A stretch of DNA of 64,000 nt from Bacteroidales bacterium (lineage in GTDB: Bacteria; Bacteroidota; Bacteroidia; Bacteroidales; WCHB1-69). The stretch spans positions 42,553 through 106,552 of the forward strand of contig JAEEKX010000039.1 of the NCBI GenBank assembly GCA_016288655.1, read 5' to 3'. The notes under the pieces were generated by a model that was not told the origin of the DNA, did no database searches, and saw nothing but the letters and a program-made list of their open reading frames with translations. The position numbers and the translations under genes were made by a program. Positions 1 to 64,000 of this stretch are shown here, one piece after another. The stretch's first letter is position 1. Each line of letters begins with the position of its first letter.

Positions 1-736
1 GCGTGAGAAAGATGATGTTGTTCTCTTCGCAATAGGGGGCGAGGTCGTTGATGACATCGAACCAGGTGTCGGGCAGGTTCTCCGTAGTGGTGTAAAGCAC
101 CGCCAACTGGTATTCGGGACCTTCGGAGAGCGTCATGGGACTGCACTCGAAAAGGCCGGAGGTGCCCACGAGGTATCGGTCAACGGCATAGATGTCACAC
201 TGGCGCTGGGTAGTGTCGCGGAAGTCGGGGCGTTTTTCATAATGCTTATATACAAGGAACGCGCCGGAGGCGTCGCGGGTCCAACTCCACTTTTCGGATT
301 CGATGATGGCGCCGGTAGAGGCGAGGTCAACGGCTACGGGCACGACGTCGCGCACATGTTCCCCAACCGCAATGACCAAGTAGGTCCAGTCACCGTCATC
401 GGAACGCACCATCCACAACTCTTGGTTGGAGGTCAGCGGTTCGCGGTAGAGCAAGCTCCACTCTTGCGGCAGCTGGCTGGCCAAATGCACATGCACCCCC
501 TCATACTGTTGTGCCCGCTTGAGAAATTCCGTCAGAAAACCGGAAGGAAGCGGATAGGTCTGCACATCCGAAGGGACCAGACTGAGTGAATCAGGTATGG
601 TGCTTATCGGGCAGGTGTCCGGTTTCTCCATAACCACCAGGGCCTCCTTTTCCTCCCGCTTACAAGCAGTTGCCAGCAGAAGGAACGCCACTCCGAGAAG
701 GGTCAATACCTGTATTGTTTTTCTCATTCGAATCAT
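1..736 (-). CDS. Hypothetical lipoprotein, 3' end truncated by window edge
   Basis: Minus-strand open frame starting MIRMRKTIQVLTLLGVAFLLLATACKREEKEAL (lipobox TAC) and running off the left edge; absent from the ORF track because no stop lies in the window. Confidence 0.75.
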   Translation of the reverse strand, partial: MIRMRKTIQVLTLLGVAFLLLATACKREEKEALVVMEKPDTCPISTIPDSLSLVPSDVQTYPLPSGFLTEFLKRAQQYEGVHVHLASQLPQEWSLLYREPLTSNQELWMVRSDDGDWTYLVIAVGEHVRDVVPVAVDLASTGAIIESEKWSWTRDASGAFLVYKHYEKRPDFRDTTQRQCDIYAVDRYLVGTSGLFECSPMTLSEGPEYQLAVLYTTTENLPDTWFDVINDLAPYCEENNIIFLT

Positions 737-766
737 TTTCTATCAGGGGGCAAAGATACACAATTT

Positions 767-2692
767 TTATTTATTCTGAGTGGCTGTGAAAAAATCGGCA
801 TGGGCGGCCTTCGCGATGCGGTCAGCCATCTGTTCGGGGGTGAAACCAGATTCGGCATACAAAGAAGGAATATCGCCATGTTCCACAAAACGTCGGTCGA
901 TGGCAATGGGCACGACAGGAATGGAACCGCGGATAGAGACGAACTCGGAGACAGCCGAGAAGAGGCCACCCTGTTCGATTCCATCTTCAATAGTTACGAT
1001 AACTTTGTGTTTTTCAATAATTTGAGAAAGCATTTCCGTATCCAACGGCGCCAAAAAGCGCATATCCACATGGGTGGCGTCGATGCCCTGTTCGTGGAGC
1101 AGGTCGAGGGCACGTGCGGCATTGTTGCCGAGCGGACCGAGGGAGAGCACGGCCACCTGACTGCCTTCACGCAGCAGCTGAGCACTTCCTATCGGAATCT
1201 CCTCCATCGGCAGGCGCCACTCGGCGTGCACTCCCCTCCCCCGCGGATAACGGATGGCGAAGGGCAGCTCGCGATGGCGGTAGGCGGTGAACATGAGATT
1301 GCGCAAAGAGATCTCATCCATAGGCGATGCAATGACGAGGTTGGGGACAGCGCGCAGAAAGGCGAGGTCGAAAAGCCCGTGGTGCGTGGCGCCGTCCTCC
1401 CCTACCAACCCGGCGCGGTCGAGGCAAAAGACGACGGGCAGTTTCTGCAGGGCCACGTCGTGAATAACCTGATCATAAGCACGTTGGAAGAAGGAGGAGT
1501 AAATATTGCAAAAAGGGATCATGCCCTGGGCGGCGAGACCGGCAGCGAAGGTGACGGCATGTTGCTCGGCAATGCCGACGTCGAAAACGCGGTCGGGCAG
1601 TTCCTTGGCCATGATGGTGAGGGAGCAGCCGGTGGCCATGGCTGGCGTGATGCCGACAACGCGCTCGTCTTGGCGGGCCAATTCGAGGATGGTTTCCCCG
1701 AAAACGTCCTGATATTTTGGAGGTTGCCCAGCGACAGGAGTTTCGATGCGCTCACCCGTGTCGGGGTCGAACTTGCCGGGGGCGTGATAGACGGTCTGGT
1801 TCTTCTCCGCCAGGTGGAGACCCTTGCCTTTCACGGTGATGGCGTGCAGGAGGCGGGCACCCGGAATGGTGCGCAGGTCGCGCAGCACCTTGACAAGGTA
1901 CTCGACATTGTGTCCATCCACGGGACCGAAGTAGCGGAACCCCATGGATTGGAAGAGGTTGCTGCCACGCAACAACGTACCCTTGATGGCGTTTCCGAGT
2001 TTGCTGAAAGCTCTCAGAATCTTATTATGGATGGGGCGGCGGGAGGAGAAGAAGTTCCAGATTCGGTTCTTCGCGCGATTGTAGCCAGGAGAAGAGGTGA
2101 TGTTGAGCAGTTGACGGCTGACAGCCCCGACGTTCTTGTCGATGGCTATCTTATTGTCGTTGAGGATGACCAGGATATTGGCCTGGGTTTCGGCGGCGTG
2201 GTTGAGGGCCTCGAAGGCCATGCCCCCGCCGATGGAGCCGTCGCCGATGACGGCAATGTAGTTGCGCTTTTCGTCGCCGGAGAGTTTGCCGGCCACCGCC
2301 ATGCCGAGAACGGCGGAGATGGAGGTGGAGGAGTGCCCCGTGCCGAAAGCGTCGTACTCGCTCTCCGACATTTTCGGAAAACCGCTGATACCTTGATACT
2401 TGCGGTTGGTATGAAATTGTTCTTTCCGGCCGGTGAGGATCTTGTGGGCATACGCTTGGTGCCCGACGTCCCAGACCAATTTGTCGTTGGGGGTATCGAA
2501 GACGTAGTGGATGGCTACGGCGAGTTCAACGGCGCCGAGGGAAGAGCCGAGGTGCCCCGGGTTTTCAGCGGTTTCGGAGATGATATAGTCGCGGATTTCC
2601 GCACACAGCATGGGCAGTTCCGAAACTTTGAGTTTGCGGAGGTCTTCGGGGGTATTGATGCGTGACAAGAAGGTGTATTTACTCGTTCGCAT
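767..2692 (-). CDS. dxs: 1-deoxy-D-xylulose-5-phosphate synthase
   Basis: DXS-type thiamine enzyme: LVWDVGHQAYAHKILTGR, GDGSIGGGMAFEALNHA, IAEQHAVTFAAGLA, DRAGLVGEDGATHHG. Start taken at MRTSKYTFLSRINTPEDL. Confidence 0.95.
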   Translation of the reverse strand: MRTSKYTFLSRINTPEDLRKLKVSELPMLCAEIRDYIISETAENPGHLGSSLGAVELAVAIHYVFDTPNDKLVWDVGHQAYAHKILTGRKEQFHTNRKYQGISGFPKMSESEYDAFGTGHSSTSISAVLGMAVAGKLSGDEKRNYIAVIGDGSIGGGMAFEALNHAAETQANILVILNDNKIAIDKNVGAVSRQLLNITSSPGYNRAKNRIWNFFSSRRPIHNKILRAFSKLGNAIKGTLLRGSNLFQSMGFRYFGPVDGHNVEYLVKVLRDLRTIPGARLLHAITVKGKGLHLAEKNQTVYHAPGKFDPDTGERIETPVAGQPPKYQDVFGETILELARQDERVVGITPAMATGCSLTIMAKELPDRVFDVGIAEQHAVTFAAGLAAQGMIPFCNIYSSFFQRAYDQVIHDVALQKLPVVFCLDRAGLVGEDGATHHGLFDLAFLRAVPNLVIASPMDEISLRNLMFTAYRHRELPFAIRYPRGRGVHAEWRLPMEEIPIGSAQLLREGSQVAVLSLGPLGNNAARALDLLHEQGIDATHVDMRFLAPLDTEMLSQIIEKHKVIVTIEDGIEQGGLFSAVSEFVSIRGSIPVVPIAIDRRFVEHGDIPSLYAESGFTPEQMADRIAKAAHADFFTATQNK

Positions 2693-3896
2693 GGTTGAGC
2701 AGGGAGTTGTAGAATTGGATGAGATCTTGCGTGATGACCTCGTTGTTATGGTCGAGCGCGATGAGGTTGCGGGCATTTTCTCCGATGAAAGAACAGATGT
2801 CAGGAGCGTGGACGCACTTGGCGATGGCCTCTACAAACTGCTCGGGCGTGTTGGCGATGAGGATGTTCTTGCCATCCTCCACGGCGATGCCTTCCGCGCC
2901 GATCGTAGTGGTGATGACGGTCTTGCCTAACGCCATCCCTTCGATGATCTTCACGCGGATGCCACTGCCCGACAGGAGCGGCACCACCATGACATCCTTG
3001 GAGAGCATGAAGTCGTTGGCGGACTCCACCTCGCCGACGACGATGACATTCTTGTCGTGGCGGGAGGTGAGGGTGGCGGGGGTTCCGCGGCCTGCAATGG
3101 TGAAGGTGAGGTCGGGAAAACGCTCCAGAACCAACGGCCACACTTCATCGAGGAAGAACTCCAGCCCTTCGATGTTGGGGCGCCAGTTCATGCTGCCCAC
3201 ATAGAAGAGTTCGGGAGTCGCCGACGGCATGTAGTTCTCATCTTCGGGGTAGTCGTCGGGATCGACGCCGAAGGGAAGAATGGTGCCGGGGACATCGCCA
3301 TAGCAATCCGCAAAGAACTGATAATCAGGTTCGGAGATGGCGGCAAAGGCATCTATTTGAGAACCCAATCCGCACTCGAAACGCTCCAATTGGTTGGCAA
3401 GGCATTTGATAGCCCACTTCCTCGGCCAAAATCTCTCGTGACGGGCCATCCTCTGCCAGATCTGGTGCTCGATGTTGTGGGTGCGCAAGACTATTTTCGC
3501 CTTGGAATACTGACGGATGACGGGGATGTATGAGGCGGTGAAAACGGATTCGAGTTGTACGATGTCAAAAGTCTCCTGCTGGAGGATGGCGGCCAATTTT
3601 TTGGCGAAGGCCTTGGAGTAAAAACGGGAGATTTGGTAGGAGCGGCGGGTGAAAAGACTTTTGAAGGCGGCGAAAAACGAGGGGGTGGTATCCACATAAA
3701 CCGACTCGAAGTTCACGGCGGAGCGATAGCCGGTGGTATTCACGGCCGCGCTGACGGCATGTTTCGGAGTCTCCATGGCCAAGACACGCACACTGTGGCC
3801 CGCCTTGAGCAGCCCCTGCGTCACGTTGTTCATGGCAATCGCCCCGCCATCGGAGGGCGGAAACGGCGGTTTATGACAGAGTTGGAGTATTTTCAT
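2679..3896 (-). CDS. Glycosyltransferase family 4/1 (GT-B fold)
   Basis: MKILQLCHKPPFPPSDGGAIAMNNV N-terminus; VGSMNWRPNIEGLEFFLDEVWPLV and GSGIRVKIIEGMALGKTVITTTIGAEGI motifs. Overlaps the dxs start by 14 bp. Confidence 0.88.
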   Translation of the reverse strand: MKILQLCHKPPFPPSDGGAIAMNNVTQGLLKAGHSVRVLAMETPKHAVSAAVNTTGYRSAVNFESVYVDTTPSFFAAFKSLFTRRSYQISRFYSKAFAKKLAAILQQETFDIVQLESVFTASYIPVIRQYSKAKIVLRTHNIEHQIWQRMARHERFWPRKWAIKCLANQLERFECGLGSQIDAFAAISEPDYQFFADCYGDVPGTILPFGVDPDDYPEDENYMPSATPELFYVGSMNWRPNIEGLEFFLDEVWPLVLERFPDLTFTIAGRGTPATLTSRHDKNVIVVGEVESANDFMLSKDVMVVPLLSGSGIRVKIIEGMALGKTVITTTIGAEGIAVEDGKNILIANTPEQFVEAIAKCVHAPDICSFIGENARNLIALDHNNEVITQDLIQFYNSLLNHANE

Positions 3897-5382
3897 TTTT
3901 GTTTTTTAGGAATATTTTTTTGAAAAAAAGTCTGACCTTCGCAAAAAAATGAGTGTAGGTGTCGGGGGAAAGAATAGCGGAATCATTTGTCGCCTTGTAA
4001 GTTAGGAAGATACAGATGGGAATAGTGATGAAAGTGGAGAACCACATGCCCGCCCAGACAGGCCACTCGCCCGACTTAGCGACTTTTTCCCCGAAAATGG
4101 AGATGACGAAGTAGAATGCGAAGAATACCACGGTGATAACCAGGGGAATACCAATACCTCCCTTGCGGATAATCGTGCCTAGCGGCGCGCCGATGAAGAA
4201 GAAAAGCAGGCAAGCGAAGGGCAGCACCATCCGCTGGTGATACTCCATCATGCTCTCCCGAATCTCCCGCGCCCGGAGGTCGGACAGGATGTCAACGTGA
4301 GGCAGGCAGCCGATGGTGTTGGAGGCCTTGTTGACAGCACGAAAGGCCACCTGATCTTTCCACTCCGGCGGAAGATTCTTCCACTGGTACGAAATCCCAG
4401 AAGAGGAGGGAAGATCAAAAGAGAGGTCGCGAGCCATGGCCTCCTTGAAAAAATTGGACTCATATTTCATATAAACCCCCTCCGATATATCCTTCATCTC
4501 CTGCTCCTTCTCTCGAACTAAATCCATTATCTTATTCATTTTCAAAGATTTACTATTATCCTTGAAAAAACTCTCATCCGCATCCTGCATCTGGAAAGAG
4601 GAGATGTCCATCTTCATATATTGCTGATCAAAATGGGCAAAGAAATAGGGATAGGAGGCATTACGACTGTTCTGACTTCGTCCTTCATCCCATAAAAAAC
4701 CATCATAGAGGTTGAAAATGAAGTACTTCTTATCGGGGGAAATCGTCATCTTTCCGCGATGGGCATAAGTGCCGGAGAGGTTGCCGAAATGACGGGTGTG
4801 GTCATAGATAAGCACATCCTCGATGTTTTCGTTGTCGCGATGCTTCTTGCCGATACGGATAACGTAACCGTCAATGCCATCGTAAAATACGCCTTCGTCG
4901 ATACTGAGCGTGGGCTTTTGTTGAACGATCTCATACATCATCGATCGCCACTTCACGTATGCGGCGGGCACCACGTTGTCGGAAAACCAGAAGGAGAAAA
5001 GTCCTACGAACAAAGCGATGAATGCCAGCGGTTTCATCAAACTGAGCACTGAAATTCCCGCCGACTTGAGCGCCACAATCTCGTACTTTTCACCCAAATT
5101 TCCGAATGCCATCAACGAGGAGAGCAACACGGCGAGAGCCAAGGCGAGGGAAACGAAGGTGGCGGAAACATAGAAAAGCAACTGAAGAATCAGATACCAT
5201 TCCAACCCTTTTCCCACCAGATCGTCAACGTATTTCCAGAGGAACTGCATGTCGATGATCAACAGGGCAAGAAAAAAGGTCAAGGCAAACGGACCCACGA
5301 ATTTCTTGACCAAGTATCGGTAGATGATCTTGGAGAAAGAGAACTCTAACAGATGATGATTGGCCTTGGGTCGAGGTTTCAC
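3871..5382 (-). CDS. LptF/LptG (YjgP/YjgQ) family permease
   Basis: Multi-TM protein with IIYRYLVKKFVGPFALTFFLALLIIDMQFLWKY, ALAVLLSSLMAFGNLGEKYEIVALKSAGIS, and C-terminal FFFIGAPLGTIIRKGG. Confidence 0.88.
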   Translation of the reverse strand: MKPRPKANHHLLEFSFSKIIYRYLVKKFVGPFALTFFLALLIIDMQFLWKYVDDLVGKGLEWYLILQLLFYVSATFVSLALALAVLLSSLMAFGNLGEKYEIVALKSAGISVLSLMKPLAFIALFVGLFSFWFSDNVVPAAYVKWRSMMYEIVQQKPTLSIDEGVFYDGIDGYVIRIGKKHRDNENIEDVLIYDHTRHFGNLSGTYAHRGKMTISPDKKYFIFNLYDGFLWDEGRSQNSRNASYPYFFAHFDQQYMKMDISSFQMQDADESFFKDNSKSLKMNKIMDLVREKEQEMKDISEGVYMKYESNFFKEAMARDLSFDLPSSSGISYQWKNLPPEWKDQVAFRAVNKASNTIGCLPHVDILSDLRAREIRESMMEYHQRMVLPFACLLFFFIGAPLGTIIRKGGIGIPLVITVVFFAFYFVISIFGEKVAKSGEWPVWAGMWFSTFITIPICIFLTYKATNDSAILSPDTYTHFFAKVRLFFKKIFLKNKNENTPTLS

Positions 5383-5391
5383 GGCTGGAAA

Positions 5392-6240
5392 TTAGAAATC
5401 GCCTAAGGAGGTGACGGGCAGTTGTTCGAGTGCGCTGGCGGCTTGTTCCGCATTGGGGGGCGTGCCGTGCCATTTGTGGGTGCCCATCATGAAATCGACG
5501 CCCATGCCCATTTCGCTCTTCATGACGATGGCGACGGGCTTGCCCTGTCCTGTCTTTGATTTTGCAACTTCAAGAGTATCAACAACTTGTTGCATGTCAT
5601 TACCATCCATTTCAAGAACGGTCCACTGGAAAGACTCCAATTTGTCGCGGAGAGAGCCGAGCGGCATGACGTCGTCGGTGGAGCCGTCAATCTGCTTTTT
5701 GTTATGGTCGATGATGGCGATGAGGTTGTCGGTATGTTTGCCGCCGGCGAACATGAAGGCCTCCCAGACCTGACCCTCTTCAAGTTCGCCGTCGCCGGTG
5801 AGCACGAAGACACGGTGATCGTCGTGGTTGGCTTTCTTGGCGATGGCTGCGCCGATGGCGACGGAGAGGCCCTGTCCGAGGGAGCCGGAAGCGATACGCA
5901 GGCCCGGCAGATGCTCCACCGGGGTAGGATGTCCCTGCAGGCGGGTGCCGAGTTTGCGGAAGGTGGCCAGTTCGCTCACGGGAAAGTAACCGCGGCGGGC
6001 CATGATGCTGTAAAGCATGGGGGAGATATGTCCGTTGGAGAGGAAGAACATGTCCTCTCCCCTACCCTCGCGGGTAAAGTTGGCGGGATCGATATCCATA
6101 ACGTTGAAATAGAGCGCGGTGACCAGGTCCGTGCAGCCCAGCGAGCCGCCAGGATGCCCCGACTTGGCGTTGAAGACCATGCGAATAATGTCGCGGCGCA
6201 CTTGCGCTGCAATCTCTTTTAACTGTTCTACCGTTTTCAT
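5392..6240 (-). CDS. Transketolase, N-terminal subunit (split type)
   Basis: KSGHPGGSLGCTDLVTALYF, GSLGQGLSVAIGAA, VLTGDGELEEGQVWEAFMFA; ends after the TPP-binding half. Start at MKTVEQLKEIA. Confidence 0.9.
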   Translation of the reverse strand: MKTVEQLKEIAAQVRRDIIRMVFNAKSGHPGGSLGCTDLVTALYFNVMDIDPANFTREGRGEDMFFLSNGHISPMLYSIMARRGYFPVSELATFRKLGTRLQGHPTPVEHLPGLRIASGSLGQGLSVAIGAAIAKKANHDDHRVFVLTGDGELEEGQVWEAFMFAGGKHTDNLIAIIDHNKKQIDGSTDDVMPLGSLRDKLESFQWTVLEMDGNDMQQVVDTLEVAKSKTGQGKPVAIVMKSEMGMGVDFMMGTHKWHGTPPNAEQAASALEQLPVTSLGDF

Positions 6241-6263
6241 TTTCAGGTAATTATGGATAAAAA

Positions 6264-6785
6264 TTACTTTGTTTGTGCCAAAGAGGCCAATTCGTCTTCC
6301 AATTGGAGCAGGAAGTATGCGCCGGATGCGGCCACCAGTTCGAGGTGGGGAAGATAGTAGAAGTCTTTGGAAATCTCCACGTCGCCGCGGACGAGACCGG
6401 CGTTGGTCAACATGAAGCGCATCACGCACTTGTTCTTCTCATTCACCCAGCCCCATTGGTTTTTCCAGAGGGCCAACTGTTTGAAAGAGATGAGGACGCC
6501 ATCGAGGGCGAAACTCATCTGGCCGTGGAGGTCGAGTAGCACGGTGGCCACGTCGCTCTGGTCGGACTCCCGACGGAGCGTGACGTAGGGGAAGAAGAAG
6601 CCCTGACGCTTGATGGTGTAGGAGCCGTCGATGGTCTCGAGGCGGGCAAGCGAACCCTGACCGTGAATCAGGTCGATGGTGGCAAAAATGCCGTCATCCG
6701 AGACGATTTGATAGAACTTCTTGGTGACATCCGGCTTGACCAACTGCAAACCCGAAGTTTGACTTTCTGTAATCTTTTGGAACAT
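6264..6785 (-). CDS. Hypothetical protein
   Basis: 173-aa ORF in operon context between the transketolase N-half and the HIT protein; no family recognised. Confidence 0.65.
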   Translation of the reverse strand: MFQKITESQTSGLQLVKPDVTKKFYQIVSDDGIFATIDLIHGQGSLARLETIDGSYTIKRQGFFFPYVTLRRESDQSDVATVLLDLHGQMSFALDGVLISFKQLALWKNQWGWVNEKNKCVMRFMLTNAGLVRGDVEISKDFYYLPHLELVAASGAYFLLQLEDELASLAQTK

Positions 6786-6788
6786 GGT

Positions 6789-7187
6789 TTAATACTGTAC
6801 GGATTTGGAAATACGTTCAGCGATATCCTTCATTTCATCATCGCTCAATTTACACTTGGGATTGGCGAAGTTGAGGTCGCCGACGCGGTTGATCGGGACG
6901 AGGTGGATGTGGGTATGAGGCACTTCGATGCCGATGACGGCGATGCCGATGCGGAGGCACTCCACATTCTTCTCGATGGCTTTCGCCACCTTTTTGGCGA
7001 ACACCATCATATCGGCCAACATCTTGTCGTCGAGGTCGAAGATATAGTCATTCTGCAACTTAGGGACAACGAGGGTGTGGCCCTTGGCGAGGGGGTTGAT
7101 GTCAAGGAAGGCGAAGAACTGGTCGTCTTCTGCGATTTTGTAGCAGGGAATTTCGCCCTTGATGATCTTGGTGAAGATGGTATCCAT
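6789..7187 (-). CDS. HIT family (histidine triad) protein
   Basis: IFTKIIKGEIPCYKIAEDDQFFAFLDINPLAKGHTLVVPK and the HTHIHLVPI triad motif. Confidence 0.95.
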   Translation of the reverse strand: MDTIFTKIIKGEIPCYKIAEDDQFFAFLDINPLAKGHTLVVPKLQNDYIFDLDDKMLADMMVFAKKVAKAIEKNVECLRIGIAVIGIEVPHTHIHLVPINRVGDLNFANPKCKLSDDEMKDIAERISKSVQY

Positions 7188-7660
7188 TATCGGGAGATTT
7201 TAAGGATTTCGAATTTGAGGATGCCGACGGGGGCGTTCACCTCCGCGATTTCGCCCACTTTTTTGCCCAATAAGCCCTTCGCGATAGGTGAGGTAACACT
7301 TATCTTGCCCGACTTGAAATCGGCCTCGGATTCAGGCACAAGGGTGTAAACAATTTCTTTATTACGCTTCATGTCCTTGACAGTAACGATAGAATAGAGC
7401 AGAACCTTGGAGATGTCGAGTTTGGATTCATCCAGAATGCGGGCGTTAGCAATGAGGGTCTGGAGGTTGGCGATCTTCATCTCTAAAAGTCCCTGGGCCT
7501 CCTTGGCGGAGTCGTACTCCGCATTTTCGGAGAGGTCTCCTTTGTCGCGGGCCTCGGCGATCATGGCGGAGATGCGGGGACGTTCCACGGATTCAAGATG
7601 TGCTAGTTCGGCTTTCAGTGCGGCCAAGCTTTCGGCAGAATAATATTTGATTTCACTCAT
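7187..7660 (-). CDS. greA: Transcription elongation factor GreA
   Basis: ELAHLESVERPRISAMIAEARDKGDLSENAEYDSAKEAQG; C-terminal SPIAKGLLGKKVGEIAEVNAPVG. Confidence 0.95.
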   Translation of the reverse strand: MSEIKYYSAESLAALKAELAHLESVERPRISAMIAEARDKGDLSENAEYDSAKEAQGLLEMKIANLQTLIANARILDESKLDISKVLLYSIVTVKDMKRNKEIVYTLVPESEADFKSGKISVTSPIAKGLLGKKVGEIAEVNAPVGILKFEILKISR

Positions 7661-7695
7661 GATTGATATGCTATGGGTTATGATATAAAATAATA

Positions 7696-7724
7696 CTAAA
7701 GAGACCCGAAACAGGTCTCTTTAG
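7696..7724 (-). terminator. Intrinsic-terminator-like hairpin downstream of the PorV-like gene
   Basis: Perfect 11-bp arms CTAAAGAGACC / GGTCTCTTTAG with a 7-nt loop, placed after the 7750 stop on the minus strand. Confidence 0.7.
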
Positions 7725-7749
7725 TGTATGAGAAAATGTTGCACAAAAA

Positions 7750-8931
7750 TTAGAGGGCGAGCTTCAAGCCAACGCAATGGTTGCCGCCCCACTTGTTTGT
7801 GAAACGATAGGAATAGTCGAGATAGAGTCTGGTTGCCTGCTTGCCAGGTTCGAGTTTGGACTTCTTCTGCAACGGAATACCAAGGGTAGCGCCGAGGGCG
7901 GGACCCGTGTACCAAGTGGTGCACTTGTCAACGCTGAACATGCCCGTCTCGAAGTTGTAGCCGGCGCGGACCATGAAGATCTGACCGAGGCCGTATTCAA
8001 CACCAAGGGTGAAGATGTCGCGGGAGAAGGAGTTCGCGGTGAAGGAGCCGGCGAGGGTGATCCTGTGAGCGGCATCGTCGCGGGTGAGTTCCATATCCGT
8101 TCTGTCTCGCTTGGACATGTTTGCATACTCTTTACCCCAAATGAGGAAGTCGTAGGAAAGACCCAACACCAACATGGTGGGAATTTCGTAAGTGGCGGAA
8201 CGGCTTTCAAGCGTTTGTTCCCAAGCGAGGTCGTTGGCGTTGGCACGCACGGCCAGACCGTCACCCTTGTAATGCATCGGCAGGCCGATGTTCTTCAGGG
8301 TGATACCGATTTTGAAATTCTTGTAAGGACCGGTCAGATACTGCACGCCTGCGTCAATGGCAAAACCTGTGGCCTTGGCATCGTCGGCGCCGGTTTCAGT
8401 GACCACCTTCAAGGAAACACCACCATGAATGAAGTCGTTGAAACTCTTCGCATAGTGCAAGCACAAGTAGGAGAGTTTAGGCGAGAAAGTACCTTGGTTG
8501 CCTTCCGGCAAGGTTTCCGAGGTGATTTCAATGTCGCCAAATCCCATTGTGAAGAAAGAGAAGCCGATGACGCCTAAGTCGCGGACTTGTCCGGTTTGCT
8601 TGTTGGTGGAACGAAGGTGTTGTGCCAACGCGAAGGAACTGATGCCGATGCCAGCACCGGAGCCCACCAAATAGCGGGTGTGGGAAAATCCTATTTCGGT
8701 TCTGTTGACGAAGGCCATGCCACCGATGTTGGAGTGCATGGCTTCCAGTCCGCGGATCTCGGCCACACCGGCGGTTCCCCAACCGGTGGAACGAGCCCAC
8801 GGGTCAATCAGCAAGTGCTGCGCACCCGCCTGACCGGAACGGTCTCTGTTGCCGGCGAACACATTGCCCGTCATCGCACAGCAAAGCCCGATCAGCATAC
8901 AAATGACTAACGATTTCTGTAATTTATTCAT
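7750..8931 (-). CDS. PorV/PorQ-like outer-membrane beta-barrel protein (T9SS-associated family)
   Basis: Signal peptide, then AGAQHLLIDPWARSTGWGTAGVAEIRGLEAMHSNIGGMAFVNRTEIGFSHTRYL, typical of the PorV/UPF0164-like family; C-terminal strand VGLKLAL. Confidence 0.75.
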   Translation of the reverse strand: MNKLQKSLVICMLIGLCCAMTGNVFAGNRDRSGQAGAQHLLIDPWARSTGWGTAGVAEIRGLEAMHSNIGGMAFVNRTEIGFSHTRYLVGSGAGIGISSFALAQHLRSTNKQTGQVRDLGVIGFSFFTMGFGDIEITSETLPEGNQGTFSPKLSYLCLHYAKSFNDFIHGGVSLKVVTETGADDAKATGFAIDAGVQYLTGPYKNFKIGITLKNIGLPMHYKGDGLAVRANANDLAWEQTLESRSATYEIPTMLVLGLSYDFLIWGKEYANMSKRDRTDMELTRDDAAHRITLAGSFTANSFSRDIFTLGVEYGLGQIFMVRAGYNFETGMFSVDKCTTWYTGPALGATLGIPLQKKSKLEPGKQATRLYLDYSYRFTNKWGGNHCVGLKLAL

Positions 8932-8962
8932 AATCTTATATTTTTTTCAGTTATACCATTTG

Positions 8963-11900
8963 TTAGAATGCATTCAAGTCGGTAGGACGCATAGCAGCGA
9001 AGAACTTAAGCGTACGTTCACCAATGCCAGGTGCGTTGACATGAATAATGTAGATGCCGCTGGCGATCGGGATGTTGGCGGAGTTCTTCATATCCCAATC
9101 CACATAGGTAGTTGCGTCACCCTTGGTCAATCTGCGTACCAAGATGCCGCTGACCGTATAGATGGAGATGGTGACAGACTTGGCACCGTCTTCGTACGAA
9201 GGCAGGTTGACGATCTTCACATAGTTCTCCAACGCGGAACCTTCGTAGGTGGAGTAACCGTAGTACGGGTTCGGGACAATGTTGATCTTGTCGAGGATGC
9301 TCTCGTGGGTGCTCTCCTGAGCAGTCTGCACTGCGATGTTCTTCGTGGTGAAGCTGTACATCGGGTAGTTGTCGTTCTCCAAGGAGGCAGGGCCTTGACC
9401 CTGACCGGCGGAGTAACGCATGTACGGACGGCTGACACGCAACTTGATGGTCACGTCGTTGGACAGCCACTCACTTTCATGCATTTCGGCAGGCATCGGG
9501 ATGCTGGTCCACATCACATTGCTGAAGAGTTGCATCTTTCTGTTCATACGGGTCTGGTTGGACAGATCGGTTTCGTTCACGAAAGTGCTGAACTTGTTCA
9601 TCAGCCATTGACCTTCGTCGTACGCACCGCAGTCCTTGTCACTTTCGAACGAACGATTGATGTTGCTGACGTTCGGTCTCATGACCACAGAGTTGGTGTT
9701 ACCGGTGCTACCCACGATATAGATGTAGTGCTTGCCGCCCCAGCACGGGTTGGTGTAATAAGTGCCGTAGGAATCCGGGTAGTTGGCATAGAGATAATCG
9801 TAGGTGGGCTGGTCGATAGGATCGCCATTTTCGTCCACTGCGAAAATATTGGTGGGGTTGAAGAGCATGTCGTTACCGTTGTTGTCCGGGTCGGAGGAGT
9901 TCTCAGCGAACATGATGTTCAGGCGCTGACCGGTTTCAACGTTGATGGCATAGCCCGGGAACCAACCCATGCCATAACCCGTACCATCGGGATTACCGTT
10001 CTTGTCAACGGATTCGTGTTTTCTGGGCTCATGAGCGATGGCACCACCTTCCGATTTGGTGCGGTCATCGCAGGATTCGAGAACCACGCAACGGGTCCAC
10101 TTGTCTTTATCGGGAGTGAGCACGATATCGACGGAGTAGAGGTTGGTCATGGTCTGGTTGAAACCAGGCGAACAGTTGGTGGTACCCATCGTAGTAACAA
10201 GCCAATAAGCCGGGTCCGGAACCGGAGCGTCAGCGGCGCGGTTGTTATCGGGGACAATGAACTTAGCCATCGGGCCACCAGCGTACGGAGAACTCAATAC
10301 ATAAGGTGCCCAAGTTCCACCGAGAACACCTTCAAACTGAGCCAGCGGGTCTTTCCATGCACGAGCCGACCAGGTGCTGGTTGTGAGCGTACCAGGAGCC
10401 ATCAACATGAAGAAGTCTTCTGTTTTCCATTTGGCATATTCATCTTCAACACCATCCTGGACACCAGGAGCATCGTCCCACGGACCGGCTTCTTGGATAC
10501 CTGCACGGATCCAGTTGTCGGGATAGTCACCATCGACATCCACAACACCACCCAACCACGGTTTGGTTTCATCAGCATAGGTGATTTCCGCACCTAAGAA
10601 GTCAACCTGAGCATAACGGCTGAGATTTTTATAATTATTGCCACCATTCTTGGCCACATATTCGGCTAAGTTATCCTGATGGATGGCAAACTGGTAGTTG
10701 AGGATATTGACGGAAATACCAAATTCAGGAAGGAGTTGTTCATTGTTGACGGAGATGGAGGTCTGGGATTCGATTTCCATCGGGAATCCTTTATCATCAA
10801 TCATCACGTCGCCGTTTTCGTCAACCACCTGAAGAATCCAAGTGGCTTCTTCGGAAAGTTGGTCAAGTGTGTCAACGAATTTCAACACATAGTCGTTGGG
10901 CTGAATCTTCAACGGGTTGACAACCTTGACAGCGATAGGACCGTGGTCGTTCTTGTAGGTGACATGATCGACGGAGCCATTGGCAAGAATCTGATCGCGG
11001 GTCTCGTCGGTGATGTCGAGGAAGAAGCCGCCATTGCCCTGACCTTCAATACGGGTGATCATCGGCTGGGTACCATATTCGCAGTTGGCGACGGTACCAC
11101 CGTTTTCAGGAGTCGGATCATGCGGGATGCCCACATAAGGAGCGCCGCTGTTTTCTTTGTCACCGATGTTTCTACGACCAGCAAGGAAAGGAGTCTTCTG
11201 ACCTTCCAGACCATGGTCGGAGTTGGCTGCAATAGAGAAGGGCCAATAGTTGTTGTAAGCGTAAGCCAGAACCAGGAAGTAGTACTTCTTGTGGTTGATC
11301 AACTGGGTGGAGGTGGTAGCGAACTTATCTTCGGTGACCACGAAGGAGTGACGGATACCGAGGTTCTCGCCATCGACCATCAGATGCGGGGCAGAGGTGC
11401 CTATTGCATCGTCGTGGGTCCAGTTGACCAACTGGCTGGCTTCGTTCTGGATATCGCACTGGGCGATCAGACGAACCTTGTTCAAGTCTCCAATATCGGT
11501 GACGCTAACGTCAGCGGCAGCGCACTGATAAATCAAATAACCCTCGAAACGGTAGTGGTTGTCGAATTCGATAGTGTCGAAAGTGGAGACGTCGTGAGAC
11601 TGAAGAACGAAGGTGTCGATGCCGGAGATCGTGCACCAAATAGTGTCATAGACAGTGGTGTAGGTTTCGTCAACTCTATCAACCGGAATGGCCGGGTCTT
11701 CTTCTTCGTATTGTTCAGCGTAGTTGTTGCTGGTCTCAAGGTTGGTGAGGTAAAGGATCAATTGGTTGTTCAATTCTTCGATGGTGACGGTAGGAGCATC
11801 CGGACCGTCAAGGACCTTGAAGCAGTTCTCGAAAAGGGACTGACACTTGTCGTCGGCCACTTTCAAAGCATCGACGGATGCCTGGGCGCCACCGCTCGTA

Positions 11901-13636
11901 GCGCGAGCCCACGGAATACCGACGGTGATGTAGTTGACGGCACCGGCTTTCAAGGTGAAGGGGCCTGCGGACTGCATGAAACGGCGGTCGGCGGGAGCGT
12001 TGCCCACGGCACTTTCAGTCCAGCCTTCAGCGGAGAAGTTATAAGAGCTCGGATCGGGAACCACGCCCATCGTACCCCAGTTACAGGGGTCGGAAAGGCC
12101 GGGGAACATGAAGTCGCAGTCGAGGTCGCTGGCACCGTTCTGCGGGTGAGCGTTGGCACCATACTTCATCTTCAAGTTGTCAGCCCAGATACCGCGCAAC
12201 ATATTATAATAGCCGTATGCGACTTCGGGGTCGCCGACTACGGAATTGTCGTTGTTGTGATAGACGAAACGTCTCATACCGAAACGCTCGTTATCTTTAA
12301 TACCATCACCAAAGTTCACACCGTTGATGGCTTCTGCACGGATCATGACAAGAGAGTCAACAATCATTTCGTGGGCTTCAGTGGCATTCGGAGCAGGATC
12401 CCAAGAGAAGAGACCCAGGGTACCGTTGTTCGTCACGATGTCGCAATTTCCATTCATGGTCGGACCATATTCTGCACGGCCGTTGAAGGAGGGGTTGTCA
12501 TATCCATCGGGATCGAGATAGGGTCCTTGGAAGAAGTCAACACCGACCGCAGGCGGTTGGTTGCCGTAGTGCTGGGCCAGACCTTGACCATCAACGTTAC
12601 GGCCATTGTAGCAGTAACCCAAACCACGTGCGACGTCACAACCCACATAGTCGTCATCGGCCCAACCCAAGTCGGGGTCAACCCACTGTGAGAAGTAGGT
12701 CTTAGTCAAGTCGTAAGTGGAACGGTTGATGATCTCGTAGGAGTAGAAGGTCATGTTGTTCAACTCGTCGTTGGTGGAGAAACCGAATGCCTGGGCACGG
12801 ATTTCAAGACCGATAGGCTCACCCTGGGATTCGGTGTGCGGGCCGCCCTTATCGTTGAATATCCAGTAGAGGGTGGCGTCGCCTTTCAAGACGTGGTCGG
12901 CATAGACCATACCTTTGGAGATACCCATTCTCTCTTCGGGAGTCTTCGGCAGTTGGTCGGCAGCAGCCAATGCACGGTTCTTTTCAGTCCACGGACAGAG
13001 GTCGTTGTCGATGTCGTAGTAAGGATAGTCACCGTTTTCGGGATTGTAGTCACCGTCGCCGTCATTGTCGTAGAACGGAGCCAAGTAGTAGGACTGTCCG
13101 GCGGAGAGATCCATCGGGTGGGCAGGCCAGTTACGGATGGAGTTCGGCATGACATAGTCGGCGTTCATCCAGTTGGCGATGTGGTTTTCGACCTCAGCAC
13201 GGGTGATGGGGAAGTGCTTGTCGTATGCGGCGCAGGTCTCCTGGGTGACGGAAGCACCGTTCAGGGTCAGAGGACCCGTCCAGAAGTCATCACCTCTTTG
13301 ACGGAATCTCACGGCGGCCAACTTCAGCACGTCGTTGATATCCATACCACCGATCCAAAGAGCGGCGGCGAACATGGAAGTCTTGCCGGAGCCGTAAGGC
13401 ACCTCGTACTGTGCGATTTCATTGAACCACATGGTACCGTTCGTCTCCAGGTAAGCTCTGACATTGTTGACCGTAAGTTCGTTGGAGTTGGTAGCCGGCA
13501 AGCAGGTGGAAGCCGCACGAGGAGTCATGCTCCGCGGAGTGGCCGTACCGCCTTTGTACTTTTCAGCATGCAACGAACTGACGGCAAGCATCAATCCTGC
13601 TAAAAATAAAATCTTAAAGGTGTTTTTCATATTCAT
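8963..13636 (-). CDS. Large (1557 aa) secreted protein with C-terminal sorting-like / FlgD-Ig-like domain
   Basis: Signal peptide MNMKNTFKILFLAGLMLAVSSLHA; C-terminus IVPNPYYGYSTYEGS...VTISIYTVSGILVRRLTKGD...IPIASGIYIIHVNAPGIGERTLKFFAAM. Confidence 0.8.
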   Translation of the reverse strand: MNMKNTFKILFLAGLMLAVSSLHAEKYKGGTATPRSMTPRAASTCLPATNSNELTVNNVRAYLETNGTMWFNEIAQYEVPYGSGKTSMFAAALWIGGMDINDVLKLAAVRFRQRGDDFWTGPLTLNGASVTQETCAAYDKHFPITRAEVENHIANWMNADYVMPNSIRNWPAHPMDLSAGQSYYLAPFYDNDGDGDYNPENGDYPYYDIDNDLCPWTEKNRALAAADQLPKTPEERMGISKGMVYADHVLKGDATLYWIFNDKGGPHTESQGEPIGLEIRAQAFGFSTNDELNNMTFYSYEIINRSTYDLTKTYFSQWVDPDLGWADDDYVGCDVARGLGYCYNGRNVDGQGLAQHYGNQPPAVGVDFFQGPYLDPDGYDNPSFNGRAEYGPTMNGNCDIVTNNGTLGLFSWDPAPNATEAHEMIVDSLVMIRAEAINGVNFGDGIKDNERFGMRRFVYHNNDNSVVGDPEVAYGYYNMLRGIWADNLKMKYGANAHPQNGASDLDCDFMFPGLSDPCNWGTMGVVPDPSSYNFSAEGWTESAVGNAPADRRFMQSAGPFTLKAGAVNYITVGIPWARATSGGAQASVDALKVADDKCQSLFENCFKVLDGPDAPTVTIEELNNQLILYLTNLETSNNYAEQYEEEDPAIPVDRVDETYTTVYDTIWCTISGIDTFVLQSHDVSTFDTIEFDNHYRFEGYLIYQCAAADVSVTDIGDLNKVRLIAQCDIQNEASQLVNWTHDDAIGTSAPHLMVDGENLGIRHSFVVTEDKFATTSTQLINHKKYYFLVLAYAYNNYWPFSIAANSDHGLEGQKTPFLAGRRNIGDKENSGAPYVGIPHDPTPENGGTVANCEYGTQPMITRIEGQGNGGFFLDITDETRDQILANGSVDHVTYKNDHGPIAVKVVNPLKIQPNDYVLKFVDTLDQLSEEATWILQVVDENGDVMIDDKGFPMEIESQTSISVNNEQLLPEFGISVNILNYQFAIHQDNLAEYVAKNGGNNYKNLSRYAQVDFLGAEITYADETKPWLGGVVDVDGDYPDNWIRAGIQEAGPWDDAPGVQDGVEDEYAKWKTEDFFMLMAPGTLTTSTWSARAWKDPLAQFEGVLGGTWAPYVLSSPYAGGPMAKFIVPDNNRAADAPVPDPAYWLVTTMGTTNCSPGFNQTMTNLYSVDIVLTPDKDKWTRCVVLESCDDRTKSEGGAIAHEPRKHESVDKNGNPDGTGYGMGWFPGYAINVETGQRLNIMFAENSSDPDNNGNDMLFNPTNIFAVDENGDPIDQPTYDYLYANYPDSYGTYYTNPCWGGKHYIYIVGSTGNTNSVVMRPNVSNINRSFESDKDCGAYDEGQWLMNKFSTFVNETDLSNQTRMNRKMQLFSNVMWTSIPMPAEMHESEWLSNDVTIKLRVSRPYMRYSAGQGQGPASLENDNYPMYSFTTKNIAVQTAQESTHESILDKINIVPNPYYGYSTYEGSALENYVKIVNLPSYEDGAKSVTISIYTVSGILVRRLTKGDATTYVDWDMKNSANIPIASGIYIIHVNAPGIGERTLKFFAAMRPTDLNAF

Positions 13637-13658
13637 AATATTTTATTTCAACGGTGAA

Positions 13659-16600
13659 TTAAAATGAGAAATTGACACCCAGGCGGACACGGGTCGGCAT
13701 GGTGTAGTTGTACGGATCAGCAACTCTCATTCTGTAGTACCCAATGTAGGCGGCCACATCGACCTGAGAGTTGATCTGTTGTTGGTATTCGTTGGCGGTG
13801 AGGTAACCATCGTCATCGGCATTACCGGTGTATTGATAAACATAGATGACGTTCTTGAAGTTGAACAGGTTCATCACATCGAGATAGACATTGAGGAAGG
13901 CCTGCTTGGTGGGCTTGCCAGTCTCTTCGTCTTTCTTGAGGTTGAGGACGAAGGTCTTGTCAACGCGGATATCGCACTGGAAGATCCACGGCATGTTGGA
14001 ACCGTTGATGGTACCGGTAAGTTGGCTCTTACCAACGCCGAGGATGGAGGAGTAGGGCTTGCTGGAACGGCTGTAGGGCAGACCTGAACCGGCGGAGAAG
14101 TTGATGTTGACACCGAAGTTCTCCAACCATCTGATCTCTCTGGAGGTGGTGCCATCCTTAGAAACCTTTGTGGATGTGGGTCCTTTGTAATCAGTACCCA
14201 TGCCAAAGCGGTAGTCGATGTTGGCGCTCAGTTTGTGACGCTGGTCGAAACTGAGGTTGGTAAGGGTTCTGAGGTTCGGCTGACCGGAGGCGATGATGGC
14301 CAAACTGGAGGTCTCGCTGGAACCGGTACCCTTGGCGAACTGGAGGGTGTAACTGGCACGCAGGGTCACGTTTCTGGTACGGCGAAGGTCGTAGCCGACG
14401 GTGAAGCCTTGAACGGTACCGAAGTCGATGTTGTCGTAAGAATAGTAGGTGGAGGGATAAGCACCGGTGTAACGGTAGCACTGCACCTGATCACGTTTTT
14501 CGGAATAGTAAGCGGAGAGGCTGATGGCGGAGTTCTCGCCGATTGCCTGACGGAAACCGATTTCGTAGTCGATGCTCTTGGAAGGTTTCAGACTCGGGTT
14601 GTTGATGACGTTGTTCTGGTTGGAACCGAGTTTTTCAACCCAGAGGTAGCTGATAGGATCGAGACGGAGGTCGGAGGGACGCACGGTGATAATGTTGTAG
14701 TGTGCGTAGAAGAGGGATTTGCTGGAGACGTTGAAGGAGAAGGAGAGACGAGGCATCACGGACCATTGGGGTTCGTATTTGGAGAAGGCGGAACCTTCAA
14801 CTTTGGATACTGCCGTCTCGTTGAGTTCGTTCTTCAGGATCGGGCCGCCGGTGGCACCCAACACGGTGGAGGGGTCGGTGACGACGGCACCTTCAGAGTC
14901 GTACCAGTTGTGACCCTTACGGTAGGCAACGATGCTGGCGTTGTCGGGGTCGAGGGTCTTGTCGAGTTGGTTGACATAGACTACCCAATCGTCTTCGGCG
15001 TTGGAGGCGACATCATAGACATCGCGAACTTCGCCGACCTTGTATGCCTCACGGAAGAGGTAGGGGTCATTCAACACATACTGGTTAGCGTCGAAACGGT
15101 CAACACGCAAGCCGATGTTGAACATCATCGTGTTGATGGAGAACTTATCCTGGATGTACATGGCCATGTAGATAGGTTCGTAGGCACCGACGTTGTAAAG
15201 TTTGTCACCGTATTTGTCGGTCTTGTTGAAGAAGTCGTTGATGTCGGTCTTCTTGGTGTATTTCTTGGTGCCGGTGTAGTCATATCCATAATAAGATATA
15301 TAGGTAGAACCACCATTGAAGAGTTCTTCGGGGGAGAACATGCTCAGGGAGAACTGGTCGGGCGACATATTGTCGATGTCGATCCAGTCTTTACCATCGG
15401 GGTCAAGGCCGAGGGACTTACGGAGATTGCGGTCGAAAGTCGTCTGGGCTTCGGCGTCGAAATATCTGTCGTACATGACAGTGTCATCACCGACGATGTA
15501 GGGATGATCCGTATCAAGTTCGCTGATGTGGTAGTTGGCGCTGCTTCTCATCAAGGTCCAGAGCCCGTAAGGAGAGACGCCGAAGGAACGGTTGGTACGT
15601 TTCTCAAAGATGTAACCCAACTTAAAGTCGTGGTTCTTGATGGTCAGGGACAAACTGGCGTTGGCGCCGATCTGGTCCTCAGCGGATTTGCTGTAGGAAC
15701 CACGCACAGTACCGGGAGCCTGGAAGAGGCTATAGACTGCGTCCGGAGAGTCGCCGTTGAGCAGAGCACCGAACTGCTGGTAGAGGGTCTTGTTGTAAGG
15801 AATCACACCGAAGTATTCGTAGATGGTCTCGGGAGAGTAGGTGTCAGTGAATGTGGTGACGTAAGGAGTAAGGTCAGGGTTGGTGTTGAGCGACTGGTCA
15901 TTGCTGCCGAACGGGATGGGGCTGAACTCCACGATGGAGTCGTAGATGTTGGCAAGAATGTTCATGTCGTAGTACCTGATGGAGTCAATGGTGATGTCGC
16001 CGCGTTGGAAAGCCATGGCCTTAGTGCTCTTGAAGTAGCCAATGTGGCCATAGTTGAATAAGTTGTCCTTATGGTTGACGTCACGGGTCCAGGTATCGTA
16101 GTGGGTGTAGTTGACGTTGATGTTATACATTATATTTTTAATAGCACTCGAATCGGACTTGAGGGGGATTCTGTGCTGGAGTCTCGCATTGACACGCCAG
16201 GTGTTGATTTGGCTTTGGCTGTTGTTGTGGGCGTTGAAGAGGGCGTAGTAGCTGTCTGACCAGTTTTTGTATCTGGTGAATTCGTACATGCCGCCAATGG
16301 AGAGACTGATGTTGTTGGTTTCACCGAAGAGGAAGTCGAGTTTACCTTGAAGGAGGTAGTTGAAGTTGCCGGCGTTGTCTCTTACACGCTGTTTGTGGAA
16401 GTTCTCTTCGTGGAGATATTCCGCGTTGGAGTAGTGGGCACCGAACTCGGTAGCGCTGTAGCGGTAGGGGTGTTGGATGAGGTAGTCGATGGTTTCGTCG
16501 TTGGCGCGCCAGGTGCCTCCGCGGGCGGGAGAACCGTCCTTGTCGTAACTGACATCTCCAGTGAGGAGGAAGCCGACGCGGGCGGGCTGGCCTTGTGCTT

Positions 16601-17378
16601 TGGGTTTGGCGAGCGGGCCGGTGAGGGAGACAGAACCGAGGAAGTTGTTGTAGCCATCAAGCGAACCCATCAACTCGACAGAGCCGTGGAGGTCTTTCGA
16701 GATGCCCTTGGTGGTGATGATGGTGAAGGAGTTACCGTCACCATACTCAGCGGGGATACCGCCCTGGATCAACTCGACCTGTTCGATGGATGCCATGGAG
16801 ACGCCGCCGGTACCACGAACGATCACACCGTCGATCATAGTTTTCTGACCGTCACCACGGTTACCACGCACGGACTGCATCTTACCGTCGATGGCGGTTA
16901 CACCAGCGGCAGTGGAGATGGCACCCGTAACATCGTGACCCGGCTGCTGACGCACCGCGCTAGCGTCAAGAATTGTCGTCGTCTTCGTGTTGTCCTGGTC
17001 AATCAGCGGGCGGACATAGATGATTTCGATACCGAGGTCAAGATCTTCTGCGCCGCAGGTGATCTGTGCATCCATGATCAAGGTAGAACCCGTGTACTGA
17101 ACATCTCTGATTGTTTTCTTTTTGCCGCATTGGCCCATCTCTGCGTCGAACACCAAGTCGTAGGTGCCGATGGACACACCATGCAGTTGGTAATTGCCTT
17201 CCGCATCGGTCATCGTGTAGTTTACATCATTACCCTCCTTTTGAAGTTGGACGTTGATGTATGGAAGCGCGACTCCGGTTTGGTCGGTGACCTTACCTTT
17301 AATGCCTTGAGCAGATGCAAAACTGCCGAGAAGGAAGACTGCCACAAGCGTCAAGAGTAACTTTTTTACCATAATCAA
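13659..17378 (-). CDS. TonB-dependent receptor with N-terminal carboxypeptidase-like regulatory domain
   Basis: QGIKGKVTDQTGVALPYINVQLQKEG...; plug VRGNRGDGQKTMIDGVIVRG...IEQVELIQGGIPAEYGDGNSFTIITTKG; C-terminal strand VRLGVNFSF. Confidence 0.92.
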   Translation of the reverse strand: MIMVKKLLLTLVAVFLLGSFASAQGIKGKVTDQTGVALPYINVQLQKEGNDVNYTMTDAEGNYQLHGVSIGTYDLVFDAEMGQCGKKKTIRDVQYTGSTLIMDAQITCGAEDLDLGIEIIYVRPLIDQDNTKTTTILDASAVRQQPGHDVTGAISTAAGVTAIDGKMQSVRGNRGDGQKTMIDGVIVRGTGGVSMASIEQVELIQGGIPAEYGDGNSFTIITTKGISKDLHGSVELMGSLDGYNNFLGSVSLTGPLAKPKAQGQPARVGFLLTGDVSYDKDGSPARGGTWRANDETIDYLIQHPYRYSATEFGAHYSNAEYLHEENFHKQRVRDNAGNFNYLLQGKLDFLFGETNNISLSIGGMYEFTRYKNWSDSYYALFNAHNNSQSQINTWRVNARLQHRIPLKSDSSAIKNIMYNINVNYTHYDTWTRDVNHKDNLFNYGHIGYFKSTKAMAFQRGDITIDSIRYYDMNILANIYDSIVEFSPIPFGSNDQSLNTNPDLTPYVTTFTDTYSPETIYEYFGVIPYNKTLYQQFGALLNGDSPDAVYSLFQAPGTVRGSYSKSAEDQIGANASLSLTIKNHDFKLGYIFEKRTNRSFGVSPYGLWTLMRSSANYHISELDTDHPYIVGDDTVMYDRYFDAEAQTTFDRNLRKSLGLDPDGKDWIDIDNMSPDQFSLSMFSPEELFNGGSTYISYYGYDYTGTKKYTKKTDINDFFNKTDKYGDKLYNVGAYEPIYMAMYIQDKFSINTMMFNIGLRVDRFDANQYVLNDPYLFREAYKVGEVRDVYDVASNAEDDWVVYVNQLDKTLDPDNASIVAYRKGHNWYDSEGAVVTDPSTVLGATGGPILKNELNETAVSKVEGSAFSKYEPQWSVMPRLSFSFNVSSKSLFYAHYNIITVRPSDLRLDPISYLWVEKLGSNQNNVINNPSLKPSKSIDYEIGFRQAIGENSAISLSAYYSEKRDQVQCYRYTGAYPSTYYSYDNIDFGTVQGFTVGYDLRRTRNVTLRASYTLQFAKGTGSSETSSLAIIASGQPNLRTLTNLSFDQRHKLSANIDYRFGMGTDYKGPTSTKVSKDGTTSREIRWLENFGVNINFSAGSGLPYSRSSKPYSSILGVGKSQLTGTINGSNMPWIFQCDIRVDKTFVLNLKKDEETGKPTKQAFLNVYLDVMNLFNFKNVIYVYQYTGNADDDGYLTANEYQQQINSQVDVAAYIGYYRMRVADPYNYTMPTRVRLGVNFSF

Positions 17379-17429
17379 ACTAATTTATATTAAACAATTA
17401 TTTTATTCTAAAATTAGCCCGCTAATTTA

Positions 17430-17437
17430 CAAAAATA
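17430..17437 (-). promoter_or_regulatory. -7 promoter element (TATTTTTG) for the TonB/1557-aa/PorV-like operon
   Basis: Minus strand TATTTTTG matches the Bacteroidetes TAnnTTTG consensus, about 50 nt upstream of the 17378 start. Confidence 0.55.
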
Positions 17438-17489
17438 TTACAAGCCGTACATTAGTATGGCTTCAATTTTTTCTTTTTTTTATAATCGC

Positions 17490-17882
17490 CTAAAAATCAG
17501 GTCTTTTTAAAATTATTGAATAAATGATTCCCTTTTTGATTTCATCTTCGTCGAATCGCAAATCGGTAATTTTTTCTTTCTCATTTTCAGTAGTTTGCGA
17601 GTAAACGTCTGAAGAAAAAGCATCGTTTTTCGGGGATTCCGCAAAAGAGGGCTTGCCGTTGGCATCCAACGTTTCATAGGTGAAAATTTCGCCGTTTTTC
17701 GGATAATTTTCCGCTTTTGACCGCAAATCCGATGGCGGAATCTCCTCTTCCTGCACAAATTCGTTCTCGGGTTCCTCCCCTATCGGATAGGGTTGGGGCT
17801 TGGGTTGCGGCGGGGGCGACTTCTTGGCTAAAACGAACGACGCCACCACGGACAAGATGATAAATATCAGTAATCCACTCAC
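17490..17882 (-). CDS. Small membrane-anchored hypothetical protein, probable GTG start
   Basis: [42 protein letters not shown]; the track start at 18059 lies inside mutS, whereas a GTG sits at 17880-17882 just after a TATTTTTG element on the minus strand. Confidence 0.55.
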
Positions 17883-17960
17883 GGTGATGTATTTTTGTTC
17901 AGGTTGCAAAAATACACTTTTTTTCCCAATCAGCGCGGCGGCGATTTTGCAAAAAGTCCG

Positions 17961-17968
17961 TATCTTTG
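17961..17968 (+). promoter_or_regulatory. -7 promoter element (TATCTTTG) of mutS
   Basis: TAnnTTTG consensus 20 bp upstream of the mutS ATG. Confidence 0.55.
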
Positions 17969-17988
17969 CGCCCGAAAAATCTACTACC

Positions 17989-20607
17989 ATGGCCAAGCAA
18001 GCGGAAACTCCCCTGATGAAGCAGTACAACCAGTTCAAGTCGCAGTACCCGGACGCCATCCTGCTGTTTCGGGTGGGCGATTTTTACGAAACCTTCGGGG
18101 AGGATGCCGTGAAAGCCTCGCAAATTTTGGGCATTGTACTCACCAAACGTTCCAACGGCGCGGCGGCCGACATGGATCTGGCCGGTTTTCCGCACCATGC
18201 CATCGACACCTATCTGCCCAAACTGGTGCGGGCGGGCCTGCGCGTCGCCATCTGCGACCAACTCGAGGACCCGAAACTGACCAAAACGCTCGTCAAACGC
18301 GGCATCACCGAATTGGTCACCCCGGGTATTGCCACCAACGACAAGATCTTGGAACAGAAGGAGAACAACTTCCTTGCCGCCATTCATTTCAACGAGAAAA
18401 ACAGTGGCATCGCCTTCATTGACGCCTCCACCGGTGAATTTTACATAGCCGAAGGAAACCTCGAATACATCGACAAACTGCTCCAGAACTTCAAACCCGC
18501 CGAAATGGTCATCCAGAAAGGGAAAACCGTCGATTTCCGCGAGCATTTCGGTGAAAAGATACTTCTCACCAGCTTCGATGACTGGGTCTTCACATCCGAC
18601 TACGCCTTGCCCCTGCTGACCAAGCATTTCCAGACCAACTCTCTGAAAGGATTTGGCATAGACAACCTCACTAATGGCATCATCGCAGCCGGCGCCGCAC
18701 TCCATTACCTGAGCGAAACGCAGAACCATAAAATCCAACATATCAACAAGATAAATCGGATTGAAGAGGAATTGTACGTCTGGCTCGACCGTTTCACCAT
18801 CCGCAACCTGGAACTCATCCACTCCTCCAACGAGAATGCCGTGACGCTGCTCCAGATCCTCGACCAGACACTGACTCCCATGGGTGGGAGACTGCTCAAG
18901 AAGTGGATTTTGATGCCCCTGAAGGAGAAGACGTTGATTGACGAACGGCTTTCAGCGGTTTCATATCTCATTGATAATGATGAGTTCAAGCAGGATGTCG
19001 AAGCCGACATCCGCAACATTGGAGATTTGGAGCGCCTCGGTTCCAAAATCGCCACCGGAAAGATCAACCCGCGGGAGATGCTGCAACTCGCCCGCGCCCT
19101 CCGCGCCATTGAAAAAATTCAGCAACTCTGCCAAAAACAGGATCTTCCCGCCTTCCAGAAAACCGCCGAACAACTCAACCCCTGCCTGTCGATCTGCCAG
19201 CGTATCGAACACGAAATCAGTGAGGATGCCCCCGTGCAACTCAACAAGGGAAGGGTTTTCAACCGCGGCGTGAACGAAGAACTCGACGAACTCAATGCCC
19301 TCGCCACCAACAGCAAGAACATCTTAGCCGACATCCAACGTCGGGAGGCCGCCAACACAGGCATCTCCTCGTTGAAGATCGGTTTCAACAACGTTTTCGG
19401 CTACTACATCGAGGTCAGCAACGCGCACAAGAACAAAGTGCCCGCCGATTGGATCCGCAAACAGACCCTCACCAACGGCGAACGTTATATCACTGAAGAA
19501 CTTAAAGAATTGGAAAGCAAGATTTTAGGAGCGGAAGACAAAATCCTCTCCATCGAATCGCGGCTCTACAACGAACTCGTGTTGGCCCTCATGGACTACA
19601 TTCCGATGATCCAACTCGACGCCCGGTTGGTGGCCCGCATCGACGTGCTCTCTTGCTTCGCAAGCATCGCTGTTTCAAATCATTACACCAAACCCATCAT
19701 CGACGAAGGGACGGCCATCTCCATCCAGTCGGGGCGGCACCCCGTGATTGAGACTCAACTGCCGCCGGGCGAACCCTACATCGCCAACGACATTTACCTT
19801 GACAATGAACAGCAGCAGATCATCATCATCACCGGTCCCAACATGTCGGGTAAGTCCGCGTTGCTACGGCAAACGGCACTGATCGTGCTCATGGCGCAGA
19901 TCGGCTGTTTCGTGCCGGCCAAGCACGCCAACATCGGCATCATCGACAAGATCTTCACCCGCGTCGGGGCCTCGGACAACATCTCCACCGGCGAATCCAC
20001 CTTCATGGTCGAGATGAACGAGACCGCCAGCATCCTGAACAACATCTCCGATCGCAGTCTGGTATTATTGGATGAAATCGGCAGAGGAACAAGCACTTAC
20101 GACGGTGTTTCCATCGCGTGGTCCATTGCGGAATACCTGCATGAACATCCGCGGCACCGCGCCAAAGTGCTCTTCGCCACCCATTACCACGAACTCAACG
20201 ACATGGCTTCAATGTTCCCGCGCATCAAGAACTTCCACGTCTCCGTGAAAGAAATCAACAACAAGATCCTGTTTTTGAGGAAGTTGGAACCCGGAGGAAG
20301 CGAGCACAGTTTCGGTATTCACGTGGCCCGAATGGCCGGTATGCCTTCCAGCGTGTTGCGCCGAGCCGAAGAAGTGCTCAAACAACTTGAAAGTCACCAC
20401 GATAACAAAGTGGAGAAACATATCGAAAAGAGGGCCGACCCGGGTTATCAACTCAGTTTCATCGCCCTCGACGACCCGCTTCTCTTGGATATCAAAGACC
20501 AGATTGTCGATTTGGACATCAACTCGCTCACGCCCGTGGAGGCGTTGATGAAACTCAACGACATCAAGAGCATGTTGACCAAGGACAAAAAAGGGAAAAA
20601 GAACTAA
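17989..20607 (+). CDS. mutS: DNA mismatch repair protein MutS
   Basis: [89 protein letters not shown]. Start at MAKQAETP. Confidence 0.97.
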
Positions 20608-21380
20608 GGAAACATGCGGGTGGAAAAGACCGTCGCCCCATTTTCTCGAAGGAGTTCCTGTGCTTCTTGATTTTGCATGATACTTCCTCCAAATTCTTCA
20701 AAATCAAATCGATGTGGATGCTGGAACCATTCATTTACATCCATCACTATGCCAATATTTTGCACAGTTTCTTCCTCTACATAACAATCTGAAAGAGGGA
20801 GTGTCACTCGGAAATAATTCTGCACAAACTCAACGATTTCGCCGTTTTCCCATCGCTGTCCGATGCCGGTATGGAGATTGAAAGGTTTTAGGGAATCGTT
20901 GGTACTCAACCACTTGCCATTGATCTGCATGTAATGATAACCGCCCCCGAGGGCATCCGGCCAAGCCATGTTGTTCTCCGGCGGATTGACAAAATACCCG
21001 GTCAAATTTTGGTCAGGTAATAGGCCGAAAACGAAGGAGACGCTGTCGTATTTCCCCTCCCCCACTTTCGACAACAACCAATCTTGTGTTTCTGCCAAAT
21101 TGTTATCAACATAGTGAATTCCAGCGTTTTCTGGAACTTTATATCGACTACCACTATGCGAAATCAAGGTAAAGTCAGACACGAAAAAGCGCACTTCATC
21201 CATCTGGTAATGGTTGCCCGCTGCATTTTGGTAGGTCAGTGCGTGATACGTCACCTCTTGTCCATCCACCTGTATGTCAAAATGGATTCTCACATCGCCG
21301 ACATGCTCTTTTTTATGCCTGCAACCCCACAATGAAAATGCCAATAACAAGCAGAGCAATAGCCCTTTTCGACTCACCAT
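20604..21380 (-). CDS. MbnP-like domain lipoprotein
   Basis: Lipobox [21 protein letters not shown]...[15 protein letters not shown]...[20 protein letters not shown] pattern of MbnP-like proteins. Confidence 0.7.
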
Positions 21381-21925
21381 TCGTCCTCTTTTTCAACCGC
21401 GGGCTGCATGCCATCCACCAAGGAAGAGATCAGAGCTTGAATCTGCTCATCCACCTCTTGCAAGTTGATATAACATTCGGGGTCCCACTTTGGATTTTCG
21501 GTGTCGAGCCACTTCTCGATAGGGCTGGCCGCAGTCGCCTTTTCGTTGAAATCGGTGATGGTATAACGGTAGCGACCCTCCCGGCACTGGATAGTAAAGT
21601 TGTAATAGACAACGTTTTTGGTTATCTTGCTACCATCTTTCAAATGGGAGTAGATGCGAACGGAACCCCGCATAGTGAGCACAAAATTTTTGGTGTCCTG
21701 CGAACGAATCACCTCGGTAGGATTGTGGTAGAAAGACTTGGCCCACTTGACGGCACGATCGTACAACTCTTTCTGAGTGCCGTTTTCTTGTATAACTTCT
21801 TGATAAGTAATTAGTTGCGTATCGTCATCGATAGGCATGTCCGGTGCTTCCGGGGTTGTTTTTTTCTGCGCGTAGCCCATCACGGCAACGGCAAGCAACA
21901 AGAGGAAAAGGATTGAACGTTTCAT
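21374..21925 (-). CDS. DUF4468-like secreted hypothetical protein
   Basis: Signal peptide MKRSILFLLLLAVAVMGYAQ; ELYDRAVKWAKSFY...YYNFTIQCREGRYRYTITDF pattern. Confidence 0.6.
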   Translation of the reverse strand: MKRSILFLLLLAVAVMGYAQKKTTPEAPDMPIDDDTQLITYQEVIQENGTQKELYDRAVKWAKSFYHNPTEVIRSQDTKNFVLTMRGSVRIYSHLKDGSKITKNVVYYNFTIQCREGRYRYTITDFNEKATAASPIEKWLDTENPKWDPECYINLQEVDEQIQALISSLVDGMQPAVEKEDEW

Positions 21926-21990
21926 AATATCAAGGTTTTACGGTTAATCTTCGGGTTATAAAAGATAAGACAAAAAATCGTGCAAAAAGT

Positions 21991-22632
21991 TTACCAATAG
22001 TGAACGGCGATCTTGACGCCCACGAAATGGTAGAAGTGGTTTTTGATGCGGTTGGTGGTAACAGAAGAATAGTCGAAGTCTGTATTGTGCTCATCCTCAT
22101 AGTATTGGAGCGATGAGTATTGCATTTTGTAGTCGGCGGCAAAGGAGAGATATACTTGGTCACGGACCTGAACTTTCACGCCGATGCCGGAGTTGATGTA
22201 CCAGCCAGGCTTGGCACCATAGATGACGTGCGTCATCTTCTCGGGTTTGGAACTGACATACCACTTGAAAGAGTAGCCACCGTTGAGGTACCACATCGGG
22301 GTGACGTTGGTTTTCATGAAATCAACAGCCATGTGGAGTCCCACAGGGATGAAAGCCGTTCTTTTCCAGATATTCAATCCTAAATCAACACCCAAATCAA
22401 AATGTGGATTGAACTGATATGCAATTACTTGGTCAACGCCGAAGGAGAAAAGTTTGTTCTTCAGGTGGCGTCCGGCGAAGTTGATCTCCCCTACCCCGGT
22501 ATTGACTGAAATGCCTGTTTGATAGAGGAAATGCGAACGGTAGTGCTTGGTGTTCTGCATAGATTGCGCCTGCAAGGAACCCATTGCAGTGAACCAAAAA
22601 AGAAGACCCAAGATAAAAATTCGATTTTTCAT
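21991..22632 (-). CDS. Outer-membrane beta-barrel-like hypothetical protein
   Basis: Signal peptide, alternating hydrophobic strands (FDLGVDLGLNIW, GVKVQVRDQVYLSFAADYKM), C-terminal VGVKIAVHYW. Confidence 0.65.
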   Translation of the reverse strand: MKNRIFILGLLFWFTAMGSLQAQSMQNTKHYRSHFLYQTGISVNTGVGEINFAGRHLKNKLFSFGVDQVIAYQFNPHFDLGVDLGLNIWKRTAFIPVGLHMAVDFMKTNVTPMWYLNGGYSFKWYVSSKPEKMTHVIYGAKPGWYINSGIGVKVQVRDQVYLSFAADYKMQYSSLQYYEDEHNTDFDYSSVTTNRIKNHFYHFVGVKIAVHYW

Positions 22633-22635
22633 AAC

Positions 22636-24291
22636 TTAATGATCTATAAGTTCTTGTGCTGCCATTAAGGTTGCGTTGCCCCATTTCTCGCCGCTCATCA
22701 TCTTGGCGATTTCGACCGTGCGCTCCTGGTTGGACAGCAATTTGACTTGCGTATGTACTTGATTGTCGGCTGTTTCTTTGAAAACCTGATAGTGCGAGGT
22801 GCCAGCAGCTGCGATTTGTGGAAGGTGTGTAATGACGATAAGTTGGTGTTTATCAGACATTTGTCGCATAAGAGAAGCGACTTTGCCTGCCATTTCCCCA
22901 GAGATTCCGACGTCAATTTCATCAAAAACAACCGTCGGGAGGACGGATCGGTCGGAAAGAGACGCTTTCAGAGCCAACATCAAGCGAGAAATTTCGCCGC
23001 CGGAAGCCACTTTTTCAAGCGGGGCTGGGGCGACGCCCGGGTTGGCGGAAAAGAGAAAACGGAGAGAGTCTATGCCAAAAACATTCATCTCCTCATGCGT
23101 CTGAATATCAATAACAAACTGAGCATCAGGCATTCCCAGTTGTGTAATGTTGGAAAGAATCAACTTTTGCAGGGCAGGTATGGCCTTCTGGCGATGCTGA
23201 TGCAGTTTTTGTGCCAACTGCTGTGCTTCTTTTTTAAGTTGCTGACATCCCTTATCTAACGCAGACATTTTCTCCTCTCCGACGGTCAGTGAATCCAACT
23301 CCTCCCCTATGGCGTTTTTCTTTTCCAAAAGTTGTTCAAACGTCGTTACATGATGCTTTTGCTCAAGATTGTAGATCAGGTCCAAGCGTTCCCGCATACG
23401 TTCCAATTCCTCCGGCTCGAAATCCACCCGATCATACAGGGAGGAGACCTCAGAAGAGATGTCCTTCAGGTCGATGAAACTGGATTCCAAACGGTTGTGA
23501 AGTTCTTGTATATCAGAACGATAAGAAGAAATTGCAGCACTGAGCGACTGGGCATTGCGGAGGGAGTCAAGCGCAGAGTTTTCCGACTCGGAAATCAGTT
23601 GTTGGATTTGGAAGAGATTGGCTTTGATGGTTTCCGTATGTGTCAGAAAGTCAACCTGTTGTTCCAAATCTTCCTGTTCGTTTTCCTGCAAATTAGCACT
23701 TTCCAGTTCCTGATAGACGAATTGGAGAAAATCCTGTCGTTCCAGGCGGGTACGTTGGGCTTCTCGAAGTTCTTCAAGGTCCCTTTCTGTTTTCCGAAGT
23801 TTATTTATGACATTCTGATATTCTGCAACTTGCAGTTTTATACCTGCAAAAGTATCCACGACATCTGTCCGAAATTTGGCATCTTGAAAGAGAAGATTTT
23901 GATGTTGGGAGTGGATATTGAGCAGACGGGAGGAGAACTCTTTCTGTAAAGGAAGGGTAACGGGAGTATCGTTAATGAAAGCGCGACTTTTTCCGGCAGG
24001 CGTGATTTCCCGTCGGATGACCGTAGTATTCTGATAGTCAAGATTATTCGCCTCAAAAAAGGGAAGAAGATCCAAAGTGGAAATATCAAAAGAGGCCTCA
24101 ACTATGCACTTTTTTGACTTATCGAAAAGAATGTTGGTGTCTGCACGATTGCCCAAGACCAAAGAGAGTGCACCCATAATGATGGATTTGCCCGCGCCAG
24201 TTTCGCCCGTAATCACCGTCATACCCTTGTCGAAATGGACCTGAAGGGAAGCGATGAGCGCATAGTTTTGAATGCACAACGAACTGAGCAT
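22636..24291 (-). CDS. recN: DNA repair protein RecN
   Basis: MLSSLCIQNYALIASLQVHFDKGMTVITGETGAGKSIIMGALSLVLG; ASGGEISRLMLALK; VFDEIDVGISGEMAGKVASLM. Confidence 0.96.
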   Translation of the reverse strand: MLSSLCIQNYALIASLQVHFDKGMTVITGETGAGKSIIMGALSLVLGNRADTNILFDKSKKCIVEASFDISTLDLLPFFEANNLDYQNTTVIRREITPAGKSRAFINDTPVTLPLQKEFSSRLLNIHSQHQNLLFQDAKFRTDVVDTFAGIKLQVAEYQNVINKLRKTERDLEELREAQRTRLERQDFLQFVYQELESANLQENEQEDLEQQVDFLTHTETIKANLFQIQQLISESENSALDSLRNAQSLSAAISSYRSDIQELHNRLESSFIDLKDISSEVSSLYDRVDFEPEELERMRERLDLIYNLEQKHHVTTFEQLLEKKNAIGEELDSLTVGEEKMSALDKGCQQLKKEAQQLAQKLHQHRQKAIPALQKLILSNITQLGMPDAQFVIDIQTHEEMNVFGIDSLRFLFSANPGVAPAPLEKVASGGEISRLMLALKASLSDRSVLPTVVFDEIDVGISGEMAGKVASLMRQMSDKHQLIVITHLPQIAAAGTSHYQVFKETADNQVHTQVKLLSNQERTVEIAKMMSGEKWGNATLMAAQELIDH

Positions 24292-24294
24292 GAA

Positions 24295-25194
24295 TTAATT
24301 GGCTTGGTTGATGGCGTTATATTTGGCTGAATTGGCTGGATCGATTTGTTTCATCAGTCGGACGACTTCCGTCTTTTCCACAGGTGTGGCCTCCTTAAAG
24401 ATGTTGACAATCTCGTCGGACTTGGCCTGCACCAAGATTTGTACAATGAAAATGTTTGATTTCTGGGAATTTACCTTCTGCAAATCGCGAATGGCATCCA
24501 AAATGGATGCGCGGCCGACATCAACGGATTCCGACATCATGTCCAGTCCCAAACGGTGGTATTTGTACAAGAAGTCGTGGATCTTGCTGTAGGCCGGATT
24601 AGTGAGGTTCTCAATAATCCAGTAGCGGTTGCGCTGTCCCGTTTCATACGACTTCCAGCCAGGTTCTGAAGCATTTTGGCAGGCATTAACGACGCCCTGT
24701 GCCAAATTATAGTAGGGTGAGCCCCCGTTCAAGGAAAAAGTGTCGAAGTCGAGAGCCATGAAAAGATTGAGGTAAAATGCTATCAATGAGGTTAATTGAG
24801 ACAAATTGCTGTTCTCTGTATATTCCAGTGGAGCCCCCTCTTCGTAAGTAAATTTGACACTCTTGTCTTGAAAGTTCAGCACGGGCGATTTGTAATTCGT
24901 GTTATAGATAGGGCGTTGCAGTTGGATGGTCATAGTGGCGGTGTAGGTATCACCCATGGCTTCAGAGATATTGAACATGATGGCACATTCGATACGCTCG
25001 TTGGTTTTCAGGGTGTATTGGCACCATTTGCGGTCGTTCACAAATTTATACAATTCTTGTTGTAATGTATTGAATTTATTTCTGTTAGAACCGGCAATCT
25101 GAGCAGCGTTGATGGAGAGCTGGCACTGGAAATCCTGTGCAAAAAGCGCGGTTGACAATGCAAAAAGCAGGAAGAATATTCCAATTTTTTTCAT
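24295..25194 (-). CDS. porD: DUF4835 family protein (T9SS PorD-like)
   Basis: QDFQCQLSINAAQIAGSNRNKFNTLQQELYKFVNDRKWCQYTLKTNERIEC; LNFQDKSVKFTYEEGAPLEYTENSNLSQLTSLIAFYLNL. Located next to coaBC/recN. Confidence 0.85.
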   Translation of the reverse strand: MKKIGIFFLLFALSTALFAQDFQCQLSINAAQIAGSNRNKFNTLQQELYKFVNDRKWCQYTLKTNERIECAIMFNISEAMGDTYTATMTIQLQRPIYNTNYKSPVLNFQDKSVKFTYEEGAPLEYTENSNLSQLTSLIAFYLNLFMALDFDTFSLNGGSPYYNLAQGVVNACQNASEPGWKSYETGQRNRYWIIENLTNPAYSKIHDFLYKYHRLGLDMMSESVDVGRASILDAIRDLQKVNSQKSNIFIVQILVQAKSDEIVNIFKEATPVEKTEVVRLMKQIDPANSAKYNAINQAN

Positions 25195-25221
25195 AGTGCA
25201 ACTTGTCCTATAGCGTTTTAT

Positions 25222-26433
25222 TTATTTTGTATCACTCATATAATCAACAAGATATGAAACAATATCTTCAGCGACTTCCCTTTTATCTTTGAGGTTTCCG
25301 TTGGTAACATGTCCCTTCTTGTCGATGATGGTCACTTGGTTGGTAGGGGTTTTGAAGCCCGCACCACTATGGTTCAATGAATTAAGAACGATGATATCGG
25401 CGTTTTTATTTTGGAGTTTGAGGCGGGCGTTTTCGAGTTCGTTCTCCGTTTCGAGGGCGAAGCCGACCACGCACTGCCGATCGGTTTTACGATGGCCGAG
25501 AGTGGAGAGGATATCAGGGTTCTTTTTTAATGTAAGTGTCAGTGTATCAGATTGTTTCTTAATCTTTTGGGAAGCCACTTCCTGGGGGGTATAGTCGGCG
25601 ACAGCAGCGGACATGATGGCGATATCACACTGGGGGAAATGATCCTCGCAGGCGGCCAGCATCTGCTGTGCGGCCATAACATCAATACGTTGAATATCAG
25701 TGTTTTGCAACTCTAAATGAGTAGGACCTGTCACCAAGACGACTTGGGCACCGTGGCGGGCTAAGGACTCAGCGAGACAGAATCCCATCAGTCCGGAGGA
25801 GTGATTCCCGATGAAACGGACCGGATCGAGGGGCTCGTAGGTCGGGCCGGCGGTGACGAGGGCGCGGCGACCGGAAAGATCCTGCGACAGTGCCAAAATC
25901 CGGAAGAGAGTGTCACAAATTTGCTCCGGTTCGAGCATTCGACCGCTGCCGTTGGTGCCACAGGCAAGATAGCCCTCACCGGTTCCCAACACATGGCAGC
26001 CGCGCGCGGACAGCGTTTGCAAGTTTTCTACGACGGCGGGATGTTGAAGCATCTTATGGTTCATTGCCGGCGCAAGCACGACGGGCTTGTTGAAAGCCAA
26101 AAAGAGAGTGGTCAGCGCATCGTCGGCGATACCGTTGGCGAATTTGCCCACGACATCAGCCGTGGCGGGCGCAACAACAAGCGCATCGCCCCAATCTGCA
26201 AGTGCAACATGTTCTACTTCAACATGTTCCAGAATTTTGAACGGATCGGTATAGACGGCATTGCAGGAGAGGGTCTGCAAAGAGAGCGGCGTGACGAACT
26301 GCAGTGCATTGGGAGTTGCAACCACGCGGACCTCAGCGCCGTTTTTTTGCAATAACCTAATGAGCGACAACGACTTGTATGCCGCAATGCCGCCGGAAAT
26401 GCCGAGTATGATGTGACGCGGTTTGTTAGGCAT
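25222..26433 (-). CDS. coaBC: Bifunctional phosphopantothenoylcysteine decarboxylase / phosphopantothenate-cysteine ligase
   Basis: ILGISGGIAAYKSLSLIRLL; APAMNHKMLQHPAV; VTAGPTYEPLDPVRFIGNHSSG; VGFALETENELENARLKLQNKNADIIVLNSL. Confidence 0.95.
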   Translation of the reverse strand: MPNKPRHIILGISGGIAAYKSLSLIRLLQKNGAEVRVVATPNALQFVTPLSLQTLSCNAVYTDPFKILEHVEVEHVALADWGDALVVAPATADVVGKFANGIADDALTTLFLAFNKPVVLAPAMNHKMLQHPAVVENLQTLSARGCHVLGTGEGYLACGTNGSGRMLEPEQICDTLFRILALSQDLSGRRALVTAGPTYEPLDPVRFIGNHSSGLMGFCLAESLARHGAQVVLVTGPTHLELQNTDIQRIDVMAAQQMLAACEDHFPQCDIAIMSAAVADYTPQEVASQKIKKQSDTLTLTLKKNPDILSTLGHRKTDRQCVVGFALETENELENARLKLQNKNADIIVLNSLNHSGAGFKTPTNQVTIIDKKGHVTNGNLKDKREVAEDIVSYLVDYMSDTK

Positions 26434-26767
26434 CCTCACCCTCTGCTTCATCGTGAAGCTTGTAATAGATCTTGTGGTCTTCGAACTCCTTGATAGCCAT
26501 CAAGGTAGGTTTCGGAAGACGCTCGTACGAGCGGGCCAACTCAATCTGGTCATGATTCTCATAGACCTCATCCAGCGAATCCTGCGCAGGGGCGAATTCC
26601 TGCATCTCTTTTTGCATTTCATCCTTGATTTCCAGGGAGATCTGGTCGGCGCGCTTGGCCATAATGACTACGGATTCGTAGATGTTGTTGGTGTCTTTGT
26701 CGAACTCGCGGATGTTGCGGGTGATTGCCATGGTTTCGGCATTGCTTTTTTTGAAATCAGTCTTCAT
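26426..26767 (-). CDS. rpoZ: DNA-directed RNA polymerase omega subunit (Bacteroidetes type)
   Basis: NIYESVVIMAKRADQISLEIKDEMQKEM; synteny between bamD and coaBC. Confidence 0.8.
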   Translation of the reverse strand: MKTDFKKSNAETMAITRNIREFDKDTNNIYESVVIMAKRADQISLEIKDEMQKEMQEFAPAQDSLDEVYENHDQIELARSYERLPKPTLMAIKEFEDHKIYYKLHDEAEGEDA

Positions 26768-27749
26768 TCTCTTTTCCTTTTCTTTTTTGATTTTTGGATT
26801 CTTTTTTATCGATTTTGGCTTGGGCGTCGTTGGCCCATTTTTCGGCCTCCCGAAGCAGGGGAGAGTATGGGTGGTTGATCTTCATATTTTGGAAGGCCTC
26901 TATGCAAGCGTTGTAACGTTCCACTTTTTTGCTTTCGACGCTGTGGGAAGCGTATTCGTAGTTGTTCTTCACCAAAATGAGATAGGCATCATCGGCATAC
27001 TGGGAGTAACTGTACTCCTTGAAAAAACTCTCGGCGGAGATTTGCGCGGATTTGTAGTTTTCTGTGTAATAGTACAATTTGAAGATTTCGAATGCTTTTC
27101 TCGCCAACTTTTCACGCATTTTATCGAGCAGCGAGTTGCACTCATCCATGTAACGGCTGTTGGGGTATTTGCGGATAAAAACCTGAATTTCCTCGATGGC
27201 GTAAAGGGTTTCCGTTTGATCGAGACTATATTCGGGAGAGATGTTGGCGATCGCCATAATTGCCTTGTAGTAAGCCTCTTCGGCGCGAGGGTTGGCGGAA
27301 TATTTGTTGGCATACTCCTTGAAATGGAAGGCCGCCATCTCATAGTCGCGATTGTTGTAGTAGCAATCGGCGAACAGGTAGAGGATCGTGTCGGCGCGTG
27401 GCGTTCCCAAGGAGAGGGGATAAAGTTGTTCGAAGATGGTTGCAGCGCTGATAAAGAGTTGACGGTCATAGTATTCCATCGCCTTCTGGTAATTCTCCTC
27501 AAAGGTCTCAAAAGTCACTTTTTTGCTGCTCTTTCTGCCATTTTTGGGATTTGTTTTGCCCTTTTTGCCCGGGGTAGTATCTGGAGGTGCCAGGGGAGTA
27601 TCAGGGCAGGGGAGAAGTTCCTCTGCAACGGGCACGGTGAGGGCATAACGGAAACTTTCGGCGTCGGAAGCCGCGCTCCGAGAGATCGAAAATACCAGTA
27701 ATACACTGATTGCCAGGATGATATAATAATTCAGTTTACACTTTTCCAT
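26757..27749 (-). CDS. bamD: Outer-membrane assembly lipoprotein BamD-like (TPR)
   Basis: NYQKAMEYYDRQLFISAATIFEQLYPLSLGTPRADTILYLFADCYYNNRDYEMAAFHFKEYANKYSANPRAEEAYY. Confidence 0.85.
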   Translation of the reverse strand: MEKCKLNYYIILAISVLLVFSISRSAASDAESFRYALTVPVAEELLPCPDTPLAPPDTTPGKKGKTNPKNGRKSSKKVTFETFEENYQKAMEYYDRQLFISAATIFEQLYPLSLGTPRADTILYLFADCYYNNRDYEMAAFHFKEYANKYSANPRAEEAYYKAIMAIANISPEYSLDQTETLYAIEEIQVFIRKYPNSRYMDECNSLLDKMREKLARKAFEIFKLYYYTENYKSAQISAESFFKEYSYSQYADDAYLILVKNNYEYASHSVESKKVERYNACIEAFQNMKINHPYSPLLREAEKWANDAQAKIDKKESKNQKRKGKENED

Positions 27750-27770
27750 CTTGCAAAGATAAACATTTTT

Positions 27771-29864
27771 TCAAAACTTCTCCGACAAGGAAAAATAGCC
27801 CATATCACAAGTGATATGGCAGGGAATTTGATAGGCGGCACAAGAGTCTATCCAGCGTCGGGACTGATAGTTGCTATTGGTGCCGTCGAGAACGATTTGC
27901 TTGCAGTTAAAGCATTGCAAAAGTTTGTGCATGGGGATACGCGGATTGTCACGGAGAAGAATGACATCGACTTGCTTTGGGGGAGTGGAGGGATAGAGTC
28001 TTTGCCGACCAGAAAGCACGTACAGTTTGCGGTTCCCCAACTGGATGAAGTCGCCCATTTTGATGACGGCACCGCGGGCATAGGCCAAGGTGTCAAGTGG
28101 AATGAATGTGTGTGCTATCTTTTTCATTCTCAAGTGATTCTTGATATTGAAATCAAAGGATATCGGATCTTTTTCGGCCAAAGAATCGAGTAGGAGCGTT
28201 CCTTGTCCGCCATCGTTGAGCGTAACGGCGGTCATTTTGTTCATCGAATAGATGGTGATTTCACGAGAAGAAGTGGCCATAATTTTGCCGTAGCACAGGG
28301 TTATGGAAAATGCAAATAAAAGGCAGAGTGACAGGTATTTCAGCCATTTCTTTTTGTTGAAAAAAGTGAAAAAAATGGCGATGACTATGCCATAAATTAG
28401 CATCATCTGTAGGGAGGTGAGCGCGATATTTTCCGTCACGGAGCCCGGCAGGGACTCAATACCGTTGACAATGTTGTTCATCAGTCGGACCTCAAGGGTG
28501 AGCAACCCAGAAATCAATTTGGAAAATATTGGGATCCAAGATGTTATAAGCAAAACAACCCCTGTAACGACAATTCCAAACGACAAGGCGATAACGGAAA
28601 GGTTGGAGAGAAGGAAATAGTTGGGGAATTGTCCGAAGTAGTAGATGGATAGGGGAGAGGTGGCGAGTTGTGCGGCGATAGAGACGCAGGCCAACTCCCA
28701 GAAGTAGTTGATTATTTTGGACTTAGGTTGGAAGAGTGCAGAGATTTTGGGTTGAAAAACGACGATTCCGAAAACGGCGAGGTAACTCATTTGAAAGCCG
28801 ATTTCAAACAGTAGTAACGGATTAAATAACAATAAGATGAACATTGAGGCAAAGAGACTGTGAAAGACATTGGTAGAGCGATGCAGGAGTCCGCCCAAGA
28901 TAACGAAAGAGAACATGGTGGCCGCACGTTTGACCGAGGGCGCCAAGCCGGTGATGTGCGCATAGAACCAGATGGCCAAAAGGAGTATGACTGACTTGAG
29001 GATGCGAAGTTTGGGAGAAAGGTCCAGTGGTTTTAGTAAAAAGTTGATAATCATGAAGATGATGCCGAGGTGCATACCAGAAACGCAGAGAATGTGACTG
29101 ACACCGGCGGAGGCGTAGTGGGCCTTGAGTTCCGGTTCCATGGTTTCGTCGTCGCCGAGTAGTATGGCTGTAATTATAGAATACTCCGTTCCTTGCATTC
29201 CACCTTCTGCGAACAGTCGGGAGAATTTCTGTTGCAGTTGAGCCGCAAAAGTCCGTATGGGATTGGAAGGATAATGGTGAAGGAAGCGCCAATCTTCTGT
29301 AGGGGCGTATGCCGTAAAGAAGATGGACTTCCTCATCATATATTTTTGATTGTCAAAAGAGTATGGATTTTGAGGCGGGGTGATGGAAGAAAACTTCGTA
29401 TGCACGAGGAGCGCGTCGCCAGCACGCAGGGAGAGCGCGGCTTTTGATTTTTTCAAGTAAAGAAGTGATTGTATTTGGATGGGTCGTCCCTGTAAATCAG
29501 ATTCTATTTTTACCATTAATCGCACAGATTTCTCCCTTTCCGACGGTTTTTCGAGGATGCGCACTGTCCAGAAAGCATCATTTTTCAACCTATTTTGAAG
29601 TGTACACACACGTTCCGGAAAACAAAAAAAGTGCGTGGTTGAAACTCCCAAGAAAAAGGCAGAAATGAAGAGTCCCATGGTGGGCAAAATCCGGTTTCGG
29701 GATGCGACAACAAGTGCGAAGAGAGTGGAAAGGAGCAGCAATACAACCGCGATAACCCACGAAAACAAAGGGGTTGAAAAGGAAACGATTCCCTCGTAAG
29801 TGAGAAAAATACCCCATAGGAATGGGATGAGCAAACGGAGAATAGGGTAGTTGGATAGTTTCAT
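27771..29864 (-). CDS. comEC: ComEC/Rec2 family competence protein
   Basis: SIITAILLGDDETMEPELKAHYASAGVSHILCVSGMHLGIIFMIINFLL; AHITGLAPSVKRAATMF; polytopic membrane protein. Start at MKLSNYPILR. Confidence 0.9.
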   Translation of the reverse strand: MKLSNYPILRLLIPFLWGIFLTYEGIVSFSTPLFSWVIAVVLLLLSTLFALVVASRNRILPTMGLFISAFFLGVSTTHFFCFPERVCTLQNRLKNDAFWTVRILEKPSEREKSVRLMVKIESDLQGRPIQIQSLLYLKKSKAALSLRAGDALLVHTKFSSITPPQNPYSFDNQKYMMRKSIFFTAYAPTEDWRFLHHYPSNPIRTFAAQLQQKFSRLFAEGGMQGTEYSIITAILLGDDETMEPELKAHYASAGVSHILCVSGMHLGIIFMIINFLLKPLDLSPKLRILKSVILLLAIWFYAHITGLAPSVKRAATMFSFVILGGLLHRSTNVFHSLFASMFILLLFNPLLLFEIGFQMSYLAVFGIVVFQPKISALFQPKSKIINYFWELACVSIAAQLATSPLSIYYFGQFPNYFLLSNLSVIALSFGIVVTGVVLLITSWIPIFSKLISGLLTLEVRLMNNIVNGIESLPGSVTENIALTSLQMMLIYGIVIAIFFTFFNKKKWLKYLSLCLLFAFSITLCYGKIMATSSREITIYSMNKMTAVTLNDGGQGTLLLDSLAEKDPISFDFNIKNHLRMKKIAHTFIPLDTLAYARGAVIKMGDFIQLGNRKLYVLSGRQRLYPSTPPKQVDVILLRDNPRIPMHKLLQCFNCKQIVLDGTNSNYQSRRWIDSCAAYQIPCHITCDMGYFSLSEKF

Positions 29865-30091
29865 AAGTCTCTTTTTTCTTAGTACAAAGATAATACACGA
29901 AAACAAGAAATGAAGAGGTGGAAGGAATGAAAAATAGGGGGTAAAAATGATAAAAAATGGTCATTTTAATGAATAAAATGGCTTTTTTTGCGTACAAAAA
30001 CACGAATATCAAGAATTTGCATGATTTTCACGTGAAAAAAGCAACTTTTGAGATTTTTAAATTTTTTGCTTAATTCAGTTAGAAAAAAATT

Positions 30092-30099
30092 TATTTTTG
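30092..30099 (+). promoter_or_regulatory. -7 promoter element (TATTTTTG) of the LytTR gene
   Basis: TAnnTTTG consensus 28 bp upstream of the ATG. Confidence 0.5.
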
Positions 30100-30126
30100 C
30101 ATACAATCTCATTAAAAATCAATTAT

Positions 30127-30930
30127 ATGAAAAAATTATCGTGCTCCATCTTTGTAGGCAGTAAAGGACTACAAGACGAATTAACCCAACGTATCAATCT
30201 TTTTGACGGCATAGACATCGTCAAAATCTTCAACAACAAAATCGAGATGATTGAGGAGATGAACCACAAGAAAACGGATATTTTCTTCATTAACATCGAT
30301 CAAGACAACATCAACGCCTTGGAGGTGATGAAGGTGATCCAACGCCCTGCCTTCACATTCGCCATCACAGCCAACAGACTCAGGATTTCGGAATTGCTCG
30401 ATAACGGATACTTCGACTATCTCACGCCTAAACTGGATCTTGAAGTCTTCTGTAAAAAAATTAGTAAGTTACTGAATATCAAGAATTCTTTGGATTCAGA
30501 AGTAACACTCTCGGTCAATGAGGCAGAAGCGACTTACCGCAAATCCAAAAAATCTTCCGTTCAACCCAACACCATTTTTCTCAAACATAAAAAAACACGT
30601 TGCAGAATGGCTTTGGAGGATATCGCACTGATTGTGAAAGCCGAGAAAGGAATCAAGGTTGAAACGGCGAAAGGTAGAACCGCCTACCATGACGCCACGC
30701 TGAAACAAATGTCTCAGGCATTGCCCAAGGAGATGTTCATCCGAATCAACAAATCCGCCATCGTGAATTTCAATAAAATCGAACGTGTCGAACAGAATGT
30801 GGTCCATATCTGTCGCCAAACACTTAACGTTTCCAGAATTTTCGCACCCGCTTTACGCAACATGATCCGAAAGTACTCCGTTGAACAAGGCAGCAGAAAA
30901 GCCAAGAAACTTTTAGCAGACCAGGGATAG
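30127..30930 (+). CDS. LytTR-domain DNA-binding regulator with degenerate receiver-like N-terminus
   Basis: C-terminus IFLKHKKTRCRMALEDIALIVKAEKGIKVETAKGRTAYHDATLKQMSQALPKEMFIRINKSAIVNFNKIERV is a LytTR domain; the N-terminus is receiver-like. Confidence 0.85.
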   Translation: MKKLSCSIFVGSKGLQDELTQRINLFDGIDIVKIFNNKIEMIEEMNHKKTDIFFINIDQDNINALEVMKVIQRPAFTFAITANRLRISELLDNGYFDYLTPKLDLEVFCKKISKLLNIKNSLDSEVTLSVNEAEATYRKSKKSSVQPNTIFLKHKKTRCRMALEDIALIVKAEKGIKVETAKGRTAYHDATLKQMSQALPKEMFIRINKSAIVNFNKIERVEQNVVHICRQTLNVSRIFAPALRNMIRKYSVEQGSRKAKKLLADQG

Positions 30931-31002
30931 AAATCCCTTAATCTGTTGGAAATCAGTGCGCATTTCAAAAACGTCGATTTTAGCGGCCTTCTAGAATTTT
31001 TT

Positions 31003-31023
31003 GGATTAGAAATCCGTTTTTTT
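31003..31023 (+). terminator. Weak intrinsic terminator after the LytTR gene
   Basis: GGATT-AGA-AATCC-GTTTTTTT. Confidence 0.45.
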
Positions 31024-31077
31024 CATTAGAACGTCTAAAAACGGATGCATTAAATTTCCTATTTGAAAATCAATCAG

Positions 31078-32964
31078 TTACGTCAGACTGGGGCGTTTTA
31101 GATAAACGAGAAGGGCTGAGATGTCCGCGGGGCTGACTCCACTGATCCTGGAGGCCTGTCCCAAACTCAGCGGGCGTATCTTTGTCATTTTTTCTCGTGC
31201 CTCTTTCGACAAAAAATTAAGCGCCGTATAATCAATGTCGGCTGGAATTTTCACGCCTTCTAAATTCTGCATGCGCTGTGCCAACTCTTTCTCTTTCTCA
31301 ATATAGGCGGCGTACTTGATTTCCGTCTCCGCATCCGTGATGTGAAGTTCCTGTGCACCATAACCGGAAAAGGTCTTTTGAAGCACCGGCAGATGTTGCA
31401 TCAAAGGTTTCAAGGCCACTTCGGGGCGACGTAAAAGGTTGTCGTACTTGACTTTCTGAGATATTTCGGGAGAGTTGATTGATCGAAGGAAATCGTTGAT
31501 TTCCGTAGGAGTGACTCCCGTTTGGGTGAGATAATGCACGATTTTGTCTTGGATGGCATATTTTTCCTGCATTTCTTCGTATCGCTGGTCGGAGATAAGT
31601 CCCAGTTGGTGAGCGATAGGGGAGAGGCGGCGGTCGGCATTGTCCTGGCGCAGCAGGATGCGATATTCCGCGCGTGAGGTAAACATTCTGTAAGGATCGC
31701 GGACTCCCTTGTTGATGAGGTCGTCAATGAGGACGCCGATGTAGGCCTGACTGCGCGACAGCACCAAAGGATCCTTCCCTTGGATGGAAAGTGCGGCGTT
31801 GATGCCAGCCATCAGTCCTTGGCAGGCGGCCTCCTCGTAGCCGGTTGTCCCGTTGACCTGCCCGGCGAGGTAGAGGTTGGCAATCACTTTCGACTCCAGG
31901 GTATAATGCAGCTGCGTGGGATCGAAATAGTCGTATTCGATGGCGTAGCCGGGTTTAAGCACCTCCGCATCCTCCAAGCCAGGGATATGATGGAGCGCAT
32001 CGACTTGGGCCTGCTCGGGAAGGGAGGAGGAGAAGCCGTTGAGATAATATTCGTGGGTGTTTCTGCCCTCGGGTTCCAGAAAGAGTTGGTGCCGTTCCTT
32101 GTCGGCGAAGCGGTCGAGTTTGTCTTCGATGGATGGGCAATAGCGGGGGCCGACGCCCTGGATCCTTCCCTGGAACATTGGAGAATACTGGAAGTGGGCA
32201 CGGAGGATTTCATGCACCTGGGGATTGGTGTAGGTGATGAAGCAGGGAAGTTGTTCTGTGAGGGGCGGGGTGGTGGAGAAGGAGAAGCGTCCGGGGATGT
32301 CGTCTCCAGGTTGCGGGGTCATGCGGTCGAAATGGACGGAGCGTCCATCGATGCGGACTGGGGTGCCGGTTTTGAGTTTATCGGTGCGGATGCCGAGGTC
32401 GCGGAGTTGGTCGGAGAGCAGGGGGGCGGCGGGTTCGCCGAGGCGACCTCCGGAGAAGTTGACCTCTCCGATGTGTATTCTGCCGTTGAGGTAGGTGCCG
32501 GCGGTGAGGATGACTTTACGGGCGCGAAGGGTCTTGCCCTCCTGGGTGACGACGCCAGCCGCATGGTTATCTTCCATGAAGACGGAGGTGACGAGGTCTT
32601 GTCGGAGGTGGAGGTTAGGTTGGTTTTCGAGCAGTTGTTTCCAGAAGAGGGAGAATTGTTGTTTGTCGCACTGGGCTCGGGGGCTCCACATGGCGGGTCC
32701 TTTGGAACTGTTGAGCATACGGAACTGGATCATGGTGTGGTCGGTGACGATGCCGGTCATTCCGCCCAGGGCGTCGATCTCGCGGACGATCTGTCCTTTG
32801 GCGATGCCGCCGATAGCGGGATTGCACGACATCTGCGCGACGAGGTATAGGTTGGAAGTGACGAGCATGGTGAGGGCGCCCATCTTGGCGGCTGCCATCG
32901 CCGCTTCGCATCCCGCGTGGCCCGCCCCGATCACCAAAACATCATAAATCTGCTCAGTTTTCAC
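31078..32964 (-). CDS. mnmG: tRNA uridine-5-carboxymethylaminomethyl modification enzyme MnmG (GidA)
   Basis: [96 protein letters not shown]. Confidence 0.98.
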
Positions 32965-32980
32965 GTGAAAAATTTATAAC

Positions 32981-33421
32981 TTACTGATTTTTAATATTTT
33001 GTAACTTCATTTTTTGATAAAGTCCGATGGCAAATTCCTCTTTGGAACGCATCACCTTGGACTCTTTCTCGCTCTTATCGCCATACCCGCAAAGGTGTAA
33101 CAACCCGTGGGCCAGTACCCGCACCAACTCCTGCTCAAAGGGAACCTGAAAAATGCCGGCGTTCTCCCGCACCCGCTCCACGCTAATATAGATGTCTCCA
33201 TTCAAGACATTCCCCTCCACATAATCGAAGGTGATGATGTCGGTGAGCGTGTCGTGCTGCAGGTATTGCCGATTGATCTCCAAAAGATAGCAGTCGTCGC
33301 AAAATATGTAACTGATGTCGCCGAGTTTTTTCCCTTCGGAAAGGGCCAGGGCGCGCAGCCAAGACTTGTAGAACAGCCGATGCTGAAAATTGAATTTCGT
33401 CTCCAAGTGAAATAGAACCAT
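32981..33421 (-). CDS. ybeY: rRNA maturation RNase YbeY
   Basis: LTDIITFDYVEGNVLNGDIYISVERV; zinc motif HGLLHLCGYGD. Confidence 0.9.
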   Translation of the reverse strand: MVLFHLETKFNFQHRLFYKSWLRALALSEGKKLGDISYIFCDDCYLLEINRQYLQHDTLTDIITFDYVEGNVLNGDIYISVERVRENAGIFQVPFEQELVRVLAHGLLHLCGYGDKSEKESKVMRSKEEFAIGLYQKMKLQNIKNQ

Positions 33422-33509
33422 CGTTTTACAAAATTTGGGTGCAAAAGTACGGAAAAAAAGAAAAAACAGACCGCAAACCGAAAATTTGATGTATTTTTGC
33501 CGCCGGTTT

Positions 33510-33581
33510 GGCCTTGTAGTTCAATGGATAGAACGGAAGTTTCCTAAACTTTAGATTCGGGTTCGATTCCCGGCGGGGCTA
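33510..33581 (+). tRNA. tRNA-Arg (CCT)
   Basis: Acceptor GGCCTTG/CGGGGCT with G-U pairs, D arm GTTC..GAAC, anticodon arm GAAGT-TTCCTAA-ACTTT (anticodon CCT), T arm TCGGG-TTCGATT-CCCGG; preceded by TATTTTTG at 33492-33499. Confidence 0.93.
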
Positions 33582-33588
33582 CAATCCT

Positions 33589-34122
33589 TTACCTTGGTTG
33601 GTTTTCCTGTAACTGTCCGCACTCCCGCAAAGCATCAAGGAGCGAGTCAACCGTCAGGTTTTCTCCCTTGACTGTTAGATGCGCCTTGGAATAATATCGC
33701 TCCCTAACCTTCAAATTATTAAAAACATAATCGGTTAGTTGCTCGGGTGTCATGCCATCGGTGAGCGGTCGGGGCTGCCGAGCACATGCCAATCTGTTGC
33801 AGAGTGAAACTGGGGAGAGTTGGATATAAACAGAGAATGCGGCCTGGTTGATCCTCTCCATCGCGCCGGCACGACAAGGGGTGCCTCCACCCGTGGCAAT
33901 TACGACGCCTTCCTGCTTCAACACTTCCTCTAGAACCACATTTTCGCATATCCTGAAGGCATTTTCCCCATATTTTTTAAAAAAATCGGGGATGGAGAGA
34001 TGGAATTTCTGTTCAAAAAGTCGGTCGGTATCGTAAAATTCGCAGCCCAATCGTGCCGACAGGCGCTTTCCCATTCTGCTCTTTCCAGCACCAGAAAATC
34101 CGACCAAAACGATTGTTTTCAT
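33589..34122 (-). CDS. aroK: Shikimate kinase
   Basis: MKTIVLVGFSGAGKSRMGKRLSARLGCEFYDTDRLFEQKFHLSIPDFFKKYGENAFR; VIATGGGTPC. Confidence 0.93.
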   Translation of the reverse strand: MKTIVLVGFSGAGKSRMGKRLSARLGCEFYDTDRLFEQKFHLSIPDFFKKYGENAFRICENVVLEEVLKQEGVVIATGGGTPCRAGAMERINQAAFSVYIQLSPVSLCNRLACARQPRPLTDGMTPEQLTDYVFNNLKVRERYYSKAHLTVKGENLTVDSLLDALRECGQLQENQPR

Positions 34123-34168
34123 ACCTACAAAAAAACCTATTGCATTCACATACAATAGGTTACTTTAG

Positions 34169-34239
34169 AGGTCACGAGCAGAGTCGCACTGCTTTAACTG
34201 GTTTTGCAGACCAGCGCCTGACTGTTCGGCCACATGACC
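34169..34239 (-). tRNA. tRNA-Cys (GCA)
   Basis: Minus strand: acceptor GGTCATG/CGTGACC with U73, anticodon arm CTGGT-CTGCAAA-ACCAG (anticodon GCA); TATTTTTG promoter on the minus strand at 34250-34257. Confidence 0.93.
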
Positions 34240-34328
34240 TTTCACGCTGCAAAAATACGAAAATTTTTGATATAAAACCATTTGTCTAAAAAAATTTTTC
34301 ACAACCCAAGAAAAAACAAAAAAAATTG

Positions 34329-34336
34329 TATTTTTG
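34329..34336 (+). promoter_or_regulatory. -7 promoter element (TATTTTTG) of the Cys-rich lipoprotein gene
   Basis: TAnnTTTG consensus 36 bp upstream of the ATG. Confidence 0.5.
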
Positions 34337-34371
34337 CACCTCGAAATTTGTTTCACAAAAAAATAAAAAAA

Positions 34372-34770
34372 ATGAAAAAATTAATGATGCTTTTGATTGC
34401 TTGCTGTCTGGTTTTCAGCGCTTGCAACAACGAACAGAACACTGAAAACAAAGATCAGCAAAACGCTCAAGAGCCGCAGAAGACTGAACAAACCTGCAAT
34501 AAACAAGCCGATGAGGGTTGCTGCCAAGGCGAAAAGAAATGCGAATGCCCCGACGCCGCCTGCAAAGAAAACTGCTGCAAGGATTGCAAATGTGAAAAAT
34601 GTCCTTGCCAGTGCAAAGAAGGCGAGAAGTGCTGCAAGAACGCATGCGACAGCCAAAAGTGCGACGGTAAGGATTGCCAGTGCAAAGAGGGTAAGGATTG
34701 CACCTGCGAGAACTGCAAAGGCAAGACCTGCAAAAATGCTTGCGAAAAATCTTGCGAAAAGACGAAATAG
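34372..34770 (+). CDS. Cysteine-rich, metallothionein-like lipoprotein
   Basis: MKKLMMLLIACCLVFSAC lipoprotein signal; mature 115-aa region with 26 Cys (CC, CxC, CxxC), many Lys/Glu, no aromatic or His residues. Confidence 0.8.
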   Translation: MKKLMMLLIACCLVFSACNNEQNTENKDQQNAQEPQKTEQTCNKQADEGCCQGEKKCECPDAACKENCCKDCKCEKCPCQCKEGEKCCKNACDSQKCDGKDCQCKEGKDCTCENCKGKTCKNACEKSCEKTK

Positions 34771-34816
34771 TTCTTTCACTTACTATCATCTAAAGGTTGC
34801 TTAGTCAACCTTTTTA

Positions 34817-34889
<73 letters not shown>

Positions 34890-34911
34890 CTTTTTTTTTA
34901 TCTTTTTTTTA

Positions 34912-35703
34912 ATGGAAGATCCTCGTACAGAAGCATTTAAGCGCCTATTGGACATCATGGACGAACTTCGCGTGAAGTGTCCGTGGGATAGCAAACAAAC
35001 CTTCGAAACCCTCCGCTGCCTCACCATCGAAGAGACTTACGAACTGACCGACGCCATCATCGAGCATAAACCGGACGAGATGCGCGGGGAATTAGGAGAC
35101 CTGATGCTGCACTTGGTCTTCTATGCCAAGATTGCCGACGAAAAAGGACTTTTCAACATTACCGACGTACTGAACGGCATCTGCGAAAAACTGATTCGCC
35201 GCCATCCTCACATTTTCGGCACAGAACACGTGAACGATGCGGAAGACGTGAAGATAAACTGGGAAAAGATCAAGTTGAAAGAGGGAAACCGCTCCGTGCT
35301 GGGTGGAGTTCCCAATTCGTTACCTGCCATGGTCAAGGCCTACCGAATCCAAGACAAAGCCCATGGTGTCGGATTCGACTGGGACAACGGCGAACAAGTT
35401 TGGGAAAAAGTGGAAGAGGAAATGGCCGAGTTCAAAGCCGAGATGAATCACGACACACCAAATCGGGAGGAGGAGTTCGGCGACCTACTTTTCGCACTCA
35501 TCAACTACGCTAGACACAACAACATACACCCCGAGGATGCTCTCGAAAAGACCAACAAAAAGTTCATCGCCCGCTTCAAATTCATGGAGGAGAAGGCCAA
35601 ACAACAAGGCAAAAGTATTGCCGCATTGAATTTGGATGAAATGGAAGTTTTATGGCAGAGTGCAAAGCAGGAATTGGCTCACCAACACACTAAGGAATCC
35701 TAA
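34912..35703 (+). CDS. mazG: Nucleoside triphosphate pyrophosphohydrolase MazG
   Basis: LRVKCPWDSKQTFETLRCLTIEETYELTDAIIEHKPDEMRGELGDLMLHLVFYAKIA; EEEFGDLLFALINYARH. Confidence 0.96.
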   Translation: MEDPRTEAFKRLLDIMDELRVKCPWDSKQTFETLRCLTIEETYELTDAIIEHKPDEMRGELGDLMLHLVFYAKIADEKGLFNITDVLNGICEKLIRRHPHIFGTEHVNDAEDVKINWEKIKLKEGNRSVLGGVPNSLPAMVKAYRIQDKAHGVGFDWDNGEQVWEKVEEEMAEFKAEMNHDTPNREEEFGDLLFALINYARHNNIHPEDALEKTNKKFIARFKFMEEKAKQQGKSIAALNLDEMEVLWQSAKQELAHQHTKES

Positions 35704-35776
35704 TCTTCCATCTTTTCTATACTTTGAAGACGAAAGCGACGTTTAAAAAGAGTGATTTCTTTGGAATTTATTGATT

Positions 35777-37738
35777 ATGAATAAAATAAAAAAATCATTC
35801 AGGAAAAAAATTGGCATGACATTGTCGTTTTTTTCCATCTTTTTCTTTATAGGAAACTCTTTTGTCCATGCCCAGGACGTGGTCAATCCCAAGGTTGTGG
35901 ATCTTTGCAAAAAGGCCAAGCATGAGTTGAACCAGCAGAACTTCGACAAAGCGGAAAGTTACCTCAACAAAGCGAAAAAAATCGACTCCACCTTTGCAGA
36001 TATCTATGTGATAGAGGGAGATATGTATAACTTTTCGCTTAAAAGCGACCTCTCCGTAAAAAGTTACAACAAAGCCATCCGGTTGGCGAAGGACCCCAAG
36101 CCAATCCTCTTTTTCGTGACGGCGGAAGAGGAGGTACGGGCGGGTTTATATTCTCAAGCACTGGATCATTACGAAGAATATTTGAAACGAAACACAGACA
36201 ATTTATTATTGAAAGAGACCGACAGGGGTATCAAGACCTGTGAATTTGCCATAGAAGCAATTGCTAATCCAGTGAAATTCAAGGATATAAACATGGGTCC
36301 GAATATCAATAAGGAGACAGACGAGTACTTGCCGGCCATCACGGCCGATGAGGAGGAGATCATCTTCACTGTAAAGCGGCCTCGCGATAAGAATACGGAA
36401 TGCGCCTTTTGTCTGACGGAGGAGGATTTTTACGGAAGCAAGAAGGAAAATGGGGAATGGCAACCACGCTATAAACTTGATTATCCGATCAATACAGGAT
36501 ATAATGAGGGTGCGCAGTGCGTTTCGCCCGATGGAAAATATCTTTTCTATACCCTCTGTAATGTTGAAGAAACGGGAAAGGGAAGTTGCGACCTTTATTG
36601 GTCGAAAAGGATTGGCAACCGTTGGTCCAGACCGAGAAATTTCGAGCAGCCGGTAAACACAATATCCTGGGAATCACAACCTTCCATTGCACCCGACGGA
36701 AAAACCATCTATTTCGTGTCCAACCGTCCGGGTGGATTCGGCAAGAAGGACATTTGGAAAACAGAGATGATCGAAGAGGGTGTTTTCACCGTTCCTGTCA
36801 ACCTCGGGCCAACCATCAATACGGATGAGGACGAGGCGGCTCCGTTTATCCATCCGGATGGCAGGACGCTTTACTTTGCCTCAAACGGTCACATCGGCAT
36901 GGGCGGATACGACTGCTATTACTCCACGTTGGCCGACACGGGATGGATGCAGCCGGTCAACCTCGGTTATCCCATCAACACCTCTGCCGACGAAATCAAC
37001 CTGCTCATCAACGCTATGGGCACCACGGCCTATTACTCTTCCGACAAAGACGGCGGTTACGGCGGCGTCGATATCTACTATTTCGACCTCGACGAAAGAC
37101 TCCGTCCGACTCCCGTTACTTACATCAAGGGAAAAATTTACGACGAAAAAACCCATCAACCGCTGACAGCAAGTATAGAATTGATAGATCTATCTAATAA
37201 TCAAGTTATTACATCCACTTCTTCGGATCCTGTCAGCGGGGAGTTCCTCGCGTGCATCAAGACTGGTATCAACGTGATGATGAACGTTTCCCATCCCTAC
37301 TACCCATTTTATTCTGAAAATTTCCAGATAGAAAAAAATTACACCGAACTTGAACCCTACCACAAGGACATTGTTTTGCGACGCGCAGAGGTGGGAGAAA
37401 CATTCATTTTAAGGAATATTTTCTTCGATTTTGACAACGCTCGCCTGTTTGAGGAATCTTATCCCGAATTGAATAAATTAGTCCAATATATGAAAGAAAA
37501 TGGCAGTGTGAAGATAGAGATAGGAGGACACACTGACTCCATGGGAAGTGCTGATTACAATGAAGCACTTTCAAAAACACGTGCGCGTAATGTATATGAT
37601 TATCTGATTAGTAAAGGGATAGACAAAAACAGGTTATCCTATAAGGGCTATGGTGAAAGTCAACCCATTGCCACAAACGAGACTGAAGAGGGTCGCGCTC
37701 TCAACCGCCGGACGGAATTCAAAATTATAGGATATTAA
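35777..37738 (+). CDS. OmpA-family protein with TPR, WD40-like (PD40) propeller and CRD domains (PorE-like architecture)
   Basis: TPR region (KHELNQQNFDKAESYLNKAKKID), PD40 repeats (CVSPDGKYLFYTL, SIAPDGKTIYFVSNRPGG, IHPDGRTLYFASNG), IKGKIYDEKTHQPLTASIELID, C-terminal OmpA (EIGGHTDSMGSADYNEALSKTRARNVYDYLISKGI). Confidence 0.88.
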   Translation: MNKIKKSFRKKIGMTLSFFSIFFFIGNSFVHAQDVVNPKVVDLCKKAKHELNQQNFDKAESYLNKAKKIDSTFADIYVIEGDMYNFSLKSDLSVKSYNKAIRLAKDPKPILFFVTAEEEVRAGLYSQALDHYEEYLKRNTDNLLLKETDRGIKTCEFAIEAIANPVKFKDINMGPNINKETDEYLPAITADEEEIIFTVKRPRDKNTECAFCLTEEDFYGSKKENGEWQPRYKLDYPINTGYNEGAQCVSPDGKYLFYTLCNVEETGKGSCDLYWSKRIGNRWSRPRNFEQPVNTISWESQPSIAPDGKTIYFVSNRPGGFGKKDIWKTEMIEEGVFTVPVNLGPTINTDEDEAAPFIHPDGRTLYFASNGHIGMGGYDCYYSTLADTGWMQPVNLGYPINTSADEINLLINAMGTTAYYSSDKDGGYGGVDIYYFDLDERLRPTPVTYIKGKIYDEKTHQPLTASIELIDLSNNQVITSTSSDPVSGEFLACIKTGINVMMNVSHPYYPFYSENFQIEKNYTELEPYHKDIVLRRAEVGETFILRNIFFDFDNARLFEESYPELNKLVQYMKENGSVKIEIGGHTDSMGSADYNEALSKTRARNVYDYLISKGIDKNRLSYKGYGESQPIATNETEEGRALNRRTEFKIIGY

Positions 37739-37740
37739 AT

Positions 37741-37953
37741 TTAGTCCTTATGACGGGCGTGGCTGATGAAATCGCCTAGGATCCAGCCGACTAAAAGTCC
37801 CCACAAGATGACCAACACCAATTTGTTCTTATAGAAAACCTCTGAAAATTGTCCGGCTTTCCACCAATAAATAGCCGCAATTATGCCAAAAATTAGCATA
37901 GAGCCGATGTGAAAACCGTTGAAGTTGTTTTTGAAAAAATCCTTATTGATCAT
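37741..37953 (-). CDS. Small hypothetical membrane protein
   Basis: MINKDFFKNNFNGFHIGSMLIFGIIAAIYWW...LVILWGLLVGWILGDFISHARHKD, two predicted TM helices. Confidence 0.6.
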   Translation of the reverse strand: MINKDFFKNNFNGFHIGSMLIFGIIAAIYWWKAGQFSEVFYKNKLVLVILWGLLVGWILGDFISHARHKD

Positions 37954-38728
37954 CCTCTTCAAGTGCTTTATAGTACTGATATTCATAGAATTTCGTCTTG
38001 ATGTTGTCAATAATTTTCTCCCTTGACCATCGGACGAGATCATAATATCCAAAACGGCAATACATCATAAAATCCATCAATTCAGGTTCCTCCAAACCTG
38101 TGATTTCCGCGACCAGTTCTTTATTATATTTTTGTGGAACCTGCTGGATTTCATCACCATAACTTTCCATTTCATAATAGAGACGCTTGGTCTTCTCGTG
38201 CTTGTTGAATGCGCTGTAAAGCCAGGTGATCGGACTTCCCACCTTCGTGCCTTTCAGCACATTAGGTGCTTCCTCCGTATAGGTTGCGTTTCTCCTCTCC
38301 TCTTTCGTAAGATGCACATCCTCAAGATTTTTATATGAATCGGGCAACTTGACGTTGGCCACATCACGTTGGAAACCCTTGTAAGTCGGATTCAATCCGT
38401 AGATCGTGACATTGGGCAACATGAATGCCTTGTGATACAGAATGATATCTTTTTTCCCGCGGGAAAAATCGCGATTATCGATCACTACCAGCGCCTGTCG
38501 ATAACCGGCATGGGAAATCAACAGGGAATCGCGGAGAGAGACCCGAATGGAGAAATTTCCACTGTTGTCACCGAAGACATACTGTCCCGTGTTCATGTTT
38601 TGTACCTGCACACCGACAATCGGATATACCGCCGATGCATCGTAAACCGTTCCCGTGAGCATCTTCGACTGCCCCAAGGCCATGACAACCCATGTCAGAA
38701 ACGCTACGATGACAAAAATTTTTTTCAC
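37943..38728 (-). CDS. Carboxypeptidase-like regulatory domain protein
   Basis: Signal peptide; KMLTGTVYDASAVYPIVGVQVQNMNTGQYVFGDNSGNFSIRVSLRDSLLISHAGY. Confidence 0.75.
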   Translation of the reverse strand: MKKIFVIVAFLTWVVMALGQSKMLTGTVYDASAVYPIVGVQVQNMNTGQYVFGDNSGNFSIRVSLRDSLLISHAGYRQALVVIDNRDFSRGKKDIILYHKAFMLPNVTIYGLNPTYKGFQRDVANVKLPDSYKNLEDVHLTKEERRNATYTEEAPNVLKGTKVGSPITWLYSAFNKHEKTKRLYYEMESYGDEIQQVPQKYNKELVAEITGLEEPELMDFMMYCRFGYYDLVRWSREKIIDNIKTKFYEYQYYKALEEDDQ

Positions 38729-39183
38729 GCTGCAAAAGTACGTTTTTCACGGTTATAAAACATAATAAAACTTTTTAAAATGAAAGATTTATTTTAATGA
38801 TATATGCCTGTTGATAATGCTGAAAAGTTTTCCGAAATAAATTTGTTTATTATGTTATCAGCATTTACTAACTCGATTTCAACCGCATTTATTGTTGTAA
38901 AAAGTTGATTTTGAAGAGTGGCACAGTTTCCAAAAAAATGAGTGAAAATGTGCTTTGTTGAAAAAAAGTTAGGGTGAAAAAAATTTTTTCTGTTGAAAAT
39001 CCACGACAGAAATGGTGGTTATTTTTGGATAAAAAATGATAACTTTTCCGATCTGAAATCGGCCAAAAATGGAATGTTGAAAAGAGGTGATTTATCAATA
39101 ATTTTCAACAAATCCACGTTGAAAAATTATCCCTCTCATTCTTAGAAAGATAAAGAATTCAAGGGATTTTCGTGTTGGAAATA

Positions 39184-40185
39184 TCAATATTTTTTCTTTG
39201 AAAGAAGGAGGAAGATAAAGTAGGGCGCACCCACGAGGGCGGTGATGCTGCCCACGGGTAGTTCCGCGGGGGCTGCGATGGTCCGCGCAATGGTATCGGC
39301 CAACAGGCAGAAGAAGGCGCCGAAGAAGAGGGAGAAGGTAAAGACGGTGCGGTTGTTGTTGCCGAAAATGAGGCGGACGATGTGCGGGATGATGAGTCCG
39401 ACGAAGCCGACCACGCCGCAACAGGCCACTGCGGAAGCAATCAGTAAAGACGCCGCAATGAGCACTGTGAGCGTGGTGCGTTGCACGTTGACTCCGGATG
39501 TTTGTGCCGTGTCGGTGCCCAACTGCAGAATGTTCAGACTTTTCGCGTTGAAAAAGAGCGTAAAACCGCAGATCAGGAGCATAGCCAACAGGCCGCCGAC
39601 CTCCAACCACGATGAGGAGGTGAAACTTCCCATGGTCCAGAAAATGATCTGTTCGAGGGATTTCTGGTTGAGCACCATCAGCAGGGTGATGACGGCGGAG
39701 ATGAGGAAGTTGAGGGCGATGCCGGCGAGGAGGATCGTCTCCACGGCTTTCCGGTTGCCGACGAAGGCGATGCCGATGACGAGCAGTAAGGTGAGCAGGG
39801 CGCCTACGAGCGCGGCGGCAGGAATGCCGAACATGAGTGCGTCGAGTCCGGTGATGATAGCCACGGCGGCGCCCAACGAAGCGCCTGATGAAATGCCAAG
39901 GATGTAGGGGTCGCAGATGGGGTTGCGGAAAATGGACTGGAAGGCGGCGCCGCAGACCGCCAATGCGCTTCCCGCCAGCAAACTCATCAAGATACGCGGC
40001 AACCGCAGGTTCCAGATGGTCATTTCGTACATGGCCCACTGTTCCGGCACTGCCACGCCGCTCAATTTTGCCTGGATGATCGGCCATACCGCCGCCGCCG
40101 GCACGGATACCGCTCCCACCATGATGGTGACGACGGCAGCAACCAGCAGTACGATTGGCGATAGGATGAGCGCAACTTTCTTCAT
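39184..40185 (-). CDS. FecCD/BtuC-family ABC transporter permease (iron-siderophore/cobalamin type)
   Basis: LRLPRILMSLLAGSALAVCGAAFQSIFRNPICDPYILGISSGASLGAAVAI; GFVGLIIPHIVRLIFGNNNR. Confidence 0.95.
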   Translation of the reverse strand: MKKVALILSPIVLLVAAVVTIMVGAVSVPAAAVWPIIQAKLSGVAVPEQWAMYEMTIWNLRLPRILMSLLAGSALAVCGAAFQSIFRNPICDPYILGISSGASLGAAVAIITGLDALMFGIPAAALVGALLTLLLVIGIAFVGNRKAVETILLAGIALNFLISAVITLLMVLNQKSLEQIIFWTMGSFTSSSWLEVGGLLAMLLICGFTLFFNAKSLNILQLGTDTAQTSGVNVQRTTLTVLIAASLLIASAVACCGVVGFVGLIIPHIVRLIFGNNNRTVFTFSLFFGAFFCLLADTIARTIAAPAELPVGSITALVGAPYFIFLLLSKKKY

Positions 40186-40760
40186 ATTTTTTCTTTCAGG
40201 TGCGAGGTGTGCAGCGTACTGTAACTGACCTCGTAGTTATGGAAGTGACTCTGCATTAAATTGACAGAGTCGATATGGAATTCTTGTTTGAAATCGGGTT
40301 GTAGTTCCTCGATCAAGGCAGAAAAACGCTTCTTGTTGTCAACCTCCTTGATTCTGCCTAAAGTGATGTGCGGCACAAAGTTCTCCTGTGCTACAGGCAG
40401 CCCTATCTGTGCCAAAAATTGGGCTGTTTTTTCGTGTAATTGAATTAATTCCGGACTTGGCGTGAGTCCGAGCCAAACGATTCTCGGGGCGTAGTGGCTG
40501 CCGAAGAGTCCGAGTTTTGTGATGGCCAATGGAAACTGTGGTGTCTCTGCCGAAATTTGGTCTAATGAGGCCTTGATTTGTGGCAAAAGGGCCACGGGTG
40601 TCTTCCCGATGAACTGCACCGTAAGGTGGATGAGATCGTCGTTGCACCAGTGGATTTGGTCGTATGCCGTGCGTTGGCGCAGGGCAGTGCGCAGCCCGTT
40701 GTATTCCGGCGACAGGGCCAACTTGATGGCGACGAAGGTGCGGATATGTGTGGAAGACAT
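40182..40760 (-). CDS. thpR: RNA 2',3'-cyclic phosphodiesterase (2'-5' RNA ligase family)
   Basis: MSSTHIRTFVAIKL; HLTVQFIGKT and HITLGRIK (two HxT motifs). Confidence 0.9.
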   Translation of the reverse strand: MSSTHIRTFVAIKLALSPEYNGLRTALRQRTAYDQIHWCNDDLIHLTVQFIGKTPVALLPQIKASLDQISAETPQFPLAITKLGLFGSHYAPRIVWLGLTPSPELIQLHEKTAQFLAQIGLPVAQENFVPHITLGRIKEVDNKKRFSALIEELQPDFKQEFHIDSVNLMQSHFHNYEVSYSTLHTSHLKEKI

Positions 40761-40777
40761 GTGGATGATGTTTTGAA

Positions 40778-40808
40778 TAAAAAAGCCCCCCGATGGACGA
40801 GGGGCTCT
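40778..40808 (-). terminator. Intrinsic terminator of the T9SS cargo gene
   Basis: Minus strand AGCCCCTCGTCCATCGGGGGGCTTTTTT. Confidence 0.8.
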
Positions 40809-40838
40809 TATGGTTGGATTCAAAGTCCTGATTCCAAG

Positions 40839-42206
40839 TTAGCGAGCGATGGTAACTTTGGAGGTGAAGACTTCGTTGCCGTTGACGACGCGCACAACGT
40901 AGATGCCCTCGGTGAGGTTGGAGACGTTGATTTGCTCGTTGGCATTGGCGGATTCGATGTTCATGACTTCCTGACCAGCGATGTTGTAGATGCTGATCTG
41001 AGCGCCGGCGGCGTTGTCAACAGTGATCTGGTTGCCAGCGGGGTTCGGGAAGACATTCAGCGTGTTGGTGTTCTCATTGATACCGTTGTCATAGTGGACG
41101 GTAACGCAGTAGGTGTTGTTTTCGGTGTTGGGGTCAACGCCGTTGTAAGCATCGGTGCTCTGGTACTCAAGGTTCATGCAGAGCTGCAGGTCTTCGTTGG
41201 GCCAGTTGAAACCGTTGTCATTGATATCCTGAACGTCGGCGTTCATATCGAACAGACCGAAATCCCAACGCCAACCGTAGTACAAGTCAACGGTATCTTC
41301 TACGGTGTTGAGTTGTTCGTGATCAATGAAATAGAACGGAGTGGCACCATCGAGGTAGATGCTGAGGGTGTAAAAACCGATAGACTGGTCAACGCCATAG
41401 TTGAAAGCGCCACCATAGAAATAGACGGAGTCGGTGTAGGAGTCAACGGTGAAGCCGGTGACTTCATCAGGATAGGTCTGTTGGTCTTCAGGATCGTAGA
41501 TTTCGCAGATGAAATCGCTCTTCGGCTGGTAGGGAAGACCATCATCGTAGTAAACGCTCAAGAGGAAGGGCTTGTGGGAAGCGATGAGTTCACCATATGG
41601 GTCGTATTCGCTACCGAATACCCAGTGATGGTAACCGTTTTCGGCATTGTCGGCGAAGAGGGCGAAGTTGTTGTCGGCGCAGGTGCTGTCGGTGGGGCAG
41701 AGGCAGACAGCAGCGGCCTCAGCGGCATAGATACCGATGACGACGTCACCAGTAGCGGGGACAGTGAAGGGGGTGTTGAGGGTGGCAACGTTGATGCCTA
41801 AGCCCTCATCGCCTTCCGGAACAGTGTAGTTCTGGGTATAGACGGGGGTACCGAGGATAACGTTGTTGTGTTCTGCATCGTAAGTCACATCAGTGTAGAT
41901 ACGGATGACATAGGTCTCGTTGTTGAAAGTACCAGTATAACCAGTGACGTGGTCGCTGGTGGTATGGTAGAAGCGGACTTGCGTGAGGGTTGCACCAGCG
42001 GGAATGTCACCTTGGGGAATGCGGAGCACATACTCACTTTCAGCAGCCATGACATAGACGGAACCGGAGGTGGAGTTGAAGCCATACCAATCGGAACGCT
42101 CGCTGGCAGGAAGTTGGACCTGGGTAGTGGTGTTCACCAACAGACCCTGCGCAAAAGACATCGTTACAAATGCCATTGCAATGCAAAGAGTAAAGAATTT
42201 TTTCAT
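40839..42206 (-). CDS. Secreted protein with canonical T9SS type A sorting domain
   Basis: Signal peptide MKKFFTLCIAMAFVTMSFAQ; C-terminus NVFPNPAGNQITVDNAAGAQISIYNIAGQEVMNIES...GIYVVRVVNGNEVFTSKVTIAR. Confidence 0.92.
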   Translation of the reverse strand: MKKFFTLCIAMAFVTMSFAQGLLVNTTTQVQLPASERSDWYGFNSTSGSVYVMAAESEYVLRIPQGDIPAGATLTQVRFYHTTSDHVTGYTGTFNNETYVIRIYTDVTYDAEHNNVILGTPVYTQNYTVPEGDEGLGINVATLNTPFTVPATGDVVIGIYAAEAAAVCLCPTDSTCADNNFALFADNAENGYHHWVFGSEYDPYGELIASHKPFLLSVYYDDGLPYQPKSDFICEIYDPEDQQTYPDEVTGFTVDSYTDSVYFYGGAFNYGVDQSIGFYTLSIYLDGATPFYFIDHEQLNTVEDTVDLYYGWRWDFGLFDMNADVQDINDNGFNWPNEDLQLCMNLEYQSTDAYNGVDPNTENNTYCVTVHYDNGINENTNTLNVFPNPAGNQITVDNAAGAQISIYNIAGQEVMNIESANANEQINVSNLTEGIYVVRVVNGNEVFTSKVTIAR

Positions 42207-42243
42207 AATACTTTTATTTTGGTTGATAATGAATTTTCGGGCG

Positions 42244-42251
42244 CAAAAATA
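42244..42251 (-). promoter_or_regulatory. -7 promoter element (TATTTTTG) of the T9SS cargo gene
   Basis: Minus strand TATTTTTG about 38 nt upstream of the start. Confidence 0.5.
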
Positions 42252-42354
42252 CTACATTTTTCTGAAATAACGTTGGAATACCCCTATTTTTAATTTTTTT
42301 TGTGAAAAAAAGCCCCGTGCACACTCTTTCGTGCGCAAATTGCCGATTATGTTG

Positions 42355-42362
42355 TACTTTTG
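42355..42362 (+). promoter_or_regulatory. -7 promoter element (TACTTTTG) of the DegT-family gene
   Basis: TAnnTTTG consensus 20 bp upstream of the ATG. Confidence 0.5.
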
Positions 42363-42381
42363 CATCCTCAAATAGAAGTCC

Positions 42382-43518
42382 ATGAGCGAAAAAATCCCCA
42401 TGTTAGAGCTGCACGCGCAGTATTTGAAGATCAAAGCGGAGGTGGATGCCGCCCTGTCCGAGGTCATCGACGGAAGTGCTTTCGTGAACGGCGCGGTCGT
42501 GCGGCGCTTCGAGGAGGCGCTGGCGCGGTACTTGGGCTGCAAGCATGTGGTGGCCTGCGGCAACGGCACCGACGCGCTGCAGATTTCCTTTCTCTCGTTG
42601 GGGTTGCAGCCGGGCGACGAGGTCATCACCACGCCGTTCACCTTCATCGCCACGGCGGAGGCCGCCGCGCTCTTCGGCATCCGGCCGGTTTTCGTGGACG
42701 TGGATGCCGACACTTTCAACATGGACGTTTCGCAGGTGGAGCGGGCGATGACCGACCGCACACGCGCCATCTTACCCGTACACCTGTTCGGACAGTGCGC
42801 GGAGATGGAGCCGTTGCTGGAGATAGCGCGCCGCCGCCACTTACGTATTATAGAGGACGCCTGCCAGGCCATCGGCGCGGAGTATGAGTTCAGTGACGGG
42901 AAAAGGCGGCGCGCGGGCACGATGGGCGACCTCGGCTGCACCTCCTTCTTCCCCTCTAAAAACCTCGGCTGCTTCGGCGACGGCGGCGCGCTCTTCACCA
43001 ACGACGATGAATTGGCGGCACGGGCGCGGCAGATCGCCAACCACGGCACTTCCGTGAAGTACCACCACGAGCAGCTCGGCATGAACTCCCGCCTCGACAG
43101 TCTGCAGGCGGCCGTGCTGGAGGTGAAACTCCGGCATTTGGACGAATATACCAAGGCCCGTCAGACCGCGGCGGCCTGCTACGACCGGCTGTTAGCCGAC
43201 TGTCCGGGCATCGTCACCCCGAAGCGGTCGGCGAACAGCACGCATGTATATCACCAATATACTATGAAAGTACCTGCGGGTGCCCGCGACCAACTGCGGA
43301 CACATCTGCAAGAAACCGGCATAGCCACCGCCATCTATTACCCTGTGCCGCTACACCTGCAACCCGCTTTCGCCTATCTCGGCTACCACCGCGGGGATTT
43401 TCCTGTGGCGGAAAAATTGGCCGACAGCGTCCTGTCGCTGCCGATGCACACCGAACTGATGGAGGAACAACAAAAGAAAATATGCCAGATTTTGGCAGAA
43501 TGTAGCCCAATTTTGTAA
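42382..43518 (+). CDS. DegT/DnrJ/EryC1/StrS family aminotransferase
   Basis: IPMLELHAQYLKIKAEVDAALSEVI; GCKHVVACGNGTDALQISF; EDACQAIGAEY; TSFFPSKNLGCFGDGGALFTND (PLP Lys). Confidence 0.95.
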   Translation: MSEKIPMLELHAQYLKIKAEVDAALSEVIDGSAFVNGAVVRRFEEALARYLGCKHVVACGNGTDALQISFLSLGLQPGDEVITTPFTFIATAEAAALFGIRPVFVDVDADTFNMDVSQVERAMTDRTRAILPVHLFGQCAEMEPLLEIARRRHLRIIEDACQAIGAEYEFSDGKRRRAGTMGDLGCTSFFPSKNLGCFGDGGALFTNDDELAARARQIANHGTSVKYHHEQLGMNSRLDSLQAAVLEVKLRHLDEYTKARQTAAACYDRLLADCPGIVTPKRSANSTHVYHQYTMKVPAGARDQLRTHLQETGIATAIYYPVPLHLQPAFAYLGYHRGDFPVAEKLADSVLSLPMHTELMEEQQKKICQILAECSPIL

Positions 43519-43568
43519 ACAAAGAAAGAAAAAAAATCAAGCAAATATCGTAAAAAAACGCAGTCACT

Positions 43569-44135
43569 ATGCTGATAATTGGAATAACGGGAACGTTGGG
43601 TGCAGGCAAGGGCACCGTGGTGGATTACCTCAAGGAGAGGTATGGTTTCGAGCACTTTTCGGTGCGCGAGTTTTTGAAAGGCGAGGTGTTGAAGCGCGGG
43701 TTGGAGCCGAACCGTGACACCTTCACCTCTGTGGCGAACGACTTGCGGGCGCACCACACTCCGTCGTACATTGTGGATCAACTTTACGAGCAGGCGGCCC
43801 GCTGCGGGAAAAGTGCCATCATAGAGAGCATCCGCACGCCTGGCGAGATCGACTCGCTGCAAGGCAAGTCCGACTTCCGCCTCTGGGCTGTTGATGCCGA
43901 CCCGCAGGTGCGTTACCAGCGCGTGGTGTTGCGCAAGTCGGAGACGGATTCCGTCAGTTACGAAACCTTCCTCGCCAACGAGCGTCGCGAGATGACTTCG
44001 AGCGACCCCAACAAGCAGAACCTGTCGGAGTGCATCCGCCGTGCCGACGCCGTTCTGCTCAATAATGGCACGATGGAGGAGTTATATCAACAAGTGGAAA
44101 GTGCCATCCATCGGCATCAACAAACAACCAAATAA
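43569..44135 (+). CDS. P-loop nucleotide kinase-like protein (AAA/dephospho-CoA kinase-like)
   Basis: MLIIGITGTLGAGKGTVVDYLKERYGFEHFSV Walker A region; IIESIRTPGEIDSLQ. Confidence 0.8.
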   Translation: MLIIGITGTLGAGKGTVVDYLKERYGFEHFSVREFLKGEVLKRGLEPNRDTFTSVANDLRAHHTPSYIVDQLYEQAARCGKSAIIESIRTPGEIDSLQGKSDFRLWAVDADPQVRYQRVVLRKSETDSVSYETFLANERREMTSSDPNKQNLSECIRRADAVLLNNGTMEELYQQVESAIHRHQQTTK

Positions 44136-44145
44136 CCTTACTGTC

Positions 44146-44919
44146 ATGTTTCTCTGGGATCACATTGCTTTCGGACCCATCCACAGCCGCCGCCTCGGGC
44201 AGTCGCTGGGGATCAACATTTCACCGACCGACGTGAAGGTCTGTTCGTTCGACTGTGTCTATTGCGAATGCGGATGGACGTTGAGGAAGGAGATCGACCC
44301 GAGCCGGTTCGCGTCGGCCGACCTCGTGATGCAGGCCATCGAAAAGAAGTTGCGCGAGTGCAGCGAAGCGAAAGTGCCGGTGGATAGCATCACTTTTTCC
44401 GGCAACGGCGAATCGACGCTGCATCCGCAGTTCGCCGAAATCATCGAGCGGCTGTTGGTTTTGCGCGACCGTTACTATCCCGACTCCGTCATCACCTGCT
44501 TGTCGAATGCCACGCAGTTGCAAAAGGAGACTGTGCGGGCGGCGTTGTTGAAAATCGACAACCCGATGCTGAAGTTGGATGCGGGGCTGCCGGACCTATA
44601 CCAAACCATCAATCGTCCGACGATACCGATCACGATGGAGGAGACAGTGGCCGGAATGCGCGAGTTTCACGGCAACTTCATCATGCAGTCGTTGTTTCTG
44701 CGTGGCGAGGTCAATGGGGTGAAGTTCGACAACACCACCGAGGAGAATCTGGTGGCATGGCTCCAGATTTTGGCAGAGTTGACGCCGCGCCATGTGGAGT
44801 TGTATTCGTTAGACCGCGAGACGCCGGCGAAACAGTTGGTGAAGATTGACGGCGCCGGATTGGAGGCGATTGCCGAGCGCGTGCGTGCCTTGGGCATAGA
44901 AGCGCGCGTGTTTGTGTAG
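44146..44919 (+). CDS. Radical SAM protein
   Basis: MFLWDHIAFGPIHSRRLGQSLGINISPTDVKVCSFDCVYCECGW (CxxxCxxC) and ITFSGNGESTLHPQF. Confidence 0.92.
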   Translation: MFLWDHIAFGPIHSRRLGQSLGINISPTDVKVCSFDCVYCECGWTLRKEIDPSRFASADLVMQAIEKKLRECSEAKVPVDSITFSGNGESTLHPQFAEIIERLLVLRDRYYPDSVITCLSNATQLQKETVRAALLKIDNPMLKLDAGLPDLYQTINRPTIPITMEETVAGMREFHGNFIMQSLFLRGEVNGVKFDNTTEENLVAWLQILAELTPRHVELYSLDRETPAKQLVKIDGAGLEAIAERVRALGIEARVFV

Positions 44920-44971
44920 TGGAAATTGCGCGGCGGGGAACGAAAGACCGCGCTCATTAAATAGCAAAAAA

Positions 44972-45514
44972 ATGGAAGTCATCCCATTGCCCATCGAGGG
45001 CGTCTTATTGGTGAAACCCCAGATTTTTGGAGATGCAAGGGGTTGGTTTTATGAAACTTACAATGAGGAACGCTATCGTGCGGCAGGCATCGGCGTGAAG
45101 TTTGTGCAGGACAACCAGTCGTTCTCGCAGAAGAATGTGGTCCGCGGGTTGCATTTTCAGCGTCCGCCTTTCACGCAGGCCAAGTTGGTGAGCGTGATCC
45201 AAGGGGCGGTGCTCGATGTGGCGGTGGATTTGCGCGCGGACAGTCCCACCTACGGCAAGTACGTGTCGGCGGTGCTGACGGGTGAAAATCATCATCAACT
45301 ATTTGTGCCAGAGGGATTTGCGCACGGTTTTTCCGTATTGGAAGACAATACCATCTTCGCCTACAAATGTTCCAACTTCTACCATAAGGAGTCAGAAGGG
45401 AACATCGTCTATAACGACCCCGACATCCATGTGGAGTGGGGGGTGGAAAATCCGATCTTGTCGGATAAGGACAAGGTTGGCCCCACGTTGCGGGAGTTCG
45501 TCACGCCCTTCTAA
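44972..45514 (+). CDS. rfbC: dTDP-4-dehydrorhamnose 3,5-epimerase
   Basis: GVLLVKPQIFGDARGWFYETYNEERY; FVQDNQSFSQKNVVRGLHFQRPPFTQAKLVSVIQGAVLDVAVDLR; FVPEGFAHGFSVL. Confidence 0.96.
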   Translation: MEVIPLPIEGVLLVKPQIFGDARGWFYETYNEERYRAAGIGVKFVQDNQSFSQKNVVRGLHFQRPPFTQAKLVSVIQGAVLDVAVDLRADSPTYGKYVSAVLTGENHHQLFVPEGFAHGFSVLEDNTIFAYKCSNFYHKESEGNIVYNDPDIHVEWGVENPILSDKDKVGPTLREFVTPF

Positions 45515-45995
45515 TCCATTTTTGAAAATGTAGGTCATAGGGATTTTCCTCGTCTTGGGGGCGGAAAGTGTCCGACTCCAACTGCCATTTTTTTTCATCT
45601 ATTTCTGGAAAAAAAGCATCAGCCAGAAACTTTCCCATGATGCGGGTCAGGTAAATGGTTGTCGTCTTTTCGAATAGAAGTCTGTAGATGCTTTCGCCTC
45701 CGATAATGAAGGTTTCTTTTTCATTATCAATTACATGAAACAGTTCTTCTACAGAATGTACGACAGTAGCACCAGGCAGAGATAACGCCATATTTTTGCT
45801 TAGTACGATATTTTTTCGGTGGGGGAGGGGACGGGTGGGCAGGGAGTCCCAGGTACGATGTCCCACGACGATGTCGTGTTCCCGGGTTATCGTTTTAAAA
45901 AACGTTAAATCTGCCGGTAAATGGCAGAGCAAATGGTGATGAAAGCCGATTTCGTTATGCATGCCCGCAGCGGCAATGATGCTAAGATTTGGCAT
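45501..45995 (-). CDS. folA: Dihydrofolate reductase
   Basis: MPNLSIIAAAGMHNEIGFHHHLLCHLPADLTFFKTITREHDIVVGHRTWDSLP; FIIGGESIYRLLF. Confidence 0.93.
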   Translation of the reverse strand: MPNLSIIAAAGMHNEIGFHHHLLCHLPADLTFFKTITREHDIVVGHRTWDSLPTRPLPHRKNIVLSKNMALSLPGATVVHSVEELFHVIDNEKETFIIGGESIYRLLFEKTTTIYLTRIMGKFLADAFFPEIDEKKWQLESDTFRPQDEENPYDLHFQKWIRRA

Positions 45996-45996
45996 A

Positions 45997-46485
45997 CTAA
46001 TAGGGATAGGATTGATCCGCGTATTTGACTGGTTCCGGCGGTGTTTTGGGAGCGATGACAGTGAGTTTGTTCTTCACTTTCTTCATCACCTTCTCTGTGC
46101 TTTCCGCTCTGGAAAAGTAGTATCTGAGAGAACGTTCGTATCGTTTAGGATCTAATTTTTTCTCCTTGAACCAGGTGGTGTAATGATTGCGACACAATTT
46201 CAGCATGGCGCACATGGATCCTTGTGACAAGGTATCCGGATTGACGGGTTCATTGCTAACCACTTGATTGATTTGTGAATACAAGGTGATGTCATCGCGT
46301 TCAACACCTTGTTTGGCAAAATCAAACGCTGATTCCACCAGCAGTTGTTCAGCCATAAGATCCACGATGGAGTCTTCCGGGATGAGGTCTTTCGGAGGCG
46401 GATTATCTACCGTCTCGTGATGTCCACACCCCAATATGCCGAATGACAGCAGAATGCAAAGCCAACTTATCATGCACTTTTTCAT
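45997..46485 (-). CDS. DUF4296-like lipoprotein
   Basis: Lipobox GILGC; LIPEDSIVDLMAEQLLVESAFDF...YTTWFKEKKLDPKRYERSLRYYF. Confidence 0.75.
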   Translation of the reverse strand: MKKCMISWLCILLSFGILGCGHHETVDNPPPKDLIPEDSIVDLMAEQLLVESAFDFAKQGVERDDITLYSQINQVVSNEPVNPDTLSQGSMCAMLKLCRNHYTTWFKEKKLDPKRYERSLRYYFSRAESTEKVMKKVKNKLTVIAPKTPPEPVKYADQSYPY

Positions 46486-46544
46486 GGCCGCAAAATTACA
46501 AGAATATTTTTGAAAAAAAAGGTTTCTACTTCGGAAAAAAACTT

Positions 46545-46552
46545 TATTTTTG
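46545..46552 (+). promoter_or_regulatory. -7 promoter element (TATTTTTG) of prs
   Basis: TAnnTTTG consensus 45 bp upstream of the ATG. Confidence 0.5.
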
Positions 46553-46596
46553 CGTGCTGGATGTAGGAATTCTTAACCAATCAAAATCAATAAATT

Positions 46597-47541
46597 ATGA
46601 ATACAAGCGACATCGCATTAGTGACCGGGCGCGCGAATCGCGATTTGGCGGAAAAAATCGCCTCCTATCTGGGTACCTCTTTGTTGGACGAGGAGATCGT
46701 CCAGTTCAAGGATGGGGAGATACAGGCATATTACAACGAAACCATCCGTGGAAAGCATGTCTTCATCATTCAACCCACCTTTTCTCCGGCGGAGAACATC
46801 CTGGAACTGCTCATTCTGATCGACGCGGCCAAGCGTGCCTCGGCGGCGGAAATCGTGGCGGTGGTTCCTTACTATGGCTACTCCCGTCAGGACAGAAAGG
46901 ATAAACCGAGAACTTCCATCGGAGCGAAACTGATGGCCAACCTGTTCACCGCAGCGGGTATCAACCGTCTGATTACCATGGATTTGCATGCAGACCAGAT
47001 CCAGGGGTTCTTTGAAGTTCCCGTGGATCACCTCTATGCCTCCACGGTCTTCCTTCCCTACATCCGCTCCCTCAACTGGGACAACCTCTGCATCGTCTCC
47101 CCCGACACCGGCGGCACCAAACGCGCTTCCACCTACGCGAAGGCCCTCGATTGCGACTTCGCCATCGGCTTCAAGCAGCGCGTGAAGGCCAACGAGGTCT
47201 CGAATCTGCAAATTATTGGCAATGTCGAAGGCAAAAACGTCATTTTGTTGGATGATATCATGGACACTGGCGGCACCATCTGTAAGGCAGCCGAAAGGGT
47301 GAAAGCACTTGGCGCACAGAAGGTTTATGCCATGTGCACCCATGCACTGCTTTCGGGCAACGCGTTGGATAGAATCGAGGCCTCCGCGCTCGACAAGATC
47401 GTGGTCACCGACACGATTCCGCTGAAGCGCTCTTCCGACAAAGTCGAGGTGCTCTCCATCGCCGAGCTGGTCTCCAGCGTCATCCGCAGTGTCGTCGATC
47501 ACACCTCCATCGCCACACACTTTGAGGTGGGCAATATCTAA
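46597..47541 (+). CDS. prs: Ribose-phosphate pyrophosphokinase
   Basis: VQFKDGEIQAYYNETIRGKHVFIIQPTFSPAENILELLILIDAAKRASA; VVPYYGYSRQDRKDKPRTSIGAKLMANL; NVILLDDIMDTGGTI. Confidence 0.97.
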   Translation: MNTSDIALVTGRANRDLAEKIASYLGTSLLDEEIVQFKDGEIQAYYNETIRGKHVFIIQPTFSPAENILELLILIDAAKRASAAEIVAVVPYYGYSRQDRKDKPRTSIGAKLMANLFTAAGINRLITMDLHADQIQGFFEVPVDHLYASTVFLPYIRSLNWDNLCIVSPDTGGTKRASTYAKALDCDFAIGFKQRVKANEVSNLQIIGNVEGKNVILLDDIMDTGGTICKAAERVKALGAQKVYAMCTHALLSGNALDRIEASALDKIVVTDTIPLKRSSDKVEVLSIAELVSSVIRSVVDHTSIATHFEVGNI

Positions 47542-47548
47542 TCCCAAC

Positions 47549-47570
47549 GGCAGGGAGTCTGCCATTTTTT
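47549..47570 (+). terminator. Intrinsic terminator of prs
   Basis: GGCAG-GGAGT-CTGCC-ATTTTTT; a second inverted repeat AACGGGC/GCCCGTT lies at 47580-47608 between prs and the convergent RNase H gene. Confidence 0.7.
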
Positions 47571-47608
47571 AGTAACATCAACGGGCTGTCCATTTCGGGC
47601 GGCCCGTT

Positions 47609-48244
47609 CTATTTTCTACCGAAATCGGCGGGAATTTCCCCCCACGAGGAGGTGTTCCATTTCAGGATTGGATTTTTGAAAGTGTTGGTTTTCAACCAGT
47701 TCTCGGCACGTGTGAGCAATTCGAAAAGTTTGGCGTTTTCGGGTACGGGCTTCACGGTCGATTTGTGTTTCTTCTGTCGCACCCACGCGATGGCGGTGAT
47801 GCTGTCGGAGTAGATGGGAATGTCGCTGTGACGCTGTTTCAAGTAAGCCAGCCCGTGGACAAGTGCGAGGAACTCGCCCATGTTGTTGGTGGCGTTTTGG
47901 AAGGGGCCGACGTGGAAGAGTTCGGCGCCGGATTGGGTATCGACGCCGCGGTACTCCATTACGCGCGTGGCCATGTTGCAGGCGGCATCGACGGAAAGAC
48001 TATCGGGAATCGGGCGGTCTTTTTCATCGGAGAAGAGCGTGGGCGGTGTCTTCGGGATGATGGGGTGGGTCTGCCGGAAAGTTTCATAGCCCGCTTTGAA
48101 TTGCTGGTGCGCTTCCGCCAAACTCTCGAAACTCTTGTACTTCGCGCCCTCAAATCCATCGACCTGAGCTTTGCATTCGTTCCAAGTGTCATATACGCCC
48201 GGGATCCTACCCTGCCACACTACGTAATATTTTTTCACTTTCAT
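47609..48244 (-). CDS. Ribonuclease H with N-terminal viroplasmin-like domain
   Basis: YYVVWQGRIPGVYDTWNECKAQVDGFEGAKYKSFESLAEA (viroplasmin); SVDAACNMATRVMEYRGVDTQSGAELFHVGPFQNATNNMGEFLALVHGLAYLK (RNase HI). Confidence 0.9.
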   Translation of the reverse strand: MKVKKYYVVWQGRIPGVYDTWNECKAQVDGFEGAKYKSFESLAEAHQQFKAGYETFRQTHPIIPKTPPTLFSDEKDRPIPDSLSVDAACNMATRVMEYRGVDTQSGAELFHVGPFQNATNNMGEFLALVHGLAYLKQRHSDIPIYSDSITAIAWVRQKKHKSTVKPVPENAKLFELLTRAENWLKTNTFKNPILKWNTSSWGEIPADFGRK

Positions 48245-48338
48245 AATAGGTTGGATTTAGATAATAATTAGTATTGCAGTCAGTTATGTTTTTTTGTTCA
48301 TCTCAAAGAACGACAAGTTGCCATGTTGAAAATTCATG

Positions 48339-48346
48339 TAACTTTG
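48339..48346 (+). promoter_or_regulatory. -7 promoter element (TAACTTTG) of the 48394 lipoprotein gene
   Basis: TAnnTTTG consensus 48 bp upstream of the ATG. Confidence 0.45.
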
Positions 48347-48393
48347 CCGCGTATTTCGACTGCGAAAGTATTAAAAAAAACAGATTCAAAAAG

Positions 48394-48999
48394 ATGAAAA
48401 TGAAAAATTGCGCAAACTTTTTTAGACTCGCTACCATTCTGCTGATTTTTAGCACTTTACTCATTTCTTGCAAAAACAAGGATAAAAACGGCGACACCAC
48501 CCCGACACCCGAACAGGAGTTGCAGGTCGCGTCTGCCGACGGCTTCTCCGCCACCCATGAATTTCCGAACGACCAGTTCGTGCCCACCAAGGAATTTCTT
48601 CCCAATGATGACATCCTCCTGCACAAGGAAATACTCCTGAAAGGAAACGTACCGGATGCCAACTCCTTATACGACATCACTTTATATGTTGATTATTACA
48701 CCAACATCGACATTGACAACTTGCCGTTGGTCATCACGGCGATCTCACCCGACTCGACCAGCAAGCGCACGCAGACCTACCGCGTGAGTTTCCGCGAGAA
48801 CACGGGAGATAAGAGCATCGCGAAGGAAGAGGGGCGGGAATTGATGCGCCACAGCAAGATGTGTTTCCCCTCCATGAGTTTTCCGACCGCCGGCACGGCC
48901 ACGTTCAAGGTGGAGTTGAATGCGCCGGGCGGAAAGTTCTACATCAACGGCATCAAGGCCATTTCGGTGAAGGCGGAGAAGGCCAAACCGGAGGCGTAA
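48394..48999 (+). CDS. Hypothetical lipoprotein
   Basis: MKMKNCANFFRLATILLIFSTLLISCKNKDKNGD lipobox; no confident family. Confidence 0.7.
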   Translation: MKMKNCANFFRLATILLIFSTLLISCKNKDKNGDTTPTPEQELQVASADGFSATHEFPNDQFVPTKEFLPNDDILLHKEILLKGNVPDANSLYDITLYVDYYTNIDIDNLPLVITAISPDSTSKRTQTYRVSFRENTGDKSIAKEEGRELMRHSKMCFPSMSFPTAGTATFKVELNAPGGKFYINGIKAISVKAEKAKPEA

Positions 49000-49011
49000 A
49001 ATCCCATAAAA

Positions 49012-49449
49012 ATGAGATCCATGAAGCACGCACTGAAATTTTGCACTACGATGGCGGCGTTGGTTCTGCTGTTGGTGGCCTGCAATGGATATGAGCACGA
49101 AACCATTCCGAACGTCCGGGTGAATTTCACCATCTATCCCGACAACGTGAACTATTACAACCTGAACTATATCGGTGGTCATGAGTACTTCACCGGAGGT
49201 GTGGCGGGCATCATTGTCTATCGCATCGATGGGAATACCTTCGTGGCATACGACCGTGCCTGTCCGCACGACTGGGAGGACCCCGCGGCGTGGTTGGAGG
49301 TGGACGAGAGCGGCATCATGATTGTGGACAACCACTGCGGCTCGCGGTTCAACATCTTGGACGGGTCGGTGATACAGGGTCCGTCGCGGTATAACCTGCG
49401 GATGTACCACACCAGTTACGACGGGCGGGCGCTGCGGATTTACAGTTGA
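49012..49449 (+). CDS. Rieske-like lipoprotein with altered ligand motif
   Basis: Lipobox LVAC; GIIVYRIDGNTFVAYDRACPHDWEDP...MIVDNHCGSRFNILDGSVIQGPSRYNLRMY. Confidence 0.7.
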   Translation: MRSMKHALKFCTTMAALVLLLVACNGYEHETIPNVRVNFTIYPDNVNYYNLNYIGGHEYFTGGVAGIIVYRIDGNTFVAYDRACPHDWEDPAAWLEVDESGIMIVDNHCGSRFNILDGSVIQGPSRYNLRMYHTSYDGRALRIYS

Positions 49450-50258
49450 GGCACCAGTTCTGAGACGAGTTTCACCATGTTGGGGCCGGCTTTGGCGGCG
49501 GCGTTGAGCACCTCCTCGTGGGAGGCCTTCTCGATTTGTCCGAGTACGCCGAGGTCGGTGATGACGGAGAGGGCGAACACCTCCATGCCGAGGTGGTGGG
49601 CGACGATGGTTTCGGGCACGGTGGACATGCCGACGGCATCGGCGCCGAGGATATGGAACATGTTGTACTCGTGGGGTGTCTCGTAACTGGGACCGGTGAC
49701 GCCGATATAGACGCCGTGCTGTAGTTTGATGTGGTGTTCCTCACCCACTTTCTTGGCCAATTTGATGAGACGATGGGAGTAGGCCTCGCTCATGTCGGGG
49801 AAGCGGGGGCCGAGGGAGTCGTCGTTGGGGCCGATGAGCGGGTTGGTGCCCATGAAGTTGATGTGGTCGGTGATGATCATGATGTCGGCGATTTCGAAGG
49901 AGGGGTTGAGTCCGCCGGCGGCGTTGGAGAGGATGAGTTTTTTGATGCCCATCTGGTTCATCACCTGGATGGGGAAGGTGACGCTTTCCATGGAAAGACC
50001 TTCGTAAAAGTGGAAGCGGCCGTTCATGACCAGGACGGGGCGGTGGTTGAGGGTGCCGCAGATGAGGGTGCCCTTGTGGCCCTGGACGGTAGAGACAGGG
50101 AAGTTGGGAATCTCTTTGTAAGGGATTTCGCGTTGGATGTCGATCTGGTCCACGAGGCCGCCGAGGCCGGAGCCGAGCACGATGGCGACTTCGGGCTGTA
50201 TGGGGCATTGTTGTTGGAGGAAGCGGGCGGCTTCCATGATTTTGGCAAGATTAGGCAT
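49440..50258 (-). CDS. Purine nucleoside phosphorylase (PNP I family)
   Basis: VAIVLGSGLGGLVDQI; SNAAGGLNPSFEIADIMIITDHINFMGTNPLIGPND; YIGVTGPSYETPHEYNMFHILGADAVGMSTVPE. Confidence 0.95.
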   Translation of the reverse strand: MPNLAKIMEAARFLQQQCPIQPEVAIVLGSGLGGLVDQIDIQREIPYKEIPNFPVSTVQGHKGTLICGTLNHRPVLVMNGRFHFYEGLSMESVTFPIQVMNQMGIKKLILSNAAGGLNPSFEIADIMIITDHINFMGTNPLIGPNDDSLGPRFPDMSEAYSHRLIKLAKKVGEEHHIKLQHGVYIGVTGPSYETPHEYNMFHILGADAVGMSTVPETIVAHHLGMEVFALSVITDLGVLGQIEKASHEEVLNAAAKAGPNMVKLVSELVPQL

Positions 50259-50428
50259 ATTATATAATATTGTATGAAAAAATCATTTTGAAAAATGAAG
50301 ATGCAAAGGTACATGAAAATATCGAAACAAATCGTGCCAAAAAAAGCCCCCTTTGCAAAAAAAATTGAGAAATAAAAAAATTTTTTTCATTTTTTTTCAA
50401 CAACTCATGTAGGGATAATAAAAAAGCG

Positions 50429-50436
50429 TATATTTG
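50429..50436 (+). promoter_or_regulatory. -7 promoter element (TATATTTG) of the secE-nusG-rpl-rpo operon
   Basis: TAnnTTTG consensus followed by a ~180-nt leader before the secE ATG. Confidence 0.5.
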
Positions 50437-50473
50437 CCAACTTATTGCAGTGAAGTGTGCGGTGGAATTTATT

Positions 50474-50522
50474 GATACGCAGTGTCCTTTATAATAAATT
50501 GATTATAAAGTGATTGTGTATC
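50474..50522 (+). promoter_or_regulatory. Structured element in the secE leader
   Basis: Outer stem GATACGCA/TGTGTATC (one G-U) plus inner perfect 9-bp stem CTTTATAAT/ATTATAAAG with a 6-nt loop. Confidence 0.5.
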
Positions 50523-50620
50523 GCAAAAAGATGAACGGAATGCAATTAGATTGATGATGAAGATGACAAAAAAAACTCAGAAAACTTCCAAAAAGCGTTA
50601 AACAGAAAAAATTATTCAAC

Positions 50621-50812
50621 ATGAGAAGACTCGGTAGATATTTAAAAGAGACATTTGACGAACTGGTGAACAAAGTAACCTGGCCGTCGGCCGATGACTT
50701 GCAGAGCAGTGTCATCGTGGTATCCATTGCTTCCCTAATCATTGCGTTAATCGTATGGTTGATGGATGTCTTTTTCTCATGGGGCATGGGCCTCATGTTC
50801 CCGACCATTTAA
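50621..50812 (+). CDS. secE: Preprotein translocase subunit SecE
   Basis: MRRLGRYLKETFDELVNKVTWPSADDLQSSVIVVSIASLIIALIVWLMDVFF; directly upstream of nusG. Confidence 0.93.
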   Translation: MRRLGRYLKETFDELVNKVTWPSADDLQSSVIVVSIASLIIALIVWLMDVFFSWGMGLMFPTI

Positions 50813-50857
50813 GGGTTGAATAATTAGTTGGCAAATACCGTTAAACACTTTGGCTGT

Positions 50858-51409
50858 ATGGCAGAAATCGAAAGAAAGTGGTATGTGATCAGGGTCGTGA
50901 CGGGCACTGAGAAGAAGGTGAAGCAGAACATCGAGAATGAGATCACTTCGTCGCATTTGAAGGACTTTGTCACCAACATCCTGATTCCGACCGAGAAAGT
51001 TTACCAGATCCGCAACGGGAAGAAGGTCAGCAAAGAGACGACGTATTTTCCTGGGTACATCTTCGTGGAAGTATTGCACTTGGGAGAGGTGTTGCACATC
51101 TTGTTGAACATTCCCGGGGTATTGGGCTTTGTAGGTTGCAAGCACAAGACCGACGTTCCGACGCCTTTACGCCCTGCAGAAGTCACCCGCATGCTTGGGA
51201 AGGTTGACGAATTGCTTGAGCAAGACGAGACCTTTGCTCCCCCCTTCATTGTTGGTGAGGAAATCAGAGTGATCGACGGGCCTTTCAACACCTTCACCGG
51301 AGTGATCGAAGAGATCAACACGGAGAAGAAGAAGCTGAAGGTCATGGTGAAGATCTTTGGCCGTAAGACTCCTCTCGAACTTGGTTTTATGCAAGTTGAA
51401 AAGGTGTAA
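50858..51409 (+). CDS. nusG: Transcription termination/antitermination protein NusG
   Basis: MAEIERKWYVIRVVTGTEKKVKQNIENEI; VIDGPFNTFTGVIEEINTEKKKLKVMVKIFGRKTPLEL (KOW). Confidence 0.96.
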   Translation: MAEIERKWYVIRVVTGTEKKVKQNIENEITSSHLKDFVTNILIPTEKVYQIRNGKKVSKETTYFPGYIFVEVLHLGEVLHILLNIPGVLGFVGCKHKTDVPTPLRPAEVTRMLGKVDELLEQDETFAPPFIVGEEIRVIDGPFNTFTGVIEEINTEKKKLKVMVKIFGRKTPLELGFMQVEKV

Positions 51410-51449
51410 TTGCCGGCGCAAATTGTTACATTAATTAAAAAATCAAAAA

Positions 51450-51899
51450 ATGGCAAAAGAAGTTGTTGGACTTATTAAGTTGCAAATCAAGGGAGGTGCC
51501 GCCAATCCGTCACCGCCAGTAGGCCCTGCATTGGGTTCTAAGGGTGTGAACATCATGGAGTTCTGTAAGCAGTTCAATGCTCGTACGCAGGACAAGGCCG
51601 GAAAGGTCATTCCTGTGATCATCACTGTTTACAAGGACAAGTCGTTCGACTTTGTCATCAAGACTCCCCCGGTCGCAGTGCAATTGAAGGAAGCGGCCAA
51701 GTTGCAGAGTGGTTCCGCGGAACCGAACCGCAACAAGGTGGCTACCATCACCTGGGATCAGGTGAAGGCGATTGCCGACGACAAGATGCCCGACCTCAAC
51801 TGCTTCACCAGCGAATCGGCCATGTCGATGGTAGCTGGCACGGCACGCAGCATGGGTATCGTGGTCAAAGGTGGCACGAATCCTTTTGAGAAAAATTAA
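51450..51899 (+). CDS. rplK: 50S ribosomal protein L11
   Basis: [39 protein letters not shown]. Confidence 0.98.
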
Positions 51900-51920
51900 T
51901 AACAAGTTAAAGAAAGAAAA

Positions 51921-52616
51921 ATGGCTAAAATATCAAAAAAACGCAAAGAAGCTTTTGCAAAATTTGATAGGACCCAAGCTTATCCGCTGGCAGAAGCCGT
52001 AAATATCGTAAAGAACATCACCTACACGAAGTTCGACGCGTCTTTCGATATTGACGTCCGTCTGGGTGTTGACCCCCGTAAGGCCAACCAGATGGTGAGA
52101 GGCATTGTGACCCTCCCGCACGGCACTGGCAAGGTGGTGAGAGTCTTGGTTCTCTGCACTCCCGAAAAGGAGGAGGAAGCAAAAGCTGCCGGCGCGGACT
52201 ATGTTGGCTTGGAAGAGTACGTCGATAAGATCAAGAAAGGTTGGACCGACGTGGATGTGATCATCACCATGCCGAGCGTGATGCCGAAGATTGGTGCCTT
52301 GGGTAAGATCCTCGGTCCTCGTGGCTTGATGCCGAACCCGAAAGCGGGTACGGTGACCATGGAGATCGGCAAGGCCGTCGCGGATGTGAAGGCCGGTAAG
52401 ATCGACTTCAAGGTCGATAAGTACGGTATCATCCACACGGGTATCGGCAAGATGAACTTCAGCGCCGATAAGTTGGTGGAGAACGCCCGCGAGATGATGG
52501 CCACCATCATCAAGCTGAAACCCACCGCCGCGAAGGGTACCTATATCAAGAGCATCTACCTCTCCTCGACCATGAGTCCTGGCGTGCAAGTCGATGTCAA
52601 GTCGGTTACTGTTTAA
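51921..52616 (+). CDS. rplA: 50S ribosomal protein L1
   Basis: [52 protein letters not shown]. Confidence 0.98.
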
Positions 52617-52635
52617 TCCAAAAAGCTAAATTAGT

Positions 52636-53154
52636 ATGAAACAAGAACAGAAAAGTCAAATCATTGACGCGATTGCCGAAGATTTAGCTAATTATCCGAA
52701 CGTTTATGTAACGGATATTTCCGGATTCACGGTGGACACGGTCAACCAGCTGAGAAGACAGTGCTTCAAGCGCGAGATCAAGCTGAAGGTCGTGAAGAAC
52801 ACCCTGTTGAAACGCGCTATGGACCAATCCGCAGCCGACTACTCGGAAATCTATCCGGTATTGGAAGGCAGCACCGCGATCATGCTCTCCACAGTGGGGA
52901 ACGCGCCGGCCAGACTCATCAAGGAGTTCCGCGCGAAGAACAAGAAACCCATTGTGAAGGCCGCATTCATCGAGAGTGCCTCCTATATTGGCGACGAACA
53001 ATTAGAAAACCTTTGCAACATCAAGTCGAGAGAAGAACTCATCGGTGACATCATCGGTCTGTTGCAGTCTCCCGCAAAGAACGTCATCTCCGCTTTGCAG
53101 TCGGGTGGTGGCAAACTGGCAGGCATTGTCAAGACCCTGTCGGAAAGAGAATAA
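52636..53154 (+). CDS. rplJ: 50S ribosomal protein L10
   Basis: NVYVTDISGFTVDTVNQLRRQCFKREIKLKVVKNTLLKRAM. Confidence 0.96.
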   Translation: MKQEQKSQIIDAIAEDLANYPNVYVTDISGFTVDTVNQLRRQCFKREIKLKVVKNTLLKRAMDQSAADYSEIYPVLEGSTAIMLSTVGNAPARLIKEFRAKNKKPIVKAAFIESASYIGDEQLENLCNIKSREELIGDIIGLLQSPAKNVISALQSGGGKLAGIVKTLSERE

Positions 53155-53192
53155 AAAAAACAAAATTAGAAACCATTTAAAAAGATAGAATC

Positions 53193-53573
53193 ATGGCAGA
53201 TTTGAAAGCATTTGCAGAACAATTAGTGAATTTGACCGTCAAGGAAGTCAACGAGTTGGCTCAGATCCTGAAAGACGAGTACGGTATTGAACCCGCCGCC
53301 GCCGCCGTGGCCGTGGCCGCTCCTGGTGCCGCTGGTGCCGCTGGTGCCGCTGCAGAAGAGAAGACCGAGTTCGACGTCATCCTGAAGAGCGCTGGCGCTC
53401 AGAAGCTCGCCGTCGTGAAACTGGTGAAGGAACTCACCGGCCTCGGCCTCAAGGAAGCCAAGGAATTGGTTGACGGTGCCCCCAAGGCCGTCAAGGAAGG
53501 TGTCTCCAAAGACGAGGCCGAAGGCCTGAAGAAGTCTCTGGAAGAGGCCGGCGCCGAAATCGAAGTAAAATAA
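53193..53573 (+). CDS. rplL: 50S ribosomal protein L7/L12
   Basis: [71 protein letters not shown]. Confidence 0.98.
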
Positions 53574-53589
53574 TTGTTTTTACCTCAAC

Positions 53590-53642
53590 CAACAAAGTAC
53601 AAGATCCCTCCGTGGGGTCTTGTACTTGTTGTGTTTCTTTTT
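53590..53642 (+). terminator. rplL-rpoB intergenic terminator/attenuator
   Basis: CAACAAAGTACAAGATCCC...GGGGTCTTGTACTTGTTG stem followed by TGTTTCTTTTT. Confidence 0.75.
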
Positions 53643-53736
53643 ACGCCGCCACGGCGTAATGTTCCGCGCCCCGGCCCATATTGCCGATACCACCGACCTC
53701 ATCACCATTTTTACAAAAATTCAAAAGTAAATCACA

Positions 53737-57540
<3,804 letters not shown>

Positions 57541-57563
57541 TAACACACAAACCTGTAAAGAAA

Positions 57564-60500
57564 ATGGCTTTTAGAAAAGATACTAATACAAGGAAAGAGT
57601 TCTCCACCATCACGGTGAGCTTGGCGTCGCCCGAGATGATTCTCGAGCAATCGCACGGCGAGGTGATCAAGCCGGAAACCATCAACTATCGGACTTACAA
57701 GCCCGAGCGCGACGGCCTGTTCTGTGAGAAGATCTTCGGTCCCACCAAGGACTGGGAGTGCCACTGCGGTAAGTACAAACGCATCCGTTACAAGGGCGTG
57801 GTGTGCGACCGTTGCGGTGTGGAAGTCACCGAGCGTAAAGTGCGCCGCGAGCGCATGGGCCACATCCAGTTGGTGGTGCCCGTGGCTCACATCTGGTTCT
57901 TCAAGAAGATCGCAGCCCTGCTTGGTATTCCCTCCAAACAGGTGGATGCCATCATCTACTACGAAAAGTACGTGGTGATCCAGCCCGGCGTCGCCCAGGA
58001 GATCAAACTCAATGAGAAGGACAAAGAGGGCATCCAGCCCCTGACGCTGCTCACGGAAGAGGAGTACTTCGAGGTTGTCGATCAACTCCCGCAGGAGAAC
58101 CGTCTGCTCGACGACAACGACCCCAACAAGTTCATCGCCAAGATGGGTGCCGAGGCGCTTTACGACCTCCTCCAGAAGGTCGATCTTGACAAGGAGTCGT
58201 ACGAGTTGCGCGACCGCGCCAACGTGGAGACCTCCCAGCAGAGAAAACAGGACATCCTCAAACGCCTCCAGGTGTTCGAGGCATTCCGCGATTCCCGCAA
58301 ACGCGCGGAGAACAAGCCGGAGTGGATGATTGTGAAGATCATCCCCGTCACTCCGCCGGAACTCCGCCCGCTCGTTCCCCTCGATGGCGGCCGCTTCGCC
58401 ACCTCCGACCTGAACGACCTCTACCGTCGCGTCATCATCCGCAACAACCGTCTGAAGAGACTCATCGAGATCAAGGCCCCCGACGTCATCATGCGTAACG
58501 AAAAACGTATGCTCCAAGAGGCCGTTGATTCCCTCTTCGACAACTCCAAGAAGACCAACTCCGTGAAGACCGAAACCAACCGCGCTCTCAAGTCGTTGTC
58601 CGACAGTTTGAAGGGCAAGCAGGGTCGTTTCCGTCAGAACTTGTTGGGTAAACGTGTGGACTACTCTGGCCGTTCGGTCATCGTGGTCGGTCCCGAACTG
58701 CACATGAACGAGTGCGGTCTGCCGAAAGACATGGCCGCCGAGTTGTTCAAGCCGTTCATCATCCGCAAGATCTTGGAGCGCGGCATCGTGAAGACCGTCA
58801 AATCGGCCAAGAAGATTGTCGATCGCAAGGATCCCCTCATTTGGGACATTCTGGAGAACATCCTGAAGGGTCACCCAGTGCTTTTGAACCGTGCGCCTAC
58901 CTTGCACCGTTTGGGTATCCAGGCCTTCCAGCCCCGTCTGGTCGAAGGCAAGGCCCTCCGTCTGCACCCCCTCGTCTGTACGGCTTTCAACGCCGACTTC
59001 GACGGTGACCAGATGGCTGTGCACGTACCGCTGGGCAATGCCGCCGTGATGGAGGCGCAGATTCTGATGCTCTCTTCGCACAACATCCTCAACCCCGCCA
59101 ACGGCTCCCCGATCACCGTTCCTTCGCAGGACATGGTGTTGGGCCTCTATTACATCACCAAGCCCCTCAAATCGACGGAAGATATGAAGGTGCCCGGCGA
59201 AGGCATGTGCTTCTACTCTCCCGAAGAGGTCATCATCGCCTATAACGAAGGCAAGATCCACCTCAACGCCACCATCAAGTGCCGTGTCAACCTCGAAGGT
59301 GACGGCAAGATGGTGCTCACCGAGACCACCGTGGGCCGCGTGTTGTTCAACCAGGTTGTTCCCGAGAACTACGGCTACATCAACAAATTGCTCACCAAGA
59401 AGGCCCTGCGCGACATCATCGGCAGTGTCTTGCACAAGTGCGGCAACGCAGCCACCACCAAGTTCCTCGACGACGTGATGGGCATGGGATTCCGCATGGC
59501 ATTCGTGGGCGGCCTCTCCTTCAACTTGGGCGACGTGCTCATCCCCGAAGAGAAGGCCGAACTCATCGCCAAGTCCAATGAATTGGTCGATGAGATCCAG
59601 ATGCAGTATGAATACGGTAACATCACCAACACCGAACGTTCCAACCAGATCATCGACGTTTGGACGCACACCAACGCCAACTTGAGTAAGGTGCTGATCA
59701 AGAAGATCGCCGCCGACCGTCAGGGCTTCAACCCGGTGTATATGATGTTGGATTCCGGCGCTCGTGGATCTGAGACCCAGATCCGTCAGTTGGCCGGTAT
59801 GCGTGGTCTGATGGCGAAACCGACGAAGGCGGGTGCCTCCGGCGGCGAAATCATCGAGAACCCGATTCTTTCGAACTTCAAGGAGGGCCTCTCCGTGTTG
59901 GAGTACTTCATCTCCACCCACGGTGCCCGTAAGGGTCTGGCCGATACCGCTCTGAAGACCGCTGACGCAGGTTACCTGACCCGTCGTTTGGTCGATGTCT
60001 CCCACGATGTCATCATCACCGAGGAGGACTGCGGCACCCTGAGAGGTTTGACCATCACCGCATTGAAGAAAAACGAGGAGATCATCGAGACCCTTGGCAA
60101 CCGTCTGCTGGGCCGCGTGACCCTGCACGACGTCTATAACCCGAAGACCAACGAAATCATCGTAAAGGCCGGCGAGGAGTTGACAGAGGACATCTGCCAG
60201 GCCATCGAGGAGTCCGGCATCGAGGAGGTGGAAATCCGTTCGGTGCCCACCTGCGAGTCGAAGCACGGCATCTGCCAGAAGTGCTACGGTCGCAACTTGG
60301 CCACCGGCAAGATGGTGCAGATCGGCGAGGCCGTCGGCGTCATCGCTGCACAGTCCATCGGCGAGCCGGGTACACAGTTGACCCTGCGTACCTTCCACGT
60401 TGGTGGTGTGGCAGGCAACGTTGTCGCCAACAGCCGTATCCAGGCCAACAACGACGGTCTGCTCAGCATCGACGAACTCCGTGCGTTGGAGAAGGTTGAT

Positions 60501-61847
60501 GAGAATGGCAAGACCTACTACATTGTCATCGGTCGTTCCGCCGAGATGAAGATCATCGACGTGAACACCTCCGTGGCTCTCTTCTCCGCCAACATCCCTT
60601 ACGGCGCCAAGTTGTACTTCAAGCACGGCGACAGCGTCAAGAAGGGCGACATCATCGCCGACTGGGATCCGTTCAACGCCGTCATCCTCTCCGAAGTCGC
60701 CGGTAAGATCGACTTCAAGGACATCATCGAGGGCGTCACCTACCGTGTGGAGACCGACGAACAGGCCGGCACGCACGACCGCGTCATTGTGGAGAGCCGT
60801 CTCAAGACCAAGACCCCGACGATTTTGGTCAACGATGCCGAGGGTAACACCATCAAGACGTTCGACATCCCGGTGGGTGCCCGTCTGTCGGTGGAGCCTG
60901 GCGACACCATCGAGTCCGGCGCCATCTTGGTTAAGATTCCGCGTTCCTTCGGCAAGTCGGGCGATATCACCGGCGGTCTGCCGCGTGTCACCGAGTTGTT
61001 CGAGGCCCGTAACCCCTCCGATCCCGCCATCGTCTCCGAAATTGACGGCGTCGTCTCCTTCGAGAAGAAACTCAAACGCGGTAACCGCTGCGTCAGCATC
61101 ACCTCGAAGACCGGCGAAGTAAAACAGTATCTTATCCCCGCCTCCAAGCAGATCCTGGCTCAGGAGAACGACTACGTGAAGGCAGGCACCCCGCTTTCCG
61201 AAGGTGCCCTCACGCCGTCCGACATCTTGAACATCAAAGGTGCCATGAAGGTGCAGGAGTACATCGTCAACGAAATCCAGGAGGTCTATCGTCTGCAAGG
61301 TGTGAAGATCAACGACAAACACTTCGAAGTCATCGTGCGTCAGATGATGCGCAAGATGGAGATCGAAGACCCGGGCGATACCAAGTTCTTGCAGGGTGAG
61401 TTGATCAACAAGGTCGATTTTCAGGAGGAGAACGACAACATCTGGGAGATGAAGGTCGTAACCGACGCCGGCGACAGCACAGAGTTCGTCAAGGGTCAGA
61501 TTGTGACTCCCAAGCAGTTGCGTGATGAGAACTCGCTGTTGAAGCGCCGTGACCAGAAGACTGTGGAGGTGCGCGATGCCAAGCCCGCCACCGGCAAGCC
61601 GATTCTGCAGGGTATCACCCGCGCATCCTTGCAAATCCGTAGTTTCATCTCCGCGGCATCCTTCCAGGAGACCACCAAGGTGCTCACCAACGCCGCCATC
61701 AACGCCCAAGCCGACCATCTGCTGGGTTTGAAGGAGAACGTCATCGTGGGACACCTCATCCCCGCCGGAACGGGCCTGAAGAGATATCAGAACCTTGAGG
61801 TCAGTTCCATGGAGGAATACGAAAGTCTCATGGCTTCCAAAGAGTAA
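57564..61847 (+). CDS. rpoC: DNA-directed RNA polymerase beta' subunit
   Basis: [39 protein letters not shown] (catalytic Asp triad); [13 protein letters not shown]. Confidence 0.99.
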
Positions 61848-61855
61848 CAAATTTT

Positions 61856-61894
61856 CAAGGGGTTGAACAATTCTTTCAACCCCTTGTTTATTTT
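61856..61894 (+). terminator. Intrinsic terminator of the rpoBC operon
   Basis: CAAGGGGTTGAA-caattc-TTTCAACCCCTTG followed by TTTATTTT. Confidence 0.85.
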
Positions 61895-61918
61895 AAAAAC
61901 TTGAAAAAATAGAAGTTT

Positions 61919-62221
61919 ATGAATCCTCAGGAACAGAAAATCGACATCAACCTCAGTGAAGAGGTGGCGAAAGGCACCTACTCCAACCTGACCATTATCA
62001 CCCACTCCGACAACGAGTTCATCATGGATTTTGTCAACATGATGCCCGGTATGCCGAAAGGCAGCGTCGTATCACGTATCATCATGACGCCCTTGAATGC
62101 CAAGCGGTTGCTCAACGCACTGGCGGACAATGTCCGTAAATTCGAGGAGAAAAACGGCCGCATCGACGAGCGTTCGCAGGGAGTCATTCCCATGGTTGGC
62201 GGCGACGGCGGTTTGGCGTAA
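61919..62221 (+). CDS. DUF3467 family protein
   Basis: KIDINLSEEVAKGTYSNLTIITHSDNEFIMDFVNMMPGMPKGSVVSRIIMTPLNAKRLLNALADNVRKFE; located just after rpoC. Confidence 0.9.
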   Translation: MNPQEQKIDINLSEEVAKGTYSNLTIITHSDNEFIMDFVNMMPGMPKGSVVSRIIMTPLNAKRLLNALADNVRKFEEKNGRIDERSQGVIPMVGGDGGLA

Positions 62222-62252
62222 GGAAGGAAAAAACAGTATAGTAAAAGACAGC

Positions 62253-62282
62253 ACGGCAGATCGGAAACGACCTGCCGTTTTT
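62253..62282 (+). terminator. Intrinsic terminator of the DUF3467 gene
   Basis: ACGGCAG-N12-CTGCCGT followed by TTTT. Confidence 0.75.
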
Positions 62283-62742
62283 GTCCTGTGGGGGGGGGCG
62301 CATGCACCGTCTCTACGGAAACAACATATACACCCCTGTCCCAATTCCCACCTTCAACAAATCAACGCATCAACAAATCAATAAAAAATCCCACCCTCTT
62401 CTTGTCATTTTCAATTTTTTTGTATTTTTTGCAGCCAAGAAATGTAAATGAATATTTATATAAATATCTGTTTATATTATGAAATTCTACGACAGGGAAT
62501 GGGAGATGGACTTGCTGGCTGAAAATACCATTCAGAACAATTACCATGTGTTTGCTGTCCTACAGGATTCTCATGTAACTTTAAAGGCAGGCGATGAAAT
62601 CATTCTGACGGATGGATTTCGTGTGGGTAACGGAGGGGTTTTTGTCGCCAAAATTGAGGCATGTGAACCTGATGATGGAGATGGAATGCCAAATCTGACT
62701 GGCATCGGGGAACGCGCCCTGTTGGGTGGACGCACGCAGGAC

Positions 62743-62761
62743 GGACGCACGCGGTGCGTCC
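62743..62761. repeat. Palindromic element GGACGCAC-GCG-GTGCGTCC
   Basis: Perfect 8-bp arms, with a half-copy GGACGCACGC at 62728-62737. Confidence 0.8.
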
Positions 62762-63008
62762 CTACAGACAACGGTTTGACCATTTACCCGAACCCCACCG
62801 GCGGTACCCTGACGGTGGAATCGGCCAGCCCCATCCGCGAAATCACCGTGTACGACCTGTCGGGCCGGGTGGTTGTTGTGGCGCAAAATTTTGCGCCTCA
62901 ACAATACGCCATCAACGTGTCATCCCTGCAAAACGGCCTCTACCTCCTGAAGGCCGTGACCGACAGCGGCGTGCAGACGGCACGGTTCGTGAAAAAACTG
63001 AAAGGTAA

Positions 63009-63028
63009 AGACAACGCATGCGTTGTCT
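63009..63028. repeat. Palindromic element AGACAACGCATGCGTTGTCT
   Basis: Perfect 20-bp palindrome. Confidence 0.8.
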
Positions 63029-63086
63029 CAAGGGGTTGGATTATTCTTTGAAATTGTCGTACATTTGCAGGCGCAAAAAATTGTAA

Positions 63087-63106
63087 GGACGAATGATGAT
63101 TCGCCC
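63087..63106. repeat. Palindromic element GGACGAAT-GATG-ATTCGCCC
   Basis: 8-bp arms with a single mismatch. Confidence 0.65.
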
Positions 63107-63117
63107 CTCCAACGTAC

Positions 63118-63137
63118 AGACAACGCATGTGTTGTCT
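63118..63137. repeat. Second copy of the AGACAACGCATG-GTTGTCT palindrome
   Basis: AGACAACGCATGTGTTGTCT, one substitution from the 63009 copy. Confidence 0.8.
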
Positions 63138-63176
63138 CTGCCCAACAATTCAACAAACCAACAAAAACCAAACATC

Positions 63177-63716
63177 ATGAAAACACCACCCCTTTTCAAA
63201 AACCTATTTCTCCTCGTGCTGCTGGTAGCGGCGGGGATGTTGGTGTCGTGCGAAAAGCTGGAACAGGCGGAGGAACAGCAGCAGCAAGGCCCGCCCTCTT
63301 ATGCTTCTTCTGATGTGGATTTGCAAGGCACATGGGATTGTATCTCTCTTGTGCCATCGAGTGACACCTGTTACCTTCGGGTTACTTTTTTCGAGCATTA
63401 TTTTTCCACAGACATCAAAGGTTGGTATTATCTGAAACGTTATGAGATGAATCCGCAGTGGCCATCGGGTGGTTATTTTAATGATTGGACGAGATGCAAT
63501 TATTTGATTTACAATGGGGAATTCTATATGTGGAATCGCGAGTTGAGTCCCGTTCAATGGGTGGAAATGCCTTTTTATGCTAATATTCCACCCACCTTTG
63601 ATGCATCTCTTCATGGTGACACATTGGATCTGCAATGTCTGTTCACTCGTGAGAATTGTCCCGATGTGGATTTGCCGGATGAGAGTCATTATACCTTTGT
63701 CAAACTCAACAGATAA
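63177..63716 (+). CDS. Hypothetical lipoprotein (paralog A)
   Basis: MKTPPLFKNLFLLVLLVAAGMLVSCEKLEQ lipobox; DLQGTWDCISLVPSSDTCYLRVTFFEHYFS. TACATTTG element at 63059. Confidence 0.75.
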   Translation: MKTPPLFKNLFLLVLLVAAGMLVSCEKLEQAEEQQQQGPPSYASSDVDLQGTWDCISLVPSSDTCYLRVTFFEHYFSTDIKGWYYLKRYEMNPQWPSGGYFNDWTRCNYLIYNGEFYMWNRELSPVQWVEMPFYANIPPTFDASLHGDTLDLQCLFTRENCPDVDLPDESHYTFVKLNR

Positions 63717-63719
63717 GCC

Positions 63720-64000
63720 ATGAAAACATTGAGACTTTTTTTCATATTGATGCTGTTGGGTGTTTCTCTTTTCTCTTGTACAAAAGAAGAACCTATTGAC
63801 GAGCCAGATACTCCGACAGAACCTTGTGCAATATGCGGCACATGGGAGTGGCAGGCAGAGCATTCACTGTCTGTACAACCCGGAGAGGGAGACTATCTCA
63901 GGATTACATTCAGTGAGCATAGCTACAGAGTGGAGAGCAACTATTTATATTGCAATGGAGATACGTGTGTTCAACATCCTTGCCAGTTTTACAACCATGA
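63720..64000 (+). CDS. Hypothetical lipoprotein (paralog B), truncated by window end
   Basis: MKTLRLFFILMLLGVSLFSCTKEEPIDEPD lipobox; ICGTWEWQAEHSLSVQPGEGDYLRITFSEHSYRVESNYLYC; no stop in the window. Confidence 0.75.
   Translation, partial: MKTLRLFFILMLLGVSLFSCTKEEPIDEPDTPTEPCAICGTWEWQAEHSLSVQPGEGDYLRITFSEHSYRVESNYLYCNGDTCVQHPCQFYNH

Follow-up and report, generated by a model that had tools for sequence, protein, structure and literature searches.

What function can be assigned to an exported protein of which roughly one quarter is cysteine? This question was raised by a short gene in the window, the whole 64,000-nucleotide stretch of Bacteroidales DNA that was analyzed here. Translation of positions 34372-34770 on the forward strand gave the full encoded protein, MKKLMMLLIACCLVFSA followed by CNNEQNTENKDQQNAQEPQKTEQTCNKQADEGCCQGEKKCECPDAACKENCCKDCKCEKCPCQCKEGEKCCKNACDSQKCDGKDCQCKEGKDCTCENCKGKTCKNACEKSCEKTK. 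The mature chain begins at Cys18 and contains 115 residues, among them 26 Cys (counting the one in the lipobox), 22 Lys, 15 Glu and 8 Asp; Phe, Trp, Tyr, His, Ile, Leu, Val and Met are entirely absent. The open reading frame, the lipoprotein signal, the number of cysteines and the lack of these residues had all been noted in a preliminary description of this DNA, and they were confirmed by the frame and by a composition count. The first 24 mature residues form a linker, and the remaining 25 Cys all lie in the final 91 residues. The features of the locus are listed in Table 1.

Table 1. Positions of the lipoprotein gene, its parts and its neighbors within the window.
Feature	Position	Strand	Evidence and remarks
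Cys-rich lipoprotein gene	34372..34770	+	132 aa and TAG; same-slot orthologues in 8 congeneric genomes
Signal peptide, residues 1-17 (MKKLMMLLIACCLVFSA)	34372..34422	+	Cleavage before the lipid-bearing Cys18; read from sequence
Polar linker, residues 18-41, Cys-free except Cys18	34423..34494	+	Sequence, family alignments
Cys-rich domain, residues 42-132	34495..34767	+	25 Cys in 91 aa; in-frame internal repeats
TGTATTTTTGCA, Bacteroidetes-type -7 promoter box (TAnnTTTG)	34327..34338	+	Conserved, 8 aligned genomes
Terminator-like hairpin, 8-bp stem, 6-nt loop and U-run	34792..34815	+	-7.5 kcal/mol, z -3.43
tRNA-Cys (GCA), divergent neighbor	34168..34239	-	Kept in 7/7 congeners with both flanks
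tRNA-Thr (CGT), downstream neighbor	34817..34890	+	Bounds the slot in congeners too
MazG-type nucleotide pyrophosphohydrolase, synteny anchor	34912..35703	+	PF03819, E 1.6e-33
Shikimate kinase, synteny anchor	33589..34122	-	PF01202, E 1.4e-35

The preliminary description had emphasized the CC, CxC and CxxC motifs of the mature chain; however, composition shuffles revealed that the spacing is unremarkable for a chain of this composition. CC and CxxC were slightly rarer than expected (3 occurrences each, against 6.6 and 6.5), CxC occurred as expected (6 against 6.5), and CxxxxC showed a slight enrichment (10 against 6.3, P 0.046). At the DNA level, the gene contains imperfect in-frame repeats of 15-28 nt, as would be expected if the chain grows via duplication. 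An AlphaFold model of the window protein, predicted from the single sequence, had a mean pLDDT of 47.8 and no confident fold; this fits an apo metallothionein-like chain that would fold only around its ligands, an agreement that is unspecific. Low-complexity proteins are usually modeled poorly from a single sequence.

The surroundings of the gene showed that it is a genuine and well-bounded unit. The Bacteroidetes -7 consensus is TAnnTTTG, and a conserved promoter box, TATTTTTG, was found upstream of the Cys-rich lipoprotein genes in the corresponding slot of the genus; it is kept in all eight aligned genomes, one of which reads TAATTTTG. The terminator-like hairpin is located between the lipoprotein stop codon and tRNA-Thr. 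Because of this upstream box and the hairpin before tRNA-Thr, the gene is probably monocistronic, with its start under constraint. Lack of translation had been named as a possible objection to the frame; the start codon, signal peptide and upstream box are kept in congeners at one tRNA-bounded site, and a stem-loop follows the stop, which speaks for a real gene.

We found a match to the MazG protein in 9 of 13 genomes of the genus, the window's own included. In all seven other genomes with both flanks present, the interval between tRNA-Cys and tRNA-Thr is occupied by a Cys-rich lipoprotein of 155-201 aa. In an eighth congener, G002, the locus (L004) lies close to the end of a contig, where the tRNA flanks were recognized from DNA matches, and the slot lipoproteins of all eight locus-bearing congeners share their start with the window gene. 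Four further congeners (G003, G005, G006 and G009) gave no match for mazG, shikimate kinase or a profile of the core-bearing family described below, which suggests a sub-clade in which the locus was lost or rearranged. The divergent tRNA-Cys lies about 130 bp upstream of a gene in which about one fifth of the codons specify Cys, and this adjacency is fixed across the genus. A functional tie to this tRNA was considered; the adjacency is probably incidental, as no tRNA-Cys was found in the approximately 1.5-kb flanks of family genes in other genera. The neighbors of the family genes vary from genus to genus, and no metal transporter, sensor or resistance gene was recognized beside the gene here or in the clusters read in other genera, which counts against a metal role.

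Searches with the window protein as a single sequence gave mostly signal-peptide matches, and true relatives were located by synteny with mazG. Alignments of these relatives revealed a layout of signal peptide, linker, CC, a core of about 80 residues, a second CC and a low-complexity tail; the lipoprotein signal peptide is conserved throughout. The core has a consensus near MTEEQKAxxxxWxxWxNxTDExKxELIxKxKAxxD...AKKAEFExKxANWDNLTLDEQKALxDE, carries two N-x-T-x-E-x-Q-type stretches and appears helical from its sequence pattern. The earlier statement that no hydrophobic core is possible was upheld for the window protein; it does not extend to the relatives, whose core domain contains Trp, Phe and Leu. 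At E <= 0.001, an 11-member profile gave matches in 94 of the 104 genomes from the host's taxonomic family, 81 of them reaching E <= 1e-13; the weaker matches (E between 1e-13 and 0.001), of which 20 were read out, were largely signal-peptide matches. A 19-member profile run on 393 genomes of the order extended the family to 14 more genomes, which belong to five other families (f3, f18, f34, f81 and f101), and in a draw of 396 genomes of the phylum, the sole genome matching was the window's own. No Pfam or NCBIfam model scored over its cut-off on the family members scanned. As judged by sequence, these proteins constitute a lipoprotein family of the Bacteroidales that is unnamed and unlisted in Pfam and NCBIfam and whose low-complexity tails are of a Cys/Lys or a Cys/His type; this family is a more interesting object than the window protein behind which it stands.

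Two further groups of proteins were observed. In L047-L051, a 7-residue Cys unit, CEAKKAE, is repeated within the core; in the genus g17 members L047, L048 and L051, such runs would put Cys on one face of the presumed helix. Additionally, loci L086-L105, together with L003 from the window's own genome (position 1501), encode very short acidic lipoproteins that consist of MKKLMALLVVAGMVFVACNN and a tail rich in Glu, Ala, Pro and Val. They are about 61-110 aa long with 1-2 Cys, are common in the host's taxonomic family, and their start resembles that of the PG1828 lipoprotein.

The window protein itself has no core; in the alignment, its Cys-rich domain (residues 42-132) stands where the relatives have core and tail. 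Residues 1-51 matched the 19-member profile A3 with an E of 8.7e-8. It shares with the family the signal peptide and linker, the genomic slot and the Cys-rich C-terminal tail, and not the helical-looking core, and we would therefore class it as a core-less orthologue of the slot rather than as a full family member. Since the core is present in every congener with the locus and in nearly all outgroups, the parsimonious reading is that the core was lost in the window lineage, with a longer Cys-rich chain being kept. A profile search found no core-bearing copy elsewhere in the window genome (93% complete), and no second core-less Cys-rich member was present among the 20 weak matches, all of which were low-Cys lipoproteins of different kinds from this family, mostly small and acidic. 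The core loss is seen in one MAG, in which an assembly error is possible, but such an error must have preserved frame, promoter and terminator.

It could be argued that function resides in the core, which might, for instance, serve as an envelope chaperone or stress protein of the LTxxQ/Spy type, that the tail is accessory and that the window gene is a decaying remnant. In the other genomes, the core is indeed conserved more strongly than any other part, and its N-x-T-x-E-x-Q stretches are reminiscent of LTxxQ proteins. Moreover, L079, which has neither a Cys nor a His tail, retains the core and gave a sub-threshold DUF3106 match (E 0.005), so the tail is not obligatory. We nevertheless regard this explanation as unlikely, as an intact frame with its own promoter and 25 Cys, against the usual 7-19 in relatives, is unlike decay, the Metal_resist model (PF13801) is unmatched in 104 genomes, and the core profile yields no relevant solved structure.

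The preliminary description had proposed conserved Cys spacing among relatives as a test of the metal hypothesis. The spacing is indeed not conserved; what persists is richness in Cys or His, and as tail length and spacing change quickly while this richness persists, spacing is a poor criterion. In particular, L021 and L022 contain 24 and 6 Cys, respectively, after the core, despite 86% identity in the part that aligns. The proteins from family f81 are rich in both Cys and His, with 14-21 His, and L059-L063 have a tail of the type GHHGCGHKCEGKCHGEK.... In family f18 (L073 and L075), the core is retained, the tail contains 10-11 His, and the lipid Cys is the sole Cys. Cys and His both bind soft or borderline metals, and for this reason their interchange is, of all the sequence evidence, what argues most strongly for a metal role. 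In the His-only members, which are distant relatives, the tail could have originated independently. We also observed that the His-only tail of L073 and L075, HIHQHNEAEHNHSGHNHSHDGHQHGKK (from position 1501 on), is followed by a further conserved stretch, APQLKDVKINNVPM.

A high content of thiols without fixed spacing would also suit a sacrificial surface buffer against peroxide, hypochlorite or other electrophiles, or a persulfide holder, with no specific metal role, and a presumed anaerobe exposed to host oxidants might benefit from one. However, the Cys-to-His swaps are hard to explain in this way, as His is a poor scavenger of such oxidants, and we consider a buffer of this kind distinctly improbable.

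The same observations bear on whether the cysteines are paired. The preliminary description had offered, next to a metal buffer, a disulfide-crosslinked surface layer; in a structural protein of this type, comparable to OmcA, Cys pairs would join the chain to itself and to partner proteins of the envelope, stiffening the outer membrane. In 31 genomes, the window's among them, models for DsbA (PF01323), DsbB (PF02600) and VKOR (PF07884) found nothing over cut-off; these are incomplete MAGs in which catalysts of an unfamiliar type are possible. In control genomes, the same models matched in 8, 6 and 3 cases. When the lipid Cys is left out of the count, 23 of 48 members have an odd number of Cys (the window protein has 25), and this lack of an even bias gives no sign of Cys pairing. 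Tail Cys numbers that differ from 6 to 24 between close relatives, and the replacement of Cys by His, which is incapable of forming disulfides, also argue against a disulfide-crosslinked protein. Other thiol oxidants or exposure to oxygen could form disulfides, and the high Cys content is shared with such proteins; taken together, we find a crosslinked layer quite unlikely, and its support has been reduced relative to the earlier proposal. The premise that extracytoplasmic thiols are normally oxidised transfers poorly to a genome in which none of the DsbA, DsbB and VKOR models was matched. The absence of these matches, the Cys parity and the His swap favor metal-thiolate over disulfide chemistry, with metal binding remaining putative. 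The envelope metal buffer of the preliminary description is in this respect partly supported, namely by the Cys-to-His tail swaps and the lack of a detectable periplasmic disulfide catalyst.

From these results, we propose that the window gene probably encodes an envelope-anchored metal-thiolate protein, metallothionein-like in function but placed outside the cytoplasm. Export and lipidation at Cys18 would anchor the protein in the envelope. The exported chain would stay reduced, because the known periplasmic disulfide catalysts are lacking and the bacteria are presumably anaerobes. Its 25 free thiolates might then wrap soft metal ions (Zn, Cu(I) or similar), with Lys balancing the charge, and the chain would fold only upon metal binding. 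Metallothioneins with 20-30 Cys suggest by analogy that each chain could hold perhaps 7-12 ions, and the protein would act as a metal buffer or in metal detoxification, either in the periplasm or on the cell surface. A broader interpretation, to which we give slightly less than an even chance, is that the whole family represents a membrane-tethered extracytoplasmic metallothionein of Dsb-less Bacteroidales, a metal sponge made possible by a periplasm that stays reducing, its tails lengthening and shortening through codon repeats and switching between Cys and His, and that the window protein is the sponge alone. If true, anaerobic Bacteroidales could buffer metals outside the inner membrane or at the cell surface. 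The host is presumably an anaerobic gut-type bacterium of this order, and the proposal bears on how gut bacteria face metal withholding by the host, Zn and Cu from the diet, and sulfide. A general idea would also become testable, namely that thiol-based metal chemistry is made possible in the envelope by the absence of a Dsb system.

To place the protein among known systems, we compared it with characterized proteins and family models. A literature search for published periplasmic metallothioneins or Cys-rich Bacteroidales lipoproteins found nothing relevant, and a PDB search gave only a low-complexity match. Against Pfam, the window protein matched no family at E <= 1, and thus neither PF02069 nor any other metallothionein model. 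The lack of a metallothionein match and of a related solved structure weighs against the proposed function. Matches to serum albumin (E about 0.02), apicomplexan MIC4 (E 0.0025) and DUF1825 were attributed to chance or composition. The PG1828 family lipoprotein (NF050142) has a similar signal peptide and linker start; only the N-terminus aligns, and every score was under the 50-bit cut-off. The LTxxQ/Spy-ZraP/Metal_resist proteins are exported, small and helical, some of them bind metal, and their T-x-E-Q-type motifs resemble the core of the relatives, a part that the window member lacks; none of the 104 genomes of the taxonomic family matched PF13801, and the best E among the A1 members was 0.19.

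The chlamydial OmcA, a 9-kDa Cys-rich outer membrane lipoprotein that belongs to a structural envelope complex (PMC2811131), is similarly a small Cys-rich lipoprotein. In contrast, no Dsb system was detected in the hosts of the present family, and its Cys numbers are variable. The copper storage protein Csp1 leaves the cytoplasm by the Tat route, and its prefolded bundle encloses about 13 Cu(I) (PMC7558416); export, the many Cys and the 7-residue Cys steps in the core of some relatives are reminiscent of this Cys-lined four-helix bundle. However, most Cys of the present proteins are located in a low-complexity tail, the window member lacks hydrophobic residues for a bundle, and it has no Pfam match.

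Metallothioneins are generally taken to be cytosolic, as thiols outside the cytoplasm tend to oxidise; SmtA has about 9 Cys. The window protein resembles SmtA/BmtA (PF02069) and the mycobacterial MymT in being small and Cys-rich, in having hardly any or no aromatic residues, in the interleaving of Cys with Lys and in the absence of a predicted fold without ligands. It differs from them in its lipoprotein signal, which predicts a location outside the cytosol, and in its 25 tail Cys against those of SmtA, and metallothioneins lack the core domain of about 80 residues found in the Bacteroidales family. Of the broad metallothionein traits, small size, a very high Cys content and the absence of aromatic and hydrophobic residues were found, and a cytosolic location is not predicted. 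As read from its sequence, the protein shows no defining feature of bacterial metallothioneins or Csp proteins beyond small size and Cys-rich composition; by analogy, these two groups would be its closest functional counterparts.
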